Positions 1 to 64,000 of a stretch of DNA of 64,000 nucleotides are shown one piece after another. The DNA lies in NCBI GenBank assembly GCA_024402895.1, contig JAKSSX010000003.1:1-64000 (forward strand), read 5' to 3'. The notes under the pieces are model-generated. The model had not been told where the DNA came from and ran no database searches. It was given only the letters and a program-made list of their open reading frames with translations. This DNA is from Candidatus Saccharimonadota bacterium. Lineage in GTDB: Bacteria > Patescibacteriota > Saccharimonadia > Saccharimonadales > Saccharimonadaceae. Position 1 is the stretch's first letter. The number at the start of each line of letters is the position of its first letter. The translations under genes were made by a program, and so were the position numbers.

Positions 1-69
1 ATTATCGGTTTGGTAGTTGCCCTTCTTGCATTCGCAATCGTCAACTTCGTTCTCGGCGCTTTGCAATAA
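1..69 (+). CDS. C-terminal end of a pilin-like small membrane protein (partial)
   Basis: Only the last 22 codons and the TAA stop are in the window. They encode a single hydrophobic helix (IIGLVVALLAFAIVNFVLG) that closely resembles the second membrane helix of the pilin-like protein at 1422-1817 (AIIGLIISILAYAIVNFVIN). It is therefore most likely a paralogue of the VirB2/TrbC-like type IV secretion pilins that occur in several copies in Saccharibacteria. A strong terminator follows directly. The N-terminal part lies outside the window, so the assignment rests on this short similarity. Confidence 0.6.
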   Translation: MIGLVVALLAFAIVNFVLGALQ

Positions 70-82
70 GATTTGTAAAAGC

Positions 83-112
83 AAAAATCCCCGTTCATTC
101 GGGGATTTTTTG
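83..112 (+). terminator. Intrinsic terminator after the partial pilin-like gene
   Basis: A perfect 11-bp stem (AAAAATCCCCG / CGGGGATTTTT) with loop TTCATT is followed by a T run, 14 bases after the stop codon. Confidence 0.85.
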
Positions 113-120
113 TGAGCATC

Positions 121-151
121 AAAAAAGTTCCGCTTTTGAGGGCGGAACTTT
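121..151 (-). terminator. Intrinsic terminator of hsp20
   Basis: The stem AAAGTTCCGC / GCGGAACTTT is followed, on the minus strand, by six T residues. It lies just past the hsp20 stop codon. Confidence 0.8.
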
Positions 152-168
152 GAAGGACGATTTTTTTA

Positions 169-687
169 TTAGTTAATCGTGATGCGCTTTGGTTCTTCGA
201 CCTTTTCCTTCTCGAAGGAAATGGTAAGAACGCCATCTTTGAGGACAGCCTCTACGCCATCTTCGACGACCTGTACTGGAAGTGCGATGGTGCGGCTAAA
301 TTCGCCCCAATAGCATTCCTGAATGTGCCACTGAGTAGCTTTGTCGTCTTCGCCGCCGCTAAGAACGCCAGAAATGGTAAGGATGTTGTCCGAGATAGAA
401 ACATCGAGATCTTTGCGCTCGATACCTGCGGTGCGAGCTTTAATGATTAACTTTTCGGCAGTTTCGTAAACATCGACAGCTAGCTGGCCAGGGAGATTTT
501 CGGTTTCGTCTTCCCAGTTGTCATCGTCGCCGGTGGTTACTTCTGCGTATTCTTCTACTACTACTGGAGCGTCGTCAACGGATTCCACCAATCCTTCGTC
601 TGACAAACCAGCGGTGCCATCTTCCTCGGAAAGGAAAGCGGCAGTGAGCTCTTCGTCTAAGCTCATTTCGTCTTGTTTGCGAGCCAT
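169..687 (-). CDS. Small heat shock protein, Hsp20/alpha-crystallin family
   Basis: A 172-residue ATP-independent holdase chaperone that keeps unfolding proteins soluble. The first ~70 residues are acidic and probably disordered. The alpha-crystallin domain spans about residues 75-165 and contains the typical DGVLTISF strand. The C-terminal tail carries an I-x-I motif (RITIN), which in this family docks subunits into oligomers. The start at 687 (MARKQDEM) is chosen because GGAGG lies just upstream; the reading frame stays open further upstream but without another ribosome site. No CIRCE element was seen here, so control differs from groESL. It is divergent from comF. Confidence 0.9.
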   Translation of the reverse strand: MARKQDEMSLDEELTAAFLSEEDGTAGLSDEGLVESVDDAPVVVEEYAEVTTGDDDNWEDETENLPGQLAVDVYETAEKLIIKARTAGIERKDLDVSISDNILTISGVLSGGEDDKATQWHIQECYWGEFSRTIALPVQVVEDGVEAVLKDGVLTISFEKEKVEEPKRITIN

Positions 688-772
688 AGTAATAATTCCT
701 CCACTATTTACACTCTTATGGTTTATTATAGATAGCTTTAAAAGTAAAATCAAGAGAAAGGAGGTTTTTGTT

Positions 773-1414
773 GTGAAAAATACAATAGTTCGAAGCATGA
801 GCGAAATTCTCTGCCCTCATATCTGTATTGGCTGTGGAAAAGTCGGTGGAATACTTTGTGGATGTTGTAAAAAATACATCATTAGTAAACATGAGCGAAA
901 ATGCTTGGTTTGCGGTGGTTGACTAGATAAAAATGTCTGTCGACACTGTGCTCTCCCCTTTAAAGAGCAGTTTTGTGTTGGAGCCAGGGATGGTGTCCTG
1001 AAGAATTTGATAAGTATCTATAAATATAACTCTGTAAGGGTGGCGAGTTTTGAGCTGGCCGAATTGTTGACTAGTGTTATCGAGGGAGATTTTTGCCTTG
1101 TTCCTCTGCCGACTATTCGGAAGCATATTCGCGAGCGTGGTTTTGATCATATTAAGCTTCTATGTAAGAAGACTGGCTTTTCTTTTGAGGAGGTTTTGAA
1201 GCGAAAAAATAATACCGTACAGGTTGGCGCAAGCGGTGAGCAAAGACAGAAACAGGCAAAGGAAGCTTATTCTGTTAATAAAGTTAGTGATAAGAAATAT
1301 TTGTTAGTGGATGATGTTTGGACTACCGGTAGTTCAATGCTCGCAGCTTGTGAGGTTATGCGCGAGGCTGGAACAAAAAACCTCGCAATTGCTGTAATTG
1401 CGAGGAGTTCGTAA
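773..1414 (+). pseudogene. comF: ComF-family phosphoribosyltransferase-like gene interrupted by an in-frame TGA
   Basis: ComF proteins take part in natural DNA uptake. The gene starts at GTG 773 behind AGAAAGGAGG. The N-terminal part carries the ComF zinc finger (CPHICIGCG, CGCC, CLVCGG); then TGA at 920-922 stops the frame. The same frame continues without a shift: the remaining Cys pair (VCRHC) and a full phosphoribosyltransferase domain follow, with the PRPP-binding motif LLVDDVWTTGSS near the C terminus. Everything except this one codon looks functional. It may be a fresh nonsense mutation, a sequence error, or a site of readthrough. TGA is used as a normal stop elsewhere in the window. 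Confidence 0.8.
1375..1405 (-). terminator. Terminator of the pilin-like gene lying inside comF
   Basis: A perfect 10-bp stem (CCTCGCAATT / AATTGCGAGG) is followed on the minus strand by six T residues. It serves the convergent gene at 1422-1817 yet sits within the last codons of comF. Confidence 0.75.
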
Positions 1415-1421
1415 GTTTTTA

Positions 1422-1817
1422 TTAAGCAGTTTCGCCGCCGACTGCGTTGATGACGAAGTTGACGATTGCGTAAGCTAGGATAGAGATGATAAGACCGATG
1501 ATTGCATACATGATAGTATTCTTTGCGTCGGTAACTTTCTTGCTATCGCCGCCGGAGATAACGTAGCGAAGACCACCGTAGATAAGCATGATAACAGAGA
1601 TGATACCAACTGCGTAGAGTACGGTGTTGGTGATCTTGGTGAAGACGCCGTCTGCGCCAACTAGCTCTGATGGCATACCTGCGCCCTTAGCAGTGTTTGC
1701 GCCCTCTTGTGCAGGGTTGTAAGAGCTACTTGCTGCCATTACGCGACCAGCAAATAAAGTTACAGCTGCTGCTGCTCCAGTAAAGATTTGTCCAGCTTTT
1801 TTGAAGATTTTTTTCAT
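1422..1817 (-). CDS. Pilin-like protein, VirB2/TrbC type (type IV secretion pilin family)
   Basis: A 131-residue secreted membrane protein. An N-terminal signal segment (AAAAVTLFAGRVMAA) is followed by a polar stretch and two hydrophobic helices at about residues 65-85 and 100-122, separated by a small basic loop (SGGDSKKVTDAKN). This is the layout of VirB2/TrbC-like pilins common in Saccharibacteria, where they are thought to form surface or secretion filaments. A related C-terminal helix ends at position 69. No secretion ATPases are in the window, so the machine it belongs to cannot be seen here. Confidence 0.75.
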   Translation of the reverse strand: MKKIFKKAGQIFTGAAAAVTLFAGRVMAASSSYNPAQEGANTAKGAGMPSELVGADGVFTKITNTVLYAVGIISVIMLIYGGLRYVISGGDSKKVTDAKNTIMYAIIGLIISILAYAIVNFVINAVGGETA

Positions 1818-1917
1818 AGGTGTTTTTTAAAATATCCTTAAAAGTTATAGCTATTATATAACAAAAATATATTCTTTGTCCAGTTAAGAGATGTTGCTAG
1901 TAAACGGGGGAATTTTG

Positions 1918-1926
1918 TGATAAAAT
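1918..1926 (+). promoter_or_regulatory. Extended -10 promoter of tRNA-Ser(GCU)
   Basis: TGATAAAAT reads as TGn plus a TAAAAT -10 box, ending 9 bases before the tRNA. No good -35 box is visible. Confidence 0.55.
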
Positions 1927-1935
1927 AGATTTATT

Positions 1936-2028
1936 GGAGGGTTACCCAAGTGGCTGAAGGGGACGGTTTGCTAAATCGTTAGACTGGCGAAAGCTGGTGC
2001 GAGAGTTCGAATCTCTCACCCTCCGCCA
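1936..2028 (+). tRNA. tRNA-Ser (anticodon GCU)
   Basis: The acceptor stem GGAGGGT pairs with ACCCTCC. The anticodon stem ACGGT/ATCGT encloses loop TTGCTAA, giving anticodon GCU for AGC/AGU codons. A long variable arm, typical of serine tRNAs, and a T arm (GAGAG-TTCGAAT-CTCTC) follow. The discriminator is G and CCA is encoded. Confidence 0.95.
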
Positions 2029-2032
2029 AAAG

Positions 2033-2056
2033 ATGCTCTAGTTTAGGGCATTTTTT
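2033..2056 (+). terminator. Terminator after tRNA-Ser(GCU)
   Basis: The stem ATGCTCTA / TAGGGCAT (one G-U pair) with loop GTT runs into six T residues. Confidence 0.75.
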
Positions 2057-2078
2057 GATGGTTTATAAGCGATAGTGC

Positions 2079-2099
2079 TTGTGCTATAATAGAATTACT
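2079..2099 (+). promoter_or_regulatory. Extended -10 promoter placed directly before an ATG
   Basis: TTGTGCTATAAT at 2079-2090 contains TGn-TATAAT. The ATG begins 9 bases after the box, so the transcript should start at or next to the start codon. Confidence 0.65.
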
Positions 2100-2564
2100 A
2101 TGGCAAATAAGACAATTGTGAACTGGGAAGCTCGCGAATTCATTGAATATAAGAAAAACGGTGGGTGGTACGCTGGTCTTGCCCTCGTAGTAATTGCACT
2201 TTGTGCACTAGCAGTATTATTGCAACAGTGGACATTTTTGGCGCTTGTTATTGTAGCCGCTTTTGCGCTCTTAACATACACTATGCGTCCGCCACGTATG
2301 TTGCACTACTCTCTTTCTGACAAAGGTTTGTCTGAAGGCAACAATCTTCATACCTTTGATCAGTTCAAGTCATTCGGTGTTTTGAATGAGAATAATCATT
2401 ACTGCATTATGCTTGTTCCGAAGAAGCGTTTTGGTACTCGTATGCGTGTCTACTTCCCTGAGACTGAAGGTGAACAGATCGTAGATGTATTTGGCGCCCG
2501 TTTACCGATGGAACCAGTTAAGCTAGATATGCTTGACCGCTTGGTACGTTTCTTGCGTATTTAG
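2100..2564 (+). CDS. Two-helix membrane protein with a C-terminal PH-like/DUF5673-type domain
   Basis: A 154-residue protein of unknown function. The N terminus is cytosolic (NWEAREFIEYKKNGGWY), followed by two adjacent membrane helices at about residues 27-62. The C-terminal ~90 residues look like a small beta domain (LHYSLSDKGL, FDQFKSFGV, RMRVYFP) ending in an amphipathic helix. This matches the pattern of small DUF5673-like membrane proteins of CPR bacteria, recalled rather than checked. The ATG at 2100 is chosen because the reading frame further upstream is the promoter itself. No Shine-Dalgarno is present. Confidence 0.65.
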   Translation: MANKTIVNWEAREFIEYKKNGGWYAGLALVVIALCALAVLLQQWTFLALVIVAAFALLTYTMRPPRMLHYSLSDKGLSEGNNLHTFDQFKSFGVLNENNHYCIMLVPKKRFGTRMRVYFPETEGEQIVDVFGARLPMEPVKLDMLDRLVRFLRI

Positions 2565-2618
2565 GCGTAAGCGTGATAATATAAAAATTAATAAAGATTA
2601 GATAAAAAGGTGGGCAAA

Positions 2619-3077
2619 ATGGACCAAGATAACTCAGCTTCTGATGAGTTGCAGCAAGCAATCAATAATATTACTAACCCTGGCGATAATAATGGCTATG
2701 ATGCCGTTGCCGCAGTTACTGAGAGTGTAGCAGCTGCTGAAGCTACCGCAGATTTGGGCGAAGCTCCAGCTCCAGAAATACCTGAAACTCCTGCTATGCC
2801 AGAGGCTAAGGCTGTTTATGGTGACCCAGATTTGGATCGTGTAAAATCTATGGCACTTTCCGATCTTCGTCCAATCATTGAAAAAATTGATATCGAGCCA
2901 GCAAAGAAGTTTAAGATCTATAAAGAAATCATTGATCTTACTGAAGATAAGGCATGTATTGAGCCTGCTTACAATGCTGCAAAGCAGATTGAGGGCGAAA
3001 AGGATAAGGCTGAAGCACTTCTCTTTATCGTTGAGACTATCGACAAGCTCGGTATTCCAATGGAAAGCAATCGCTAA
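2619..3077 (+). CDS. Unknown conserved acidic protein with a C-terminal helical domain
   Basis: A 152-residue protein that I do not recognise by function. The first ~70 residues are rich in Ala, Pro and Glu and look disordered. The rest is predicted helical (DLRPIIEKIDIEPAKKFKIYKEIIDLTED and on), with the feel of a small helical-repeat domain. The start at ATG 2619 is preceded by AAAAGGTGG at good spacing; a GTG at 2610 lies inside that ribosome site. It has a GATAAT box upstream and its own terminator downstream, so it is probably a single-gene unit. Confidence 0.55.
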   Translation: MDQDNSASDELQQAINNITNPGDNNGYDAVAAVTESVAAAEATADLGEAPAPEIPETPAMPEAKAVYGDPDLDRVKSMALSDLRPIIEKIDIEPAKKFKIYKEIIDLTEDKACIEPAYNAAKQIEGEKDKAEALLFIVETIDKLGIPMESNR

Positions 3078-3097
3078 TTATCTAATCTTAATCTTGT

Positions 3098-3130
3098 AAA
3101 ATATCTCCCGTTCCTCCGGGGGTATTTTTT
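3098..3130 (+). terminator. Terminator after the gene at 2619-3077
   Basis: A GC-rich hairpin (CTCCCG / CGGGGG region, flanked by AAAATA / TATTTT) runs into TTTTTT, 21 bases after the stop. Confidence 0.75.
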
Positions 3131-3144
3131 ATTGTTTTAGCCTC

Positions 3145-3172
3145 AAAAAATATCCCCTTTCGGGGATATTTT
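3145..3172 (-). terminator. Terminator of groES-groEL
   Basis: A perfect 11-bp stem (AAAATATCCCC / GGGGATATTTT) with loop TTTC. On the minus strand it is followed by a T run just after the groEL stop. The same stem core recurs at 16852 and 37187. Confidence 0.85.
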
Positions 3173-3185
3173 GTGGATTTTAATC

Positions 3186-4811
3186 TTAGTACATTCCGCC
3201 GCCCATGGCTGCTGCAGCAGCTGGGTCGTTTTTCTCTGGGAGATTAACGATGAGCGCGCCCATGGTGATAGTAGTTGCAGCGATGCTGACTGCGTTTTGG
3301 ACTGCTTCACGAGTAACGCGAGCTGGATCAATAACACCAGCTTTCTTAAGGTCTACAAGGCCTTTTTCTGGAGCCATTACGTTAATACCCTGTCCGTCTT
3401 TTGCGGCTTCCACCTGAGCGAGGAGAGCCTGTGCGTTAAGGCCGGCATTCTCCATGATTTGTACAAATGGAGCCTTAAGGGCGTTCTTTAGAATAGTTGC
3501 ACCCGCATTGTCATCTTTAATATTCTTTGCGAGGTTAACTAGAGTTACGCCACCACCAGGAACGATGCCTTCATCGAGAGCAGCTTTGGTTGCTGCGACT
3601 GCGTCGTCGACGCGATATTTCTTCTCGTCGATTTCGGTTTCGGTTGCGCCGCCAACCTTGATAACTGCTACGCGACCAGCGAGAGCTGCTGCGCGCTTGT
3701 TGAACTGTTCTGTTTCGTAATCGGAGAGTGCAGATTCTGCCTGAGCCTTAATTTCTGCGATGCGAGATTTAACTTCGCGATTGTCGCCTGCGCCGTTAAC
3801 GATAGTGGTCTGATCTTTGGTTGCAATAATCTTGCGAGCCTGACCGAGAACTTCGAGGCCGGAATCATTAAGACTCATGCCCTTCTCGCCGGAAACGACA
3901 GTTGCGCCGGTAAGGGTTGCGATATCTTCCATGATAGCTTTGCGCTGTTCGCCGAATGCTGGAGCTTTGAGAACTAGAGTATTAAATACGCCTTTGAGCT
4001 TGTTGAGAACGAGGACGGAAAGAGCTTCGCCTTCGACATCTTCTGCGATAATGACGAGGTCTTTGCGGCCGCTCTGAGCCATCTTTTCTAGGAATGGTAC
4101 GATGTCGTTAACTGCAGAGATTTTCTTGTCGGTAATAAGGATTTCTGGTTTCTCAAAGATTGCTTCTTGGCGCTGAGCGTCGGTAACGAAGAATGGGGAT
4201 GCATAACCCTTGTCGTAGGTATAACCTTCTGTGATTTCGGACTGCATTTCGAGGCCTTGGCCCTGCTCTACGGTTACGACGCCATCTTTGCCGATCTTGG
4301 AGATAACGTTTGCGATTAGCTTGCCGATTTCAGCGTCACCTGCGGAAATAGTTGCAACTTCTGCAACCTTCTTGTCGTCGCCTTCGATTTGTTCGGTAGT
4401 AGCATTAATGCCCTTTACGATTTCCGCACCAGTGGCTTCAATACCTTTGCGGAGATCCATAGGGTTGTGACCTGCCGCGATAAGCTTGTTAGCTTCTGCG
4501 AGAATATTGTAGGTAAGGACAGTAACAGTAGTGGTACCATCGCCGGCCACCTTGTTAAGCTTCTGGGCAGCGGTTTTGATAAGCTTTGCGCCCATCTGGT
4601 AGCCGAGAGTTTCTTCGTCTTCATTGCCGAGATCGACTGCTTCTGCGACGGTAACGCCATCATGAGTGATGGTTGGTGCGCCGTAGCTCTTTTCGATAAC
4701 TACGTTGCGGCCTTTTGGACCAAAAGTAACCTTTACTGCATCATAGAGGGCTTTTGCGCCGCCGAGAACTTTCTCGCGCGCTTCGTCATCATAAAATACT
4801 TTCTTTGCCAT
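3186..4811 (-). CDS. groEL: Chaperonin GroEL (Hsp60)
   Basis: A 541-residue chaperonin subunit of the usual length. It forms the double-ring folding chamber and works with GroES in the cytosol. Visible hallmarks are the N-terminal AKKVFYDDEAREKVLGG, the nucleotide-binding GDGTTTVTVLTYNIL (residues ~85-100), NPMDLRKGIE, the apical PFFVTDAQRQEAIFE, GRVAVIKVGGATETE, PGGGVTLV, and the glycine-methionine tail AMGGGMY. The stop is followed by a terminator. It lies 10 bases downstream of groES and is transcribed with it; a Shine-Dalgarno (AAGGAG) precedes the ATG. Confidence 0.98.
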   Translation of the reverse strand: MAKKVFYDDEAREKVLGGAKALYDAVKVTFGPKGRNVVIEKSYGAPTITHDGVTVAEAVDLGNEDEETLGYQMGAKLIKTAAQKLNKVAGDGTTTVTVLTYNILAEANKLIAAGHNPMDLRKGIEATGAEIVKGINATTEQIEGDDKKVAEVATISAGDAEIGKLIANVISKIGKDGVVTVEQGQGLEMQSEITEGYTYDKGYASPFFVTDAQRQEAIFEKPEILITDKKISAVNDIVPFLEKMAQSGRKDLVIIAEDVEGEALSVLVLNKLKGVFNTLVLKAPAFGEQRKAIMEDIATLTGATVVSGEKGMSLNDSGLEVLGQARKIIATKDQTTIVNGAGDNREVKSRIAEIKAQAESALSDYETEQFNKRAAALAGRVAVIKVGGATETEIDEKKYRVDDAVAATKAALDEGIVPGGGVTLVNLAKNIKDDNAGATILKNALKAPFVQIMENAGLNAQALLAQVEAAKDGQGINVMAPEKGLVDLKKAGVIDPARVTREAVQNAVSIAATTITMGALIVNLPEKNDPAAAAAMGGGMY

Positions 4812-4821
4812 AATTTTCTCC

Positions 4822-5076
4822 TTAGAGCGTTGCTAGAACGTCTTCTTCCTTAACGATTAGATAATCTGTGCCGTCGAGTTTGATTTCGGTTGCGGAATAT
4901 TCGCGATAAAGAATGCGGTTCCCTTTTTTGATGTTCTTTACATCTGGGCCGATAGATTCGACGGTGGCGGTGTTTGGTTTTTCTTTTGCTTCACCGAGAA
5001 GAATGCCTGAGGCGGTAGTGCTGGTTGCGGCGTCTTTTTTAGCGACGACGCGGTCAGCGAGAGGTTTGATAGACAT
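4822..5076 (-). CDS. groES: Co-chaperonin GroES (Hsp10)
   Basis: An 84-residue lid of the GroEL chamber, slightly shorter than the usual 94-97 residues. The N-terminal LADRVVAKKD strand, the mobile loop (TSTTASGILLG) that binds GroEL, KEKPNTATVESIGP and the C-terminal DYLIVKEEDVLA are all recognisable. It is the first gene of the operon, with CAGGAGG before the ATG. The CIRCE operator and promoter directly upstream imply repression by HrcA, which is not encoded in this window. Confidence 0.97.
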   Translation of the reverse strand: MSIKPLADRVVAKKDAATSTTASGILLGEAKEKPNTATVESIGPDVKNIKKGNRILYREYSATEIKLDGTDYLIVKEEDVLATL

Positions 5077-5109
5077 GTGAGTTTCCTCCTGAAAAATTAT
5101 TCTACCACT

Positions 5110-5138
5110 AGTTTATCGCGGCATTTTAGCACTGTCAA
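5110..5138 (-). promoter_or_regulatory. groESL promoter (TTGACA-17-TAAACT)
   Basis: On the minus strand TTGACA (5133-5138) and TAAACT (5110-5115) are 17 bp apart. The -35 box overlaps the CIRCE element, so a bound repressor would exclude RNA polymerase. Confidence 0.8.
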
Positions 5139-5152
5139 GCAATGAGTGCTAA
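5126..5152. promoter_or_regulatory. CIRCE operator (HrcA binding site)
   Basis: TTAGCACTG-N9-GAGTGCTAA matches the CIRCE consensus TTAGCACTC-N9-GAGTGCTAA at 17 of 18 positions. It sits directly upstream of groES and ends one base before the stop codon of the preceding gene. Confidence 0.95.
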
Positions 5153-5153
5153 A

Positions 5154-6290
5154 CTACTTTTTGAAGCACTTTTTCTCAATAATTTTTGCCACAGTTTCAG
5201 ATGCATTACCTGAAGTTGCCATGGATTGATCTTTGAGGAAGCGACTATATTTGCTTTTAGCTTTTTTGAGGTTTCCCTGTTTAATATAGTCAATGAGCTC
5301 TTCGCTGGTTTTGAAATATGGGAAAGGTAGTTCGGAGAGCTTGAAATAGAGGCTTCTTTCTTTGGAAGTGTATTCTTTTTCGTCGTTAGCATACGTAAAG
5401 ACGATTCTGTCTGCGAGAAGCGCATCAAAGAGGACGGATGAATAATCGGAGATTAGGATGTCGCAGGAAAGAATGAGCTGCTGCGTGTTTCCGTATTTGT
5501 CGGCAGAGATATAATCTTTGCAGTTAATCTTTTTGTGCTCTTCTGGGACGTTTGGATGCATCTTGCAGATGATTTTCCAGCTAGATTTGGTCGATGCCTC
5601 AAGAGCCTTCTTGATGCTTTCTAGATCGATATTGTATGGATCTGAATCGTAATTATTGCGGAAAGTCGGCATGTAAAGAAGAATATTATCTTCTTTTATC
5701 TTAAGATTTTTCTTGAGAATTTCTTTCTGCTCATCGTGGTTAGAATTGATGATTTGGTCATTTTTAGGAGAACCGCATTTAATGATCTCGCCATCATATT
5801 TGAAGGTAGTGCGACATAGATTTGAGAAATGATTGGAGCCACTCAGCATGGCATCAATCATCAGGTTGTCGTTTTTCATGCAGCGAATATAGGTTTTATC
5901 GAGATTATCGATGACGTCATATTCGATTTTCTTCATACCTAGGTCGCCGTGCCAAGTCTGAATATAATATTGGGATTTGCGTTTCGTGAAATACTCTGGG
6001 AGACGAACGTTGCTGATCCAGATTTTAGAGGTGGCAATAGCGCGGAAATATTTGAACGTACCGACAATAACGCGCTCGACGCCGTCTGGGAGTGGCAAAT
6101 TGGCATTTGGTCTAGAGAGGACCCAGTAAATCTTATACTTCTTCTCTTTTAGGAGAGCCTCTGCGATTGCGCGAGGATTTTCGTCAAAACCTTCGCCGTA
6201 AAAATTATGGCAAAGGATAGCATTCTTGCGAACTGGGAGAATATGTAGAGATTTTATGATGTTCTTCTTTAGAGTATCTTTGCGTGTCAT
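5154..6290 (-). CDS. CDP-glycerol glycerophosphotransferase-family enzyme (TagF/TagB-like)
   Basis: A 378-residue enzyme of the family that transfers glycerol- or ribitol-phosphate from CDP-polyols when teichoic acids or phosphoglycan capsules are made. Visible motifs are WVLSRPNA, the catalytic YIQTWHGD region (~residue 115), TFRNNYD, and the C-terminal ISDYSSVLFDALLADR that binds the nucleotide. It acts at the inner membrane face. It is the last gene of a minus-strand glycan operon (flippase, capsule transferase, this gene) and overlaps its upstream neighbour by one base (TAATG). The polymer made cannot be named from sequence alone. Confidence 0.85.
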   Translation of the reverse strand: MTRKDTLKKNIIKSLHILPVRKNAILCHNFYGEGFDENPRAIAEALLKEKKYKIYWVLSRPNANLPLPDGVERVIVGTFKYFRAIATSKIWISNVRLPEYFTKRKSQYYIQTWHGDLGMKKIEYDVIDNLDKTYIRCMKNDNLMIDAMLSGSNHFSNLCRTTFKYDGEIIKCGSPKNDQIINSNHDEQKEILKKNLKIKEDNILLYMPTFRNNYDSDPYNIDLESIKKALEASTKSSWKIICKMHPNVPEEHKKINCKDYISADKYGNTQQLILSCDILISDYSSVLFDALLADRIVFTYANDEKEYTSKERSLYFKLSELPFPYFKTSEELIDYIKQGNLKKAKSKYSRFLKDQSMATSGNASETVAKIIEKKCFKK

Positions 6291-7177
6291 TATTTTGCCT
6301 TGTATTGTTCGACGATATGGTAGTAAATAGAGTTTTTCTTGAAAGATTTTGCGTCAATTTTTTGCGTTAACTTATGAATGCTGATGAGGCTGCAAATTTT
6401 CTTGAAGCGCTCTTCGTTGTATTCGTCTGCGATTTCAAATTGAAGAATGTGCGGGATTGCGTTTGGATAAACTGGGACAGACTTCCAAATGTTTGGATAT
6501 TTTTCGGCAGCGATTGCGAAGAAAATGTGGAGCAAGTAGTAGCGGTCAAATTCGTCGTTCTTCTTGAGGTATTCATATAGAAGATCTCTTGTAGTGTGAA
6601 GAATTGGGCTATCGATTTCGGAGCTAATAAACCAGCTAGATGCTGAGATACCTTCGCTATCTTTGAGGAAGCATTTAAAGACGAAAAGATCTTTATCGAA
6701 GAATTCTTTGTCGTAGTCGGTAACTAGGACGGACGAGTCAATCCAAGTGCCGCCATGAGCGATTAATAATTCGAGACGCAAAATATCGGAGAGCTGAGTG
6801 CGCGTGATCAGGCCGCGACGATATTTATTTAGAACGAAATCTGGCAACTGAACATAATCCGAGAAATTATCTTCGGTAATTACAATTACTTCGCGATCTT
6901 TGAGATTTTTACGAACGGATGCTAGGCAAGCTTTGCAAAGTTCGGGCGCATTCTCTTCCCCTTGTAGCCAGCACCACCAAACTTTGTTCGAGTATTTGTG
7001 TGAGCTTTTGTACTTTGGAAGATTTTCTAGGAATAATTGGTATTTTTTCTTGAAGTAAAAATAATACTTTTCGTCTAGGCGAGCTTCGGTCAGTTTATCG
7101 CTAGATTTATAGGTTTTACTATGGTTGACGCTAATCCATCTAGCTTTGCGTTTGATTTTATTAATAAGCTTGCTCAT
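6290..7177 (-). CDS. Capsular polysaccharide synthesis-type glycosyltransferase
   Basis: A 295-residue enzyme resembling the capsular polysaccharide synthesis/DXD sugar transferase family. Hallmarks are KVWWCWLQGEENAPELCKACLASVRKN (written as the WWCWLQG and ENAPE motifs, residues ~65-90), REVIVITEDN, TRTQLSDILRLELLIAHGGTWIDSSVLVTD with the D-x-D-like acid pair, and SSWFISS. It likely adds a sugar to a lipid-linked glycan in the cytosol. It lies between the flippase and the TagF-like gene, overlapping the latter by one base. Confidence 0.8.
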   Translation of the reverse strand: MSKLINKIKRKARWISVNHSKTYKSSDKLTEARLDEKYYFYFKKKYQLFLENLPKYKSSHKYSNKVWWCWLQGEENAPELCKACLASVRKNLKDREVIVITEDNFSDYVQLPDFVLNKYRRGLITRTQLSDILRLELLIAHGGTWIDSSVLVTDYDKEFFDKDLFVFKCFLKDSEGISASSWFISSEIDSPILHTTRDLLYEYLKKNDEFDRYYLLHIFFAIAAEKYPNIWKSVPVYPNAIPHILQFEIADEYNEERFKKICSLISIHKLTQKIDAKSFKKNSIYYHIVEQYKAK

Positions 7178-7178
7178 G

Positions 7179-8642
7179 TTATTGTTTTCTCCGTGAATTA
7201 ATAAAGGCTTTTGCTCCTTTTTTGAAACCGTAAAGTGGTTCGGCGCGGAAGACTACTGAAAGGAATAGATAGATAATGGCGCCGGCTAGGATTTGGATTG
7301 CTAAGAGTACGTACATGTTGATTGGAGCTTTTCCAATAAAGTAAACTGCGACGGCCATAATGAGTGATAAAGCGATATAGCCGAAGGAGTCGCCGACCTG
7401 CTCTTTTAAGGTATAACCGAAGAGTTTCTTGTTGTGGCGAGTATTAATGAATAGCGCGACGACGCCATAGACTGCGTTTGCTGCGCAGATTGCTAGCGGG
7501 CCAAAGAAGATGGCGCCGACGATCATCGCAAGATAAATAGGTTTCTTAATGAATTCGAGTTTAAGAATAATGTCGCTGCGGCCAACTGCTTTGATAGCCT
7601 GCATGTTGACTGTGTTTAGGATAGAAAAGACTTGCTGAAAACAGACGATTTGCAGGAATGGGACGCAGGCTAGCCATTTATCGGTAAGAAGAACACGGAT
7701 GATAGATTCGCCTGAGCTTGCGATACCGAGAAGTAGTGGGCACAAGAGATAGGTGCTAATTTTTGTGGCGCGACGGAGGGCGTTTTTGACGGCTTTTTTG
7801 TCGTGCTGAAGCTTCGAAATTGAGGAGAAAAGAACTGAGTCGAAAGCGACGTTGAGGTTATTTCCTACGATGGTTGGGATTTGCTCACCTTTATTGTTGT
7901 ATGCGAGATCTGCGGAAGAAAAGCGTACGCCGATAATGAGGCCACGAAGCTGATCGAAAAGTGTGCCAATGAAACTTGAAGCCATAATTTTCCAGCCGAA
8001 GCCGAAGAGTTTCTTGAAACGTAGCTTCGAGAAAAGCATCTTTGGGCGCCAGTCGATAGTGATAAATAGGACGAAAGTGTCGATGAAGGAGTTGGTGAGA
8101 TATTGAGCTACAAGCGCCCAGACGCCGAAGCCGTTGAGTGCCATTACGATACCAACTACTGCGGAAACGAGTGTGCCAAATAGAGTCGAGAAGAAGAATT
8201 TCTTGAAAATCATCTTCTTGGCGACGTAGGCTTGCTGGATTGTGCTAAAAGCGGCGATAGGAAGTTTTAGGCCCATGACACGAAGGACTGGGGTGAGAAG
8301 ATCGTCGTGATAAATTGCGCTAATTAGTGGCGCGGTGAAAAATAGAATTAAATATAGAACAACAGATGAGACGAAGCTAGCCCAGAACATTGTCGAGAAA
8401 TCGAGTTCATCGGAATCTTTCTTCTGGACGAGTGATGCGCCGAGGCCACTTGAGACGAAAACGTTTGCTAGAGTAATGAAAATTGTGACGCAAGCGATAG
8501 TGCCGTATTGCTCTGGAAGTAACAATCTAGCAAGGACAATTGAGACGACGAAGCTGATTAGCTGTGCGGTAATTCTTTCGCCGAAGCGCCAAAAAAGTCC
8601 GGAAATTGTGCGTTGTTTTAGATTTTTTTCTTGAGCACTCAT
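7179..8642 (-). CDS. Polysaccharide flippase, Wzx/MVF-like
   Basis: A 487-residue integral membrane protein with about 12-14 hydrophobic helices, of the oligosaccharide flippase/MATE-like fold. The N terminus (LKQRTISGLFWRFGERI, then LLPEQYGTIACV) is typical of WzxC-type lipid-linked sugar exporters. It should move undecaprenyl-linked glycan units across the membrane for the surface polymer built by the neighbouring transferases. It is 1 base from the downstream capsule transferase gene and 7 bases from the upstream GT2 gene, so it sits in one operon. Confidence 0.88.
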   Translation of the reverse strand: MSAQEKNLKQRTISGLFWRFGERITAQLISFVVSIVLARLLLPEQYGTIACVTIFITLANVFVSSGLGASLVQKKDSDELDFSTMFWASFVSSVVLYLILFFTAPLISAIYHDDLLTPVLRVMGLKLPIAAFSTIQQAYVAKKMIFKKFFFSTLFGTLVSAVVGIVMALNGFGVWALVAQYLTNSFIDTFVLFITIDWRPKMLFSKLRFKKLFGFGWKIMASSFIGTLFDQLRGLIIGVRFSSADLAYNNKGEQIPTIVGNNLNVAFDSVLFSSISKLQHDKKAVKNALRRATKISTYLLCPLLLGIASSGESIIRVLLTDKWLACVPFLQIVCFQQVFSILNTVNMQAIKAVGRSDIILKLEFIKKPIYLAMIVGAIFFGPLAICAANAVYGVVALFINTRHNKKLFGYTLKEQVGDSFGYIALSLIMAVAVYFIGKAPINMYVLLAIQILAGAIIYLFLSVVFRAEPLYGFKKGAKAFINSRRKQ

Positions 8643-8649
8643 GATTTTT

Positions 8650-9663
8650 CTATTTCGTTTCCTTTTGCCCCGTTGCGCTAAAGAGTGAATTTAACATGAT
8701 TGGCGAACCGAGTAATAGTTTAATTTTTAGTTTCATCTTTGACGGGACATCGGTTTTCTGCAGAGCTTTTGCGTCGCTTTTATTTTTTGCGATTAGCTCT
8801 TTGATAGTCTTTTTGCCATCTTTAAGTCTGCAAATATCTTTGTAGTGGAAGCCGACAAAATCGATGAGAAAAGTGATTTTCATCTTGGTTAAATCATGAA
8901 CATAACTATCGAGGTGGTGCTTTTTATAGAATTTAATTCTAGCGTCGATCGCATCGACAATATCTAAGCGATTAAGCGAGAAGGAATGGATAATACTGTC
9001 TTCGCGCTGATAGTAGTAATAAAGTGGCTTTAGGTTGTAGGAAATTTTGTTGGCGAGATTAAACTCTTCGGCGACAATGAATTCATCTTCATTAATTCTG
9101 CCATCTTCGTAGCGAAGTTTAGCGAAGATTTCTGCCTTGAAAAGCTTATTCCATTGTACAGTCGAGACTACGCCATAAGTGCTGTAATGCTCGCTAGGCG
9201 CGATATAGGCAAACTTCTCTTCTCCGGATAAGATGAATTGAGTTTTTGGATAGCTATTTTTACTCTGCTTTTTATCTGTAAAAGGAATGAAATCGCAAAT
9301 AGAAATGTCGGCGCCAGTTTTTGTGATGTCTTCATAAAGATGTTCAACGGTTTCTGGCGCGATATAATCGTCGCTATCAACAAAAAGGACATATTGGCCA
9401 GCCATAACATCGATGCCGGCATTACGAGCACTGGAAAGACCGCCGTTCTTTTTGTGAACGACTTTGACGCGGTTGTCTTTCTTTGCGTAATCGTCGCAAA
9501 GCTTTCCGCTGTTATCTGGAGAGCCGTCATCGACGAGGATGATTTCTAGGTTGCTATAAGTTTGTTTTACAAGAGAATCGACGCAGCGAAAAAGATACTT
9601 CTCTACGCGGTAAACTGGGACAATAATAGAGATTAATTCGCCAGATTTTCTCTTGTTTGGCAT
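8650..9663 (-). CDS. Family 2 glycosyltransferase
   Basis: A 337-residue GT-A fold transferase. The N-terminal domain shows ISIIVPVYRVEKYLFRCVDSL, the nucleotide-binding ILVDDGSPDNSG, and the metal-binding LFVDSDDYI (D-x-D-like, about residue 98). The start is set at ATG 9663 (MPNKRKS): a TAAAAT box ends 7 bases before it, and the longer reading frame would run through that promoter. It heads the minus-strand glycan operon and is divergent from another GT2 gene. The sugar it transfers is unknown. Confidence 0.88.
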   Translation of the reverse strand: MPNKRKSGELISIIVPVYRVEKYLFRCVDSLVKQTYSNLEIILVDDGSPDNSGKLCDDYAKKDNRVKVVHKKNGGLSSARNAGIDVMAGQYVLFVDSDDYIAPETVEHLYEDITKTGADISICDFIPFTDKKQSKNSYPKTQFILSGEEKFAYIAPSEHYSTYGVVSTVQWNKLFKAEIFAKLRYEDGRINEDEFIVAEEFNLANKISYNLKPLYYYYQREDSIIHSFSLNRLDIVDAIDARIKFYKKHHLDSYVHDLTKMKITFLIDFVGFHYKDICRLKDGKKTIKELIAKNKSDAKALQKTDVPSKMKLKIKLLLGSPIMLNSLFSATGQKETK

Positions 9664-9722
9664 ATACCTTATTTTACCACATAATCTGTTAGCGGGCCGC
9701 CTCATGGTATAATTAGGCTAGA
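9664..9722. promoter_or_regulatory. Divergent leaderless promoters between two GT2 genes
   Basis: On the minus strand TAAAAT (9671-9676) ends 7 bases before the ATG at 9663. On the plus strand TGGTATAAT (-10 at 9708-9713) ends 9 bases before the ATG at 9723. Neither gene has a Shine-Dalgarno. Confidence 0.65.
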
Positions 9723-10676
9723 ATGAATAAACTTATTTCGGTGATTATTCCGGTATATAATTCCGAAAAAACTATCGGCAGATGTGCAGACAGTTTATCT
9801 TTTCAGTCTGATGAGAATTTTGAAGTTATTTTCGTGAATGATGGATCGCCCGATAAATCGGGAGAGATTCTTGAAAAATATTGCGCAAAAGATAAACGTT
9901 TCAAGTTGATTACAACTAAGAATTTTGGTGCCGCTGCAGCGCGTAATACTGGCATTGAGAAATCTAGTGGTGAGTATATTTGTTTTGTTGATTCTGATGA
10001 TATTGTTTCGCCGAATTATTTGAGCAAAATGCGCGAGTTGCTAGGCGATGGCGTGGATGCGGTTTGCACAAAGTATGCTCGTAATAAAGAAGATAATTTT
10101 GAATCTATTAAGGAAACCGGTGAGACTTTGAGTGGTAAGGATGCGGTTGATGCCCTACTCAGCATGAAGATAGATAATGGACCAGTGGCGAAGTTGTTTA
10201 CTAGAAAAGCTATTGGCGACGTTAGAATGCCGGATACCCCCGTTGCGGAAGATTTGTATTTTAACTATGAAGTTTTCACTAAGGCAAAGAAAGTTGTAAC
10301 GAACGACTCCATCTTATACTCGTATATTGAGGCAAAGGATAGTTTGTCGACTAAGAAGTTTTCTGCTGAGCGTATGAAAAGCCTTGAGATTGTCCAAAAA
10401 ATTGACGAGCGTGAGCATAGTTTTCTATCGATGGCTCGCGTCTTTATGGAAGCGTATTTTATTTGCGAACAGATTGTAACGAGCAAAGTAACTGAAGAAT
10501 ATAGCGAAGAGTACAAAAAAGTTTGCTCGATTTTAGAGAAAAATAGGAAAGAAATATTAAATAACAGCTCCGCGACAATGCGTCAGAGATTAATTGCGGC
10601 ATCGTTGAAATTTGGTCCGAAATTTACCGTAAGAATGACAACTGCAAAAGGCGCAATAAGGAGAAAAATGAAATGA
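9723..10676 (+). CDS. Family 2 glycosyltransferase
   Basis: A 317-residue GT2 enzyme with ISVIIPVYNSEKTIGRCADSL, VIFVNDGSPDKSG and the D-x-D-like ICFVDSDDIV (~residue 93). A conserved C-terminal acceptor half follows, with MPDTPVAEDLYFNYEVF, where the E-D pair is typical of this subgroup. It overlaps the next GT2 gene by four bases (ATGA), so the two are translationally coupled. The pair resembles each other closely and probably arose by duplication. Confidence 0.88.
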   Translation: MNKLISVIIPVYNSEKTIGRCADSLSFQSDENFEVIFVNDGSPDKSGEILEKYCAKDKRFKLITTKNFGAAAARNTGIEKSSGEYICFVDSDDIVSPNYLSKMRELLGDGVDAVCTKYARNKEDNFESIKETGETLSGKDAVDALLSMKIDNGPVAKLFTRKAIGDVRMPDTPVAEDLYFNYEVFTKAKKVVTNDSILYSYIEAKDSLSTKKFSAERMKSLEIVQKIDEREHSFLSMARVFMEAYFICEQIVTSKVTEEYSEEYKKVCSILEKNRKEILNNSSATMRQRLIAASLKFGPKFTVRMTTAKGAIRRKMK

Positions 10677-11644
10677 AAACTCCATTAGTTTCGATTATTA
10701 TTCCTGTTCATAATGCAGAACGTTACATTGATCGCTGTATTGAGAGTATTTTGGAGCAGGATTATAAGAACTATGAAATTATTGCCGTTGTTGATAATTC
10801 ACAGGATGCTTCGTTGGCGATTTTAAATAAATACGCGAGCGAAAATATGAAATTAAAGATAATCGAATCTAGTGCTGGTAGTCCTGGCGGTGCTAGAAAT
10901 AATGGTCTTAAGAGTGCTAGCGGTGATTTGATTATGTTCGTTGACGCTGACGATGCTCTATATAGTGGCGCGATTAGCCGTTTGTTTGACGTAATGGAAT
11001 CGACAGAGAGCGAAATTGTTGTTGGCGCATACTCTGGCGACGAAGTTGTTGAGCAGCCAAAGAAATCTATTACGGTTTATGGTTTCGAAAAGGCTAGAAT
11101 TAAGATGCTCTACCAGGAGATTTCAGCTGCGCCGTGGGCGAAGTTGTATCGTGCTGAGACAATTGGAAAAATGCGCTTCCCTGATTATATGATGGCTGAA
11201 GATAAGCTATTTAATTACTTAGTTTTTAGCAAAGCAAAACAAATTGCCGTCGATAATCAGTATTGCTACAGGTATATTCAGAATGAATCTGGTCTAGTTT
11301 TGAAGCCATTTAGTGTGGAGCGTATGGACGGCTTGAAAGCGATTGCGGATATGGAAAAGATTGCGACCGAAAATAATGAGTCGGAAGAAATAATGGAAGC
11401 AATAAAATGTTGCTATTTCTTTGATGCGTTTAGCGATCTTTATACGATTAAAAATACGAAATCCGGCAAAAAGAAATTTGGTAAAGAATATAAATATTTG
11501 TCTGGCGTCGTAAAGCAGAATGCTCAGGCTGTAATAGATTCAAAATATGCTTCAAAGCGTCAAAAACGTTTTGCGAAAAACATGAAGCGCAGCATCAGTG
11601 GCACACTTAGCGCTATGAAAATTGTTGGAAAAATTCGCTCTTAA
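10673..11644 (+). CDS. Family 2 glycosyltransferase
   Basis: A 323-residue paralogue of the preceding gene: VSIIIPVHNAERYIDRCIESIL, the acidic loop LIMFVDADDALYSG and FPDYMMAEDKLFNYLVF align with it. In the usual VDDGS motif it reads AVVDNSQDAS, so one Asp/Gly position differs from its neighbour. Its stop codon interlocks with the convergent GT4 gene (shared TTAA at 11641-11644). It acts in the cytosol on an unknown nucleotide sugar, presumably for the same surface glycan. Confidence 0.86.
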   Translation: MKTPLVSIIIPVHNAERYIDRCIESILEQDYKNYEIIAVVDNSQDASLAILNKYASENMKLKIIESSAGSPGGARNNGLKSASGDLIMFVDADDALYSGAISRLFDVMESTESEIVVGAYSGDEVVEQPKKSITVYGFEKARIKMLYQEISAAPWAKLYRAETIGKMRFPDYMMAEDKLFNYLVFSKAKQIAVDNQYCYRYIQNESGLVLKPFSVERMDGLKAIADMEKIATENNESEEIMEAIKCCYFFDAFSDLYTIKNTKSGKKKFGKEYKYLSGVVKQNAQAVIDSKYASKRQKRFAKNMKRSISGTLSAMKIVGKIRS

Positions 11645-12699
11645 TTAAAAAGTTTGAGCCATTTTTTGCCGATTTTTTCGAGCGAGTAATTTTCTGAGAG
11701 TTTTCTCGATGCGATTCCTCTCTTCTGGATATCGCTTGATGAAATAAAGGATTTAATTTTGTTGGCTAAATCCGCAATATTGTCTTGTTCGGCAAAAATA
11801 ATAGTGTTAGTATTGTTGTCTATTTCGCGAAGCGACGGAATGTCGAAACTGATAATTGGTAAGCCGCTTGAAAGAGATTCGAGCGCAACCATTGGAAATG
11901 CTTCGCTATGGGATGAAAGTAAATAAGCTGAGCAAGTTAGGAGCTGTTTAGGTAGATCATCTGTAAAATTCTTAATTGCGATGAGCTTTTCGAGGTGATT
12001 TTGATGAATTAAATCAACGAGCCTGTCATGCTCTTCGCCGTCGCCATAGATAGTTAGATGCCATGGAGCGAAGTCGTCTTTAATGATAGCGACAGCTTCA
12101 ATTAGGCGATCGTAACCCTTAATGGCGGTTAGACGACCCGCCGCAACGAGTTCTTTACTGATGAGCGGCGCAGTTTTTTCCGGGTAATTAGTGATAATAT
12201 TTGGAATGACGGCTGGATTTTTGACGCCGTGCTTCTGATAAATTTGCTTAGCGTTCTCTGTTAAAACGATGAATTTATCGGCACGCTTGTAATAATGCGC
12301 GTTGAGAATGCGGCGAATTTTGCTGTAAGACTCCCAAGTAGCATGTTCGGTGCAGAAAATTCTGCCTGAATAGAGGCTCTTTTGTTGCAAAATTGGCATT
12401 GCTATCCAAGGATGGCAAGTAATTAGAATGTCGCTTTTATCTGATTCGTTTTTGAGAAAATCTGCGAGAGCGGTTTTGAGTTTTTTGCGATTAAGGATTT
12501 CGTCTGCAGGATAAGATAGATGCTCAATGGCAATATTTGGAGCTAATTTGAAGTGCGGTGTGCCCTCTTTAGTATTGAGGGAAACGATTTTTATAGTGCA
12601 GTCGTTTTGCTGGAAATAATTAGACAAATTGCAAACTACGCGTTCGATGCCGCCAACCTGAGTAATGTCATTTATGATCCAAGTAATACGTTTTGACAT
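11641..12699 (-). CDS. Family 4 glycosyltransferase (GT-B fold)
   Basis: A 352-residue retaining-type glycosyltransferase. The N-terminal domain shows WIINDITQVGGIERVVCNLSNYF; the C-terminal domain shows LVAAGRLTAIKGYDRLIEAV, LTIYGDGEEHDRL and the E-x7-E motif region HSEAFPMVALESLSSGLPIISFD, which binds the nucleotide sugar. It overlaps folA by one base (TAATG), which places it in the thyA-folA transcript although its job is in glycan assembly. Confidence 0.9.
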   Translation of the reverse strand: MSKRITWIINDITQVGGIERVVCNLSNYFQQNDCTIKIVSLNTKEGTPHFKLAPNIAIEHLSYPADEILNRKKLKTALADFLKNESDKSDILITCHPWIAMPILQQKSLYSGRIFCTEHATWESYSKIRRILNAHYYKRADKFIVLTENAKQIYQKHGVKNPAVIPNIITNYPEKTAPLISKELVAAGRLTAIKGYDRLIEAVAIIKDDFAPWHLTIYGDGEEHDRLVDLIHQNHLEKLIAIKNFTDDLPKQLLTCSAYLLSSHSEAFPMVALESLSSGLPIISFDIPSLREIDNNTNTIIFAEQDNIADLANKIKSFISSSDIQKRGIASRKLSENYSLEKIGKKWLKLFN

Positions 12700-13184
12700 T
12701 AGTCTGCCCTTTCATAGAGAACGTGATCGTATGCGATTTCGCCATCTTGTCCGCTTTTAAGTACGGTTCTTTTATATAGATTTTTATCGAATTCCGGGAA
12801 GAAAGTGTCTGCTTCGCCGTCGCTTGCTTTTACTTCGGTAAGATAGAGTTTCGTGCAGTGAGGAAGCATTTGTTTGTAGACCATGCCTCCGCCGATAACA
12901 AAGTATTCTTCGGTTTCGTCTTTGTGCTCGGAAATAAATGCATCGAGATCCGTGACGGCATGAAGGTCTTCTGGGACTTCTTTTGCATCTGGGGCTAATA
13001 CGAAATGTTCACGCTGAGGGAGTTTGCCTGGAAGACTACGCCAAGTATTGAGGCCCATGAAAACTGGGTGGCCGACGGTAGTTTCCTTGAAAAACTTAAG
13101 GTCGCCAGGAATTTTGAAGACGAGGCCGCCTTTTTTGCCAAGTTCGTTGTTTTGCCCTACGGCTGCAATTAGTGAAAAACTCAT
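12699..13184 (-). CDS. folA: Dihydrofolate reductase
   Basis: A 161-residue enzyme that reduces dihydrofolate with NADPH, recycling the folate oxidised by ThyA. Visible hallmarks are the N-terminal SLIAAVGQNNELGKKGGLVFKIPGDLKFFKETT with the substrate-binding acid (D of PGDLKFF), HPVFMGLNTWRSLPGKLP for NADPH, and YFVIGGGMVYKQMLP. Normal length. It follows thyA after a one-base gap, the classic pairing. Confidence 0.95.
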   Translation of the reverse strand: MSFSLIAAVGQNNELGKKGGLVFKIPGDLKFFKETTVGHPVFMGLNTWRSLPGKLPQREHFVLAPDAKEVPEDLHAVTDLDAFISEHKDETEEYFVIGGGMVYKQMLPHCTKLYLTEVKASDGEADTFFPEFDKNLYKRTVLKSGQDGEIAYDHVLYERAD

Positions 13185-13185
13185 A

Positions 13186-14139
13186 TTAAGCTGTTACGTC
13201 CATTTTAATTTTACCTTGATGCTGATAATCGACGAGCTGGATATCTTTTAGCTCTTTAGAACTGTCGAATTTGAAGAAGTCTGTAATCTCTGGATTAATC
13301 CAAAGCTTTGGCGCGTCGTAGAGCTTGCCGTCTTTAGCGATCTTTTCGTCGCGGCGGCGGAGCTGTTCTTTAATGCCGTCGATCTGATTTTCGTAGATAT
13401 GTGCATCATTGATAACGTAAGTCATTTGGCCAGCTTCCATGCCGACAGATTGAGCGATAAGATGGCAAAGAACTGCGTATTGAGCGACATTGAATGGCAT
13501 GCCGAGTGGAACGTCATTGCTGCGAACGGTAACCATCATATTTAGGCGAGGCTTGTCGCTATTTGCATTGCTGACGTGCCATTGAGTATTCCAAACGCAG
13601 CTAGGAAGTGCTGCTGTCGGAAGCCATTCATTTTGCCAGAGAGACATAATCATGCGGCGGTTGCCGGGATTAGTTTTAAGAGTTTCAATGAGGCTTTGCG
13701 TGAGCTGGTAGCGATTAACGATCCAGCCGTATGCAGTGCCGATAGTGTGAGCAAAATCTTTTGGATCCCATTCTCTTCCTTGATATTTGCCGTCTTCTGG
13801 GATTTCCCATTCGTCCCAGATTTTGATGCCGCGATCATGGAGCCAGCGGACGTCGTTGCTTTGCTGCTGATAGATCCAGAGCATTTCTAGAACCGCAGTT
13901 TTGAAAGCAACGAATTTAGTCGTGAGAATTGGAAATTCCTCGGATAAGTCGAATTGGAGAACTTGATGAGGTAAGCGAATAGTTGCCGACTGAAGAGCGC
14001 CTTGGGCTGCGTGGTCTGGAATATTGTTGGTTGCGGTCTTATCTTTGCGCGTATCGGTTGCGGCGTAATTAACAATACGTTCGCCATGCTTGAGAATGCG
14101 CTCGCATAGATCGAGGTATTGTTCGTCGAATTTACTCAT
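13186..14139 (-). CDS. thyA: Thymidylate synthase
   Basis: A 317-residue enzyme that methylates dUMP to dTMP using methylene-tetrahydrofolate. It shows FPILTTKFVAFKTAVLEMLW, the active-site ALPSCVWNTQWHVS (catalytic Cys in PSC), the substrate-binding RSNDVPLGMPFNVAQYAVL, and INDAHIYENQIDGI. The length matches the longer Lactobacillus-type enzymes that carry an insertion. GGAGTTTTT precedes the ATG and TATAAT lies 24 bases upstream. It heads the thyA-folA-GT4 operon. Confidence 0.97.
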   Translation of the reverse strand: MSKFDEQYLDLCERILKHGERIVNYAATDTRKDKTATNNIPDHAAQGALQSATIRLPHQVLQFDLSEEFPILTTKFVAFKTAVLEMLWIYQQQSNDVRWLHDRGIKIWDEWEIPEDGKYQGREWDPKDFAHTIGTAYGWIVNRYQLTQSLIETLKTNPGNRRMIMSLWQNEWLPTAALPSCVWNTQWHVSNANSDKPRLNMMVTVRSNDVPLGMPFNVAQYAVLCHLIAQSVGMEAGQMTYVINDAHIYENQIDGIKEQLRRRDEKIAKDGKLYDAPKLWINPEITDFFKFDSSKELKDIQLVDYQHQGKIKMDVTA

Positions 14140-14174
14140 AAAAACTCCTAAATATCTAAAAATATTATAGCAAA

Positions 14175-14200
14175 GAAAAAACCGCCCATTACAGGCGGCT
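14175..14200 (-). terminator. Terminator overlapping the VanZ-like stop codon
   Basis: CCGCC (14182-14186) pairs with GGCGG (14194-14198), extended by flanking A/T pairs. On the minus strand a run of T residues follows. The stop codon of the VanZ-like gene is in the loop. Confidence 0.75.
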
Positions 14201-14602
14201 AGGTTTTGGCATAAAAAGCTTACAAAGAATGATTGCGATAAAGATGCCGCCAGTGTTGAGGGCGATATCGAAAATATCTAAGTAGCGTTCTGGGCAGAAA
14301 AACTGAATCAACTCATCGATTATGGCGACAGGAATACATAAGACGATTGTTGCTAAGGCCGGCTTCTTTAGACTGAAGTTGGCGGCGTAGTATGTCAGGA
14401 TGCCGAGAATGAAATGAATGCCAAAGTGAGCGCACGAACGTATGAATGAATGTAGAAACTCTGTCGCGTCGCCCATAGATAGCTGATTGGCTAGTCGCAT
14501 CGATAGTTCTTTACTGTCGCTTCCGGGTTGGCTGGAAAGAAAGAATACGACTATGAGCCAAAGTGCTGGTAAAGTCCAGCGAATAACTTTTTTAATGGCC
14601 AA
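14189..14602 (-). CDS. VanZ-like family membrane protein
   Basis: A 137-residue membrane protein with four hydrophobic helices. It shows the VanZ-family signature: an N-terminal FFLSSQPG loop, HSFIRSCAHFGIHFILGIL with buried His residues, and CIPVAIIDELIQFFCPERYLDIFDIALNTGGI with the D-E and D-x3-N-x2-G pattern. VanZ proteins affect resistance to teicoplanin or lipoglycopeptides in some Firmicutes; the biochemical role is unknown. The start is TTG at 14602, chosen because AAGGAGGTGG lies seven bases upstream. Confidence 0.85.
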   Translation of the reverse strand: MAIKKVIRWTLPALWLIVVFFLSSQPGSDSKELSMRLANQLSMGDATEFLHSFIRSCAHFGIHFILGILTYYAANFSLKKPALATIVLCIPVAIIDELIQFFCPERYLDIFDIALNTGGIFIAIILCKLFMPKPSRL

Positions 14603-14640
14603 ATGACCACCTCCTTAAGGTGCAAGTTTTTTAGCTATGT

Positions 14641-14652
14641 TAAAATTGTATC
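14641..14652 (+). promoter_or_regulatory. Leaderless promoter of murE
   Basis: TAAAAT (14641-14646) ends exactly six bases before the murE ATG. There is no Shine-Dalgarno. Confidence 0.6.
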
Positions 14653-15909
14653 ATGGGTATTAAAGAGAAAATTCCGTTTTATGATTCTTTAGTAATTCCT
14701 TACCACTATGGTAAGGCTGTAATGTTCGGTGCCGCAAAAGGTTTCCCTGGAAAGAGGCTGACTGTTATTGGTGTGACTGGAACGAATGGCAAGACGACGA
14801 CGTCGTTTATGATCTGGAAAATGTTGAATAACTCTGGTCGCAAGGCCGGCGTTATGACTACTGTTGGTTGGGGTGTTGATGAAATCCATGAGCAGATGGA
14901 GCACATGACCACTGTCGACGTGAAGCTTTTGAATGAGCGTATTAAGAAGATCGCTGACGCGGGCGCAGAATATTTGGTTCTAGAAATGACTAGCCATGCC
15001 CTATCACAGCATCGTGATCTTGGTATTCCGATTGATATTGCAGTGATGACAAATGTTACTCACGAACACTTGGATTATCATAAAACTTTTGAACGTTATC
15101 GTGATGCAAAACGTAAATTGTTCAAGAAAGCTAAATTTGGTGTTATTAATGCCGACGATCCTAGCGCAAAGTTCTTCGAGAGTGATACTGAGAGGCATGT
15201 AACTTATGGCATTAATTATGGCGATTTGAAGGCTGAGAAGGTTAAGCTTCGTCCAGATGGCGTCGAGTATGAAACTACTGATGGTCTTAAGATTAAAACT
15301 CGTATCGCTGGTCAGTTCAACGTTTCTAATTCCCTTGCCTGCGTTGCTGTTGGTCGTAGATTGGGCTTGAACGATAAAGAAATTGCAGACGGTATCTATG
15401 CGCTTACTGAAGTTGAAGGCCGCATGGTAAAGATCGACGAAGGTCAGAGCTTCACTGCTATTATGGATTATGCTCATACTCCTGATGCATTTGAGAAGTT
15501 GTTGCCAGATATGAAAAAAGCTACAACTGGTCGCTTGATTGTAATGTTCGGCTCCGCTGGTGGTCGTCGTGATCCATCTAAGCGTAAACCAATGGGTGAG
15601 ATTGCTGGTAAGTATGCGGATATTGTTGTTCTTACAGAGGAGGATGACCGCGATACGCCAGGCGAAGAGATTCTCGAGATGATCGCAGAAGGTGCTCGCG
15701 AGAGCGGTAAAAAGGATGGCGAGAATTTGATTAAGATTCTTGATAGGCCTACCGCTATCTTAGAGAGCTGCAAGATGGCGAAGAAAGGCGATACTGTTCT
15801 CTTCCTCGGTAAAGGCAACGAGAAGACAATCGAGCGTGCGCACGGCGCAGATGCTTACTACGAGCTTGATGAAATTAAGAAAGCTTTAAAGAAGATTAAG
15901 AAGGCGTAA
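14653..15909 (+). CDS. murE: MurE-like UDP-N-acetylmuramyl-peptide ligase lacking the usual N-terminal domain
   Basis: A 418-residue ATP-dependent Mur ligase that would add the third residue to the wall peptide. The central domain begins almost at once, with the P-loop VTGTNGKTTTSFM at about residue 42, then TMTSHALSQHR-like EMTSHALSQHRDLG, and TNVTHEHLDYHKT. The C-terminal domain shows DYAHTPDAFEKLL and FGSAGGRRDPSKR. The ~90-residue UMAG-binding domain of classical MurE is mostly missing. The motif that in E. coli reads DNPR reads DDRD here (EEDDRDTPGE), so the amino acid added cannot be predicted. The stop overlaps the next gene (TAATG). Confidence 0.88.
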   Translation: MGIKEKIPFYDSLVIPYHYGKAVMFGAAKGFPGKRLTVIGVTGTNGKTTTSFMIWKMLNNSGRKAGVMTTVGWGVDEIHEQMEHMTTVDVKLLNERIKKIADAGAEYLVLEMTSHALSQHRDLGIPIDIAVMTNVTHEHLDYHKTFERYRDAKRKLFKKAKFGVINADDPSAKFFESDTERHVTYGINYGDLKAEKVKLRPDGVEYETTDGLKIKTRIAGQFNVSNSLACVAVGRRLGLNDKEIADGIYALTEVEGRMVKIDEGQSFTAIMDYAHTPDAFEKLLPDMKKATTGRLIVMFGSAGGRRDPSKRKPMGEIAGKYADIVVLTEEDDRDTPGEEILEMIAEGARESGKKDGENLIKILDRPTAILESCKMAKKGDTVLFLGKGNEKTIERAHGADAYYELDEIKKALKKIKKA

Positions 15910-16853
15910 TGAGTAAGAACGATCGTGTCGCTGTCCTAATTCCGTGTTGGAACGAAGAAAAGACTATTGCGAAGGTCGTAAAAGACTTTAAAGATCAGCT
16001 TCCGGAGGCGGTTGTCTATGTCTATGATAATAATTCAACAGATAAGACCGCCGAGGTAGCAAAAAAAGCTGGCGCGATTGTGCGTCGCGAACGCCAACAA
16101 GGCAAAGGTAATGTCGTGCGTAGAATGTTCCGCGAGATTGATGCTGATGCGTATATTTTGGTGGATGGCGACGATACTTACCCAGCGGAAGCTGCGCGCG
16201 AGATGGTTAATGCCGTGCTCGTGAACGAGGCTGACATGGTTGTCGGCGACAGACTTTCGTCGAATTACGCGAAGGAGAATAAGCGCAAATTTCATAACTT
16301 CGGTAATGAATTAGTGCGCTTCTCAATTAATAAAATTTTTCATTCGAATATTCGCGATGTTATGACTGGATACAGGGCTTTTAGCTATCAATTCGTTAAG
16401 ACCTTCCCTGTTTTGTCGAAAGGTTTTGAGATTGAGACAGAAATGACGATTCACGCTGTTGATAAAAATATGCAGCTAGATAATGTGATTGTTGAGTATC
16501 GAAATAGGCCGGCGGGTAGCCGCTCGAAACTTAATACGATTCCGGATGGAATAAAAGTACTCATGACGATAGCGAAGTTGTTCAGAGATTACAGACCTGC
16601 ACGCTTTTGGTGTTCGATTTCTGTGATTTTATATGTCCTCGCGATTGCTTTTGCAATTCCAGTGTTTATAGATTACACACGCACTGGCATTGTTGAACGT
16701 TTCCCTACTTTGATTGTTTGCGGTTTTGCCGCGATGATGGCGACGATTTCATTGTTTGCGGGCGCGATTTTACAGGCAATTCTGCGCAACAATAGACGCG
16801 ATTTTGAGTTTAAGCTTCAGCAGGTAAATCGAGATCAGAGACATGATAAATAA
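15909..16853 (+). CDS. DPM-like family 2 glycosyltransferase with C-terminal membrane helices
   Basis: A 314-residue polyprenyl-phosphate sugar transferase type enzyme. The catalytic domain has VAVLIPCWNEEKTIAKVV, VYDNNSTDKTAEVA, RQQGKGNVVRRMF and AYILVDGDDTYPAEA (D-x-D). NIRDVMTGYRAFSYQFV and FEIETEMTIHA are characteristic of the DPM/GtrB subgroup. Two C-terminal membrane helices at about residues 225-245 and 260-285 anchor it. It probably makes a polyprenyl-linked sugar used outside the membrane. It is translationally coupled to murE. Confidence 0.88.
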   Translation: MSKNDRVAVLIPCWNEEKTIAKVVKDFKDQLPEAVVYVYDNNSTDKTAEVAKKAGAIVRRERQQGKGNVVRRMFREIDADAYILVDGDDTYPAEAAREMVNAVLVNEADMVVGDRLSSNYAKENKRKFHNFGNELVRFSINKIFHSNIRDVMTGYRAFSYQFVKTFPVLSKGFEIETEMTIHAVDKNMQLDNVIVEYRNRPAGSRSKLNTIPDGIKVLMTIAKLFRDYRPARFWCSISVILYVLAIAFAIPVFIDYTRTGIVERFPTLIVCGFAAMMATISLFAGAILQAILRNNRRDFEFKLQQVNRDQRHDK

Positions 16854-16884
16854 AAAATATCCCCTTAATGAGGGGATATTTTTT
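16852..16884. terminator. Bidirectional terminator
   Basis: A perfect 14-bp stem (AAAAAATATCCCCT / AGGGGATATTTTTT) with loop TAATG sits between two convergent genes and has A and T tracts on both sides. Confidence 0.9.
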
Positions 16885-16895
16885 GGTGGTTGAAA

Positions 16896-17936
16896 CTAGT
16901 GAACTAGTGAACCGAAGTTTTCCCAAGTAATCTCGGAAACTACGCCATCTTTGATGGTAAATTTATAGTATTTATAAGTACTTGAAGTATATTCGATGTA
17001 TTCGTAGTTATTGTCGTAAGAGTTAGTTTTGGTTGGTGCGCCAAATACCTTTACGACCTGCTCTCTGGTGGAGCCGATATGTAAACCGCCATTGAAGGTA
17101 ATCTTTTCGATTGCCTTTTTGTCGCTTTCGGAATATCCAGCCCTGACAGTAACGCTACCGAGCTTTGCGTCTTTTACGGCAACTTCTTTGGTGCCATCAT
17201 TGTACGGAGTGAAGCTAATGCCGGTGCTGACAGATTTGTTGGTTAATTGGCTAGCGCCGATTAGGATAAGGTACTGGTTTGGCTTTACCGTGTAACCCTG
17301 CTCTGCGATACGCTTGTCTGCTTCGTAGCCAGATTTTGCTAGATCGGAGATTTTGTTGTTGAAGTTGTATTTAGTGCCATTGATATTGATGAAGTATGCA
17401 CTGTTGTCCTTGTAGGTACCTGATGCGGCTACAGTATCATCTTTCTTAGTTTCTTCTTTTTTGATTGTGGCAGGCTTGTCGTCGTCTTCATCTTCATCCT
17501 CATCCTCGTCCTCGCCTTCATCTTCATTTTCGTCTTCATCTTCGATGTCGTCGTCTTTGTCGTCATCTTTGTTTGAAGTTTGGCTGGTTGATGGTTTATC
17601 ATCGGAACCGCCCTTGTTGTTGTTTAAGATAAGGATTGCTGCTACGATACCGCCTGCGACAATGAGGACAGCTACGATGATAGCGATAATAAGGCCAACA
17701 TTAGATTTTTTTGGAGCTGGTGCTGCTGGTGTGCCCATTGGAGCTGGTGCTGGAGCTGGTTGAGCGCCGAGAACTGGAGCGACGGGCTCAGCTGGTGCTG
17801 CTGCCATGACTGGCTCTGGTGCTGGTGTAACTGGCTCGGCTGGAGATACAGGTGCTGCCATTGGTTCTGGTGTTGGTGTTGGTGCTGGCGCAGGTGCTGG
17901 TTGATTACCGAGTACGCCTGGATTATTTGGGTCCAT
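16896..17936 (-). CDS. Membrane-anchored protein with Pro/Ala-rich and acidic linkers and a BamE-like C-terminal domain
   Basis: A 346-residue protein of unknown role. The first ~75 residues are almost all Ala, Pro, Glu and Val. A single membrane helix follows at about residues 78-105 (VGLIIAIIVAVLIVAGGIVAAILI). Next comes a nearly pure Asp/Glu stretch (about residues 122-155), then a ~190-residue globular part. The C-terminal ~70 residues (GLHIGSTREQVVKVFGAPTKT, KFTIKDGVVSEI) look like the SmpA/BamE fold, which is common in secreted or periplasmic proteins. The globular part is likely outside the cell. AGGAGC precedes the ATG. Confidence 0.6.
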   Translation of the reverse strand: MDPNNPGVLGNQPAPAPAPTPTPEPMAAPVSPAEPVTPAPEPVMAAAPAEPVAPVLGAQPAPAPAPMGTPAAPAPKKSNVGLIIAIIVAVLIVAGGIVAAILILNNNKGGSDDKPSTSQTSNKDDDKDDDIEDEDENEDEGEDEDEDEDEDDDKPATIKKEETKKDDTVAASGTYKDNSAYFININGTKYNFNNKISDLAKSGYEADKRIAEQGYTVKPNQYLILIGASQLTNKSVSTGISFTPYNDGTKEVAVKDAKLGSVTVRAGYSESDKKAIEKITFNGGLHIGSTREQVVKVFGAPTKTNSYDNNYEYIEYTSSTYKYYKFTIKDGVVSEITWENFGSLVH

Positions 17937-17987
17937 TAAAAAGCTCCTAATTATTCTTATGCTTATCTTAATTTTAGCTTAAAAAGG

Positions 17988-18839
17988 CTAATTTAGCCAG
18001 AGGCTGACACAGCGAATGTAGCCGCCACCCTTTTTGAGCTCGGTTACATCGGGGGTTAGACAAGTGAGGCCACGTGCCTCAAGCTCCGCTTGAAGTTTTG
18101 GAGCCTTATTGGACATGATGACATGTTTGTCGGTGCTGACGAGATTGCAGGCGAAGCCGCTAGTACATTCGTTGAAGTCTACGATAATCTTGTCTAGATC
18201 GGTGATGGCTTCAAGTTGAGCGCGAGATGCGTCATCGAAAGCCTCTGGGCAGTATGCGATTGTATGCTCATCGATAATCGATAAGGCTAGATCGAGGTCA
18301 TACCAGAAACTGTCGGCATGATTAGTGAACGGATTGATATGCTCTGTTCCATCTGGGTTAAGCTGTGGCTTGGTATGTAGCTGGATGAGAGTAAGACCTA
18401 GGGTTTTTGCGGCGAAAGCTTGCGCTGCTGGCTCAGAGCGATAACCGCGACCTGCAAAAAGATAGTTGCCGCAGCGAAGTGAGTCGCCTTGTCCCGAGAA
18501 TAGGAGATTGTCTGGAACGTCTACGCATTTGAATCCGAGTGACGTGAGTTGTGCTTTAGCATACGGCTCTTCGCCTTTGCGTGCTTCTGGGAGACGGGCC
18601 ATGACGGCTACGCCATCTTTGACAAGCGCCCAGTTAGCAGTATAGACGCCGTCCTGGCAGTTTTCTGGAGCAGCGACTTTGATTATTTCTACGCCGGCCT
18701 GTTTGAAGCAGTCGACAATAGAAGCATGCTCTGCGCAAGCTTTTTTAACGTCAATCTTATCTTTGTTGTAATATGGATTAATTTCGTAATCGTCCGCAAA
18801 AAAGTCTGCGCCCGATACTAGGAGCTTTTGGTTGATCAT
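17988..18839 (-). CDS. Amidinotransferase/dimethylargininase (DDAH)-like hydrolase
   Basis: A 283-residue protein of the arginine deiminase/DDAH (pentein) fold. Penteins act on guanidino groups using a Cys near the C terminus. Visible features are the N-terminal LLVSGADFFADDYEINPYY, YTANWALVKDGVAVMARL, SGQGDSLRCGNYLFAGRGYRSE, and the C-terminal KKGGGYIRCVSLWLN, where Cys is the candidate nucleophile. Its substrate could be free or methylated arginine or another guanidine. It follows the degenerate Mur ligase after three bases, so the two are co-transcribed. Confidence 0.8.
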   Translation of the reverse strand: MINQKLLVSGADFFADDYEINPYYNKDKIDVKKACAEHASIVDCFKQAGVEIIKVAAPENCQDGVYTANWALVKDGVAVMARLPEARKGEEPYAKAQLTSLGFKCVDVPDNLLFSGQGDSLRCGNYLFAGRGYRSEPAAQAFAAKTLGLTLIQLHTKPQLNPDGTEHINPFTNHADSFWYDLDLALSIIDEHTIAYCPEAFDDASRAQLEAITDLDKIIVDFNECTSGFACNLVSTDKHVIMSNKAPKLQAELEARGLTCLTPDVTELKKGGGYIRCVSLWLN

Positions 18840-18842
18840 GTA

Positions 18843-19580
18843 TTATTTTGTTTCTTTTACTTCTTTTGGTTCGTAATTTGCGATGCCGTCTACGATAGTT
18901 TCGGAACGGAAACCGAGAGCGAAGGCGGTAGTTGCAGCTGCTGCCATATAGAGGCAGGCATCTGGATTAGTGACATAGGTTGCAACATCGAAGCGTTCGC
19001 TATTGTAGGTGAGAGTAGCTTCTGTGCCCTGCTTGTAGACTTTGCCTGGAACAACTTTGAGATCTGCTGAGCGATCGCGGCCATAAGAGAAGGTTGCGGT
19101 CTTGCTCGGATACTCGACGAAAATATGATAATTTGCGTCATCGCGGTTTAAGATGCTGAAATCTGGCTTTGTATTGAAGAGAATGGACTTTGCGTCCTCG
19201 GATTGAGTGCCAGTGATGGTTCTTTCGGTAATGTCGTCAGTGATGACTGCGGCATGAATTGGCATGCCGTAAAAGAGGTGATTTGCTAGCGTGTGACCAT
19301 CTACGGAAACGACGGCGTAATCGGTGCCGGTTTTCCAGATCTTGAAGAGCTGTTTATAGAGGTCAGAAGTGGATTTTGGATCAATAATTAGACCCGCACG
19401 ATTGTCGCGCTGTTTAATAATCTCCTGCATGTAATGCGCAGTGATATCCCGCCCGTTGGTGCCGGTAACAGCAATAATCTTTAAATCTTTTGCAGGGTTG
19501 CTGTAATAGGTTTTGAAGAATTTTGCTTTGGCTTTTTGAAGTTTTGGTTTGAGTCCGGATTTCTTCTGCTGTTCTGCCAT
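18843..19580 (-). CDS. Degenerate Mur ligase-like protein without the C-terminal domain
   Basis: A 245-residue relative of the central Mur ligase domain. It aligns with the MurE-like protein at 14653: FFKTYYSNPAKDLKIIAVTGTNG matches its opening. However, the P-loop reads GTNGRDIT instead of GTNGKTTT, so the ATP-binding Lys is Arg. The region matching TNVTHEHLDYH is also changed (TDDITERTITG). It keeps the pattern GRDRSADLKV and the N-terminal part of the third domain is absent. It is probably not a working ligase; it may bind a muropeptide or act as a regulator. TATACT ends six bases before the ATG (leaderless). Confidence 0.7.
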   Translation of the reverse strand: MAEQQKKSGLKPKLQKAKAKFFKTYYSNPAKDLKIIAVTGTNGRDITAHYMQEIIKQRDNRAGLIIDPKSTSDLYKQLFKIWKTGTDYAVVSVDGHTLANHLFYGMPIHAAVITDDITERTITGTQSEDAKSILFNTKPDFSILNRDDANYHIFVEYPSKTATFSYGRDRSADLKVVPGKVYKQGTEATLTYNSERFDVATYVTNPDACLYMAAAATTAFALGFRSETIVDGIANYEPKEVKETK

Positions 19581-19610
19581 AAAAATAGTATATCATCTCT
19601 TGAAAAAATG

Positions 19611-19625
19611 TGCTATAATAGGTTT
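19611..19625 (+). promoter_or_regulatory. Extended -10 promoter of the tRNA-Arg transcript
   Basis: TGCTATAAT at 19611-19619 is a consensus extended -10. The predicted start is near 19626, 127 bases before the tRNA. Confidence 0.65.
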
Positions 19626-19752
19626 ATCGCGACGTGCTTAGGCTGTCGTAGATGTACGTTTAATCTTTGAACGGTGGAAATATGCGTCCTCTGAGTGGTT
19701 CTTAAGAATTCTCACTGGCGTATATTGATCCACAATTGATTAAACATTATGT
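19626..19752 (+). ncRNA. Structured RNA leader upstream of tRNA-Arg (candidate small RNA)
   Basis: This stretch encodes no protein that I can see but folds well. GTTTAATC (19658-19665) pairs with GATTAAAC (19738-19745). Inside, GTGGA pairs with TCCAC, AATATGCG pairs with CGTATATT, and TTC-TTAA-GAA closes the tip, giving an 88-nt rod with internal loops. A small hairpin (CGAC...GTCG, 19630-19648) precedes it. The extended -10 upstream and lack of a terminator before the tRNA suggest one transcript. It is not recognised as tmRNA, RNase P or SRP RNA; a 6S-like rod is possible. Confidence 0.5.
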
Positions 19753-19829
19753 GTGCCCGTAGCTCAGCTGGATAGAGCGTTAGCTTGCGGAGCTAAAGGT
19801 CGTACGTTCGAATCGTATCGGGCATACCA
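19753..19829 (+). tRNA. tRNA-Arg (anticodon GCG)
   Basis: The acceptor stem GTGCCCG pairs with CGGGCAT (one G-U). The D arm is GCTC...GAGC; the anticodon stem TTAGC/GCTAA encloses loop TTGCGGA, so the anticodon is GCG for CGC/CGU. The T arm is GTACG-TTCGAAT-CGTAT and CCA is encoded. Most bacteria read these codons with an ACG (inosine) tRNA instead. Confidence 0.88.
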
Positions 19830-19841
19830 TATTTGATTTTT

Positions 19842-19870
19842 AAAAATGCCTCATCCAGTGGGCATTTTTT
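19842..19870 (+). terminator. Terminator after tRNA-Arg
   Basis: AAAAATGCC pairs with GGCATTTTT around a 10-base loop and runs into T residues. Confidence 0.75.
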
Positions 19871-19921
19871 GTTGCTCTTAAGAGGTGGCGAGCCCTTCTC
19901 TTTTATGATAAGATTAGAGGT

Positions 19922-20009
19922 GGAAGCGTGGCCGAGTGGTTGAAGGCGCACGACTCGAAATCGTGTGGGCAGCAATGTCTCGGAGGTTCGAATCCTCTCG
20001 CTTCCGCCA
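19922..20009 (+). tRNA. tRNA-Ser (anticodon CGA)
   Basis: The acceptor stem GGAAGCG pairs with CGCTTCC. The anticodon loop CTCGAAA gives CGA for UCG codons. A long variable arm, the T arm GGAGG-TTCGAAT-CCTCT, a G discriminator and encoded CCA are present. An extended -10 (TGATAAGAT) ends seven bases upstream. Confidence 0.95.
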
Positions 20010-20021
20010 TAAATAAAAATT

Positions 20022-20045
20022 GAGATCGCGAGATCTCGTTTTTTA
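20022..20045 (+). terminator. Terminator after tRNA-Ser(CGA)
   Basis: GAGATC-GCGA-GATCTC is followed by G and six T residues. Confidence 0.8.
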
Positions 20046-20136
20046 TGGGTGAGCGTGTTGCTTGTGATTTGTTGAAAATATGATATAATATATAAATCGA
20101 TGCTATTGAGGCATAGTTCATTGGGAGGTGATAGTA

Positions 20137-20427
20137 GTGGTGAAATATTTCAATAAGTACGATTTTGATGATCAGGGCAGGATTTGTTTGGGTAAAAACC
20201 TTATCGAACCTCGTTCTAAAGTCTATGTTTATGTAGAGTCTCCAGATTTCGACATTGTTCATGTCTGTTTATATACTGGCAATGAGAATGTTCCGGAGTA
20301 CGCTATAAAGACTCTTGATTCGAAATGTAGATGTATACTTTTGGCTGGGATTCGTGGCGATGCCAAGAGTGCATTTGTCGGCCTGGATGATAATGGCGGG
20401 ATAGTATTACACTTAAATCACGAGTAG
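20137..20427 (+). CDS. Small protein of unknown function
   Basis: A 96-residue protein. GGGAGG at 20123-20128 sets the start at GTG 20137 (a second GTG at 20140 is possible). The sequence looks like a compact beta-rich domain: VKYFNKYDFDDQGRICLGKNLI, KVYVYVES, HVCLYTGNE and SAFVGLDDNGGIVLHL. The DDQGRICLGKNLI strand-turn resembles the swapped-hairpin motif of AbrB/MraZ-type DNA-binding proteins, but this is weak and unchecked. It has its own terminator. Confidence 0.5.
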   Translation: MVKYFNKYDFDDQGRICLGKNLIEPRSKVYVYVESPDFDIVHVCLYTGNENVPEYAIKTLDSKCRCILLAGIRGDAKSAFVGLDDNGGIVLHLNHE

Positions 20428-20433
20428 ATTTTA

Positions 20434-20461
20434 GGGGCCTGAAATACAGGTCCCGTTTTTT
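20434..20461 (+). terminator. Terminator of the small gene at 20137
   Basis: GGGGCCTG pairs with CAGGTCCC (one G-U) around AAATA, followed by a T run. Confidence 0.8.
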
Positions 20462-20502
20462 ATGCCCTGCTTTTCTGCTAGAATGTTAGAAAAGGAGAAA
20501 CA

Positions 20503-20877
20503 ATGGCTAGTATTTTTTCTAAGATTATTGCTGGTGAAATTCCGTCGTATAAGATCTACGAAGATGATAAAACTTATGCATTTCTTGATATAAATCCTGA
20601 GAGCAAAGGACATACTTTGGTTATCCCAAAGATTGAGGTCGACAAAATCTATGAGCTACCTGATGAGGATTACCATGCTTTGTGGGCAAGCGTCAAAAAG
20701 GTTGCGGCTCATATGGAATCTGTTACTGGTCGCCGCGTAGTTATGAAGGTTGTGGGCACTGATGTTCCTCATGCGCACGTTCATTTGACGCCTCTTGATG
20801 AGACTTGGGAATATGGTCGCACGCTTAGCTTGACTGAGGATGAGTTCTTGGAAATTCAGGAAAAGTTAGCGTTCTAA
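20503..20877 (+). CDS. HIT-family nucleotide hydrolase
   Basis: A 124-residue histidine-triad protein, a class that splits nucleoside phosphoramidates or dinucleotides. SIFSKIIAGEIPSYKIYEDD at the N terminus, FLDINPESKGHTLVIPK, and the catalytic triad HAHVHLTPL (about residues 91-96) are clear. AAAGGAGAAACA precedes the ATG. Its last four bases overlap the 3' end of the convergent unknown gene. General housekeeping role. Confidence 0.95.
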   Translation: MASIFSKIIAGEIPSYKIYEDDKTYAFLDINPESKGHTLVIPKIEVDKIYELPDEDYHALWASVKKVAAHMESVTGRRVVMKVVGTDVPHAHVHLTPLDETWEYGRTLSLTEDEFLEIQEKLAF

Positions 20878-21914
20878 TCTGATTTCGGTGGATTATTTAA
20901 TATATCGTTAATTGCTTTTACGTTTTTGCCGAATTTAGCATTGTTGCGCTCCTCGACTGTTTCTAATAACTCGTCGCGGCGTTTTTTGGATATATCAAAG
21001 ATTTCTTTAAATACGTCGTCTTCGCTTGCATACTGACGGTAGAACACGTTTAGTTTTTCTTCGAGCTTTAATCTTGCTTCTTTACTTTTTGTATTTTTTG
21101 CTTCTATGCCGAATATTTTAAAAAGAGATTCCCTTGTCGCAAAGTGAACATTTTTATGCGCATCGTGCGCTTTTTCTATTTTCCCCTTTTTCTTTAAGTC
21201 CGTTGATTCGAGCATTGCTTTTTCGGCAATATTACACTCTAATGAACTAGCATGACTTTGATAAAAAAGCTCAATGAGAATTTTGGTGCGTAGAGGTTTA
21301 TCTACTTCGTTGCTGATATTTGGCGCATCATCAATGTTGAATTTGTCTACAGCATTCGCAACGTTGGCTACTGTCGTACCGATAATATAGTGTGGCGACG
21401 GAATAATGCGTGTTCGTTTTGGGCCATGAGCATAATAGAATAAATTATTGCAACCTGGAGCTACTGATTCGGATGTCTTACTAGAATTTTTAAACTTTTC
21501 TCTTACTTTTCGGAGGTCCATGGCAGTACAAGCATCGACATTAAATACAGTATCGTATGTGCCGGCCTGTTTCAAACCAAAGACTACGTCCGCGCCATTA
21601 AAAAGGTCGTCATATCGTGAGCCTGGCTCTGCGAATGCGTCTTGATCAAAAAGCTGCTTTTGGGTGCCCATGTAGTAAAGTATAGATTCGAAGGCGTTGT
21701 CGTACGAATCGTCAGTTTCGCTGTACGTAAAACTAGCTTCTTTTAAGTCGGCTTGCGATATATCGTCGTCCAGTTTTGGATAGTTTTTTAATCCTCTGAA
21801 ATCTTCTAGAGGAGTGCGCGATTGCTCGAAAAGATTAATGAGCTTTTCGATTTTTTGCTCTCGTGGAGTTTTTTCTTCTGGATTATTGCCGCCTGATTCT
21901 GGGTTTATACTCAT
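20874..21914 (-). CDS. Unknown cytosolic protein, possible nuclease-like core
   Basis: A 346-residue protein without membrane segments. The middle (about residues 95-135) reads SRYDDLFNGADVVFGLK...YDTVFNVDACTAMDL, an acid-strand-acid pattern reminiscent of PD-(D/E)XK-type cores (D-x-x-NG-x-D ... VD-x-x-T). A C-terminal half rich in charged helices follows. I do not recognise the family. It has its own promoter of the TTGACT-17-TACAAT type; a ribosome site is weak. Confidence 0.5.
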   Translation of the reverse strand: MSINPESGGNNPEEKTPREQKIEKLINLFEQSRTPLEDFRGLKNYPKLDDDISQADLKEASFTYSETDDSYDNAFESILYYMGTQKQLFDQDAFAEPGSRYDDLFNGADVVFGLKQAGTYDTVFNVDACTAMDLRKVREKFKNSSKTSESVAPGCNNLFYYAHGPKRTRIIPSPHYIIGTTVANVANAVDKFNIDDAPNISNEVDKPLRTKILIELFYQSHASSLECNIAEKAMLESTDLKKKGKIEKAHDAHKNVHFATRESLFKIFGIEAKNTKSKEARLKLEEKLNVFYRQYASEDDVFKEIFDISKKRRDELLETVEERNNAKFGKNVKAINDILNNPPKSD

Positions 21915-21940
21915 GTTTGTTTTTAGTTAAATATACTTTG

Positions 21941-21969
21941 ATTGTAGCATAAAATCGATAAAAAGTCAA
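21941..21969 (-). promoter_or_regulatory. Promoter TTGACT-17-TACAAT
   Basis: On the minus strand TTGACT (21964-21969) and extended -10 TGCTACAAT (-10 at 21941-21946) are 17 bp apart, driving the unknown gene at 20874-21914. Confidence 0.7.
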
Positions 21970-21972
21970 GCA

Positions 21973-22002
21973 TAAAAAGATAGCCGGCGGGTTGCCGGCT
22001 AT
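21973..22002 (-). terminator. Terminator containing the stop codon of the gene at 21999
   Basis: ATAGCCGGC pairs with GCCGGCTAT; on the minus strand CTTTTT follows. The TAG stop of the small gene is part of the stem. Confidence 0.85.
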
Positions 22003-22253
22003 GAGTTAATTATTAAAGCTTTCACTGTTTCTTCGGTCATTTTTCTCTCGATTCGATTTTGCTGAGTTGGATTGAACGTTAATTCGATAACACCATGACC
22101 CATGAGCTTTGTGTTGGCGCCTGCGCACTTATTTTGATAAATCGCGAGCATTATTGCATCGTTGACTTCTTTCTCGTCTGGGCGATACAGATTGTTCTTG
22201 AATAACAAATAAGTGATGTGACCTTTCCTCTGAAGCTTTAATGCTTTTACCAT
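21999..22253 (-). CDS. Small unknown protein
   Basis: An 84-residue basic protein of unknown role (VKALKLQRKGHITYLLFKN..., ending VKALIINS). The start at ATG 22253 is fixed by a textbook ribosome site, AAAGGAGGTGATC, seven bases upstream; a GTG inside that site would be an artefact. A strong TTGACA-17-TAATAT promoter and a ~65-nt leader precede it, so it is probably well expressed. Confidence 0.6.
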   Translation of the reverse strand: MVKALKLQRKGHITYLLFKNNLYRPDEKEVNDAIMLAIYQNKCAGANTKLMGHGVIELTFNPTQQNRIERKMTEETVKALIINS

Positions 22254-22328
22254 ATAGATCACCTCCTTTGATCTGTACGGGATGTACGTTACTGCTGCAA
22301 AAAGTAGCCCCTAGATGTAACTGGGACA

Positions 22329-22357
22329 ATATTATCATAAAATATGTATTTTGTCAA
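22329..22357 (-). promoter_or_regulatory. Promoter TTGACA-17-TAATAT
   Basis: TTGACA (22352-22357) and TAATAT (22329-22334) on the minus strand are 17 bp apart, upstream of the small gene at 21999-22253. Confidence 0.7.
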
Positions 22358-22365
22358 GCGAGGAG

Positions 22366-22396
22366 CAAAAAGAGCAGATGTTAAGTCTGCTCTTTT
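22366..22396 (-). terminator. Terminator of the gene at 22419
   Basis: AAAAGAGCAGA pairs with TCTGCTCTTTT; the minus strand continues with T residues. The core GAGCAG stem is reused in the terminator at 23474. Confidence 0.85.
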
Positions 22397-22418
22397 GAAG
22401 TCAAATTATTGAACTAGA

Positions 22419-22841
22419 TTATCCGTAAAGCTCTTTGTAATATTCGCGAAGATCCTCGAGTTTATCGTCGAATTCTTCTTGGGTTTCGGCTTCGATGTGA
22501 TGAATCATGCCGTCTGGACCCTGAATAGTACGTTCGTATGGATGAGATTTTTGCTGCTCTAGCTTGCTCTTAGTGTCCTCTGCGTCGATATCTACTGTAT
22601 CTGCTGCTTCTTGAGGAGCTTCTTCTGGAGTGTCAGGTGCTTCAGCTGGTGCTTCGACGCCTGCGCTCATTTCTGCTGCTAGACCGGCATTTTTACCGAT
22701 CTTCTGAAGGGTTTCTTCGCTAGTGGTTTTTTCTGCGCTTTCTTGGCTTTCGGCTTGTGCGCTTGGATCTTGGAGACCTTCCCACTGGGTAGCTTCATTT
22801 TTGATATCTTCTGGGTTATTTTTTGGTGAAGTTTCAGACAT
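22419..22841 (-). CDS. Small acidic protein of unknown function
   Basis: A 140-residue protein with a disordered Glu/Ala/Pro-rich body and a short conserved-looking tail (YERTIQGPDGMIHHIEAETQEEFDDKLEDLREYYKELYG in two parts: HHIEAETQEEF and LREYYKELYG). ATG 22841 is preceded by AAGGA; the frame upstream of it runs through the promoter. Own promoter and own terminator. Function unknown. Confidence 0.55.
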   Translation of the reverse strand: MSETSPKNNPEDIKNEATQWEGLQDPSAQAESQESAEKTTSEETLQKIGKNAGLAAEMSAGVEAPAEAPDTPEEAPQEAADTVDIDAEDTKSKLEQQKSHPYERTIQGPDGMIHHIEAETQEEFDDKLEDLREYYKELYG

Positions 22842-22896
22842 TATTATTCTGATTCCTTTGTTTATTTTTTGTTTTTGTAGATACCCAACTGTTCCT

Positions 22897-22925
22897 AGCA
22901 TAGCAAAACTTAAGCATTTTGTCAA
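22897..22925 (-). promoter_or_regulatory. Promoter TTGACA-17-TATGCT
   Basis: TTGACA (22920-22925) and extended -10 TGCTATGCT (-10 at 22897-22902) on the minus strand, 17 bp apart. Confidence 0.7.
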
Positions 22926-22934
22926 GAGGGTATG

Positions 22935-22963
22935 AAAAAAGACCCCCGTCAACAACGGGGGTC
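22935..22963 (-). terminator. Terminator of the gene at 22972
   Basis: GACCCCCGT pairs with ACGGGGGTC around CAACA; on the minus strand six T residues follow. Confidence 0.88.
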
Positions 22964-22971
22964 ACAGGCGG

Positions 22972-23364
22972 CTAGACTTCCATAATCGCGCTTAGTGGGC
23001 GATAATTGACGCTTTTGCCGTACTTCGATTCGTATCTTTTCTTTCTATCGTATTCCCTTTCGTAAGCTTCTTTTCCGGCTTTCTCAAGTTCTGCGACTAT
23101 TTCTGGATGATTTTTCTTAAGCTCCTGATAATTTTCTAGTATCGAGTATTTAACGGAGTCTGTTTCCTCCCAGTAAACTCGCCAGATATCAGGTCCTCTT
23201 CCATCCAAGTGAAAGATAGAAACATGAATCTTCTTCGATGGCTTGAGTTCATTAAGTTTATGAACCCTGAAGTGATCGGGATTCTTGAAATAACCCTTTA
23301 ATTCACCTCTTGCCCATTCGTACGCTCTTTCGGAGCTCGGAATAATTCTATAAATGCCACTCAT
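22972..23364 (-). CDS. Small unknown protein
   Basis: A 130-residue protein. IYRIIPSSERAYEWARGELKGYF opens it, a beta-rich middle (KKIHVSIFHLDGRGPDIWRVYWEE) follows, and a basic helix (KAGKEAYEREYDRKKRYESK) precedes the end. I do not recognise the family. GGGGAGGTGC precedes the ATG, with a TTGACA-17-TACAAT promoter further up and a terminator below: a single-gene unit. Confidence 0.55.
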   Translation of the reverse strand: MSGIYRIIPSSERAYEWARGELKGYFKNPDHFRVHKLNELKPSKKIHVSIFHLDGRGPDIWRVYWEETDSVKYSILENYQELKKNHPEIVAELEKAGKEAYEREYDRKKRYESKYGKSVNYRPLSAIMEV

Positions 23365-23437
23365 TAAAAAGCACCTCCCCTGCTTGATATAATTTTTACC
23401 TCTCGGCTATGTACTATGAGTGATAAATATCTATATT

Positions 23438-23466
23438 ATTGTAGCACAAAACGCTTATTCTGTCAA
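23438..23466 (-). promoter_or_regulatory. Promoter TTGACA-17-TACAAT
   Basis: TTGACA (23461-23466) and extended -10 TGCTACAAT (-10 at 23438-23443) on the minus strand. Confidence 0.7.
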
Positions 23467-23473
23467 GATGCAG

Positions 23474-23506
23474 CAAAAAGAGCAGGTTTTGATTCCCTGC
23501 TCTTTT
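23474..23506 (-). terminator. Terminator of valS
   Basis: AAAAGAGCAGG pairs with CCTGCTCTTTT; on the minus strand the T run continues into TTTTTGC. Confidence 0.85.
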
Positions 23507-23511
23507 GAGTT

Positions 23512-26073
23512 TTAGACTAGTTCGAATTCGGCTTTCATGTCGTTGAGGAGCTTCTGCTTGGTCTCGAGCTGAGACTTAGTTTCGTCAACGAGTTCCTTTG
23601 GTGCCTTTGCGACGTAGTTTGGATTCTGGAGACGAGTCTCGAGAACCTGAATTTCACGGCCGAGGCTGAGGATGCGATCTTCGAGGTTTGCTTTGTACTT
23701 AGCGTGAAGATCGGCTGGGATTTCGAGATAGATGTTTGGGTGACCTGCGATTGCGAGGTGGAGGCCCTTAGCATCTTCTGGCTTGATCTGAGGTACGCCT
23801 GGAGCCTTGGTGTAGTGCTGAAGGAGTAGCTGGTTTTCGTAGACGAGCTGGTCGTCATAGAAAGCGATTGGGTAGCTACCAGCGCCTGGGAGGCTCTGGA
23901 AGTGGCTTCTGACGTTCGAGACGATTAACATTAGCTCTTCGAAGTGTTTGGCCTTTGCTGGGCTAAATTCGAGCGCTTCAGGCCATTGCTGAACGATACA
24001 CATGCCGGTAGTCCAGCTGAGGGTCTGCCAAATGGTTTCAGTAACGAATGGCGCGAATGGGTGAAGGATGATGAGAATCTGTTCGAGAGTCTTCTTGAGA
24101 AGTGGGATGTTCTTCCAGAGTTTCTCGCCTTCGATGAACCAGTCTGCGTACTTGTTCCAGATGAAGTCGTAGATAGCGTCACCAGCTTCTGCGAAGCGGT
24201 AGTGGTCGAGGAGGCGCTGAACTTCTTTATTGACCTTATCGAGTTCGTGGCAGATCCAGTCTTCGCCGTTGTTTTGGCAGACGATTTCGTCGCTGCTCTT
24301 CTCTGCTTTGTCGACCATGTCTTGGACGAGGCGAGAGATGTTCCAGAGCTTATTGCAGAGATTGCGGCTTGCGACGACTTTGCTGCTGCTGAAGGCTTGG
24401 TTGACACCTGCGCTGCGGCTTGCGATGAGACCGAGGCGGAGTGCGTCGGAACCATACTGAGCGACGATTTCGATTGGGTTGATAACATTGCCCTTGGATT
24501 TGGACATCTTCTGACCCTTTTCATCGAGAACCATACCGTGCATGTAGACGTCTTTGAATGGAACTTCGCCGGTGTTGTAGAGACCGAGCATGATCATGCG
24601 GCCGACCCACTGGAATAGAAGATCTGCGCCGGTTTCCATGACGCTGGTTGGATAGTGCTGCTTGCGATCGCTAGTGGTGATGTATGGCCACTGGCCAGAG
24701 CTGAACCAAGTATCGAAGGTGTCTTCGTCGCGGCGATAAGTCTTGCCGTTCTTGGTGATTTCGGTTTCCTGGACGCGTTTGTCGAAGATCCAATCGGTTG
24801 GGTCGTTGACGTTTACGAAAGCAGGAATTGGGATGCCCCAAGGAATCTGGCGTGAAATGTTCCAGTCTTTGAGGTTCTTGAGGTAGTTGATGAGAACGCG
24901 CTTCTTGTTCTCTGGGTGGAACTTGATTTTGTTCTCTTCAAGAGCCTTGATAGCTTCTTTTGCGAGAGGCTTAACGTCGACAAACCACTGTTCCTTGAGG
25001 AGAGGTTCGATGACAGTGTCGCACTTATAGCAGTGACCAACGGAGTGAACGAGCTGCTCTTCGCCGCGTAGGAGACCGCGATCTTCGAGATCTGCGAGGA
25101 CTTTTTGGCGAGCGTCAACAGTGGTGAGGCCTTCATAGTTTGCGCCTGCAGCGATAGTCATCTTGCCGTCGAAGCCGATAACGGTGATCATTTCGAGGTT
25201 ATGGCGCTGACCGACCTCAAAGTCGTTCTGGTCGTGTGCAGGAGTAATCTTAACGACGCCGGTGCCGTATTCTGGATCAGCGTGTTCGTCTGCGATGATT
25301 TCAATTTCACGGTCAGTGAGCGGCAACTTGACTTTTTTGCCAATGATGTTCTTATAGCGTTCATCATTAGGATTAACAGCTACTGCGGTATCGCCCATAA
25401 GGGTTTCTGGACGGGTTGTGGAGACGATAATTTCCTCAATTCCGTCGGTTGGAGTTACGAGTGGATAAGCGATTTGCCAGAGTTTGCCCTTCTCGTCTTT
25501 GTGGGTAACTTCAATATCAGCAAATGCGGTTTGGTGTTTAGTGCAAAAGTTTACGAGCTTTTCGCCTCTGTAGATGAGGCCCTGTTTCCAGAGTTTTTCA
25601 AAAGTGTTATAGACGGTGTCGACGACCTTCTGATCGAGGGTGAAGGTTAGGCTGTCCCAGTCGCAAGATGCGCCGAGCGCGCGAAGCTGGAGCTCCATAT
25701 TGCCGCGCTGTTCGTGGACGAAGTCCCAAACCTGCTTATAGAGTTCATCGCGACCGTAGTCGAAGCGGGTTTTACCCTCTGCCTCTAGGCGGCGTTCGTA
25801 GACAACCCAGGTTTCGAAGCCTGCGTGGTCTGCGCCTGGAATATACCATGCGTTTTCACCTTTTAGACGGTGATAACGGGTTAGAATATCCTCAAGTGCA
25901 ATAGTTAAGCCATGGCCAATGTGCAAATTGCCATTGGCGTTTGGTGGTGGCATTACGATCGTGTAATTACCGGCTTTTTTATCGTCTTTTGGTTTAAATG
26001 CGCCGGATTTTTCCCAGAGTGCGTAGATTTCTGGCTCGTACTGGTCCGGCTCGTAAGCTTTGCTAAATTTCAT
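23512..26073 (-). CDS. valS: Valyl-tRNA synthetase
   Basis: An 853-residue class I synthetase that charges tRNA-Val. The HIGH signature is NLHIGHGLT (about residue 50), the KMSKS signature is GQKMSKSKGN (about residue 525), and the editing domain shows STTRPETLMGDTAVAVNP and TPAHDQNDFEVGQRH. The C terminus is the usual coiled-coil arm (residues ~790-853). Length is normal. The ATG is preceded by TATAAT ending six bases upstream and by no Shine-Dalgarno, so translation is predicted to be leaderless. Confidence 0.97.
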   Translation of the reverse strand: MKFSKAYEPDQYEPEIYALWEKSGAFKPKDDKKAGNYTIVMPPPNANGNLHIGHGLTIALEDILTRYHRLKGENAWYIPGADHAGFETWVVYERRLEAEGKTRFDYGRDELYKQVWDFVHEQRGNMELQLRALGASCDWDSLTFTLDQKVVDTVYNTFEKLWKQGLIYRGEKLVNFCTKHQTAFADIEVTHKDEKGKLWQIAYPLVTPTDGIEEIIVSTTRPETLMGDTAVAVNPNDERYKNIIGKKVKLPLTDREIEIIADEHADPEYGTGVVKITPAHDQNDFEVGQRHNLEMITVIGFDGKMTIAAGANYEGLTTVDARQKVLADLEDRGLLRGEEQLVHSVGHCYKCDTVIEPLLKEQWFVDVKPLAKEAIKALEENKIKFHPENKKRVLINYLKNLKDWNISRQIPWGIPIPAFVNVNDPTDWIFDKRVQETEITKNGKTYRRDEDTFDTWFSSGQWPYITTSDRKQHYPTSVMETGADLLFQWVGRMIMLGLYNTGEVPFKDVYMHGMVLDEKGQKMSKSKGNVINPIEIVAQYGSDALRLGLIASRSAGVNQAFSSSKVVASRNLCNKLWNISRLVQDMVDKAEKSSDEIVCQNNGEDWICHELDKVNKEVQRLLDHYRFAEAGDAIYDFIWNKYADWFIEGEKLWKNIPLLKKTLEQILIILHPFAPFVTETIWQTLSWTTGMCIVQQWPEALEFSPAKAKHFEELMLIVSNVRSHFQSLPGAGSYPIAFYDDQLVYENQLLLQHYTKAPGVPQIKPEDAKGLHLAIAGHPNIYLEIPADLHAKYKANLEDRILSLGREIQVLETRLQNPNYVAKAPKELVDETKSQLETKQKLLNDMKAEFELV

Positions 26074-26224
26074 GACTATATTATACCATATTTGGTATCT
26101 GTTTTTGGGCTATATTATGACATGTTTTTAGTTGCCCTGCTCTGCTATGAAAATGTTCCATAAGTTCGTTAGGTTTCCATAAGTTGGGCTTATTGCTTAT
26201 GTTAACAGGGGTGGATTTTTTGGC
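26074..26224. other. Non-coding stretch upstream of valS
   Basis: It contains the valS -10 box (TATAAT on the minus strand, 26080-26085) and an 11-bp direct repeat TTCCATAAGTT at 26156-26166 and 26175-26185 (19-bp period). No convincing gene was seen. Confidence 0.5.
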
Positions 26225-26371
26225 AAAAAAATATTTCACATGAAAAAGACGCAAAATATGCATAATCACTTTCACGTGAAACTTGACTTTATACGCAAAA
26301 TGTATCGAAATATATTTTACTTGCGATATATTTTGTGTTTTTACCTGCCAAACATGGTCCACCATGCTTGT
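26225..26371 (-). ncRNA. Candidate small RNA with promoter and terminator
   Basis: A TTGTCT-17-TATACT promoter (26401-26406 and 26378-26383, minus strand) points into this segment. Going down the transcript come a CATGGT...ACCATG hairpin, a 14-bp hairpin (CACAAAATATATCG / CGATACATTTTGCG, with wobble pairs), and a 12-bp stem formed by TTTCACGTGAAA and TTTCATGTGAAA that runs into TATTTTTTT. The last is a good intrinsic terminator. An open frame in the segment has no ribosome site. The RNA matches no family that I know. Confidence 0.5.
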
Positions 26372-26492
26372 GCTTATAGTATAACGTAAGCGGGATGCTA
26401 AGACAAGTGGTTTCTAGTATAAAGATAAGCATTATGTGGGGAATTTTGGTTGGGTGTGCGAAAAATGGTGGGTAAAATGTTAAAATGTGGTT

Positions 26493-26702
26493 ATGGCTTT
26501 TATTAGAAAATTTCCGACGAGTAGTGGCGCGACTGGAATTCAGGTTTGCTGGAAGAAAAACGGGGAAGTCGTGAAAACGGTCCATGTTGGGTCAGCAAAT
26601 TCGGATGTGGCTTTGGAAAAATTGCTTAAAAAAGCGCAAAAAATTATCGATGAAGGGAAGCGGCCACTTTTCGATTTAACGGAATTTGATCGAAAAAAAT
26701 AG
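26493..26702 (+). CDS. Microprotein resembling the N terminus of IS1634-type transposases
   Basis: A 69-residue protein. MAFIRKFPTSSGATGIQV, the basic KKNGEVVKTVHVGSA and KAQKIIDEGKRPLFDL follow the pattern of the first ~70 residues of IS1634-like transposases (FVRK...SGATAVQ...HIGSA...LF). Transposases of that family run on for several hundred residues, but here the frame stops inside a clean terminator, and no DDE domain or inverted repeats are near. It is either a remnant or a separately maintained small DNA-binding protein. TAAAAT ends six bases before the ATG (leaderless). Confidence 0.6.
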   Translation: MAFIRKFPTSSGATGIQVCWKKNGEVVKTVHVGSANSDVALEKLLKKAQKIIDEGKRPLFDLTEFDRKK

Positions 26703-26722
26703 CGCCTTTCGGCGTTATTTTT
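26693..26722. terminator. Bidirectional terminator
   Basis: AAAAATAGCGCC pairs with GGCGTTATTTTT (one wobble). It serves the microprotein gene and the convergent FemAB gene, both of which end inside or beside it. Confidence 0.8.
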
Positions 26723-27638
26723 TGATTATTTTGCGTTTTAACTTATTTATTGGGCGGAGAAGGGAATAGCTTGTGTATTTTATTCTTTTTATAGGGATGT
26801 CATAGGTTCCTGCATAGCTTACAATTTTGCCGCCGAAGGATTTTTTGAATTTCGTGAAGCCATACCACGGGTGTTTCGGGTCTTCGGAAAGGGTAATACC
26901 CCAAAAATCAAAAAATTTTTTTCCCGTTACGCGGGCATCTAGGAGCATTTGAGTCAATAGAATTGCGCCAGCTTCTTTTTTGCGAAATTCATAGTCGGCT
27001 CCGGCGTATGCGTAGTAGCAAGTGTCTTTTCCGGTATACATAATGGTTGCGCCGATTGGTTTTTTCTGAAATTCGGCGATATATAGAGTTGCGAAGTCGA
27101 ATTTTAATTGATTTTTTAGATAATCGCGTTCATTTGTCTGAAAATTGTCATTTTTTGCGACATCTTCGTAAAATTTGAAGAAAATTTCCATGTCGGAAGG
27201 ATTTTTGCTAGTGCGGAGTGAAATTTCTTTAATTTTGTGATTTTTATGGGCGCGCGCCTTATTTTTTCCGATAATTTCATATATTTCGGCGTCTGTTTTT
27301 GGTAATTCCAAAATTAATGTGTGTTCTGGATCGAAATGATGCGTTTTTTTGGCGCCGATTTTTTTCATTTCTTGCTGCGAGAAGGGAATTATTGGTTCGA
27401 TGCGGACAAAAACGCAATTTTTTTCTTTTGCGAGCGATTTTAGGGCCGAAATTGCGGGTTTTAGTGCTTTTTTGTCTGCCAAAGTTGGTCCATATGGGAC
27501 AAAAAGATAATTTCCTAGCGGAGTTGGCTTGAGAATGGCCATAAATTCGAAATTTTTCTCCTTTTTGCGAAAAATTTCGTTGCCTTCAGCCTTTTGGAAG
27601 GCCTCCCATGCCTCCGTTTGTAGAAAATGAGGGTTCAT
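26715..27638 (-). CDS. FemAB-family aminoacyltransferase (peptidoglycan bridge type)
   Basis: A 307-residue enzyme of the FemX/FmhB family, which moves an amino acid from tRNA to the lipid-linked wall precursor. Typical segments are PHFLQTEAWEAFQKAEG at the N terminus, LFVPYGPTL, VFVRIEPIIP, ILELPKTDAEIYEIIGKNKARAHKNHKIKE in the middle, and the C-terminal GAIMYTGKDTCYYAYAGADYEFRK-like GATIMYTG and FDFWGITLSEDPKHPWYGFTKFKKSFGG. The double GNAT-like layout is complete. TAAAAT ends six bases before the ATG. Confidence 0.9.
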   Translation of the reverse strand: MNPHFLQTEAWEAFQKAEGNEIFRKKEKNFEFMAILKPTPLGNYLFVPYGPTLADKKALKPAISALKSLAKEKNCVFVRIEPIIPFSQQEMKKIGAKKTHHFDPEHTLILELPKTDAEIYEIIGKNKARAHKNHKIKEISLRTSKNPSDMEIFFKFYEDVAKNDNFQTNERDYLKNQLKFDFATLYIAEFQKKPIGATIMYTGKDTCYYAYAGADYEFRKKEAGAILLTQMLLDARVTGKKFFDFWGITLSEDPKHPWYGFTKFKKSFGGKIVSYAGTYDIPIKRIKYTSYSLLRPINKLKRKIIKK

Positions 27639-27702
27639 AGCGATATTTTAGCATACAAAATACCTCTATTTTATGCATTCTGTGATATATTTTTGTCGTT
27701 TT

Positions 27703-28890
27703 TTAGTTTTCCACAGGTTTTTGCACAGGGTTTTTATGGTCTTTGAGTGATTCGATGATCTTGTTTGTCTCGATGACTGGCAAATCGGTTGGTAGGCACA
27801 ATACGCGTTTGCTGACATCTTCGGCGATTGGTGATTTTTTAGGATTGTAGCGGTAGATTTTTAGGGAATTTGGCCCTGGGTAGAGAAGTGGTGAATACCA
27901 GCGGCGAATGAAATATCCCTGCGTGGTTAGCATATGATAAGCGGCGTTAGCTTTTTCTTCGCTTTCAAAAACGATAGGGAAGGCGAGCAGAGGCTCGTGC
28001 GCATTGGTGACTTTGCTAAAGTTTTTGGATTTTAGCTTTGAGATATATAAATCTACGTTAGCTGCGCGACGAATGTAGTTGCCTTTGAGAGTTTCGAGCT
28101 GCTCGAGAATTTTTTCGTTTACAAACTTATTGGTAGTGCAAGGTTCGTCTTGCTGGCCGTCTTGCTCGAACGGATAGATTGGCGGCTCTAAAATGCCGGC
28201 TTTAATCTCGAAGTTGCGGAAATTGTGGCGAAGATTGCCGCGAAGGCGCTGAATGATTGCATTATTAATACGGTAAGTGCGGACGCGAAAGCCCATTTGC
28301 TTGCCAGGTTTCTTGAGCCTGCCTAGTTTGTAGGTGATGTGCTGATGGAGATCAGGATTTTTAGTCTTTAGCTCTGGGTTGACGTAAATTGCGCCACCGA
28401 ATTTAGTACCGGTGAGAATTTTTTCTACGCCGAAAGAATGAATAGAGATGTCGGCTAGAATCTTATTATCTTTATCGCGAGCGAAACGAGTTACGCAGTG
28501 AGCGGCATCCTCGATGAGAAGGATTTTGTGCTTATCTGCGAAACGTTTAATACTGGTTTTATCTGTAATTAGACCGACAGTGTGCTGCATGACGATTGCA
28601 TGAGTTTTGTCTTTTAGATACTTTTCGTCTGGTTTGCCGGTGCTGAGAAGGGAAGTGTCGATATCGTGATAGATAGGGGTAAGACCGGCGACAAGAATAG
28701 GATTAACTGCGGTAATACAAGTGTATGGAGTTGTAATAATCTCTCCGGAGCCCAAGATATCGCGAATGGATTCAAAAACTATCGCCATACCGAAACGCGC
28801 CTTAAGGCAGAGATGCCAATCTTTTGCGTCGGTATCGGTTAGCTTTGCGAGTTTTTCTCGGATTTTTTTGCTAGACTCCTCGTAATTCAT
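27703..28890 (-). CDS. DegT/DnrJ/EryC1-family PLP-dependent aminotransferase
   Basis: A 395-residue fold-type I enzyme of the sugar aminotransferase family. IITTPYTCITAVNPILVAGLTPIYHDID, IEDAAHCVTR (cofactor-binding Asp) and the Schiff-base Lys in SFGVEKILTGTKFGG (about residue 180) are visible. Such enzymes usually aminate nucleotide ketosugars for surface glycans, though some act on other substrates. Start at ATG 28890 (MNYEESSKK), with TATAAT ending six bases upstream; the frame above it is promoter. It is divergent from a FemAB gene. Confidence 0.85.
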   Translation of the reverse strand: MNYEESSKKIREKLAKLTDTDAKDWHLCLKARFGMAIVFESIRDILGSGEIITTPYTCITAVNPILVAGLTPIYHDIDTSLLSTGKPDEKYLKDKTHAIVMQHTVGLITDKTSIKRFADKHKILLIEDAAHCVTRFARDKDNKILADISIHSFGVEKILTGTKFGGAIYVNPELKTKNPDLHQHITYKLGRLKKPGKQMGFRVRTYRINNAIIQRLRGNLRHNFRNFEIKAGILEPPIYPFEQDGQQDEPCTTNKFVNEKILEQLETLKGNYIRRAANVDLYISKLKSKNFSKVTNAHEPLLAFPIVFESEEKANAAYHMLTTQGYFIRRWYSPLLYPGPNSLKIYRYNPKKSPIAEDVSKRVLCLPTDLPVIETNKIIESLKDHKNPVQKPVEN

Positions 28891-28933
28891 AAGACGATTA
28901 TAACGCATGTCGCAAGTAGGGTATAATATACAT
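28891..28933. promoter_or_regulatory. Divergent leaderless promoters
   Basis: TATAAT on the minus strand (28897-28902) and TATAAT on the plus strand (28922-28927) each end exactly six bases before the ATG of their gene (28890 and 28934). Confidence 0.7.
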
Positions 28934-30064
28934 ATGAATTTTGTGGAGTTGACCGACGCGGAGTTTTCGAAATTCGAGCGGAAACAGTCATGTGGTAATT
29001 TCTTTCAGTCGGCGGAGCGCGCTGAGCTTCGTCGCAAAATGGGCTGGAACGTATTTTTGCTTGGCGTGAAAGACGAGTCGAAAATTGTTGCCGGTTGTTT
29101 GTTGATGGAACGCGGCGGGGAAGCACTTGTGCAGCTTGGTCCAATTTTAGATTATTCGAACACGAAACTTTTGAAGTTCTGGGTAAAATCTTTAATCGAT
29201 TTTGCAAAATCGCATAATTTTATAGCACTAGAAGTTTTTCCGCCAAAAGTTATCGCTGTGCGTAATACAGCTGGCGAAGTCGTCGAAGACTTTGATTCGA
29301 AGAAAGTTGAAGATTTGTTTGCAGAAGCTGGTTTTAGGTATCTCGGCAGGACGGTTGAGCTTGAAAATAAGGCTAACCGCTGGATGGCGATAAAAAATTT
29401 GCGCGATTTTAAGAATATCGACGAAGTGCGCGCTAGCTATAAGAAGAATGTTCGCAATAAGTTACGTAAGATTAGTCCGGAACTTGAAGTTTATGAACTT
29501 AAAGACAAGTCGGAGATTCCTTTGTTGGCCGAAGCGGTTGATCAGAGTAATCATAAGAACGGTGTCGTGAGCCGCTATCTCTCGTATTATGAGTGGATGT
29601 GGGATGCTTGGGGTGAGAATACTCGTTTTATCGTTGCTCGTCGTCGTGAAGACAAGGCAGTTGTTGCTGGTAGGATTTTGATTTACCATCCAAATGAAGT
29701 AGTTAGCTTTATTTCTGGCACGACTCAGCGTTACAAGAAGCTCAATGGCATGACTTATCTTCAGGATTGGTTGCTTGAGGATTGTTTGGAGCGTGGTGTA
29801 AAGCGTGCGAACTTCTATGGTGTTGACGGCATTTTCACGTCAGAGAACAAGTTGCTCGAATTTAAGAGTGGCTTTGGTGTTGATATTGAAGAATATATCG
29901 GTGGTTTCCGTTTGATTTTGAACCCCGGTAAGTATCGCATAAATAATGCGAAAAAGTCTGTTTTGAATGCAATGCGTGGCGCAAGGAATTTTGTACGCGA
30001 TGGCGCAAAAAAGATGCGCGCTCGTCGCACGCATGTAGTTCGTAAAGTTGAAACGAAAGATTAA
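28934..30064 (+). CDS. FemAB-family aminoacyltransferase (second copy)
   Basis: A 376-residue FemX/FmhB-type protein: NFFQSAERAELRRKMGWNVFLLG, a lipid II-binding like RYLGRTVELENKANRWMAIKNL, SYKKNVRNKLRKISPELEVYEL, and the C-terminal GRILIYHPNEVVSFISGTTQRYKKLNGMTYL and FYGVDGIFTSENKLLEFKSGFG. It is longer than the copy at 26715 and has a basic C-terminal tail. Two FemAB proteins suggest a branched wall peptide. The stop interlocks with tsaD (shared TTAA). Confidence 0.9.
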   Translation: MNFVELTDAEFSKFERKQSCGNFFQSAERAELRRKMGWNVFLLGVKDESKIVAGCLLMERGGEALVQLGPILDYSNTKLLKFWVKSLIDFAKSHNFIALEVFPPKVIAVRNTAGEVVEDFDSKKVEDLFAEAGFRYLGRTVELENKANRWMAIKNLRDFKNIDEVRASYKKNVRNKLRKISPELEVYELKDKSEIPLLAEAVDQSNHKNGVVSRYLSYYEWMWDAWGENTRFIVARRREDKAVVAGRILIYHPNEVVSFISGTTQRYKKLNGMTYLQDWLLEDCLERGVKRANFYGVDGIFTSENKLLEFKSGFGVDIEEYIGGFRLILNPGKYRINNAKKSVLNAMRGARNFVRDGAKKMRARRTHVVRKVETKD

Positions 30065-31101
30065 CGAATAACTGAACGAGGGGAGATATCGAGCGAATAT
30101 GGGTCGCTCGATTTTTCTCCGGCCTGAATAGAATAATAGGCAGCGGAAGCGACCATGGCGCCATTGTCGGTGCTGTATTTAAATTCAGGAACGTAGACTT
30201 GCTGGGTTTTGTCGAAAGCCTTATGGAGCTCGTCGCGAAGAAGTTGGTTAGCGGAAACGCCGCCGGCGAGAAGGATGGATTTGGTTTCTGGATGTAGCTC
30301 GGTAGCTTTTTTGAGTTTCTTAATAATAATATTAACGGCAGTTTTCTGGAAGCTGGCCGCAAAGTCTGCGATTTGCTGATCGGAAAGATGAGACTTGAGT
30401 TCGTGAGAAGGAGTAGTAATAGGAAGACCAAGCTCGTTTTGGACAGAGCGGAGAACGGCAGTCTTGATGCCGCTGAATGAAAAATCTAGACCATCAACTT
30501 TTGGAATAGGGAGCTGGTACTTATCCGGATTGCCGCTTTCTGCCTTTTTGGCAATATTTGGGCCGCCAGGGTAGGGAAGTCCGAGAATTTTTGCGACCTT
30601 ATCGAAGCATTCGCCAATAGCATCATCGCGCGTGCTGCCGATAATTTCGAAATGATCGTGGCGCTCCATATATATTATTTGCGTGTGACCGCCGCTAACG
30701 ACCGCAGCGAGAAGAGGGAACTCGGGCTGGTAGCCGCTGAGCCAGTTGGCGTAAATATGGGATTTTAGGTGGTGAGTTGGATAGAAAGGTTTGTTGTGGG
30801 TAATGGCAAGGGTGCGAGCGGCAAGCGTGCCGACAAGAAGACTGCCAACGAGGCCCGGCGTATGAGTGACGGCGATAGCGTCGATAGAATCGAGCGTTTC
30901 GCCGGCATCAGAAAGAGCCTTTTTGATAACTGGATTAACTGCTTCGATATGGCTGCGAGCGGCGATTTCTGGGATGACGCCACCGTATTCGGCATGAATG
31001 TCAATTTGGGAAACAACAACATTAGAGAGGACTTTTTGCCCGTCTTCAATAATTGCTGCTGCGGTTTCGTCGCAGGAAGATTCTATACCGAGGATTTTCA
31101 T
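30061..31101 (-). CDS. tsaD: tRNA N6-threonylcarbamoyltransferase TsaD
   Basis: A 346-residue ASKHA-fold enzyme that makes t6A37 in tRNAs reading ANN codons, together with TsaB/TsaE/TsaC. ILGIESSCDETAAAII at the N terminus, the metal-binding HHLKSHIYANWL (H-x3-H), VVSGGHTQIIYM, and LLAGGVSANQLLRDEL are all present, with the C-terminal YSTDNGAMVASAAYY. Length is normal. TATAAT ends seven bases before the ATG and there is no Shine-Dalgarno. Confidence 0.97.
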   Translation of the reverse strand: MKILGIESSCDETAAAIIEDGQKVLSNVVVSQIDIHAEYGGVIPEIAARSHIEAVNPVIKKALSDAGETLDSIDAIAVTHTPGLVGSLLVGTLAARTLAITHNKPFYPTHHLKSHIYANWLSGYQPEFPLLAAVVSGGHTQIIYMERHDHFEIIGSTRDDAIGECFDKVAKILGLPYPGGPNIAKKAESGNPDKYQLPIPKVDGLDFSFSGIKTAVLRSVQNELGLPITTPSHELKSHLSDQQIADFAASFQKTAVNIIIKKLKKATELHPETKSILLAGGVSANQLLRDELHKAFDKTQQVYVPEFKYSTDNGAMVASAAYYSIQAGEKSSDPYSLDISPRSVIR

Positions 31102-31223
31102 ACCCTAGATTATAACGCAAAATGCCGTTTTCGTCTCTGTTACTGGGCAATTTGCTAGTATTGTTTGCGCTTGTGCTATAATTTAACATAAGGATAATAA
31201 TATATTTGTGAGGTCAAAAACAA

Positions 31224-31595
31224 ATGCAAAATCTTGATGATTTTATGGAGTCTTTGCTCCAGGAAAAAGGTATTAATGTTGAGGGTGAGGTTCGTGATCA
31301 GTTGAAAGAAGACATGATCCAGACTTTAATGACCCAGATTGATCGTGCTACTTTGAATCGTTTGACCGAAGAGCAGGCGACTGAGCTTTCCGAAAAGCTC
31401 GATGATCCAAACTTCGGCAATGAGCAGGCCGCTGAATATATTAGAAGTTGCGGTATCGATGCTCAGGAAGTTGCGCTTGAAACTATGGTTATGTTCAGAG
31501 CACTTTATCTTGGTGGCGGTACCGGCGATGTAGCTGGCGAAGCCGCGGAGACTGCTGAACCCGCAGAAACTGAAACTGTAGCAACGGAGGAATAA
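31224..31595 (+). CDS. Small helical protein of unknown function (DUF5663-like)
   Basis: A 123-residue acidic protein: NLDDFMESLLQEKGINVEGEVRDQL, MTQIDRATLNRLTEEQATELSEKL, then a disordered Glu/Ala/Thr tail. The helical part resembles small DUF5663-type proteins of CPR genomes, recalled without a search. The extended -10 TGCTATAAT at 31177-31182 gives a leader of about 35 bases. It lies one base upstream of the giant gene at 31597 and is probably co-transcribed with it. Confidence 0.55.
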   Translation: MQNLDDFMESLLQEKGINVEGEVRDQLKEDMIQTLMTQIDRATLNRLTEEQATELSEKLDDPNFGNEQAAEYIRSCGIDAQEVALETMVMFRALYLGGGTGDVAGEAAETAEPAETETVATEE

Positions 31596-31596
31596 A

Positions 31597-34500
31597 ATGT
31601 CGGAAGGACCAAAAAATAACGTCGAGCATGGCGCAAATGGTGGCGACTCCGGAGAGACCGACTGGGAGAAGATGGCTCGTGAGGCTGCTGCTGAGAGAGC
31701 ATTGAGAAATGGTGTCGCTGCGCAAGAAGCAGCACAAGAAGCCGATAAAACTGCTGCCGCTCCTGGTAATGCGGAGAAGGCAATGGCTGCTTGGGATGAA
31801 TACGAAGAAGCTGTCGATAAGTTCGATAAAGCTGTTGATGGCGATATCTCTAGTGAAGAGCTGGAAGGCGAGATTGCTTATCAGAAGAAACTTGCTGAGA
31901 TGGCAGGTCGCAGTGATGATTTTGACCCACTTTCTGACGACGAAATGTCTGCTAATGAAACAAACACTGGCGTAAATGTGAAAGGTCAAGAGTATACTCG
32001 TATGCCATGGAATGCATGGGATATGTATGCTCGTGAAGGTAAAGATAAAGATCCTCAATATTATCTTGCTCATAATGCTTGGAATAAGCGTGTCGCTGAG
32101 GCTGCCGATAAAGTCGAGCGTGCTGATGGTGAGAGCATGGATGATTATAAAGCACGTATTATGGGTGCTGCTTATGCCGAAATTGCTAAAGAGCAGGGTG
32201 AAGATCCGAATCGTCGTTTGAGTGGTCCAGAATTGAGCAGCTTGAAGATGAGTTATCCTCGCCAAGAAGGTGAGAACTCTAAAGCTTGGGCAGAACGTAT
32301 TTCTAAAGAAACCGGTGTTCGCATTGGTGGCGCTGGCAGCGTAGAAACTACTACTGTTGAGAGTAACGTTGAAGAGAACGTTGAGAGTGCTGAAAAAACT
32401 TTGACTGAGCGCGAAGATTTCGATCAGCGCGTTGCTGATACGAAGGCTAGATTTGAGGCGCTTGGCCTTGGCCAGAAGGAAGGTGAGAGCGATGAGGAAT
32501 ATGAAAATCGCGTAAAGACTTCCGTATTTTCTGAGGTTATGACTCAGATGGCTGCAAATAAAAAGAGCGAATTGAATAGCGTAGAGCATGCTGAGCTTAC
32601 TGGTATGTATCCCCGTAATGAAGGTGAGAGTGATGACGAGTGGGCAAAGCGTATTACCGATGAAACTGGTATCCCTATTTCTATTAACAGCGCAACTCGT
32701 GAAAGTATGGGCGCTGAAGCGGAACATTCTTTGGTTCCTGTTAAGGCAGAGGCAGCAGTCAATAAGAGCAAGAGCGATGAGGTTGCAGCGGATGAACTTA
32801 TGGCTGCAGCAGGTGGCGGTGAAAGTAATGATGGTGGCGAAGATTCGGCCGAATTACATCGTCGCGCAGAACAGGCTCGCAATTTCTTGAAGTCTCCACT
32901 CGCTGAAAATATCCTTAAGACTTACAAGATTTCTGAGGATGATCTCAATAATCTTAGCGATGAAGAAGCTGTCGCAGCTATGCAAGGTTACATGGCTCGT
33001 CTTAAGGAATGGGCGAACGCTTCCAAGGAAAATGGTGGCGCTGGTCTATCCGATGAAGAACTTCGCAAGATTTACGAAGAGGGCAATATTGAAGACCTTA
33101 TGCGTCAGTTCAACGACCATCTTGGCGAAGAGCTAAAGAAGAATGATGGCGACAACGGTAATGGCGAAAACGGCAACGGTGAAAACAATAATAATAACGG
33201 CGAAAACGATAACGATAATGAAAACGCCGAAGATGCTGAAGCGATGGAAAAACTTCGCGAAGCAATGATTCGTGGCATTACTATTGCTGATTTGCGTGAT
33301 ATGCTCAAGGCTGAAAAGGTCAAGCTCAAAGACTTGAAAGAGATGGACATTGAAGGTTTGAAAGACTTGCAAGAAAAGTTGCGTGGTCGTATGTTCAGAG
33401 CCTTCGGTGTTGAAGATATGTCCGAATATCTCGAACGTGACGAAATTAAAGTTGCCGATTTGAAAAAGCTCGATTTCGAGGGCATGAAGGATCAGCGCGA
33501 AGTTTACCGTCAAGAATTTATTCATGATTTGTGTGATGAGAGCTTTGCTGATAAGTTGAAAGAGAAAAACATCAAGCTCGGCGAGCTCAGACAGATGACG
33601 ATGGAGGAGCTTTTGGCTCTCAAGAAGCAGCTTGGTGGCACCGAGGGTGGTCCAGAACCTGTCCCTGGTGGTGGCGAAGTCGAGAAGAAGCATGATCCAT
33701 TGATTGCCGTTATGAATAATCGTGAGCGTGATGCTCGTCATGCGGCAGAAGATATTGCTAGCGAGATGTTTAAGATCAAGCTTGAAGGTAACGGTGGCAA
33801 GCTCGGTAAGGTCTGGCGTAATCTTGTCTTTGGTCAGATGCTTAAAGATGCTACGATGGCGAAGTATCGTCGTTTGGCGTCAGAAGCAATTTCTGAAGGT
33901 AGAACTGATATTCGCGGTGTTAATATCGGCGAGTATTGGTCTAAAGATGGTGATGGTTCGAGCGGTAAGGTTGTTGAGCGCTTAACTATGGCATACGTCA
34001 ACGGTATCGAAGACTCATTGCTCCACAGCGAACTCGGTAACACCATGAATGCATTTGGCGTCGAAACCGATGAAAACGGTAATAAGGTTGTTTACAAGTA
34101 CTCTGAGGGTGGCAAGAAGAAAGAGCTCGTTGACGCTAACAGCGTTGAGGCTAAATCTACGATTACTATCCGTGAATCTATCGAGGCATTTGCTAGTGGC
34201 AGAATGACCGAGAAAGACTTTAATGAGGCTATGGCACAAGAGAAGGCTAAGATGGCCAAGGAAGGTGTCGATAACGGATTCATCACTGATACACTACTCG
34301 AGACTGCTAAGGCAGCTAAGGAACGCTTTAACCATGAAGAAAGTATGGAAAACATCATGGAAGGCTTCCGCCTCATTAATGCTGATTACCAGGCTAGCGT
34401 ACGTAGCGAAGTACATCGCTCGAAGATTGACGAAGTTTCTGAGAAGATTTCTGAGAAGCTCGGCGTTGTTCAGCCTGAAGTTATCGCAGCAGCAGCTGGT

Positions 34501-37182
34501 ATCGCAGTATTCGTTACACAGAAGGCATCTTCTTCGGTCCTCCGTACCTTCCTTCCAGTAGTCGGTGGCTCTCTCGCCGCTGGTACATTTGCTGGCTTCA
34601 AGGAGCACAACCGCGTAGCTGTTGACCGCGCCGATCAGGCACGTCGTCTTGCTCGTGGCGAATCGATTGGTAATACCAAGTACGATAAGCAGATGGCTGA
34701 AACGGAGTATAAGTCCTTTGAGGCGAATACTATTACCGCAAAGCTTAAGGAAGCTATCGATTCTGGCAATTCCGATGAAATTGCTACACGCTTGGCATCT
34801 GTAGTGGCTCTAACGAAAGTTAGCGACTCGAGAAGAATCGATCTTATTAAGTTTAGCGGTGGTGATGGCACTACGATTGAAGACGAACGTTTGGCGCTTG
34901 ACGTCCAGATTGCAAGGGCTAAGGTTGAGCTTAAGAAAATGGGCGTTGACGATAAGAGTGAAATCTTCGTCGAAGCATCTGAGAAAGCTTATGAAGCGAT
35001 TGAAAGCGATATTACCGCTAAGGACGCTGCATTCAGAAAGCTCCGTGCTAAACGCGTTGCGGCTCAGGTTGCTAAGACTGCTGCAATTGGTGTTGGTACT
35101 GCTATCGTTGGCCAGGAAGTTTCCGCAGCGTTCGATCCAAATAGCTACGGTCTCTTCGATAAGATGAACGATACTATGAATATTCGTTTCGAGCCTTTGA
35201 ATATTGGTGTTAACAATCTTGATGCACATAAGACGATATTGGCTGGCTGGCTTGGCATTAATAATGACCAGGTTATCACTACAATTGAATCTGTCAGGGC
35301 GGCAGAAGCAACTGGCGCTAAACTCTCCGATCAGGAAGTCGATGAATTGCGTCAGCAGGGTTATACCGTCAATGAACGTACTGTCACTACTACATCCACG
35401 AGTACTCACGAAGAAACGATTGGCGCATCTGAATATGCACGCGAAAACGGCGTCGAAGTTACCCGCAACTGGGGTGGTAACGGTACTTCATACTCCGACG
35501 GTAATGAGCTAGGCCTCATGCGTGGTGCTGACGGCAGAATGTATACCAATATGACCGGCGATTCATTCTCGAGCAACATGACACAGAACTTTGATACAGC
35601 CGCTGGCAATGGTCAGATTCAGTTGGCAGTCTCCCTCACAAGAGATAGTCAGGGTACTCCAATCATGGTTCCTGGTACATTAGAGAATGGTCATGTAGTA
35701 TTCATGTCTGATGATCCTGCAATTAATGATATTCTTGCAAATGGTAGCTATGGTTATGCATCTGTTGTTGTCGAAACTGGCAATACGATGGCGGATGGTT
35801 CAACCGAGATCTTCTCGTTCGCTACGGATATCGGTACAAACTCTGTAGGCGATCTAACCCGCACTGTTACGGATACTGTAATTAATAATGAAACCGTCTT
35901 CGATGTTATCGGCTTCGAGAGAGAAGCGACCGAGATTTTGAAGGGTAGTGACCTCCTACATACCGGTATTCCTCTACCATTCGCTTCACGTAAGAACTTG
36001 ACTCGTGGTAAGAAGGGTAAGAATCATGGTCCTACCGATTCCGGTAGCCCAGTTCCTCCAGTAAATCCTCCTTCCGGTGGTAATGGCGGCAATGGCCCAG
36101 AAGTAATTTCTCCAGAAGGTGGTAGAAGAGGTGGTGATTTTACTCCAACTCCTCCTCCATCTAATGAAGGCAGTGAAACTCTCCCTCCAATTACGCCAAC
36201 CGGTGATACTGGTGGAAATAACCTTCCTCCAGCTGGTGGCGATGATACGCCAACGTTACCTCCAGCAAGAGGTGGCGAAGGCAATCCGGCACTTCCTCCA
36301 ACCAGAGGCGGCGAAGGCAATCCGGCACTTCCTCCAACCAGAGGAGCTGAGACTGGCGCCGGCAATACTGGCGAAACTCCAGAGAATGGCGGCCTAATTG
36401 TCTTGAATGTGGACCAGATTAAAGAGAAACTATCCGACAAAGAATTCGCTGACGTCATCCAGGCTCGTGTTGAGTACGAAATTGAACGTTGGAACAGATT
36501 GACTCCTGAACAGCGTGCAGGCGCAATCAGCGGTGACTACTCTAGCTTCGACAGCGAAGATGCTGCTTCAGCGATGAAAGATGGCGTTGATTACTTGAGG
36601 GCATACGGATTTATCACTAGCCCAGAGCCAGCAAATATTATCATGCCTGAACCAGCAGTAGTAGCTGGTGGCTATAGTAGAACAACTACTCTAGATGACG
36701 GCACTAGAATTATTATGAATGGGTCTGGCGATTCAGTCATTGTTCCTCCGAAGACCGATAACAGCGCTGGTGGGCGTAATACTGTAACATTCGGTGGCAC
36801 AACGAAAGAAATAAGTTCAGACGATCCACTAGTTGATGCTGCAGAGCAGGCTGTAATGTTGGAAAAGGCTAGACACTATGAGCCAATCTCCAAACCAGAT
36901 GATTTGAGAGATATTGCAGTTTCCGATGAAAGAATTGCTGAATTGAACTCTAACATCGCTCCTTCTGAAGATGAGATTAGAGCAATTCGTAGAGCTATTA
37001 CCGAATGGAACCTAGCTTACGAAAGAGGTCGTCAACTCTTGGTCGCTGGTGACTATAACAGTTATGGCGATAATGATGAGGAAGTTGAGAACGCTCGCAA
37101 GAGTATGGAATTGCTACGCAAGTACCATATCATCAATATTCCAGAAGCATCTAACGCGGCTGAGCTAGGAGACGCAGCGTAA
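31597..37182 (+). CDS. Giant 1861-residue repeat protein with two hydrophobic segments
   Basis: The largest gene in the window, of unknown function. No signal peptide is seen. Residues ~1-130 are acidic and Ala-rich. Two ~75-residue repeats begin near residues 178 and 295 (each with GES-acidic-Y, then YPRxEGExxxxWAxRI). Residues ~558-682 hold about three helical repeats (ADLRDMLK..., VADLKKLDFEG, GELRQMTMEEL). Hydrophobic segments lie at about 963-1010 and 1160-1176. A Pro/Gly-rich linker (~1482-1595) contains three near-identical PALPPTRGGEGN units. Two related helical segments close the protein (~1608-1670 and ~1788-1850). It may be a scaffold or surface-anchored protein. Confidence 0.75.
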   Translation: MSEGPKNNVEHGANGGDSGETDWEKMAREAAAERALRNGVAAQEAAQEADKTAAAPGNAEKAMAAWDEYEEAVDKFDKAVDGDISSEELEGEIAYQKKLAEMAGRSDDFDPLSDDEMSANETNTGVNVKGQEYTRMPWNAWDMYAREGKDKDPQYYLAHNAWNKRVAEAADKVERADGESMDDYKARIMGAAYAEIAKEQGEDPNRRLSGPELSSLKMSYPRQEGENSKAWAERISKETGVRIGGAGSVETTTVESNVEENVESAEKTLTEREDFDQRVADTKARFEALGLGQKEGESDEEYENRVKTSVFSEVMTQMAANKKSELNSVEHAELTGMYPRNEGESDDEWAKRITDETGIPISINSATRESMGAEAEHSLVPVKAEAAVNKSKSDEVAADELMAAAGGGESNDGGEDSAELHRRAEQARNFLKSPLAENILKTYKISEDDLNNLSDEEAVAAMQGYMARLKEWANASKENGGAGLSDEELRKIYEEGNIEDLMRQFNDHLGEELKKNDGDNGNGENGNGENNNNNGENDNDNENAEDAEAMEKLREAMIRGITIADLRDMLKAEKVKLKDLKEMDIEGLKDLQEKLRGRMFRAFGVEDMSEYLERDEIKVADLKKLDFEGMKDQREVYRQEFIHDLCDESFADKLKEKNIKLGELRQMTMEELLALKKQLGGTEGGPEPVPGGGEVEKKHDPLIAVMNNRERDARHAAEDIASEMFKIKLEGNGGKLGKVWRNLVFGQMLKDATMAKYRRLASEAISEGRTDIRGVNIGEYWSKDGDGSSGKVVERLTMAYVNGIEDSLLHSELGNTMNAFGVETDENGNKVVYKYSEGGKKKELVDANSVEAKSTITIRESIEAFASGRMTEKDFNEAMAQEKAKMAKEGVDNGFITDTLLETAKAAKERFNHEESMENIMEGFRLINADYQASVRSEVHRSKIDEVSEKISEKLGVVQPEVIAAAAGIAVFVTQKASSSVLRTFLPVVGGSLAAGTFAGFKEHNRVAVDRADQARRLARGESIGNTKYDKQMAETEYKSFEANTITAKLKEAIDSGNSDEIATRLASVVALTKVSDSRRIDLIKFSGGDGTTIEDERLALDVQIARAKVELKKMGVDDKSEIFVEASEKAYEAIESDITAKDAAFRKLRAKRVAAQVAKTAAIGVGTAIVGQEVSAAFDPNSYGLFDKMNDTMNIRFEPLNIGVNNLDAHKTILAGWLGINNDQVITTIESVRAAEATGAKLSDQEVDELRQQGYTVNERTVTTTSTSTHEETIGASEYARENGVEVTRNWGGNGTSYSDGNELGLMRGADGRMYTNMTGDSFSSNMTQNFDTAAGNGQIQLAVSLTRDSQGTPIMVPGTLENGHVVFMSDDPAINDILANGSYGYASVVVETGNTMADGSTEIFSFATDIGTNSVGDLTRTVTDTVINNETVFDVIGFEREATEILKGSDLLHTGIPLPFASRKNLTRGKKGKNHGPTDSGSPVPPVNPPSGGNGGNGPEVISPEGGRRGGDFTPTPPPSNEGSETLPPITPTGDTGGNNLPPAGGDDTPTLPPARGGEGNPALPPTRGGEGNPALPPTRGAETGAGNTGETPENGGLIVLNVDQIKEKLSDKEFADVIQARVEYEIERWNRLTPEQRAGAISGDYSSFDSEDAASAMKDGVDYLRAYGFITSPEPANIIMPEPAVVAGGYSRTTTLDDGTRIIMNGSGDSVIVPPKTDNSAGGRNTVTFGGTTKEISSDDPLVDAAEQAVMLEKARHYEPISKPDDLRDIAVSDERIAELNSNIAPSEDEIRAIRRAITEWNLAYERGRQLLVAGDYNSYGDNDEEVENARKSMELLRKYHIINIPEASNAAELGDAA

Positions 37183-37186
37183 GATA

Positions 37187-37220
37187 ATAAAAAATATCCC
37201 CGATAAGGGGATATTTTTTT
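37187..37220. terminator. Bidirectional terminator
   Basis: AAAAAATATCCCC pairs with GGGGATATTTTTT around GATAA, between the giant gene and the convergent ABC permease gene. Confidence 0.88.
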
Positions 37221-37230
37221 GAGGCTTATT

Positions 37231-38460
37231 TTAGCGATAGAATTTCAAACTTGAAATTGGATCTTTGCGTGCTGCCTTGAGGGCAGGGTAGATACCGAAT
37301 AGAACGCCAACGCTAAGGCTAACGATGCCAGTAACGCTGAGAATTTGCCATGAGATATGTGGCGCAAATGGCGTAATGAGGGAAATGAGGAAGGCGAAGA
37401 TATAGCCTAGAATGAAGCCCATAAGACCGCCAATTACGCTAAGAATGATAGATTCAAAGAGGAACTGGAGGAGAATGTGGCCAGAGCTTGCGCCGACTGC
37501 TTTGCGGATGCCGATTTCGCGGGTGCGTTCAGATACGGAAACAAGCATAATGTTCATGATGCCAACACCGCCAACGATGAGGGAAATGCCCGCAACGAGG
37601 GTGAGCATATTGGAAATGATTGATAGAAGTGAGCCAGCTGGATGAAGATTTTCGGTGCCGGAGATAATCTCGTAACCTTCTTCGCCGTTCTTTGCCTTAC
37701 TGAGCTTCTCGTTAATAGAGGAGATTACAGTAGGAACGATATCTGTGGTTTCGGTGCGGATATTGATCTGCTGAATCTGGATGGAAGACTCGAAGGTGCT
37801 AGCGAACTTGACGTTGATGAGGATAGAGTTATCGAAATCTACGCCGTTGAAGTTGATTGGGTCGTTGATCTTATCGAGAACGCCGACGACCATGAACTGC
37901 TGATTGTTGTAAGTGAAGGTACGTGCGGTTGCTTCGGTAGTGCCGAAAATCTGTTCTGCAATATTGTAACCAAGAACTGCGACGTTTTCACGGAGACTGT
38001 AATCTAGGAACTGGCCGCTCTTAAGATGGAAGCCTAGAATATCGTCGAGGTCATCGTTAGTTGCGACAACGTTGGTAGATTGGTAAGCTTTACCGGCAAT
38101 CGTAATTGCGGAATTGCTGATTGCGATTGGGGAAGCGTGCTTAACGCCTTCAACTTTTTTGATTAGCTCAATATCTTCTAGGGTAAGATTAGATTTTGAA
38201 TATTGGCTAGTATTTGTTAAACCTTCAATAATGTTGTCTGCGGTGCCGTGGCCATTGGATGGGCGAACGAGGACGAGATTGGCATTATCTTTACTGCTGT
38301 TTGTGCCGATAAGCTGATTGATGCCGCCGGTTAGGGAAAGAATAAGAACGATGCTGGCGACGCCAATTGCGATACCGAGAGCGGAAAGGAAGGTGCGGCC
38401 GCGATTCTGGCGAAGGCTGTCTACGGCGAGGCTAAAATGGGTGTTTAGTAAGAATCTCAT
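37231..38460 (-). CDS. MacB-like ABC transporter permease
   Basis: A 409-residue permease of the MacB/FtsX type. An N-terminal helix (RTFLSALGIAIGVASIVLILSL) is followed by a ~200-residue extracytoplasmic MacB_PCD domain (VEGVKHASPIAISN, FMVVGVLDK). Three C-terminal helices follow, with the coupling helix TREIGIRKAVGASSGHILLQFLFESIILS. It uses mechanical force or export of peptides/lipids rather than import. Its ATG overlaps the stop of the ATPase gene by four bases; GGAGGG serves as ribosome site. Confidence 0.92.
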   Translation of the reverse strand: MRFLLNTHFSLAVDSLRQNRGRTFLSALGIAIGVASIVLILSLTGGINQLIGTNSSKDNANLVLVRPSNGHGTADNIIEGLTNTSQYSKSNLTLEDIELIKKVEGVKHASPIAISNSAITIAGKAYQSTNVVATNDDLDDILGFHLKSGQFLDYSLRENVAVLGYNIAEQIFGTTEATARTFTYNNQQFMVVGVLDKINDPINFNGVDFDNSILINVKFASTFESSIQIQQINIRTETTDIVPTVISSINEKLSKAKNGEEGYEIISGTENLHPAGSLLSIISNMLTLVAGISLIVGGVGIMNIMLVSVSERTREIGIRKAVGASSGHILLQFLFESIILSVIGGLMGFILGYIFAFLISLITPFAPHISWQILSVTGIVSLSVGVLFGIYPALKAARKDPISSLKFYR

Positions 38461-39503
38461 TTTTTGCCCTCCTTCTTTTTAGTGGATTTTTTCTTGTCGT
38501 CTTTTGTCGTTTTCTTGTCAGAGCTTTTTTCCTTTTTGGGTTTTTTCTCTGATTTTGGCTCTTCGACTGCCGATTCGGTAATTGCTTCGATTTTTTCGGT
38601 AAGTTCTTCAGTAGCTTCTTTAGTTTCTGGAAGATCTTCCGGTTCTTCTTTGACTTTTTCTAGCTCGTCTACGGTTGTGACATTTTCGCCGGAGACGACT
38701 ACATCGCTTTCGGACTCGATTTCCATCTGGATTGGGCCGCGGGAAGGAAGAATCTTGACGGAAACTTTCTCGTTTTTGCTGCCACGTGGAAGTTCGGAAT
38801 CGTCGACGGTCTTGATATCGGTGTCGATTTCGCCATCGAGCATATTAATAACGCGAGTTGCGTAAGTGGTGAGAGCAGGGTTGTGGGTTACCATAATGAT
38901 AGTGTTGCCCATGGAATGAATTTCCTGAAGCTCTTCCATAATAATATGACTGTTGCGACTATCGAGGTTGCCGGTTGGCTCATCCGCGAGGATAATGCTT
39001 GGATTTGCAATCAAGCTACGAGCGATAGCAACGCGCTGCTGCTGACCACCAGAGAGCTGGTAAGGCATGTAGTATTCACGTTCGCGAAGATGGAAATGCT
39101 CGAGAATGTTGTCTGCCATGCGGAGACGGCGAGTCTTGCGATAGCCGGAATAGATTAGCGGAAGGGAAACGTTCTCGATAATTGAAAGGCTAGGAACTAG
39201 GTTGAAGTTCTGGAAAATGAAGCCAATTTCTTTAGCGCGGAAGCGTGCTTTCTTGCGTGCAGAAACGCGCGAAACGTCTTTGCCGGCAAGATTGTATTGG
39301 CCGGTGCTAGCCTGATCTAGGAGACCGATGATATTAAGTAGGGTCGTTTTACCACAGCCTGATGGCCCCATAATCATAATGAATTCGCCGCGTTTGACGG
39401 TAAGGTCAAAGTTACGAAGTGCGTATGATTCTGCGTCGCCAAAGCCATAGCGTTTCGAGACACCCTTTAGCTCGATTATTGTTTCGTTTTCTTGATTTGG
39501 CAT
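38457..39503 (-). CDS. MacB/LolD-type ABC transporter ATPase with a charged C-terminal tail
   Basis: A 348-residue ATPase partnering the permease. Walker [10 protein letters not shown], the signature [14 protein letters not shown], Walker [13 protein letters not shown] and the H-loop IIMVTHNP are intact within the first ~220 residues. The last ~130 residues are unusual: a Glu-rich stretch and then a Lys-rich end ([11 protein letters not shown]), likely disordered. Family members normally stop near residue 230. AGGG is the only ribosome-site candidate; a TATAAT lies about 45 bases upstream. Confidence 0.93.
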
Positions 39504-39587
39504 TTTACCCTAAAAAATTTAAAGTTTATGTTGCGATTTAAGATAATTATACGCTGTTTTTAGACTAAAAGAAAATGCTAATGGAAA

Positions 39588-39616
39588 GAAAAACCCGGCT
39601 TTTTGAAGGCCGGGCT
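39588..39616 (-). terminator. Terminator of the archaemetzincin-like gene
   Basis: CCCGGC (39594-39599) pairs with GCCGGG (39609-39614); on the minus strand TTTTTC follows. Confidence 0.8.
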
Positions 39617-39625
39617 GGGTCCATA

Positions 39626-40270
39626 TTATATCTGTGAATTCTTGATGTCGGCGAGGCACTGAGGACAGTACCAACTGCCATGGCTATTGCATTCTCTTGC
39701 ATGCTTGACCCATGTTGCGAGATTTAAGCCCTGACGCATTACGCAGTTAGGGTTAGTGCAATGCGGGCCTATCTTTTCTTCCGTGTGTGAACGGTTGAGG
39801 TCGGCAGCGGCGCCAAGTACATGGCCAATTTCGTGCAATACGACTGCTTTCACTGCAAGAAAGCGCTCGAGATCATTGAGGCTTTTGTAGCGATGAACGC
39901 TGTTTGCGACAAATCTTCCGCAAGTCAGGCCGAAGCAGAAATTCAGCCAGTCGCCATTGTGTTCAGCCGTGAGGTCATCCGATACGAGAATCATATCGAT
40001 GTGCGGATTAGCGTCCTGCCAGGGCTCGTGCCTCATGAGCTCGATTAAGAGCCGGGCGTTGAGCTGAGTCTGGTTTGGCATGTATTCTTTTGCTTTTTTG
40101 ACATACCAGTCTGCGCTACTGAATCCTTTGGTAGGATCAGACCAGGCATTGTCTCCGTAAATAATGACTTGCCTGTTAAATTTTGCGCATATCTCGTCTA
40201 CAGCGCTTTTGACCGCTTCGCGGTCAAGTGAACTGAGTTCTGAATCGTAACAAATATAAATTGGATACAT
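39626..40270 (-). CDS. Archaemetzincin-like zinc metalloprotease
   Basis: A 214-residue protein. The zinc site HEIGHVLGAAADLNRSH (about residues 145-160) is followed by CTNPNCVM and then YCPQC, which fits the archaemetzincin signature HExxHxxG...Cx4CxM...CxxC (a catalytic zinc and a second, structural zinc). No signal peptide or membrane segment is seen, so it is probably cytosolic. Archaemetzincins occur in archaea and animals and only patchily in bacteria. It is expressed from its own TTGACT-17-TATAAT promoter, and a palindrome sits in its leader. Confidence 0.8.
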   Translation of the reverse strand: MYPIYICYDSELSSLDREAVKSAVDEICAKFNRQVIIYGDNAWSDPTKGFSSADWYVKKAKEYMPNQTQLNARLLIELMRHEPWQDANPHIDMILVSDDLTAEHNGDWLNFCFGLTCGRFVANSVHRYKSLNDLERFLAVKAVVLHEIGHVLGAAADLNRSHTEEKIGPHCTNPNCVMRQGLNLATWVKHARECNSHGSWYCPQCLADIKNSQI

Positions 40271-40297
40271 TCATAACACCCCCTTATGAATATGTTT

Positions 40298-40309
40298 TAA
40301 AGTACTTTA
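40298..40309. promoter_or_regulatory. Palindrome TAAAGTACTTTA, possible operator
   Basis: A perfect 12-bp palindrome about 10-20 bases downstream of the predicted transcription start of the archaemetzincin-like gene. The position suits a repressor site; no regulator is known. Confidence 0.35.
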
Positions 40310-40324
40310 CTGTGTGACCTTCTT

Positions 40325-40353
40325 ATTATACCACAAAACGGCTTAAAAGTCAA
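40325..40353 (-). promoter_or_regulatory. Promoter TTGACT-17-TATAAT
   Basis: TTGACT (40348-40353) and TATAAT (40325-40330) on the minus strand, 17 bp apart with TG before the -10. Confidence 0.72.
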
Positions 40354-40411
40354 TGTAGTGAGAGGTTAGGGCTAGTTCTTTTTGGGGGAGTGTGATAGAA
40401 TTGAAGGAGCT

Positions 40412-40501
40412 GGAGAGGTGTCCGAGTGGTTGAAGGAGCACGCTTGGAAAGCGTGTAGGGTCGCAAGGCTCTCGCAGGTTCGAATCCTGTTCTCTCCGCC
40501 A
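40412..40501 (+). tRNA. tRNA-Ser (anticodon GGA)
   Basis: GGAGAGG pairs with TCTCTCC (one G-U). The anticodon stem CACGC/GCGTG encloses TTGGAAA, so the anticodon is GGA for UCC/UCU. The long variable arm, T arm and encoded CCA are present. An extended -10 (TGATAGAAT) ends 10 bases upstream. Confidence 0.95.
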
Positions 40502-40514
40502 GTTTTACGAGAAT

Positions 40515-40534
40515 CGCCCGACTGGGCGTTTTTT
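40515..40534 (+). terminator. Terminator after tRNA-Ser(GGA)
   Basis: CGCCC-GACT-GGGCG is followed by six T residues. Confidence 0.82.
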
Positions 40535-40580
40535 GTTGCTTGTGCTATTATATATACATAAGAATTTTGGGTGAGGAAAA

Positions 40581-41345
40581 ATGAATCCACAAGAACAATA
40601 TCCACAAACGTATGACACGTTAGAAGGGCAGGATAGCCGGACTTTTATGGAGGCTGTCGAAACTGCTCCTACTAATCAATTAGATATGAAAACCACTACT
40701 AACGGCGACGTTCAGATGAACGTAATTAATGCTGTTAATGCGAACGGTATCGTTAGCGGCCGCAAGGTTGTTGACTATATTTGGCAGCGCATCGCAGCTT
40801 GCGCAATCGTTATTGGCGCTGGTTTGATTGGCGCAGTTATCGTGCTCGTTTTCATCATGAACAATATTAATGTTACGAACGCGAAGCAGGAAGCTGCAGT
40901 TACCGAGGCTAACAACAAGCTTAACGATATTTACAATGCTTTGAAGGTAAGTGATCAGGGTAGCGCTTTGACTGTTATCGGTCAGGACGAAATGCTTTCT
41001 GGTTCTGATATTAAGCAGATTAATGAGCTCTTGGTAAAGAAGTATGGCGCAGTTACTCGTATTGATATGACTGACGATTCTATTAACTTAGTTAAGACTA
41101 ACGGCGTTTATAAGGTCGCAAGCCTTAAGATGAAGAATGCGGCTGGTACTGCACGCGCAATTTTGTATTCTAAGCTCGCTGATAATAAGTGGATTATGGC
41201 AAGCTATAATGCTGCAGACGAAAAGAATCCATGCAAGAATTCTTCTGACGAAGAAAAAGAGGCTTTGACTGGCATCATTAAGTGTCCAACTGTCGTCATT
41301 GAGGACGACGAAGACGCAGAGTCTTCCGACACTAAGGAAAAATAG
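40581..41345 (+). CDS. Membrane-anchored protein of unknown function
   Basis: A 254-residue protein. A polar N terminus of ~65 residues is followed by one membrane helix at about residues 70-96 ([20 protein letters not shown]). The ~150 residues after it should face outside: a helix ([22 protein letters not shown]), then a beta-rich part ([38 protein letters not shown]) and an acidic end. GTGAGG precedes the ATG and an extended -10 lies upstream. It leads a five-gene run with overlapping stops and starts through 44122. Confidence 0.6.
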
Positions 41346-41929
41346 TGTTTAGCGGCATCGTAGGACTTGCGGTGGCGAAGGAAGTTGCATCTGCTCAAAT
41401 CGAGGTGCAACAGATTGCTGACAGGTCTTATTACGGTGGTGCGAGCTACGAGATTACTTATGACGTAAGTTCTCGTGGCGAAATTAAAGGTGATTTAGAG
41501 AATTTCCGTCATAAGGTGGCGGAAATTTTTGTGGATGCCAGAGGCTGGTCGCGCGCGGGCGTGAAGTTTACGGAAGTCGAGGAAGGTGGACGTCTGCATA
41601 TGGTTTTGGCGTCGCCGAGTGAAGTAAAGAAGGCTTCGCCGAGTGTTTGTTCGAGCGAGTTGAGCTGCCATGTGAATGAAACGATATACATTAATGATGA
41701 TCGCTGGAATGGTGCGTCGGAGGCTTATCGTGGACTGGGCGTTAGCGTGCCAAATTATCAGACGATGGTCGTGAACCATGAGGTTGGGCATTTTCTAGGA
41801 CATAATCATATGTCGAGCTGCGGCGTGAGCTCTGGTGTTGGGTCGATTATGATTGATAAAGCAGCAAATCTAGGCACTTGCTTGCCGACGTATTGGCCAT
41901 TGCCAAATGAATTGTGGGTGAAATTCTAA
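41345..41929 (+). CDS. DUF3152-like secreted zinc metalloprotease
   Basis: A 194-residue protein. The zinc motif VNHEVGHFLGHNHMSC-like (NHEVGHFLGHNHMS, about residues 142-155), a later SIMIDKAANLGTCLPTYWPLPNE and the N-terminal SYYGGASYEITYDV match the DUF3152 family found in actinobacteria. Catalysis is predicted from HExxHxxGHxH. A short hydrophobic start (GIVGLAVAKEVASA) may act as a signal segment. The GTG start overlaps the previous stop (TAGTG), so it is translated in coupling with the membrane protein. Confidence 0.75.
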   Translation: MFSGIVGLAVAKEVASAQIEVQQIADRSYYGGASYEITYDVSSRGEIKGDLENFRHKVAEIFVDARGWSRAGVKFTEVEEGGRLHMVLASPSEVKKASPSVCSSELSCHVNETIYINDDRWNGASEAYRGLGVSVPNYQTMVVNHEVGHFLGHNHMSSCGVSSGVGSIMIDKAANLGTCLPTYWPLPNELWVKF

Positions 41930-42651
41930 TGCGCAGAATGAAAGTCGAGAGAAGGCGTCGCGGGATGCCACAGGGAAAGAAGATTGCACTGATTTTGTTG
42001 GCTGGCGTGATTGTTTTGGTTGGCGTATTTTCTGCGCTTGCAATTACGCGCAAAAAGTTGAGCTTCGACGAGGCGCGTGACGCAGTTGCTGAAATCGCAA
42101 AGACGCGCGAGATTTTTGATGGATTCTTTGATGCGAAGATCGAGAGCATTGAGTTTGATGATAAGGCGAATGCTCAGATTGCTGAGTTTGAGACTGCGTT
42201 GGAAAAATGCGGGAATTATATGACTTCGCTTAGTGCATCGAGCACGATGGAGAACGTGAAGGTTGCCGAAAAATATGAGGCTGTGAAGGCAGAATATGGC
42301 AAGATTGAGAAGATTGGTGAGATTTGGAGAGATGTGAAATCTTTGACGAATTTGACGGATGAGGGGATTGAGAAATTATCTAAATCTCAGAGTGAGGCTT
42401 TGCGTGTTTTAGCTGAGGAATTGAAGGAATATCGCGCGGAAGTAGCGAATTTTAAAAAGAAATATGGCTCGAACGTGGCGCAGACGGACAAAATGATGGA
42501 AGAATACGGAAAAATGCAGGCAATTGGCGAAGATTTGGATAAAAAATACACAAGTATTTCTCTAGATGACGTTTTAGGAATGTCAAGAGATGATATTTCT
42601 GGATTTTATGAGAAAATAGAAGAGTTGAATAGAGCATTGTCAGAAAAATGA
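41929..42651 (+). CDS. Single-pass membrane protein with a long coiled coil
   Basis: A 240-residue protein. A very basic start (RRMKVERRRRG) precedes one membrane helix at about residues 19-41 (ALILLAGVIVLVGVFSALAI-like). The rest is charged helix, probably coiled coil (EIAKTREIFDGFFDAKIESIEFDD, AEELKEYRAEVANFKKKYG). The ATG at 41929 overlaps the previous stop (TAATG). The function is unknown; it is coupled to the metalloprotease before it and to the lipid kinase after it. Confidence 0.6.
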   Translation: MRRMKVERRRRGMPQGKKIALILLAGVIVLVGVFSALAITRKKLSFDEARDAVAEIAKTREIFDGFFDAKIESIEFDDKANAQIAEFETALEKCGNYMTSLSASSTMENVKVAEKYEAVKAEYGKIEKIGEIWRDVKSLTNLTDEGIEKLSKSQSEALRVLAEELKEYRAEVANFKKKYGSNVAQTDKMMEEYGKMQAIGEDLDKKYTSISLDDVLGMSRDDISGFYEKIEELNRALSEK

Positions 42652-43565
42652 AACGTTTATTTATTGTTTATAATCCACGCAGTTCGCATTACGAAAAAGT
42701 AAAAAGCGATATTATTGACCGTCTAAAAAGCCTAAAAGGCGTTATGATCGGTAAGTTTGAGGTGGCTGCGACAAATGTTGATGATAATGCAAAGAGACTT
42801 TCGAAGATTTTGTCGGACGGTGATCTCGTGATTGCTGCTGGCGGTGATGGTACTGCAAATATCGCGATGAACGGCATTATGCTTTCCGGCGCAGAAAACG
42901 TGAAATTTGGCGTGATAGGCTATGGTAACTTTAATGATGTTGCGCGCACTTTTGGTAATTTGAAACTTGAAGATATTTTGAAGGGTAGCGTAAAGAAAGT
43001 TTATCCTTTGGAATGCAAGATCAATCGCAAACATTGGCGCTATGGTATGTGTTACTTTACGCTTGGCATGTTTGCTGAGGCTTGCGCTGTGTTTGATGCG
43101 CCAAAGACGAGGAAGACTTTGCGTAAGGGTGGCCGCAAGACGATTTATAGCCTTATGACTTTGATTAAGTGGTGGCTCAAGAATCGCCATCGCCAGTTCT
43201 TGCCGGAATCATTCCAGCTTGGCGACTCGACTCAGGAGTTCATGGAATGTAAGAAGATTTCTGATTACATGGCTATTAATGGTCGCACGGTTGCGAAGAT
43301 TATGAAGGGCTCGGATTGGTTTACGAAGAAAGATAATTTCTTGAGCATGACCGGTAAGATGACTAAGTTTGGCAAGCTCGCTTCGATGATGACGAAATCT
43401 GTATTTAAGCGCATTCCTGGTGTTGAGAGTGATTATGATTGTCTAGTTTTTTCTAAAGAGACGGAAATTATGATTCAGGCGGAAGGCGAATATAAGAAGA
43501 TTTCTGGCGTGAGAACGGTGGAGATTTCTAAGGTTGAGAAACCATTGTTGGTGGTTACGAAATGA
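42648..43565 (+). CDS. Diacylglycerol kinase-family lipid kinase
   Basis: A 305-residue protein of the DAGK catalytic domain family (DgkB/YegS-like). It shows LFIVYNPRSSHYEKV, the nucleotide-binding VIAAGGDGTANIAMNGIM (GGDGT, about residue 67) and FGVIGYGNFNDVARTFG, then the beta-sandwich half. The usual reading GTGNDFAR is GYGNFNDVAR here. It would phosphorylate a membrane lipid at the inner leaflet. It overlaps both neighbours by four bases (ATGA). Confidence 0.85.
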   Translation: MKRLFIVYNPRSSHYEKVKSDIIDRLKSLKGVMIGKFEVAATNVDDNAKRLSKILSDGDLVIAAGGDGTANIAMNGIMLSGAENVKFGVIGYGNFNDVARTFGNLKLEDILKGSVKKVYPLECKINRKHWRYGMCYFTLGMFAEACAVFDAPKTRKTLRKGGRKTIYSLMTLIKWWLKNRHRQFLPESFQLGDSTQEFMECKKISDYMAINGRTVAKIMKGSDWFTKKDNFLSMTGKMTKFGKLASMMTKSVFKRIPGVESDYDCLVFSKETEIMIQAEGEYKKISGVRTVEISKVEKPLLVVTK

Positions 43566-44122
43566 ACGAAGTAGTTGGTAGAGCGGAGTATAAGATTGCG
43601 GATGCGGCGAAAGCGCTGAAAGCGGATTTTCGCGGCAAGGTAGTGCTTGATATCGGCTCTTCGACTGGCGGTTTTACGGAGTTTGCGCTGCGTAATGGTG
43701 CAGCGAAGGTGATTGCCGTAGAAAAGGGGACCGGTCAGATGAAGGCGCCGCTTCGTTTCGATCCTCGCATTGAATTGCATGAGAAAACCGACATCTTTGA
43801 GTTCAGTTTAGACGAGCAGGTAGACTTGGTTTTGGCGGATGTGAGCTTCGTGAGCTTGCGCAAGGTTTTGGATTATGCGAAGCGTGAGCTTTGCGGTGCT
43901 GGAACCGAATTCTTGGTAATGTTGAAGCCGCAGTTTGAGGCGCGCCCGTTCCAGTTGAAGAATGGCGTAATTAAGAACAATAAGATGCGTCGTGATATCA
44001 TTGCTGATTTCGAGCTTTGGCTAAAAACGAATGGTTTTGTGATTATAGGGAAGCGTGATAACGAGGTTGCGGGACGCTTCGGAAACGTCGAAAGATTCTA
44101 CTCGCTTAAATTAGCGAAATAA
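43562..44122 (+). CDS. TlyA-like rRNA 2'-O-methyltransferase lacking the S4 domain
   Basis: A 186-residue FtsJ/TlyA-type methyltransferase. VVLDIGSSTGGFTEFALRNGAAKV is the AdoMet loop; the K-D-K-E catalytic set can be placed in YKIADA, VLADVSFVSL, LVMLKPQFEA and NVERFYSL. Classical TlyA proteins are ~270 residues with an N-terminal S4 RNA-binding domain; that domain is absent here and no upstream frame encodes it. The target could be 16S or 23S rRNA. It is the last gene of the run. Confidence 0.85.
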   Translation: MNEVVGRAEYKIADAAKALKADFRGKVVLDIGSSTGGFTEFALRNGAAKVIAVEKGTGQMKAPLRFDPRIELHEKTDIFEFSLDEQVDLVLADVSFVSLRKVLDYAKRELCGAGTEFLVMLKPQFEARPFQLKNGVIKNNKMRRDIIADFELWLKTNGFVIIGKRDNEVAGRFGNVERFYSLKLAK

Positions 44123-44148
44123 AAAATACCCCCGAAGGGGTATTTTTA
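44121..44148. terminator. Bidirectional terminator
   Basis: AAAAATACCCC-CGAA-GGGGTATTTTT lies between two convergent genes. Confidence 0.88.
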
Positions 44149-44150
44149 AA

Positions 44151-44900
44151 CTAAGCAGATTGCGGTTCCGTTTCTTCGGAAGCTGCAATTAGAAGAGCTT
44201 CACCGATTTTCTTGGTTTTTTGTTCTGGTGTTTCGGCTGCGCCTTCTACAACTTCATAAGTAGCAAAGTCATTTGCACTTAACACGTAACGGTTGTCTGG
44301 TGAGATAGAGTCCATAGTTTCGTCTTCACAGGCAGCACAGAAATAACATTCTTCGTCGCCGTTTTGAGGACCGCCCCATGGAGCTTCAATTACGATAGGG
44401 GAACCAGTAGGGTTCTTGATAATGCGAGCTTTACCTTTAGCGCGGAACTGACCTGGCTGATCGGTAGATTCATAACGTTTTTTGAAGGTTTCATCTGGAA
44501 CTGGATAGTTGTTGGCGCGGTCGCCTTCTTGCTGAGTAGGGTTAGTAACAATCCATTCGCCAGGAACTACTGGGCGAGTATCTTCAATGGCTGCTTGGCG
44601 ATCAGCGCCTTCGCCACGCATAACCCAAGTTGTAATAAGATATTGACCGGATTTTTCGTCGTATGTTACATCGAGATTTTCATATTCGCCAGCAGCAAGA
44701 CCAGCTTCAGTGACCTGAATAGCATCTACGACTTTTTTCTTGATGAAGTATTCTGCGTTTTTAAAGAGATCGGTATATTCTGCGGATTTGAGATCAACTT
44801 GCAATTCTTTTTTAGCTTCTGTCTCAATTTGATTATTCACGTCCTCTGGTGTAGGGGTAGATTCTTCAATTGGGGTTATTTTTGCAAATTTTTCGCTCAT
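44151..44900 (-). CDS. Unknown protein with a PGDYIV-like domain
   Basis: A 249-residue cytosolic protein. The centre reads VVPGEWIVTNPTQQEGDRANNYPVPDETFKKRYEST, which resembles the small domain (PGDYIVTG...YPI...F...Y) seen in phage- and mobile-element-linked proteins. It also carries ECYFCAACEDE, a Cys pair that might bind metal. The start at ATG 44900 (MSEKFAK) has CGGAG upstream. The promoter is of the TTGACA-17-TATACT class shared with the unknown genes at 20-23 kb. Function unknown. Confidence 0.55.
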   Translation of the reverse strand: MSEKFAKITPIEESTPTPEDVNNQIETEAKKELQVDLKSAEYTDLFKNAEYFIKKKVVDAIQVTEAGLAAGEYENLDVTYDEKSGQYLITTWVMRGEGADRQAAIEDTRPVVPGEWIVTNPTQQEGDRANNYPVPDETFKKRYESTDQPGQFRAKGKARIIKNPTGSPIVIEAPWGGPQNGDEECYFCAACEDETMDSISPDNRYVLSANDFATYEVVEGAAETPEQKTKKIGEALLIAASEETEPQSA

Positions 44901-44953
44901 TTTATCTCCGTGTTTGTTTTTTATCATTTATTTCAATGATACCCAATATTATT

Positions 44954-44982
44954 AGTATAGCAAAAAACTTATGTTTTGTCAA
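44954..44982 (-). promoter_or_regulatory. Promoter TTGACA-17-TATACT
   Basis: TTGACA (44977-44982) and extended -10 TGCTATACT (-10 at 44954-44959) on the minus strand. Confidence 0.72.
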
Positions 44983-45038
44983 GGTGGATGGCGACTAAAG
45001 ATGGTGTTAACGGGGGAGAGACGTGGTAAAATATTGAT

Positions 45039-48000
45039 ATGGCAGAGGAGGTCCAACTTAAGGCGAGTGATTTCGTACACTTGCATAACCACACACACTA
45101 CTCGCTTCTTGATGGCTTGACGAAGGTCGACGAATTAGTTGGTCTCGTTAAGGAAACGGGCATGGAAGCGGTGGCGGTTACTGATCACGGCACGATGTCT
45201 GGTTTGATTGAGCTTTACAAGATGGCGAAAGACGCCGGCGTGAAGCCGATTTTGGGCCTTGAGGCTTATGTTGCGGCGCGCAATCTTGAAGATCGTGATC
45301 CGGCTTACGATAAGGAGCGCTTTCATATTACGCTTCTTGCGCAGACGAATCAGGGTTTTGAAAACTTGTGCCGCATGATGACGATTGCGGAAACGGACGG
45401 TAAATATTACAAGCCACGTATCGACCATCGCGTGATGGAAGAGTATAACGAGGGCGTAATTTGTTTGTCCGGTTGTGCTGGTTCTGAGATTTCGATGGCG
45501 ATTCGTAATGATGATTTGGATCGCGCACGTGAATTGATTAAATGGTATTCCGGCGTTTTTAAGGATCGTTTCTATTTGGAAATGCAGGATCATGGTCATC
45601 CAGATTCGCCAACGCATTGGGATGTTCAGAACAAGATTAATAATCAGCTGATGGAATTCTCGAAAGAGTTTAATTTGCCGTTGGTCGTGACTTGCGATGC
45701 GCACTACATCAAGCATGAAGATACTGATGCGCATGAGGTTTTGCTTTGTATTGGTACCGGTGCGCGCATTACCGATGAGAAGCGCATGACTTTGAAGGAT
45801 TTTCAGCTTCACGTGATTACGCCAGACGAACTTTTACCTCGCTGGCAGAAGACTTGTCCTGAGGCGATTCTCAATACGAAGAAGATTGCGGATTCTTGTG
45901 ATGTGACGATTGATCTTGGTCGTATTTTGATTCCGAAATTCCCGATTGATACGGGTGAGACCGAGAAGGAGTATTTGGATAAGATGGTGTTCCGCGGTTT
46001 GGCGGAGCGTTATGGCTATCTTTCGAAGGAAGAGGCTTGGACAAAGGAAGTGGCGGAGATTCGTCCGTTGCTCTCGAAAGAGATTTTGGAACGCATCGAT
46101 TACGAGCTTTCCGTTGTCGATAAGATGGGCTATAACGGCTACTTCTTGATTGTTCAGGACTTCATCAACTGGGGTAAGAATCAGGGAATTATTTATGGTC
46201 CTGGTCGTGGTTCGGCGGCAGGTTCGTTGTTGGCTTATGCAATTCATATTACTGACTTGGATCCGTTGAAGTATGATTTGCTCTTTGAGCGCTTCTTGAA
46301 CCCAGATCGTATTTCCATGCCGGATATCGATACCGATATTCAGGATAACCGCCGTGATGAGGTTATTGAATATTGTACGCGCAAGTATGGTAAGGGTCGC
46401 GTGGGTAACATTGTTACCTTCGGTAAGATGATGGCAAAGAACGCGGTGCGCGATGTGGCGCGTGTGTTGGATGTGCCTTATGCTGAGGCGGATAGAATTG
46501 CGAAGTTGGTGCCAGATCCAGTGATGGGTCACCACGTGAAGTTGAAAGATGCGATCGTAAATGAGCCGGATCTTAAGAGGGAATATGAGACGAATCCAAC
46601 CGTGAAGGAAGTGATTGATCTTGCAATGCGCCTCGAGGGCACGATTCGTTCGCATGGTGTTCACGCTTGTGGTGTCGTTATTGCGCCAGATGATTTGGTG
46701 AAGTACTTGCCGATGGAAGTTTCGGCGAAAGGCCCGCTAACTACGCAGTATCCTGGTCCTCAGGTCGAGGAACTTGGCCTTCTTAAGATGGACTTTTTGG
46801 GTCTATCTAACCTTTCTGTGATCCAGCAGGCGCTTCGCATTATTAAGAAGGTTCATGGCAAGACAATCGATATGAACAAGGTGCCGCTCGACGACGATAA
46901 GGTTTATGAGCTTTTCCGTCGTGGCGATACAACAGGCGTCTTCCAGTTTGAATCTGCGGGTATGAAGCGCTATCTTCGTGAGCTTCAGCCTACCGAGTTT
47001 GATGATCTTATTGCTATGAATGCATTGTATCGTCCTGGTCCAATGCAGTTTATTGAGAGCTTCATTAAACGTAAACATGGCGAAGAGCCGATTACTTATC
47101 TTCATCCTGGTCTTGAGAACTCGCTAAAGAGCACCTATGGTATTTTGATTTACCAGGAGCAGTTCATGCAGGCGTCGAAGGAATGGTGTGGCTTTACCGG
47201 CGGTCAGGCGGATACTTTGCGCAAGGCGGTAGGTAAGAAGAAGATTGACCTCATGAACAAGGTTAAGCCTGAGTTCATTAAGGGTGCCGTTGAGATTGGT
47301 GGCGCGACTGAGGAAATTGCGGAGACTTTCTGGAGTCAGCTTCTAGAATTCGCGAACTACTGTTTCAACAAGAGTCACGCGGCATGTTATGCTTTGGTTG
47401 CTTATTGGACGGCTTATTTGAAAGCTTATTATCCTGATGCATTTATGGCGGCTTTGATGACGGCCGATATGCGCTGGACTGATCGTCTTGCGATTGAGAT
47501 GACCGAATGTAAGCATATGGGAATCCAGGTGCTTGGTCCTGATATTAATGAGTCTTATGCTGACTTCGCAACAGTAGGTAAAGAGAAGAAGGTTCGCTTT
47601 GGCCTTGCTGCGATTAAGGGTATGGGTAAGGCGCTTGCCGAGGAAGTGATCGAGGAGCGCGAAAAGAATGGTCCGTTTAAGTCGATTTGTGATTTCGCGA
47701 AGCGCGTAAATGCGACGAAGTTTAACAAGAAGTCTTGGGAATCAGCAATTAAGACTGGTGCTTTCGATAGCTTTGGCGATCGTTCGGACTTGTTGTTTAA
47801 CCTTGATAAGGTTCAGGCTTACGGCAACAAGATGCAGAAGGATGCTGCGTCTGGCCAGACGGATTTGTTTGGTATGATGGGAGCTGCAGCGGAAATTCCA
47901 GAGGTAGAGATTCAGCCGGCTCCGACTAAATTTACCGACAAAGAGATGTTGATGTGGGAGCGCGATTTGATGGGCCTCTATATCTCGGCACATCCACTCG

Positions 48001-48755
48001 ATAAGTATGATACTTATTTCCAAGAGCAGACGATGCCGACGAATGAGATTAAGCCAAATCTCGATGGTGCTTCGGTGATTGTTGGTGGCTTGATTACGGG
48101 TGTTCGCACACTTATTACGAAGTCTGGTTCGAAGATGGCCTTCGTGAAAATTGAGGATAAGGTTGGCGAAATCGAGATTACGGTCTTCCCAAGAACCTTC
48201 GAAGAAGTTGGCGCAAAGCTTATTACTGATACTGTTGTGAAAGTCTCTGGTAAGGTTAATGCGCGTGATCGTGATGGCAATTTGACTGATGAGGCGAAGA
48301 TTAATGCCGAAGAAATTACGGTCGTTACAGATGAAGAGTTGGAAACTTATGAGTCTACGGGCGCAACTTTGAAGACTCCTACAAAGGGTGTTGCTCCGCA
48401 AAAGCCACGCGGAAAGACTGCGGCTACGTCAGTAGGCGGCGGTGGTGGCGGAGGGGGCGGTTATCGCCGTTCTTCCGAGAAGCCAGCTAACCAGTTTAAG
48501 ACTTCCGAGAGTGAGATAAATGCGCAGCCGGTCAAGCCGAAGAAACTCTTTGTGCGTGTCGAAGATTCGTCTGATACGAAAGCATTGATGGGCTTGAAGA
48601 AGATTTGTGGAACTTATCTTGGTCTATCTGAAGTAATCTTGGTGATTGGTCCAGATAAGAAAGCAATGCGTATGCCATTTAGAGTAGAGATAGAAGATGT
48701 CCTATTGTCCGGTTTACGCGAGATATTCGGCGACGAAAACGTTGTAGCGAAATAG
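45039..48755 (+). CDS. dnaE: DNA polymerase III alpha subunit
   Basis: A 1238-residue replicative polymerase. The N-terminal PHP domain shows VHLHNHTHYSLLDG and AVTDHGTMSG; the polymerase core has GPGRGSAAGSLLAYA and the catalytic acids in MPDIDTDIQD, with VTFGKMMAKNAVRDVARVL and SHGVHACGVVIAP. Tandem HhH and an OB-fold (ASVIVGGLITGVRT) follow. Near the end an eight-Gly linker separates a short C-terminal domain. TAAAAT ends six bases before the ATG (leaderless). Normal length for DnaE1. Confidence 0.97.
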   Translation: MAEEVQLKASDFVHLHNHTHYSLLDGLTKVDELVGLVKETGMEAVAVTDHGTMSGLIELYKMAKDAGVKPILGLEAYVAARNLEDRDPAYDKERFHITLLAQTNQGFENLCRMMTIAETDGKYYKPRIDHRVMEEYNEGVICLSGCAGSEISMAIRNDDLDRARELIKWYSGVFKDRFYLEMQDHGHPDSPTHWDVQNKINNQLMEFSKEFNLPLVVTCDAHYIKHEDTDAHEVLLCIGTGARITDEKRMTLKDFQLHVITPDELLPRWQKTCPEAILNTKKIADSCDVTIDLGRILIPKFPIDTGETEKEYLDKMVFRGLAERYGYLSKEEAWTKEVAEIRPLLSKEILERIDYELSVVDKMGYNGYFLIVQDFINWGKNQGIIYGPGRGSAAGSLLAYAIHITDLDPLKYDLLFERFLNPDRISMPDIDTDIQDNRRDEVIEYCTRKYGKGRVGNIVTFGKMMAKNAVRDVARVLDVPYAEADRIAKLVPDPVMGHHVKLKDAIVNEPDLKREYETNPTVKEVIDLAMRLEGTIRSHGVHACGVVIAPDDLVKYLPMEVSAKGPLTTQYPGPQVEELGLLKMDFLGLSNLSVIQQALRIIKKVHGKTIDMNKVPLDDDKVYELFRRGDTTGVFQFESAGMKRYLRELQPTEFDDLIAMNALYRPGPMQFIESFIKRKHGEEPITYLHPGLENSLKSTYGILIYQEQFMQASKEWCGFTGGQADTLRKAVGKKKIDLMNKVKPEFIKGAVEIGGATEEIAETFWSQLLEFANYCFNKSHAACYALVAYWTAYLKAYYPDAFMAALMTADMRWTDRLAIEMTECKHMGIQVLGPDINESYADFATVGKEKKVRFGLAAIKGMGKALAEEVIEEREKNGPFKSICDFAKRVNATKFNKKSWESAIKTGAFDSFGDRSDLLFNLDKVQAYGNKMQKDAASGQTDLFGMMGAAAEIPEVEIQPAPTKFTDKEMLMWERDLMGLYISAHPLDKYDTYFQEQTMPTNEIKPNLDGASVIVGGLITGVRTLITKSGSKMAFVKIEDKVGEIEITVFPRTFEEVGAKLITDTVVKVSGKVNARDRDGNLTDEAKINAEEITVVTDEELETYESTGATLKTPTKGVAPQKPRGKTAATSVGGGGGGGGGYRRSSEKPANQFKTSESEINAQPVKPKKLFVRVEDSSDTKALMGLKKICGTYLGLSEVILVIGPDKKAMRMPFRVEIEDVLLSGLREIFGDENVVAK

Positions 48756-48785
48756 AAAAATCCACCTCGTTGAGGTGGATTTTTG
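48754..48785. terminator. Bidirectional terminator
   Basis: AAAAATCCACCTC-GTT-GAGGTGGATTTTT, a perfect 13-bp stem between dnaE and the convergent LOG-family gene. Confidence 0.9.
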
Positions 48786-48790
48786 ATGAA

Positions 48791-49501
48791 TTATTTGTTG
48801 ATCGGATTGTTGTAGAGATTGTCGTAGATGCTTGGGTGGCCAATCTTGTTGGCTGCCTTTACGACCTCTGTAATATCGTCAGTAATCTTGTAGATTTTAC
48901 GGTCTGCAGGATTGATAGTGCCGAGTTTCTGCATCTTGGTTTCGAAGTAACGATCAAGTGGTTTCCAGAAGCTCTTGCCGATGAGGAACATTGGCATCTT
49001 TGGCATCTTGTTTTCCTGCATGAGGATAAGGATCTCGGAGAATTCGTCGAGAGTGCCGAAACCGCCAGGGAAGAAGACATAAACTTTACTTGCGATGGTG
49101 AGCATAACTTTGCGAGCAAAGAAGTAATGGAATTCGATAGAATCGGTTACGTAAGGATTGATGTGCTGCTCGTGCGGGAGCTCAATGTTGAGACCGACGC
49201 TGCGGCCACCTGCTTCGTAAGCGCCCTTGTTAGCTGCCTGCATAATGCTTGGGCCGCCGCCGGAAATGACTGCGTGACCGTTCTGTGCGAGCATGAAGCC
49301 GAGCTTTTCGGCAAGTTTGCACCATTTGCCGTCTTCGGGCAAGCGAGCGGAACCGAAAATAGATACGCCCTGTGCGAAGGTGCGAACCTTAGCGAGACCT
49401 TGTTCGAGGTCTTTTGCGTAGCGAAGAGAGCGTTCGACGTCTTCTGCGTTAAGTTTTTCGTTTGCGATAGCATCAAGCCAGTTGGTGATTGCTTCGTCCA
49501 T
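48791..49501 (-). CDS. LOG-family (TIGR00730-type) nucleotide phosphoribohydrolase-like protein
   Basis: A 236-residue Rossmann-fold protein. SIFGSARLPEDGKW, VISGGGPSIMQAANKGAYEAGG and the signature VFFPGGFGTLDEFSEI (PGGxGTxxE) identify the family, whose members cleave nucleoside monophosphates to base and ribose phosphate. It is the last gene of the sugar-phosphate operon, one base after pfkB, which suits a role in nucleotide or ribose recycling. GGAGG lies upstream of the ATG. Confidence 0.9.
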   Translation of the reverse strand: MDEAITNWLDAIANEKLNAEDVERSLRYAKDLEQGLAKVRTFAQGVSIFGSARLPEDGKWCKLAEKLGFMLAQNGHAVISGGGPSIMQAANKGAYEAGGRSVGLNIELPHEQHINPYVTDSIEFHYFFARKVMLTIASKVYVFFPGGFGTLDEFSEILILMQENKMPKMPMFLIGKSFWKPLDRYFETKMQKLGTINPADRKIYKITDDITEVVKAANKIGHPSIYDNLYNNPINK

Positions 49502-49502
49502 G

Positions 49503-50456
49503 TTAGCGTACCTCCTCTATAGGCATGTTATGTAATTTTGCGTGTTTGTTTAGGATACCATCCTTGCTACCGATGTGCTGAACTACGGATGTAGAGTTTG
49601 CGCTAGCGAAGATGAGAGAATCTTTGAATGATTTGCCGTCGGCGAAAGCGGTTAGGAAGCCGGAGCCGAATGCGTCGCCGGCGCCAGTGGAATCTTTAAT
49701 TTTGACGTCTTCATAGAGACCGGCGCGGTAGATTTCTTTGCCATCGGCTGCGATTGCACCCTGATTGCCGTCGGTAACAATAACGTATGGAACGTAATTT
49801 TTGAGTTTTGAAACTAGCTCAGTTAGTACGTGGCCTTCGACGATTTCCTTGGCTTCTTTCTTGTTGACGAGAAGAACATCTACGTCGGAGAGAAGACCGA
49901 GAAGTTTACGAGTATGCTCGAGCTCGAGATTGCCTGGATTGAACATGATTTTCGCGCCAAGAGACTTTGCCTTGGTGAAAAATTGATCAAGCATGTCCAT
50001 GTCGCCGCGGAAAGTCGTAACGTAAACCCAGTCAGGATAGATAGTATCTAAATCATCTGGATTTAGGGAATTGAAGTGCGCACTAGCGCCACGGCAGGTT
50101 AGAATCGTGCGTTCGCCGCTAGGAGCGAGAAGAACGACGGAATAGCCAGTTTGGCATTTATCTAAATAAGTGACATAGCTAGAATCGATGCCTTCATCGT
50201 CGAGGGAATTGATAATAGCTTGGCCAGCCGGATCATTGGCGATACAGCCCATGAAAATAGATTCGTGACCATAACGCGCAAAGGTGGTTGCTGCATTTGT
50301 TGCGCCGCCACCGGTGCCGAATTTGATTTTGTCGATATCGACTTTGGTGCCTAGCTCGATTTGATTGAAAAAGCCACGACTATTAGTGCCAAAGTCGTCA
50401 TGATCGATAAGATAGACGTCTTGAAGAGCGGCGCCAATACTAACAATACGTGCCAT
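49503..50456 (-). CDS. PfkB-family carbohydrate kinase
   Basis: A 317-residue ribokinase-like kinase. The N-terminal motif region (IKFGTGGGATNAATTFARYGHESIFMGCIANDPAG) and the C-terminal anion-hole motif DSTGAGDAFGSGFLTAF, with the catalytic Asp, are clear. It could act on ribose, fructose or a nucleoside; the operon context (rpe, rpiB, LOG) favours a pentose or nucleoside. It overlaps rpe by one base (TAATG). Confidence 0.9.
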   Translation of the reverse strand: MARIVSIGAALQDVYLIDHDDFGTNSRGFFNQIELGTKVDIDKIKFGTGGGATNAATTFARYGHESIFMGCIANDPAGQAIINSLDDEGIDSSYVTYLDKCQTGYSVVLLAPSGERTILTCRGASAHFNSLNPDDLDTIYPDWVYVTTFRGDMDMLDQFFTKAKSLGAKIMFNPGNLELEHTRKLLGLLSDVDVLLVNKKEAKEIVEGHVLTELVSKLKNYVPYVIVTDGNQGAIAADGKEIYRAGLYEDVKIKDSTGAGDAFGSGFLTAFADGKSFKDSLIFASANSTSVVQHIGSKDGILNKHAKLHNMPIEEVR

Positions 50457-51106
50457 TAAATTGGGTCGTCCTTTTCGGTCTCTGCCATGAGGGTTGCGTA
50501 CATTTTGGCTTTGTCTGGTGCGTTAGCAATAACGCTGCCGGCGTTAATGACGGTTACACCTGCATGGACAATTTGGCGAATATTTTCGAGATTTACGCCG
50601 CCGTCCCAACCAATTTCGATACCTTGGTGAATTTCCTGAATTAGAGGAACCTTCTCGAGGAGAAGTGGATCAGCAGTGCCGCCGTATTTACCAAGTTCGC
50701 CGGAGAAAATGAGAGCGTGGTCAGCTTGCTCGAGAATCTCCTTGATTGATGGAGGATAGACACCTTTAACGATAGCGACGCCGACTTTCATGCCATTTTG
50801 TTTGAGAGTATCAAAAATTGGAAGCAGATCATCCTTTGCTTCGGCATGGAAAATGACGAGGTTTGGATGTAGCTTGATGAGGTTGTCGACATGGGCTGCT
50901 GGGTTAGCGGTCATCATGTGAATGTCGACATGCCAGCCTTTTGGCCACCAAGTTGCCGTCTCGCTGACGGTGACTTCTGGGGAAAGAGTGCCATCGGAAA
51001 TATCGATATGAGCACGCTTTACGAATGGATGATATTTTTGAATGATTTCTTTATACTCGGTTGGATTCTTAGTAAGAATCGTTGGAGCCACGATGGAAAT
51101 TGCCAT
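50456..51106 (-). CDS. rpe: Ribulose-phosphate 3-epimerase family
   Basis: A 216-residue TIM barrel converting ribulose 5-phosphate and xylulose 5-phosphate. SIVAPTILTKNP replaces the common IAPSIL start; RAHIDISDGTL and WHVDIHMMTANP supply the metal-binding His/Asp, and IGWDGGVNLENIRQIVHAGVTVINAGS is the phosphate site. Some residues differ from classical Rpe, so a related epimerase activity is possible. Co-operonic with rpiB and gapA. Confidence 0.82.
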   Translation of the reverse strand: MAISIVAPTILTKNPTEYKEIIQKYHPFVKRAHIDISDGTLSPEVTVSETATWWPKGWHVDIHMMTANPAAHVDNLIKLHPNLVIFHAEAKDDLLPIFDTLKQNGMKVGVAIVKGVYPPSIKEILEQADHALIFSGELGKYGGTADPLLLEKVPLIQEIHQGIEIGWDGGVNLENIRQIVHAGVTVINAGSVIANAPDKAKMYATLMAETEKDDPI

Positions 51107-51109
51107 GGA

Positions 51110-51550
51110 TTAATCCTCGTCTAATTTGTGGCAGCGCCTTTGATATTTTTCATCTGGAAGTGGCTTTGCATCTAGGAAGCCATCAAGAATTTCAGAGAAG
51201 TGATCGCGAGCGTTGTCTGCGGAAATGCAGAGAACGTTTGCGTTGTTGTGACCACGAGTCTCGATTGCGTCGCTTGCAGTGTTGCAGAGAGCGGCGCGGA
51301 CGCCTTTGTAGCGGTTAGCCTGCATGCACATGCCTTGGCCAGAGCCGCAGAGAAGGACGCCAAAGGATTCTTCGTCTGGATTGCGAAGAATTGCTTCGGC
51401 TACCTTCTTGGCGTAGTCATTAAAATCATCCTCGGCGTTGTATTCGCTTGCGCCGAAATCCGTGTATGGAATTTGTTGGCTAGAAAGCCAGTTAATAACG
51501 GCAGCTTTTAGCTCAAAGCCGCGATGGTCAGCGCCGAGGTAGACATGCAT
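51110..51550 (-). CDS. rpiB: Ribose-5-phosphate isomerase B
   Basis: A 146-residue RpiB/LacAB-type isomerase. VYLGADHRGFELK, the catalytic LLCGSGQGMCMQANRYKGVRAALC (Cys) and ETRGHNNANVLC are diagnostic. The C terminus is short and basic/acidic. The start at ATG 51550 (MHVYLGADHRG) follows the gapA stop by one base, so the genes are coupled; the longer frame upstream only runs back into gapA. Confidence 0.93.
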   Translation of the reverse strand: MHVYLGADHRGFELKAAVINWLSSQQIPYTDFGASEYNAEDDFNDYAKKVAEAILRNPDEESFGVLLCGSGQGMCMQANRYKGVRAALCNTASDAIETRGHNNANVLCISADNARDHFSEILDGFLDAKPLPDEKYQRRCHKLDED

Positions 51551-51551
51551 A

Positions 51552-52562
51552 TTAGTTGTTACCCATCTTGCCGAAATCGACACTAAGTTCTACTAAGCGG
51601 TTGCTGTAGCCCCATTCGTTGTCATACCATGCAACGACCTTGATGAGGTTGCCGTCGACGACGTCGGTGAGCTTTAGATCGACAATACAGGAATGTGCGT
51701 TACCGCGGAAGTCGATAGAAACGAGTTCTTCGTCGGTTGCTGCGAGGATGCCCTGATAGTAATCTTGAGCAGCTGCGCGGCGGAAGATGTCGTTGATTTC
51801 TTCAACGGTGGTTGGACGCTTGGTGACTGCAGTAATGTCAGAAAGGGAAACTACTGGGGTTGGTACGCGTACTGAAAGACCATTGAACTTGCCCTTGAGG
51901 GAAGGAATGGTGAGAGCAGCAGCTTTGCTTGCGCCGGTAGTAGTTGGAACGATGTTTTCTGCAGCATTGCGAGCTTCGCGGAGATCCTTTGCAGGAGCGT
52001 CCTGGAGCTTCTGGCTAGCAGTGTAGCTGTGGACAGTAGTCATCATAGCTTTGTCGATGCCGAGGTTATCCTCGAGAACTTTCATAACTGGTGCAATACA
52101 GTTGGTAGTGCAGGATGCGTTTGAAAGAATGACATCGTCGGTAGTAATCTGATCTTCGTTTACGCCGAGAACGATAGTCTTTGCGCCTTCGCCCTTTGCT
52201 GGAGCGGAGATGACGACCTTCTTTGCGCCTGCGTCGATGTGTGCGCGAGCCTTAGCTGGGTCGGTGAAGAAACCGGTAGATTCGATAACGACATCTACGC
52301 CCATAGAAGCCCATGGAAGAGCTGCTGGATCTTTTTCTGCGAGAACACGGATTTTCTTGCCGTTAACGATGATATTTTCTTCGTCAAAGCTGACTTCGTA
52401 GCCGTAAGTACCGTAGTTTGAGTCGTACTTCAAAAGATGTGCTAGAGTCTGTGCGTCAGTGAGGTCATTGATGGCAACAATCTCAGCATCGCTGCGTTCA
52501 AAAGCGATTTTGAAAGCGTTGCGACCGATGCGCCCAAACCCATTGATTGCGATTTTGACCAT
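51552..52562 (-). CDS. gapA: Glyceraldehyde-3-phosphate dehydrogenase
   Basis: A 336-residue glycolytic enzyme. IAINGFGRIGRNAFKIAFE binds NAD; the active-site Cys is in SNASCTTNCIAPVMKVL (about residue 150); the phosphate-binding RVPTPVVSLSDIT and WYDNEWGYSNRLVEL close the catalytic domain. Length is standard. AGGAGAAATACC precedes the ATG and a TATAAT lies upstream. It heads the gapA-rpiB-rpe-pfkB-LOG operon and is divergent from ppa. Confidence 0.97.
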   Translation of the reverse strand: MVKIAINGFGRIGRNAFKIAFERSDAEIVAINDLTDAQTLAHLLKYDSNYGTYGYEVSFDEENIIVNGKKIRVLAEKDPAALPWASMGVDVVIESTGFFTDPAKARAHIDAGAKKVVISAPAKGEGAKTIVLGVNEDQITTDDVILSNASCTTNCIAPVMKVLEDNLGIDKAMMTTVHSYTASQKLQDAPAKDLREARNAAENIVPTTTGASKAAALTIPSLKGKFNGLSVRVPTPVVSLSDITAVTKRPTTVEEINDIFRRAAAQDYYQGILAATDEELVSIDFRGNAHSCIVDLKLTDVVDGNLIKVVAWYDNEWGYSNRLVELSVDFGKMGNN

Positions 52563-52655
52563 TTGGTATTTCTCCTATATAAAATCTAGATTTTTCTTAT
52601 GCTTATTATATCATACGCCTTGTTGTATAATAAGGGGAAACGAAAGGAGTTTTTA

Positions 52656-53189
52656 ATGGCAGATTTTAATCAGATTTTGGATCCAGGAGAATATAAAGAA
52701 GGAACTATTAATGTTGTTGTTGAGATCCCAACCGGCAGCAATCACAAGATTGAATGGGACCGCAAGCGCGCTTGCTTTATGCTAGATCGCATTGAGCCAG
52801 TTGCTTTCGCAAAGCCATGCAACTACGGTTTTATTCCACAGACTCTCGATGAGGATGGTGATGAGCTCGATGCTCTTATTCTTACCGACCAGCCTTTGAC
52901 TACTGGTATTTACCTCAAAGCTCGCGTTCTTGGCGTTATGAAGTTTGTCGATGACGGCGAAGTTGACGATAAGATTATCTGTGTTGTTGATGACGACCGC
53001 AACAATGGCGACGCTATCAAGACTCTCGAAGATCTTCCAAAGCGCACTATTGAGCAGATTGAATTCCACTTCAACCACTACAAGGATCTTAAGAAGCCTG
53101 GCACTACTACCGTTAAGGGTTTCTTCGGCGTAGAAGAAGCAACTAAGGTCATCGAAGATTCTATCTCTCGCTGGCAGAGCGCTAACTAA
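52656..53189 (+). CDS. ppa: Inorganic pyrophosphatase, family I
   Basis: A 177-residue soluble pyrophosphatase that pulls biosynthetic reactions forward. NVVVEIPTGSNHKIEWD, NYGFIPQTLDEDGDELDALIL (metal-binding DGDxLD pattern) and DDEVDDKIICVV-like VDDGEVDDKIICVVDDDRN are visible, followed by FHFNHYKDLKK. The start at ATG 52656 has AAAGGAG upstream and TATAAT at 52626-52631; the frame before it is promoter DNA. Confidence 0.96.
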   Translation: MADFNQILDPGEYKEGTINVVVEIPTGSNHKIEWDRKRACFMLDRIEPVAFAKPCNYGFIPQTLDEDGDELDALILTDQPLTTGIYLKARVLGVMKFVDDGEVDDKIICVVDDDRNNGDAIKTLEDLPKRTIEQIEFHFNHYKDLKKPGTTTVKGFFGVEEATKVIEDSISRWQSAN

Positions 53190-53210
53190 TTAGGGCTAGT
53201 TTTAGTAAAG

Positions 53211-53242
53211 GGAATCCCGTCGTGAGGCGGGGTTCTTTTTTG
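53211..53242 (+). terminator. Terminator of ppa
   Basis: GAATCCCG pairs with CGGGGTTC (one wobble) and runs into six T residues. Confidence 0.8.
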
Positions 53243-53258
53243 TGTTATACTAGTACTA

Positions 53259-53324
53259 ATGAGCGCGTATCTAGGATTACGCTCTGTGGTTGGAATCGTT
53301 GCTACTTAGCGACGATTCTTTTTA
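53259..53324 (+). ncRNA. Candidate small RNA (~66 nt) with its own promoter and terminator
   Basis: An extended -10, TGTTATACT (-10 at 53247-53252), predicts a start near 53259. The RNA has a 5-bp hairpin (GAGCG...CGCTC, 53262-53285) and ends in a strong terminator: GAATCGTTGC / GCGACGATTC with loop TACTTA and five T residues (53294-53324). No plus-strand gene follows, so it stands alone. It overlaps the 3' end of a small minus-strand ORF. Confidence 0.6.
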
Positions 53325-53387
53325 TGCTTCGCTAACTTCAGATTTAGCGTAACTACCACGCGCCACACTTTTGCGCGAATTAGCATA
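53307..53387 (-). CDS. Possible 26-residue basic peptide opposite the small RNA
   Basis: AAAGGAG lies five bases before an ATG at 53387 on the minus strand. The frame encodes a short peptide, MLIRAKVWRVVVTLNLKLA followed by KHKKNRR. A hydrophobic core with a basic tail is a layout seen in type I toxins, but the core is only moderately hydrophobic. The last ~18 bases are antisense to the sRNA at 53259-53324. No clear promoter was identified, and the frame could be chance. Confidence 0.3.
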
Positions 53388-53547
53388 CTACTCCTTTCTG
53401 AGAGCTCTGACGGAGCCTAGAATATCGTTAATCGAACCCCCGCGAGAGCGGGTTTGATTATTGCATAGCGGGGAACCAAAACTCCGCATGAGGAGAGAAT
53501 ACGGTATTTCGGGCCATACCGTAAGCATAAGCATGATTTTCTATCTG
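53388..53547. other. Structured non-coding stretch
   Basis: It holds a 12-bp hairpin (AATCGAACCC and GC, 2-nt bulge, GAGA tetraloop; 53431-53460) and a perfect 8-bp hairpin TACGGTAT / ATACCGTA (53501-53524). Neither has a T run, so these are not ordinary terminators. A GCTTATGCTT motif follows on the minus strand. The stretch may belong to the 3' end of the helicase transcript or to an unknown RNA. Confidence 0.4.
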
Positions 53548-55281
53548 TTAGTAATTATTGAAATACTGTTTTAGATACTGGCGCAATTCATCGTCGCAAG
53601 CGTAAATGTAGACGCCTTTTACGGCGCGATTCATGAGGATTCTATATGTTCTCAAAATTTGTTCAAGCAAATCGTCTTCGCTGATAGTTTCGTTGTTTGC
53701 GACTTGGCGTTGGCTGCGTTTCATTGCGCCAGAATCTGCGCAGGCTTGCTTGTTGAATTTTAGCTTGCCGTCACGATAAATGAGGTCTTCGCCAATAATA
53801 ATGCCGACATAGTTTAAGTCGTCGCCTTGTACAGTGTAAATACAGCCAACCTCGTTGGCGGCATTTGCTGAGCCGATCCAGTTTTGCTGGGTGCTGTTCC
53901 AGCGGAAATTTACGCCGTCTATTTGGAAATCGTAGGCGGTTTTATCGTTCTTGGAATTCCACTTCCAGGCAAAACCTGCGACCATGCGTGCAAGACCGGA
54001 CTCCGATTCACGTTTTTGCATTTCGGACACGAAATCATGAATATCGTCGAAAATTCTTGCATCGAAGTTATCGAAAAGCTCTTTGTTTAGCGGTCTGAAA
54101 TTATTGGAGAAAATGCCATAGATGTAATCAATGTAAGCCTTGCCACCGATTGAGCGCATTTGAGTTTTGAGATAATAGTCGCGTCTTTCGAATTCTTCGG
54201 CATATTTTGCAATGTCGCTATTATTGATGTTGGTAGGGCGAATGCGTTGTTGGTTGCTGTAAACGAGGACAACATTCTTGCTTTTCTTCATGATCCAGTC
54301 GAGCTCGGAATGAATGCCTGTATTGCCGAATAACTTTTGATCAATCTCGTGAACTTGCTTGCCGAGCGTGCCGGTGACGCCGACTTTTAGTAGATGCGCC
54401 TCGTCGACGAGTGTGATGTCGAAATTATCATCGCTTTTGCCGAATTGGACAGGGGAAAAGATGCGTATATCTGCGCCGCCTAGGTCGATTTTCTTGAAGA
54501 TTTTTTGGATGCGGCTGCAAAGCGAAGGTTGTGGAACGATTAGGGCGATGCGTTTATTTTTGAAGCTTTGATTAATATGTTCAACTTCAAAGAAGACATC
54601 AAAATTTGACTCGTCTTCGATGCTATCGTTAAGATCGTCAAAAGATTGAAGGTCGGCGAGCAACTTGGCGAGATACATGATGACGATGGTTTTGCCGGTG
54701 CCAGCGTCGCCGTCGATAATGGAGAGGCTTTTCTTGTCGTCATTGATTGCTTCGTCTATATTTTGGACGATTTCCGTAACAACGTTGAGCTGTTCGAAGT
54801 TTAGATTTTTGTATGGAGAAAATTTGAATAGCTCGGAATTGTTGATTTCAGCGATCGTTTTGTCGGCGATTTTTAGTTCGCGGAGGCGATTCCAGATTTC
54901 TTCGAAAGTTTTGCGGTAATTTTGCTTGTCGTAATAATTGCGGTCGCACATGCCGCTGTTGCGGTTGAGGACTTTGTATTTTCCGTCACCACTAAAATAC
55001 TGAATGAGATAGGATTCTAAATCTAGGGCAACGCTCTTGTTGAAAGTTTCGTCGAAAACAACCCTGAAAGTACCATGCTGGAGGCTGGACTTTTCGGTGT
55101 TTGCCAGATGCTGGTTCATGCGATTTTTAAGGTTAGTCGTTTCGCCAATATAAATTTCGCGATTGTTGCTGATTTGGTAGACGACTGGCCAGTTTTCTTC
55201 CAAACGATTATCAGTAGCGAGCTGATTAACGGCCGCTTGGCTAAAAATGTAATCTTTGATTTGGAAAGTTTTTTCTGACAT
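53548..55281 (-). CDS. GIY-YIG nuclease domain fused to a DUF2075-type superfamily I helicase
   Basis: A 577-residue protein. About residues 32-100 form a GIY-YIG endonuclease domain (VVYQISNNREIYIGETTNLKNRMNQHL, with a downstream acid). The rest is a DUF2075/Schlafen-group-3-like helicase: Walker A IIDGDAGTGKTIVIMYLAK (about residue 195), Walker B FDITLVDEAHLL, a motif III-like VVLVYSNQQRI, and the C-terminal EVGCIYTVQGDDLNYVGIIIGED and TYRILMNRAVKGVYIYA (motifs V-VI). Such fusions are often found near defence or mobile genes; the substrate is unknown. It follows the MazG-like gene by one base. Confidence 0.85.
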   Translation of the reverse strand: MSEKTFQIKDYIFSQAAVNQLATDNRLEENWPVVYQISNNREIYIGETTNLKNRMNQHLANTEKSSLQHGTFRVVFDETFNKSVALDLESYLIQYFSGDGKYKVLNRNSGMCDRNYYDKQNYRKTFEEIWNRLRELKIADKTIAEINNSELFKFSPYKNLNFEQLNVVTEIVQNIDEAINDDKKSLSIIDGDAGTGKTIVIMYLAKLLADLQSFDDLNDSIEDESNFDVFFEVEHINQSFKNKRIALIVPQPSLCSRIQKIFKKIDLGGADIRIFSPVQFGKSDDNFDITLVDEAHLLKVGVTGTLGKQVHEIDQKLFGNTGIHSELDWIMKKSKNVVLVYSNQQRIRPTNINNSDIAKYAEEFERRDYYLKTQMRSIGGKAYIDYIYGIFSNNFRPLNKELFDNFDARIFDDIHDFVSEMQKRESESGLARMVAGFAWKWNSKNDKTAYDFQIDGVNFRWNSTQQNWIGSANAANEVGCIYTVQGDDLNYVGIIIGEDLIYRDGKLKFNKQACADSGAMKRSQRQVANNETISEDDLLEQILRTYRILMNRAVKGVYIYACDDELRQYLKQYFNNY

Positions 55282-55282
55282 A

Positions 55283-55597
55283 TTACAACTCGGTATATTT
55301 CTTGCTGTTGCCTTTAGATTTGTCGACTGGATATTTGGCGGAATTTTCTTTAATTTTATCCATGATGATATCCTCGAGATTTACGTCGAGCTTGTCGGCT
55401 AAGAGAATTGCATAATTGACGACGTCAGCTAGTTCGCGGCAGACTTCTTTTTTATCGAAATCGTCGTTCCATTGGAAGCATTCGAGCAATTCGCCGGATT
55501 CAATAGCGATGGATTTTGCGAGATTTGCAGGGGAATGAAACTGGTCCCAATCGCGGTCTTTTGTGAACTGAATTACGGCGTTTTTGACTTCGTCCAT
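55283..55597 (-). CDS. MazG-like nucleotide pyrophosphohydrolase
   Basis: A 104-residue all-alpha NTP pyrophosphatase of the MazG-like/dCTPase type. The metal-binding pattern is IAIESGELLECFQWN (E-x2-E) and then CRELADVVNYAILLAD (E-x2-D). It would hydrolyse a (d)NTP, possibly an altered or alarm nucleotide. TATAAT (minus strand, 55606-55611) ends eight bases before the ATG, so the mRNA should be leaderless or nearly so. It heads a two-gene operon with the GIY-YIG helicase, a pairing I recall from other bacteria but could not check. Confidence 0.85.
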   Translation of the reverse strand: MDEVKNAVIQFTKDRDWDQFHSPANLAKSIAIESGELLECFQWNDDFDKKEVCRELADVVNYAILLADKLDVNLEDIIMDKIKENSAKYPVDKSKGNSKKYTEL

Positions 55598-55623
55598 ATG
55601 TCTGTATTATATCAGTGCGAAAA

Positions 55624-55657
55624 CAAAAAGTAACTGATGAGAACCAGTTACTTTTTT
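55624..55657. terminator. Bidirectional terminator upstream of the MazG-like gene
   Basis: AAAAGTAACTG / CAGTTACTTTT around ATGAGAAC, with A and T tracts. No annotated gene ends here, so it may close an unrecognised minus-strand transcript or insulate the MazG promoter. Confidence 0.7.
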
Positions 55658-55668
55658 GATTTAAGACA
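55656..55668 (+). repeat. Repeat TTGATTTAAGACA, copy 1
   Basis: An exact 13-bp match to 55908-55920, followed in both by a CAYC-N4-GGTG type mini-hairpin. The third, looser copy is the hairpin at 55973-56000. Confidence 0.6.
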
Positions 55669-55759
55669 CCCTACGGTGCAGGGGAAATAATAACTCGAAA
55701 TTTATCTATCGCAAAGCACGAGCTTTAAGAAAGAAAAATAAGGTTTCATATCTTGAAAG

Positions 55760-55774
55760 TGTTATAATAAAAGA
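55760..55774 (+). promoter_or_regulatory. Extended -10 promoter of the structured RNA
   Basis: TGTTATAAT (-10 at 55763-55768). The seventh base after the box is G55775, the first base of the 15-bp closing stem. Confidence 0.6.
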
Positions 55775-56000
55775 GTCTTAAATCAATTTAATAATTTGCA
55801 CTTAGGCTACAATTCTGCACTTATTTTGTAGCGGAGTTTTTGAAACAACCCATAAACCCGGGAAGATTCATCGCTCCGGTTAGGCTGTTTCAGCTTAAGT
55901 GCAGAAATTGATTTAAGACATCATGCGGTGTAATGTTCCCGGATTCATGATGTAACCGGCTAAATTGTATTCAAATAAGACACCGCGTGGTGTCTTATTT
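55775..56000 (+). ncRNA. Highly structured RNA, probably the leader of the restriction-modification operon
   Basis: The core is 145 nt (55775-55919), closed by a perfect 15-bp stem: GTCTTAAATCAATTT with AAATTGATTTAAGAC. Inside, TGCACTTA (55797-55804) pairs with TAAGTGCA (55896-55903); GCTACAA/TTGTAGC (55806-55832) is a hairpin whose loop holds a second TGCACTTA; CGGAG (55832-55836) can pair with CTCCG (55874-55878) across GAAACA/TGTTTC, implying a pseudoknot. Downstream come ACATCATG/CATGATGT and a perfect 12-bp hairpin AAATAAGACACC-GCGT-GGTGTCTTATTT (55973-56000). No other promoter is seen before the methyltransferase. Confidence 0.65.
55908..55920 (+). repeat. Repeat TTGATTTAAGACA, copy 2
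   Basis: An exact copy of 55656-55668; it forms the 3' arm of the closing stem of the structured RNA. Confidence 0.6.
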
Positions 56001-56040
56001 TCTTTCTGTTGTGTTGTGGCGCTAGTGGTTAGGAGGCGCT

Positions 56041-57048
56041 ACGAGCTCAAAGAGGCTTTACGGGCAATATTACACTGTCACTAATCCATTCGAAACGGTG
56101 GGTTTTTATAAGTGGTTAGACGAGATAAAAATTAGTAGCGATGATGTAATTCTGGAACCGTTTGCTGGCGCAAATAACATCCCGAGAATGATAATAGAAG
56201 ATGACATTATGCCCGATTCAAAATGGGATTGTTTTGATTTGGAGCCAGGCGAGAATGTTCTTCCGGATTTTGAGATAAAAGTCGAGGATACGATAAACAA
56301 TTACCCGAAGGGATATAAAGTTGCTATTACTAATCCTCCATATTTAAGCAAGAATTCCGCTACTAGACGAGGTCTAAAGTATCCAGATACTGATTATGAC
56401 GATATCTATAAACTATGTTTAGATGTGATGCTGCGAAATACTCCATATGTTGCGGCTATTGTTCCTGAGACATTTTTGACGTCGAGGCTATTTCATAAGA
56501 GGCTTCATTCGGTCATTTCTTTAACATGTAAGATGTTTAGTGATACTGATTGTCCGGTGTGTTTAGCCCTTTTTGTGCCAGAAAAAGAAGCGCCTAAATC
56601 TTTTGATATATATAGAATGAATGAGCTTTTAGGGTCATATTCTGAGTTGACTGCTAATGACGTGCGTGATGTATTGGGGATTGCATGGAAATTTAACGAT
56701 CCTAATGGTGAGATAGGAATTTGGTGTATTGATAACACTAGAGAAGAATCAATCTTTTTTGGGAGAGGGGAAAAAATTTCGAGTGGAGACATTAAGAATA
56801 CTTCTCGCTCTATAACGAGAGTCGGTGGTTTTCCGGAGGGGATAAATATAGATGAATTTATTGATGCCTGTAATGAAATATTAGCTAAATATAGAGCAGG
56901 AACAAAAGATGTTTTTATGGCGTCCTTTAAAGGACTGCGTATCGATGGCCTTTATAGAAGAAGATTAGATTTTGCTACGGCTCGTAGAATAATGAATTTA
57001 GCTTTGTTTGAAGTTGCGAAGAGGGTGGCTAATAATGAGAAGAATTGA
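56041..57048 (+). CDS. N6-adenine DNA methyltransferase, predicted ACG start
   Basis: A 335-residue methyltransferase. If read from ACG 56041, it begins (M)SSKRLYGQYYTVTNPFETVG, which supplies the conserved GQYYT motif (motif X). Motif I is ILEPFAGANNIPRMI and the catalytic motif IV is ITNPPYLSKN. AGGAGG at 56031-56036 sits four bases before the ACG; no ATG, GTG or TTG occurs in frame between the upstream TAG at 56023 and GTG 56098. Starting at GTG 56098 would remove motif X and lacks a ribosome site. Codon use (many ATA, AGA, GGA) differs from neighbouring genes, suggesting transfer. It overlaps the next gene by 14 bases. Confidence 0.75.
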   Translation, partial: TSSKRLYGQYYTVTNPFETVGFYKWLDEIKISSDDVILEPFAGANNIPRMIIEDDIMPDSKWDCFDLEPGENVLPDFEIKVEDTINNYPKGYKVAITNPPYLSKNSATRRGLKYPDTDYDDIYKLCLDVMLRNTPYVAAIVPETFLTSRLFHKRLHSVISLTCKMFSDTDCPVCLALFVPEKEAPKSFDIYRMNELLGSYSELTANDVRDVLGIAWKFNDPNGEIGIWCIDNTREESIFFGRGEKISSGDIKNTSRSITRVGGFPEGINIDEFIDACNEILAKYRAGTKDVFMASFKGLRIDGLYRRRLDFATARRIMNLALFEVAKRVANNEKN

Positions 57049-57727
57049 TTATGTGAGCGCCTATAGAAAAGCACTCGAAGAGAATGTATCTGAAGTAAAG
57101 AAGGCGGTATTGACGCGTGATAGCGCTATGTTATTAAAAATACACAATTATTCTGAGCGCTTTAACCTTCCTGAAAAATTCGTGGAGCATAAGATTTTGA
57201 AGGATAATGTTTTCGCGAATCAATTTGCCAAAGACCCGTCGAAGCAGTCTTTGCACCAGAAAATAGCGGCCGATTTCATAAGTTCAATTACTGAAGTTGT
57301 TAATTTTGCTCAATTACCAGCTAGCGGCGGGGATGCATGCTATATATGCGATGACGGCGTAGTTAGGAAAGGGGTATGTTCGCATGGCTTAACGAAGTCG
57401 ATAGACTTTTATTGGGAATATGGCGATTGTCGATATTTTGCGGCTCATAAGCATACGACATATGAGGGTGGCGCGCAAGATAATCAATTTAATGATTTGC
57501 AGGCGTTTTTGGAAAATGCTAGCAAGTCAACGTTGGCGAATACATTCTTTATCGCAATAGGCGACGGTGAATACTATCAGAAAAAATATACTGAATCCGG
57601 CGTTTCTTACGAAACTAGGATAGATTATATGAATAGTAATTATGGCTCCGAATTCGCACTTGCTGCAACTTGCAACGATCTAGAGGAATTTATGGTAGCG
57701 CATTCTGGCAATAGAATGATTGAATAA
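57035..57727 (+). CDS. Probable type II restriction endonuclease
   Basis: A 230-residue protein that I do not recognise by family. It directly overlaps the methyltransferase, the usual layout of a type II restriction-modification pair. A Cys-rich middle (CYICDDGVVRKGVCSHG) could bind zinc. After it comes KSIDFYWEYGDCRYFAAHKHTTYEGGAQDNQFNDL, written here in two parts as KSIDFYW and AAHKHTTYEGGAQDNQ, where Asp, Lys and Glu/Gln could form a PD-(D/E)XK-like site. The start at ATG 57035 has GAGGGTGG upstream. A terminator follows. Confidence 0.6.
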   Translation: MRRIDYVSAYRKALEENVSEVKKAVLTRDSAMLLKIHNYSERFNLPEKFVEHKILKDNVFANQFAKDPSKQSLHQKIAADFISSITEVVNFAQLPASGGDACYICDDGVVRKGVCSHGLTKSIDFYWEYGDCRYFAAHKHTTYEGGAQDNQFNDLQAFLENASKSTLANTFFIAIGDGEYYQKKYTESGVSYETRIDYMNSNYGSEFALAATCNDLEEFMVAHSGNRMIE

Positions 57728-57730
57728 GAT

Positions 57731-57757
57731 AAAAAGACGCCCTACGGGGCGTTTTTT
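57731..57757. terminator. Terminator of the restriction-modification genes
   Basis: ACGCCC-TACG-GGGCGT with A and T tracts on both sides, so it can act on either strand. Confidence 0.82.
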
Positions 57758-57773
57758 GATTAACTATACTTTT

Positions 57774-57802
57774 ATTATATCACATTTCGTTCGAAAAGTC
57801 AA
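57774..57802 (-). promoter_or_regulatory. Orphan promoter TTGACT-17-TATAAT
   Basis: TTGACT (57797-57802) and TATAAT (57774-57779) on the minus strand, 17 bp apart. It points into the terminator at 57731-57757 and then into the antisense strand of the endonuclease gene. No gene of its own is seen. Confidence 0.65.
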
Positions 57803-58037
57803 TGAACGGGGAAAAGATGGCAAAATAATGTGCTTATGCTTTTGGTATTTTGTGGCTTGATTTAAACTGCTGATACGGGGTTGGTTTGCTCCGGAGTATT
57901 CATTAGAACCTATGTCTCGCAGGGGCTTCAGTGAATGGCTATTCTAGGTGGCTAGGAGTTCCTAGAAAGGTGGCGCATGAGCGTAAGAATAATAATTTTT
58001 GGCGCGAGTGTGGAATTGAGTATTAGGCTTCCGAAAC
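57803..58037. other. Non-coding stretch with competing hairpins
   Basis: No gene was found. TTCTAGG (57942-57948) pairs with CCTAGAA (57961-57967), and the loop contains CTAGG, which can pair with the same CCTAG, so two folds compete. ATTCATT and AGTGAAT (57898-57937) can also pair. No known RNA family was recognised. Confidence 0.4.
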
Positions 58038-58105
58038 TCAAAAAATTCTCTAGTCGATAGACTAGAGAACTAATAACCAATGAGCAATTCCTAGAGTTGC
58101 TCTAT
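58038..58105 (-). ncRNA. Candidate small RNA (~68 nt)
   Basis: On the minus strand an extended -10, TGCTACAAT (-10 at 58112-58117), predicts a start near 58105. The RNA has a GAGCAA/TTGCTC hairpin (58082-58102) and ends in a perfect 10-bp terminator, TTCTCTAGTC-TATC-GACTAGAGAA plus six T residues (58040-58069). There is no open frame with a ribosome site. It is divergent from the SPFH gene. Confidence 0.5.
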
Positions 58106-58197
58106 GAATAAATTGTAGCATATTCGAAGCATAAGCAGAAATCTGGTTTTATCTGATATACTAGAGATATAGAAACTTTAAGGAGGAAATTCCCAGA

Positions 58198-59340
58198 ATG
58201 GCATTTCTAAAAGCTTTCGGCGGTGCTATCAGTGGTGCTTTTGCTAACCAGTGGTTAGAATACATGGCTCCACCAAGGACTATGACCGATCATACCCTAA
58301 TTGCTCGTGCAGTTCCTGTAAAGGTTAACGGCAGCGAGAATAATGATGGCGAGGAACAGAGCAACCTTATTTCTAACGGCAGCAAGTTCATGGTTCCAGA
58401 AGGTACCTGTCTCATTACCGTAGAAAACGGTGCTATTGTTAGCGTTATCGCAGAACCAGGTGGTTATACTTACACTACTGAAAACGTCCCAGAAGCTCGC
58501 TCGATGTTTGCTGGCGATGGTTTCTTTGCTTCCACCTTTGGTACTAGCTTCCAGCAGTTCAAGTTCGGTGGCCAGCCAGGCAACCAGCAACAGGCTTACT
58601 ATGTAAACCTCAAGGATATCATGGGTCTTGCCTATGGCACCCAGAATCCTATCCGCTACAAGGATGCAAACTATGCAAACACTATGCTTGCAGTAACCAG
58701 CAATGGTACTTACACTATCAAGGTTGTTGACCCAGTTTTGATGTTCAAGAACCTCATCCCAACCGATATCACTTCCGGTCAGGGTCGTTCTCAGTTCGAC
58801 CTCGGCGAAGGCGATGGCGGCGTTGAAGAAAGCCTCTTCTCTGGCTTTGTCGGCTCTCTCGCAACTGCACTTTCCGCATTTACTAAGGGCGGTAAGTCTA
58901 TTGATGATATCCAGGGCGGTACTGTTGAGTTCGCAAAGAGCGTCAACGAAGCTGTTGAACAGAACTACCAGTGGGGTACTAAGTACGGTCTCGCTATCGT
59001 AAACGTACAGCCACGCGGTCTCGACTGGGATCAGCCATCTGTCGATCTTATCAACAAGTTCAATACCGGCAACCTCATGCAGGGTGGCGTTGGCAATGCT
59101 TACGCACAGACTCAGATTGCAGAGGGCTTCAATGCTGCAGGTAACAACGCTGGTACAGGCGGCATTACCGGCATGGGCTTCGGTATGGGCATGATGAATG
59201 GCGCTGGCATGGGCTTCATGAACAATGGTGGCGTAAATCCAGTTCAGCAACAGCAGATGCAGCAGCCAGCTGCTCCAGCAGCTCCTGCAGCTCCAGCTCA
59301 GCCTGAAACTCCAGCAACCCCAGAGACTCCAGCGGAGTAA
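58198..59340 (+). CDS. SPFH/YdjI-like protein with a Gly/Met-rich and Pro/Ala-rich tail
   Basis: A 380-residue protein of the SPFH-like 'virion core'/YdjI family. FLKAFGGAISGAFANQWLEYMAPP is the typical start; residues ~60-285 form the SPFH domain (LISNGSKFMVPEGTCLITVENGAI, EPGGYTYTTENVPEARSMF, SFQQFKFGGQ, GTYTIKVVDPVLMFKNLIP, WGTKYGLAIVNVQPRGLDWD). A Gly/Met-rich and then Gln and Pro/Ala-rich tail follows. In Bacillus, YdjI and its partners gather PspA at stressed membranes. AAGGAGG and an extended -10 (TGATATACT) lie upstream. It leads the operon with two zinc-ribbon genes. Confidence 0.85.
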   Translation: MAFLKAFGGAISGAFANQWLEYMAPPRTMTDHTLIARAVPVKVNGSENNDGEEQSNLISNGSKFMVPEGTCLITVENGAIVSVIAEPGGYTYTTENVPEARSMFAGDGFFASTFGTSFQQFKFGGQPGNQQQAYYVNLKDIMGLAYGTQNPIRYKDANYANTMLAVTSNGTYTIKVVDPVLMFKNLIPTDITSGQGRSQFDLGEGDGGVEESLFSGFVGSLATALSAFTKGGKSIDDIQGGTVEFAKSVNEAVEQNYQWGTKYGLAIVNVQPRGLDWDQPSVDLINKFNTGNLMQGGVGNAYAQTQIAEGFNAAGNNAGTGGITGMGFGMGMMNGAGMGFMNNGGVNPVQQQQMQQPAAPAAPAAPAQPETPATPETPAE

Positions 59341-59347
59341 TCTGTCG

Positions 59348-60850
59348 GTGACGGAAATCTCGTCAGAGAACGGTCTTAATCGCTGCCCCCATTGCGGGGG
59401 TAGCGATATCGTGACCGATACGAAGGAGGGAAAACTTCGTTGCAAGTATTGCCATACGCTTTTTGATGCCAAAAGCGATAATGAAGCTGGCGGCGTTGAA
59501 GATCTAGTTGGCGATACGGTTAATCAAGGTGCTTCCGATATTATTCCTGGCGAGGATATTGTTTTGACTTTCAAGTGCCCAGCTTGTGGCGCGGAAGTCG
59601 TATTAAATACAGAAGAGACGACAAGTGCATCTTGCCACTGGTGCCGTCATGTTTTTTCTGCGAATGAAAAAATGCCAAACGGCGCGGTGCCGGATTTGGT
59701 TTTACCATTCAAAATCTCCAAAGAAGATGCGATTGAAAAAATTCGCGAATCGGTCGATTTGAAGTCGCCGACTTTGTTGACGGAATTCCGCCAGAATTTC
59801 AAACCAGAAGAAGTGCGCGGCGTTTATTTTCCGTACATGATTATTGATTTGAATTCGCATTGGAATTCTTATGGCGAAGCGCAGAAAACTGTTGGTACTT
59901 CTGTGCGTCCACCTTATGATTATGAGGAATATAATATTTCGCGCGAGTTCGATTTACTGGTCGATGATTTGACTGTCGAGTCATCAGCTGGTCGATTGAA
60001 TCAGGATACGCAGGTAAACTCGAATAATATTATTAATGCGATTTTGCCGTTTGATACTGAAAACGCGGTCGCCTGGAATGCGAATTATCTTCGCGGTTTT
60101 GCCAGTGAGCGTCGTAGCGTCGATACGAATAGTCTGAAAGAAGTTGTTGCGTTGCAGGCGGGTGATGTGGCGCGTCGTAAAATTAAGAATTCTTCGCCGC
60201 AATATGATCGCGGCATTCACTGGGAAAAAGAGCATCTAAAAGTAAATGGCTCGAAATGGAAAGCAGCATACTTTCCGGTTTGGCTCTATAGCTTTAAGCC
60301 AGAAAAAGAATCGCGTATTTATTACATAGCTATAAACGCGCGAACCGGCGAAACGGTTGGTTGTGTACCAACACATGGTAGTTCGGGGCAGAATATTGAA
60401 GCGCGTCATCATCATGAAATTGAAACGCGTTTTGAAGTAAAAAATCTTGTCGAAAAAGATGAACTTTCAAAAACTGGCAAATCTTACAATTCTGAAATTC
60501 AGTTCCGTAACGATACGCGCGTGATTGGCTCTTTGTCGCACGGTCGCGAAGAAATGCTTGGCGTCGAGCGTGGTCGTTTTAAAAATGGCGCAAATTATAC
60601 GCAAAGAAGGCGTGCTACTAGCTCATTTGATAACAATTTAGTTACAGCGATTATCGTAATTGTCATGATAGTCGCGTTCATGCTTCTAGGAATGATGCTT
60701 CCTGGCGGCGGATCAGGTTCAGGATCTAGCTCCAGTTCGTACGATAGTGGATCAAGTTGGGATTCTGGTGGCAGTAGCTGGGATTCCGGGGGAAGCAGTT
60801 GGGACTCGGGAGGTTCCGACACGAGCAGTGGTTTTGATTATGATTGGTAA
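59348..60850 (+). CDS. TFIIB-type zinc-ribbon membrane protein (YdjG-like), copy 1
   Basis: A 500-residue protein. Two zinc ribbons open it: NRCPHCGGSDIV...RCKYCHTLF and FKCPACGAEVVL...SCHWCRHVFS. They are followed by MPNGAVPDLVLPFK and a long conserved domain (GVYFPYMIIDLNSHW, REFDLLVDDLTVESSAGRL, ILPFDTENAVAWNANYL, KWKAAYFPVWLYSF). One membrane helix lies at about residues 432-455. The C terminus repeats SSWDSGG three times and ends GFDYDW. The GTG start lies seven bases after the SPFH stop. It resembles YdjG-type partners of YdjI. Confidence 0.8.
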   Translation: MTEISSENGLNRCPHCGGSDIVTDTKEGKLRCKYCHTLFDAKSDNEAGGVEDLVGDTVNQGASDIIPGEDIVLTFKCPACGAEVVLNTEETTSASCHWCRHVFSANEKMPNGAVPDLVLPFKISKEDAIEKIRESVDLKSPTLLTEFRQNFKPEEVRGVYFPYMIIDLNSHWNSYGEAQKTVGTSVRPPYDYEEYNISREFDLLVDDLTVESSAGRLNQDTQVNSNNIINAILPFDTENAVAWNANYLRGFASERRSVDTNSLKEVVALQAGDVARRKIKNSSPQYDRGIHWEKEHLKVNGSKWKAAYFPVWLYSFKPEKESRIYYIAINARTGETVGCVPTHGSSGQNIEARHHHEIETRFEVKNLVEKDELSKTGKSYNSEIQFRNDTRVIGSLSHGREEMLGVERGRFKNGANYTQRRRATSSFDNNLVTAIIVIVMIVAFMLLGMMLPGGGSGSGSSSSSYDSGSSWDSGGSSWDSGGSSWDSGGSDTSSGFDYDW

Positions 60851-60868
60851 TAAAAAAGGGTATTAAAA

Positions 60869-62998
60869 ATGGCAGAAATGAAAAATCAGGAAAAGAATGG
60901 CGCAAATCGTTGTCCGCATTGTGGTGCAACCGATGTTAAGTTGAACCTGAAGACCGGCAAATTGAAATGTTCGTTTTGTCGTTCTGAATTTGATGACCAG
61001 GGCGCAAATGCACGTGGTGGCGTAGAAAATTTGCAGGGCGACGTTGTCGGTGAAGGTGCTGGCGATATTATTCCAGATGAAAAAGTTATCGTTACTTTGA
61101 AATGTCCGGCTTGTGGCGCCGAAGTTGTTATTAATACTGATGAAGCTACGAGCGCACGTTGCCATTGGTGCCGCCATACGCTTTCCATTAATGAGAAAAT
61201 GCCAAACGGCGCAGTACCTGATTTGGTTTTGCCATTTAAGACCGAAAAATCTGTTGCCGAGAATAATATTCGCGAGTTCGTAAAGAAACGCCAATTCTTT
61301 GCGCATCCAAAATTCAAGAAAGAGTTTGCGCCAAACAACGTTATGGGTGTATACATGCCATACATGATTGTTGACGTAAATGCGCACGCGGACATGCGTG
61401 GTGAAGCAGAGCATTTGATTCGTCGTTATACTTCTGGTAGCGGTAATAATAAGACAACTTATTATGATGCTGAAGCTTTTGCGGTTACTCGTGAGTTCGA
61501 TTTGTTGGTCGATGATTTAACGATTGAATCTTCGAGCAAGCGTTTGCAGCAGGATGTTCGCGCAAATACTAATAACGTTATTAATGCGATTATGCCATTC
61601 GATACCGAAAATGCGGTTGCGTGGAATCCAAACTATCTCCATGGTTTCGCATCTGAGCGTCGCGACACAAATATTAATGATTTACGCGAACAGCTCAATT
61701 TGCAGGTTGGCGATATTGCTCGCTATAAAGTTAAGGAATCGATGACTTACTACAACCGTGGCGCGAAGTGGGTTTCCGAAAGTGTCACTGCGAAAGGCAC
61801 GAAGTGGAAAGCTGCATATTTGCCGGTTTGGCTTTATAGCTATTTGGAAGTGAATGGCGATTATAAGATGCTTCACTATGTCGCGGTTAATGCGCGTACC
61901 GGTGAGACGATGGGCTCTGTCCCGATTAATAAGACTCGTTTGCTGATTGTTTCTTCGATTCTCGAAATCTTAGGTATTATTTGTGGCTTCTGGTGGATCA
62001 AATTCTGGCTTGGCGCAGATATCGATGATGATAATCCGTTCTGGGTAGGTCTTGCTGGTTTGACGCCTGGCTTTATCTTCTATTGGTTGAAGTCTGCAAA
62101 GTATCGCAATATGAACGCGCGCCATAAACACGAGGCTGAAACTCCAGCTACGATTAAAGATCTCAAACAGACGGATGTTTCGCTTGGTCGCAGGAATCGT
62201 TTGCGTAATTCTAGTATCGAAGGTCGCAACGACTCGATTGTGAAGGGTGTAGTCGCAAAGGCTGGTGAGCGCATGATGGGTGAGAAGATGGCGAACTTTA
62301 TTGGTATTGGCCGTATGGCTGGATCAACTCCAAGTCAAACGCCTATTGGACAGCAGACTGAAGCGCAGATTCGGGCTAATAAGAAAACTGCAAGTCTTGT
62401 AGCGAAGCTTATCGTGTTTGCGATTGTGATTCCAATGATTTTGGCATTTGTAGCCTTTGTTGTAATTGCTGCTTCGGACCATAAATCTTCAAAATCTAGC
62501 CGTTCGAGCTCCAGTGTTTCTTCGTCAGCATTTGCATCTATGAAGGAAAAGGCGAAAACGGTTTCTTCCGAGAATAGATATTTGTTCTATAACTCAGTAA
62601 ATGAGATCGTTATGTATAACTTAAATAGCGATAACAACTACGATATTTATGAATTGAATAGTAGCAATTATAAATCTGCTTTTTCTGTTAAGTATACCGA
62701 AAATCTCTCCGAAGATATTGGTATTGGTGAGTTCGTAACTGATACTGCAAAGAATCTCGATGAGATTGTTAGTGATGTTATGAATGTTCGTTTGTCTGAT
62801 AATTATTACAATCGTGACGACAAAAAGATGATGATGCGTTTATATACCGGTCGCAATAGAAGCGATGATACTCTTGTATTTTGCGATTTGCGCGAAACGC
62901 TTGATCATGAATATAGCTCATATAATAGGTTTGAAACTAGACTAAACTGCGTAGAGATAGACGAAGACACCGCGGAAGAGAATGATATAAGAATATAA
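60869..62998 (+). CDS. TFIIB-type zinc-ribbon membrane protein (YdjG-like), copy 2
   Basis: A 709-residue paralogue of the preceding gene. The ribbons are NRCPHCGATDVK...KCSFCRSEF and LKCPACGAEVVI...RCHWCRHTLS; MPNGAVPDLVLPFK, REFDLLVDDLTIESSSKRL and FDTENAVAWNPNYLHG are nearly identical to copy 1. It differs by two extra membrane helices at about residues 355-400, a third at ~512-535, and a C-terminal ~150-residue domain (YLFYNSVNEIVMYNLNS...) that copy 1 lacks. A weak AAAGGG precedes the ATG. Confidence 0.8.
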   Translation: MAEMKNQEKNGANRCPHCGATDVKLNLKTGKLKCSFCRSEFDDQGANARGGVENLQGDVVGEGAGDIIPDEKVIVTLKCPACGAEVVINTDEATSARCHWCRHTLSINEKMPNGAVPDLVLPFKTEKSVAENNIREFVKKRQFFAHPKFKKEFAPNNVMGVYMPYMIVDVNAHADMRGEAEHLIRRYTSGSGNNKTTYYDAEAFAVTREFDLLVDDLTIESSSKRLQQDVRANTNNVINAIMPFDTENAVAWNPNYLHGFASERRDTNINDLREQLNLQVGDIARYKVKESMTYYNRGAKWVSESVTAKGTKWKAAYLPVWLYSYLEVNGDYKMLHYVAVNARTGETMGSVPINKTRLLIVSSILEILGIICGFWWIKFWLGADIDDDNPFWVGLAGLTPGFIFYWLKSAKYRNMNARHKHEAETPATIKDLKQTDVSLGRRNRLRNSSIEGRNDSIVKGVVAKAGERMMGEKMANFIGIGRMAGSTPSQTPIGQQTEAQIRANKKTASLVAKLIVFAIVIPMILAFVAFVVIAASDHKSSKSSRSSSSVSSSAFASMKEKAKTVSSENRYLFYNSVNEIVMYNLNSDNNYDIYELNSSNYKSAFSVKYTENLSEDIGIGEFVTDTAKNLDEIVSDVMNVRLSDNYYNRDDKKMMMRLYTGRNRSDDTLVFCDLRETLDHEYSSYNRFETRLNCVEIDEDTAEENDIRI

Positions 62999-63004
62999 CA
63001 GTGG

Positions 63005-63016
63005 TAAAATAGTTAT
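63005..63016 (+). promoter_or_regulatory. Leaderless promoter of cysS
   Basis: TAAAAT (63005-63010) ends exactly six bases before the ATG. Confidence 0.62.
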
Positions 63017-64000
63017 ATGAAACTATATAATACACTGTCGCATAAAGTAGAAGAATTTACTCCAGCAAATCCAAACGAGGTAAAAATCTATACTTGTGGT
63101 CCGACAGTGTATTCTTTTGCTCACATTGGAAATCTCACAGCATATACTTATTGGGATTTGTTGATTCGCGTTTTGCGCCTTAATGGCTGGAAAGAAAAGC
63201 GCGTATTAAATATTACGGATGTTGGTCATCTTACTTCTGATGCCGATGACGGCGAAGACAAGATGGAGAAAGGTGCTCGCCGTGAAGGGAAGACAGTTTG
63301 GGAAGTTGCTCAAATGTACATGGACGATTTCATGAATAACTTCCATAAGCTTGGTTTGATTGATCCTTATGCAGTCTGCCGTGCGACTGATTTCATCGAA
63401 GAAGACAAGAAAATTGTTGAGGCTTTGGATGAAGCGGGTTATTTGTATGACACGACTGACGGCTTGTATTTCGATACTTCAAAGTTTCCAAAGTATGCAG
63501 AGTTTGCACATTTGGATTTAGAGAATTTGCGTGCAGGTGCACGTGTTGAGTTTTCCGACGAGAAGCGTAATCCGTCTGATTTTGCGGTCTGGAAATGGAT
63601 TCGTGATGGCGAAGATCATGCGATGAAATGGGAATTTCGTGGTCGTATGGGCTATCCTGGTTGGCATCTTGAATGTTCGACAATTATTCACGAAAAGTTG
63701 AATGAAACGATTGATATTCATTGTGGCGGCATTGATCATATTCCGGTTCATCATACGAATGAAATTGCGCAGACCGAAGGCGCCTTCGGAAAGAAGATGG
63801 CAAACTTCTGGTTGCATAATAATTTCATCACAGTTGAAGGTCAGAAGATTTCTAAATCGCTTGGCAATGTTTACTATTTATCCGACTTGGAAGAGCGTGG
63901 CTTCTCGCCAATTGATTACAAGATGTGGTTATACCAGGGCCATTATCAGGCGGAAAGAGATTTCTCGTTTGAGCAGCTTGGCGCAGCGCATGCGCGTTTA
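63017..64000 (+). CDS. cysS: Cysteinyl-tRNA synthetase (partial, cut by window end)
   Basis: The first 328 residues of a class I synthetase that charges tRNA-Cys. The zinc Cys and HIGH region reads YTCGPTVYSFAHIGNLTAY; GWHLECSTIIHEKL and DIHCGGIDHIPVHHTNEIAQ supply further zinc and substrate residues; the KMSKS loop is KISKSLGN. CysRS is normally ~460 residues, so the C-terminal third lies beyond the window. The mRNA is predicted to be leaderless. Confidence 0.96.
   Translation, partial: MKLYNTLSHKVEEFTPANPNEVKIYTCGPTVYSFAHIGNLTAYTYWDLLIRVLRLNGWKEKRVLNITDVGHLTSDADDGEDKMEKGARREGKTVWEVAQMYMDDFMNNFHKLGLIDPYAVCRATDFIEEDKKIVEALDEAGYLYDTTDGLYFDTSKFPKYAEFAHLDLENLRAGARVEFSDEKRNPSDFAVWKWIRDGEDHAMKWEFRGRMGYPGWHLECSTIIHEKLNETIDIHCGGIDHIPVHHTNEIAQTEGAFGKKMANFWLHNNFITVEGQKISKSLGNVYYLSDLEERGFSPIDYKMWLYQGHYQAERDFSFEQLGAAHARL

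Follow-up and report, generated by a model that had tools for sequence, protein, structure and literature searches.

Sparing the cell that carries it is the classic control problem of a restriction-modification (R-M) system, and the answers known so far are C proteins, promoter methylation, methyltransferases acting as repressors, antisense RNA and codon effects (PMC3874152, PMC12707154). The R-M operon considered here, from Candidatus Saccharimonadota bacterium (assembly GCA_024402895.1, contig JAKSSX010000003.1; all coordinates refer to the 64,000-nt stretch analysed, hereafter the window), raises the question of how such control is achieved with no ORF for a small HTH control protein between 55600 and 56041. 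What lies in that interval is a structured RNA, encoded at 55775-56007, which begins 7 nt past an extended -10 box and continues into the DNA-methyltransferase gene. We propose, with a probability of about 0.7, that this leader would act in cis as a riboswitch-like attenuator of the R-M operon and that it would belong to a family widespread in Saccharibacteria. At the level of sequence comparison, its structure, position, terminator, alternative pairings and R-M association are established, and from these we infer switching in the cell, its direction and its response to a signal.

The leader domain is closed by a stem (P1) in which GTCTTAAATCAATTT is perfectly complementary over 15 bp to its partner, as a preliminary description of this DNA had stated; across 400 dinucleotide shuffles, the longest Watson-Crick stem measured 11 bp (mean 7.4), so that none reached 12 bp. 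The minimum free energy of the 226 nt is -78.5 kcal/mol, vs. -47.5 ± 4.1 for shuffled sequences (z = -7.56; 0 of 200 as low). The two further perfect helices announced inside P1 are both there, i.e., P2 and GAAACA/TGTTTC (55842-55847 with 55886-55891), as is the 12-bp hairpin ahead of the methyltransferase ribosome site (55973-55984 with 55989-56000), which is followed by a T-rich tract and scored as an intrinsic terminator. The transcription start, which had been placed at the first base of P1, fits the promoter TGTTATAAT, in which TATAAT (55763-55768) is preceded by TGT and ends 7 nt before that base. The same description had named CGGAG (55832-55836) and CTCCG (55874-55878) as a pseudoknot: this pair does cross GAAACA/TGTTTC, but CGGAG is missing from most of 12 aligned relatives, and it was rejected as the conserved pseudoknot in favour of CCGGGAA/TTCCCGG, which is kept and compensated (Table 1).

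Table 1. Coordinates of the leader, its regulatory elements and the genes behind it in the window.
Feature	Position	Strand	Remarks
Extended -10 promoter TG-T-TATAAT, no visible -35	55760..55768	+	From sequence; TGnTATAAT kept before nearly all leaders tested, 6-7 nt from P1
P1, 5' strand, from the predicted transcription start	55775..55789	+	Covaries among divergent leaders
P1, 3' strand, last bases shared with the T1 5' arm	55905..55919	+	
P2, 5' strand	55797..55808	+	Second copy TTCTGCACTTA at 55813-55823 can use the same partner
P2, 3' strand	55892..55903	+	
Pseudoknot strand CCGGGAA, inner loop of the P1 domain	55858..55864	+	Compensated in relatives; equals the loop strand of other leaders
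Pseudoknot partner TTCCCGG	55936..55942	+	Pairing may extend (55925-55942 with 55858-55874)
Hairpin T1, ACATC-ATGC-GGTGT	55918..55931	+	Equivalent to the terminator of other leaders; U tract absent here
Terminator T2, 12-bp hairpin and T-rich tract	55973..56007	+	Kept, partly compensated in relatives
Ribosome-site hairpin	56015..56043	+	Stem 56015-56022/56036-56043; AGGAGG (56031-56036) at the loop; start codon in the stem; kept in relatives
DNA adenine methyltransferase, Eco57I-like, start ACG	56041..57048	+	PHROG 18657, E 2e-52; Pfam Eco57I, E 2e-4, below cut-off
Second gene of the operon, probable restriction endonuclease	57035..57727	+	Weak PHROG 18366 match, E 0.0023; otherwise position

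The leader falls outside every Rfam 15 family, in agreement with the earlier impression that no known RNA was recognizable: covariance models found no match in the window region at the gathering score and chance-level matches alone at E < 10, while a search of the leader's relatives returned tRNAs only. Several other origins were discarded. The repeated motif AAGACACC is not over-represented in the window, which speaks against a DNA-uptake sequence or a common terminator; a mini-ORF in the leader (MRCxxPGFMM*) was rejected as coding by eye, since its variable codons differ at all positions and it has no Shine-Dalgarno sequence; and an integrated element or IS end was rejected because the window's own genome holds one full copy and the flanks are unrelated among most genomes.

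Twelve other genomes of the genus have copies of the leader, with 85-89% identity over the stretch between the -10 box and the methyltransferase start. The sequence upstream is mostly different among these copies, and the genes behind them also differ: an EcoRI-type methyltransferase with a GmrSD/HNH nuclease, an Eco57I-type methyltransferase with a small endonuclease, or two methyltransferases with a T5orf172/ResIII-type protein. The first 48 nt of the leader are near-invariant in these congeners. Alignment of the 12 copies shows no change in P1 and only G-C/G-U exchanges in P2, so these closest copies alone yield no covariation for P1 and most of P2. The pseudoknot, T2 and the start-site hairpin do vary with pairing retained, and compensated forms of the pseudoknot in relatives include CCGGGAG/CTCCCGG and CCGGGGA/TCCCCGG.

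More divergent relatives were sought with covariance and protein searches, which together brought the collection to about 50 leaders in Saccharimonadales, standing before at least five kinds of methyltransferases (EcoRI, Eco57I, C5, N4/N6 and GEVFT-type). With the covariance model, additional copies came to light in this genus and in one other, all heading EcoRI-type methyltransferases and with P1 altered on both sides (GUCUUAAAU/AUUUAAGAC, GUCUAUAAC/GUUAUAGAC, GUCAAUUAC/GUAAUUGAC). Matches of model R1 that were confirmed as the window's leader type all lie ahead of methyltransferases; its opposite-strand matches (E about 1e-6) were set aside as self-complementarity artefacts at the same loci. 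Many leaders are invisible to the covariance model and emerged when the regions ahead of EcoRI-type methyltransferases were inspected throughout the family and the order. The leader is present at 34 of 54 EcoRI-type methyltransferase genes in the sampled Saccharimonadales (hence absent at about a third), vs. none of the 28 loci from other Patescibacteria classes. A second search starting from the RNA, with a model of another subfamily (R3), gave 21 matches, 18 of them ahead of R-M genes: nine precede EcoRI-type methyltransferases, and the others C5, N4/N6 or GEVFT-type methyltransferases or a type II nuclease whose methyltransferase comes next; the remaining three lie ahead of membrane or secreted proteins. 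An initial model for this second subfamily (R2) had been dropped, its pairs having fallen in the pseudoknot instead of P1.

These searches bear on what the preliminary description had expected of a covariance-model search over Saccharibacteria genomes, i.e., compensatory changes in the stems and co-occurrence with methyltransferases: leaders were found, P1 and the conserved pseudoknot show such changes, and the leaders mostly head R-M genes. Five leaders of the same design (L138, L140, L223, L226 and L227) stand ahead of other genes, so R-M is not the only context of the family. In L219, the nuclease gene comes first and a C5 methyltransferase second, which indicates that the order of the genes that follow a leader can vary. 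A subclass marked by the motif AACGGCACCGCATAAGCANTTCGG comprises L138:2021 (G142), L139 (G050) and L140:4210 (minus strand, G082); L138 heads a VirB2/pilin-like gene and L140 a small membrane-protein gene, neither of which is R-M. The suggestion that L066 and L067 are a different RNA was rejected on account of the P1/T1/pseudoknot design common to both, the R-M context being absent there.

Across subfamilies, the layout is the same: an extended -10 box, a P1 of 9-20 bp that starts at the first transcribed base, and a terminator hairpin (T1) that shares part of its 5' arm with the 3' end of P1 (2-6 nt where T1 was found). The loop inside P1 can form 12-19 bp with the loop and 3' arm of T1, often also with the first U's of the tract. 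When the T1 side was lengthened by 14 nt for window-type copies, and the 44-nt stretch after P1 was used for three leaders with no detected overlapping T1, in 30 of 32 leaders none of 300 dinucleotide shuffles of the interior gave a duplex as strong as this loop/T1 pairing (1/300 and 3/300 in the other two). Wherever T1 ends in a U tract, the pseudoknot exceeds T1 alone in strength by 8-19 kcal/mol. A constrained fold suggests that P1 and an A+U-rich bulge on its 5' side are followed by P2 and a junction, with the pseudoknot loop on the last hairpin of the latter. The loop motif AGGGCAUCGCGCGAAACA recurs across genera, and what the subfamilies have in common is structural positions and the loop, with few unpaired residues.

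Covariation was counted on hand-picked strands. In the pseudoknot, 10 of 12 pairs show two-sided changes and 96.7% of the cells are paired, vs. 67% in shuffled and 32-47% in slid controls, though these counts are flattered because the strands were chosen by pairing, which shuffles and slides correct in part. For P1, two-sided changes affect 9 of 10 pairs and 96.8% of the cells are paired; taken over both elements, the controls reach 63-67% (shuffled) and 25-48% (slid). A detector of the design, requiring P1, an overlapping terminator and the loop complementarity, had no match per 64 kb of shuffled window sequence, picked out 19 distinct leaders from 414 kb of collected loci, each just behind a -10 box, and gave in a contiguous 396-kb stretch of the relative G054 a single match, which is its R-M leader. 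It had no match over 325 kb of the window's own genome, and it misses the window copy, whose T1 has no U tract.

As in a riboswitch, a conserved and structured 5' leader precedes the gene that it would control, and for the family, sequence and energy point to two exclusive folds, one of them a terminator or a blocked start; the window copy, whose T1 has no U tract and is followed by T2, fits this scheme less clearly. We envisage a transcript that begins with the first base of P1 and whose 5' part adopts P1, P2 and a three-way junction, or one like it, that includes a long loop. In leaders of the general form, this loop would, after formation of P1, capture the T1 loop and 3' arm, often with the first U's. 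Since the 3' strand of P1 contains part of the T1 5' arm, P1 with the pseudoknot would be the antiterminated ON state, in which transcription passes T1, and T1 the OFF state, a direction suggested by which strands are shared. Window-type copies, as well as L112 and its like (L220-L222), have a T1 without a U tract and a second terminator T2 downstream; in these leaders, the T1 3' arm (GCGGUGU in the window type) can also pair with the T2 5' arm (ACACCGC), so the pseudoknot may there favour termination. In L117 and L118, the P1 5' strand is repeated at the methyltransferase start codon, so that the P1 3' strand could cover the start codon instead, in what looks like a translational version. Because the methyltransferase and nuclease genes both lie downstream of one leader, what it could set is the level or timing of the whole operon, which is the job of C proteins elsewhere, rather than the methylase/endonuclease balance that the preliminary description had considered. 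That the leader controls the operon without a C protein had been suggested from the window alone; comparison supports this part, homologous leaders heading many kinds of R-M operons, whereas the pseudoknot named then was not the conserved one.

What such an attenuator would respond to, if anything, can be conceived in several ways. A small molecule, e.g., S-adenosylmethionine or its product, might stabilize or break the P1/pseudoknot state, which we consider plausible, if short of even odds: the design resembles that of pseudoknot riboswitches with overlapping terminators, the near-invariant 5' end in congeners and the recurring loop motif would suit a sensor, and the swapping of methyltransferase families fits a common signal, but few unpaired residues are common to all subfamilies and no Rfam riboswitch was matched. 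A fixed attenuator without any signal, in which a constant fraction of read-through and a weak start codon hold R-M expression low, deserves comparable, equally tentative credence. It would explain why the subfamilies share structural positions and the loop only, and a fixed level needs no sensor, the window-type copies adding a non-AUG start and a start-site hairpin; yet a weak promoter could give a constant low level as well, and the conservation across genera of P1, a 12-19-bp pseudoknot and an overlapping terminator suggests a two-state device. Less probably, a protein, either a host factor or an R-M product, would bind the leader and decide between the two folds. The start-site hairpin of one subfamily does repeat P2 sequences (CAACAG/CTGTTG), like two sites for one protein; however, the loci examined show no candidate gene for an RNA-binding protein, and one leader type ahead of unrelated methyltransferases and nucleases makes an R-M protein, and the methyltransferase itself as the signal, unlikely.

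Two further explanations seem improbable. The leader might be mainly a recombination target that lets R-M genes swap behind a common 5' region, as its identity among congeners vs. the different gene families behind it and the serine-recombinase-like genes adjoining two copies would suggest, but the compensatory changes in P1 and the pseudoknot reveal selection on RNA structure, of which exchange may be a consequence. The free-standing RNA that the preliminary description offered as its alternative, i.e., a trans-acting small RNA ending at T2 with an incidental R-M neighbourhood, would account for the promoter, the terminator and the stable fold, but is disfavoured by the short and constant distance of window-type copies to the methyltransferase start, their conserved start-site hairpin, the lack of a second promoter in between and the same position held by divergent relatives.

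To the attenuator that we favour, window-type copies add a non-AUG start codon and a start-site hairpin. The methyltransferase frame of the window has no ATG, GTG or TTG upstream of 56098, and in the window-type subfamily the start codon is ATA in 17 of 20 copies, ACG in two (the window and L016) and ATG in one (L073), at a near-constant distance from the Shine-Dalgarno sequence. Residue 3 of the window protein aligns to position 3 of the PHROG 18657 profile ("DNA methyltransferase"), and leaderless relatives begin with M-A-N at the codon occupied by ATA in window-type copies; the other leader subfamilies start with ATG or GTG. A frameshift start through a GTG upstream ORF with AGG-AGG was rejected, its frame not being kept in L015 and L016. 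The start-site hairpin would expose the Shine-Dalgarno sequence and pair the weak start codon (ACG/ATA), with low translation as the expected outcome. The identity of the window's methyltransferase is clear, and its partner is a probable nuclease, with one weak match to "restriction endonuclease II"; this second ORF had no match in plasmids, and in the operons of relatives the endonuclease is clear.

Rare start codons have a precedent in infC (IF3), where a non-AUG start keeps translation low or sensitive to initiation factors; here ATA or ACG starts a DNA methyltransferase and is combined with a leader switch. In the fluoride (crcB) and ZTP (pfl) riboswitches, a pseudoknot in the 5' leader competes with an intrinsic terminator, and expression is ON while the pseudoknot holds. 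The layout of pseudoknot against overlapping terminator is the same in our leaders, which differ by their fold, their R-M targets, the lack of an Rfam match and a pseudoknot that uses the whole 3' half of the terminator. The device itself is thus known from riboswitches, and the family, its targets and the combination with a non-AUG start appear to be new within the open-access literature: the word "riboswitch" does not occur in the reviews of R-M regulation PMC3874152 and PMC12707154, which list no such leader control, and searches of open-access papers for riboswitches or noncoding RNA in Saccharibacteria turned up nothing relevant.

Among RNA-based controls, the antisense RNA of EcoRI and Eco29kI is reported to arise at reverse promoters within the nuclease gene (PMC3874152; Mruk et al. 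2011 as cited in PMC12707154); the window's RNA would likewise take part in R-M control, but is a sense leader, and minus-strand promoter-like sites in the window are about as frequent as expected by chance. With C-protein control, the leader has in common that it would act from directly upstream, and differs in being a cis RNA rather than a DNA-binding protein. The best hint that it takes the C-protein role comes from two cases. In L088, an EcoRI-type methyltransferase gene of the same family has no leader and is directly preceded by a 68-residue HTH protein matching PADLOC control proteins (E 1e-15), so that the RNA appears to do the job of a C protein whose like stands in its place; L190, from another class, has a similar control-protein-like gene upstream (E 4e-14). 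If the leader attenuates whole R-M operons, it would be a further answer to the control problem, one shared by unrelated enzyme families and whose place a C-protein gene takes in one relative. The Candidate Phyla Radiation would also gain a regulatory RNA family that Rfam does not list, which could provide expression tools for these organisms. More tentatively, it might represent a new, lineage-wide class of RNA switches sensing a ligand or state, which would replace C proteins as the standard R-M control and act as an exchangeable "front end" for unrelated methyltransferases and nucleases.

Some observations concern the surroundings of the leader. Upstream of it, L020 (6700-7060) and parts of L018, L019, L022 and L023 contain other promoter-headed, repeated and structured stretches, with a hairpin whose loop, CTCTAGRAA, is conserved and whose stem varies (GAGCGCAG-CTCTAGAAA-CTACGCTC; GAGCAA-CTCTAGGAA-TTGCTC) and a second motif around GAAGCCC; these have no Rfam match, and L020 carries two tandem copies. 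In three genomes, CTCCGGTTAGGC, which is invariant in the leader, has a second short copy about 235 nt upstream of the leader's own, inside another hairpin-rich stretch (L022:7287-7298, L023:6283-6294, L025:5138-5149). A serine-recombinase-like gene (NIARYLTDKKIPTPAGKEVWS...) upstream of the leader and R-M operon in L068 and L069 suggests mobility. In the window, the R-M insertion is flanked by pyrophosphatase (52599-53189) and Band-7 (58198-59340) genes, and L023 and L025 have different R-M systems in the same chromosomal place. Finally, a GIY-YIG nuclease fused to a Schlafen-group-3 helicase domain (53548-55281, minus strand) lies beside the operon and adjoins a MazG-like gene, so that the whole is possibly a small defence cluster.
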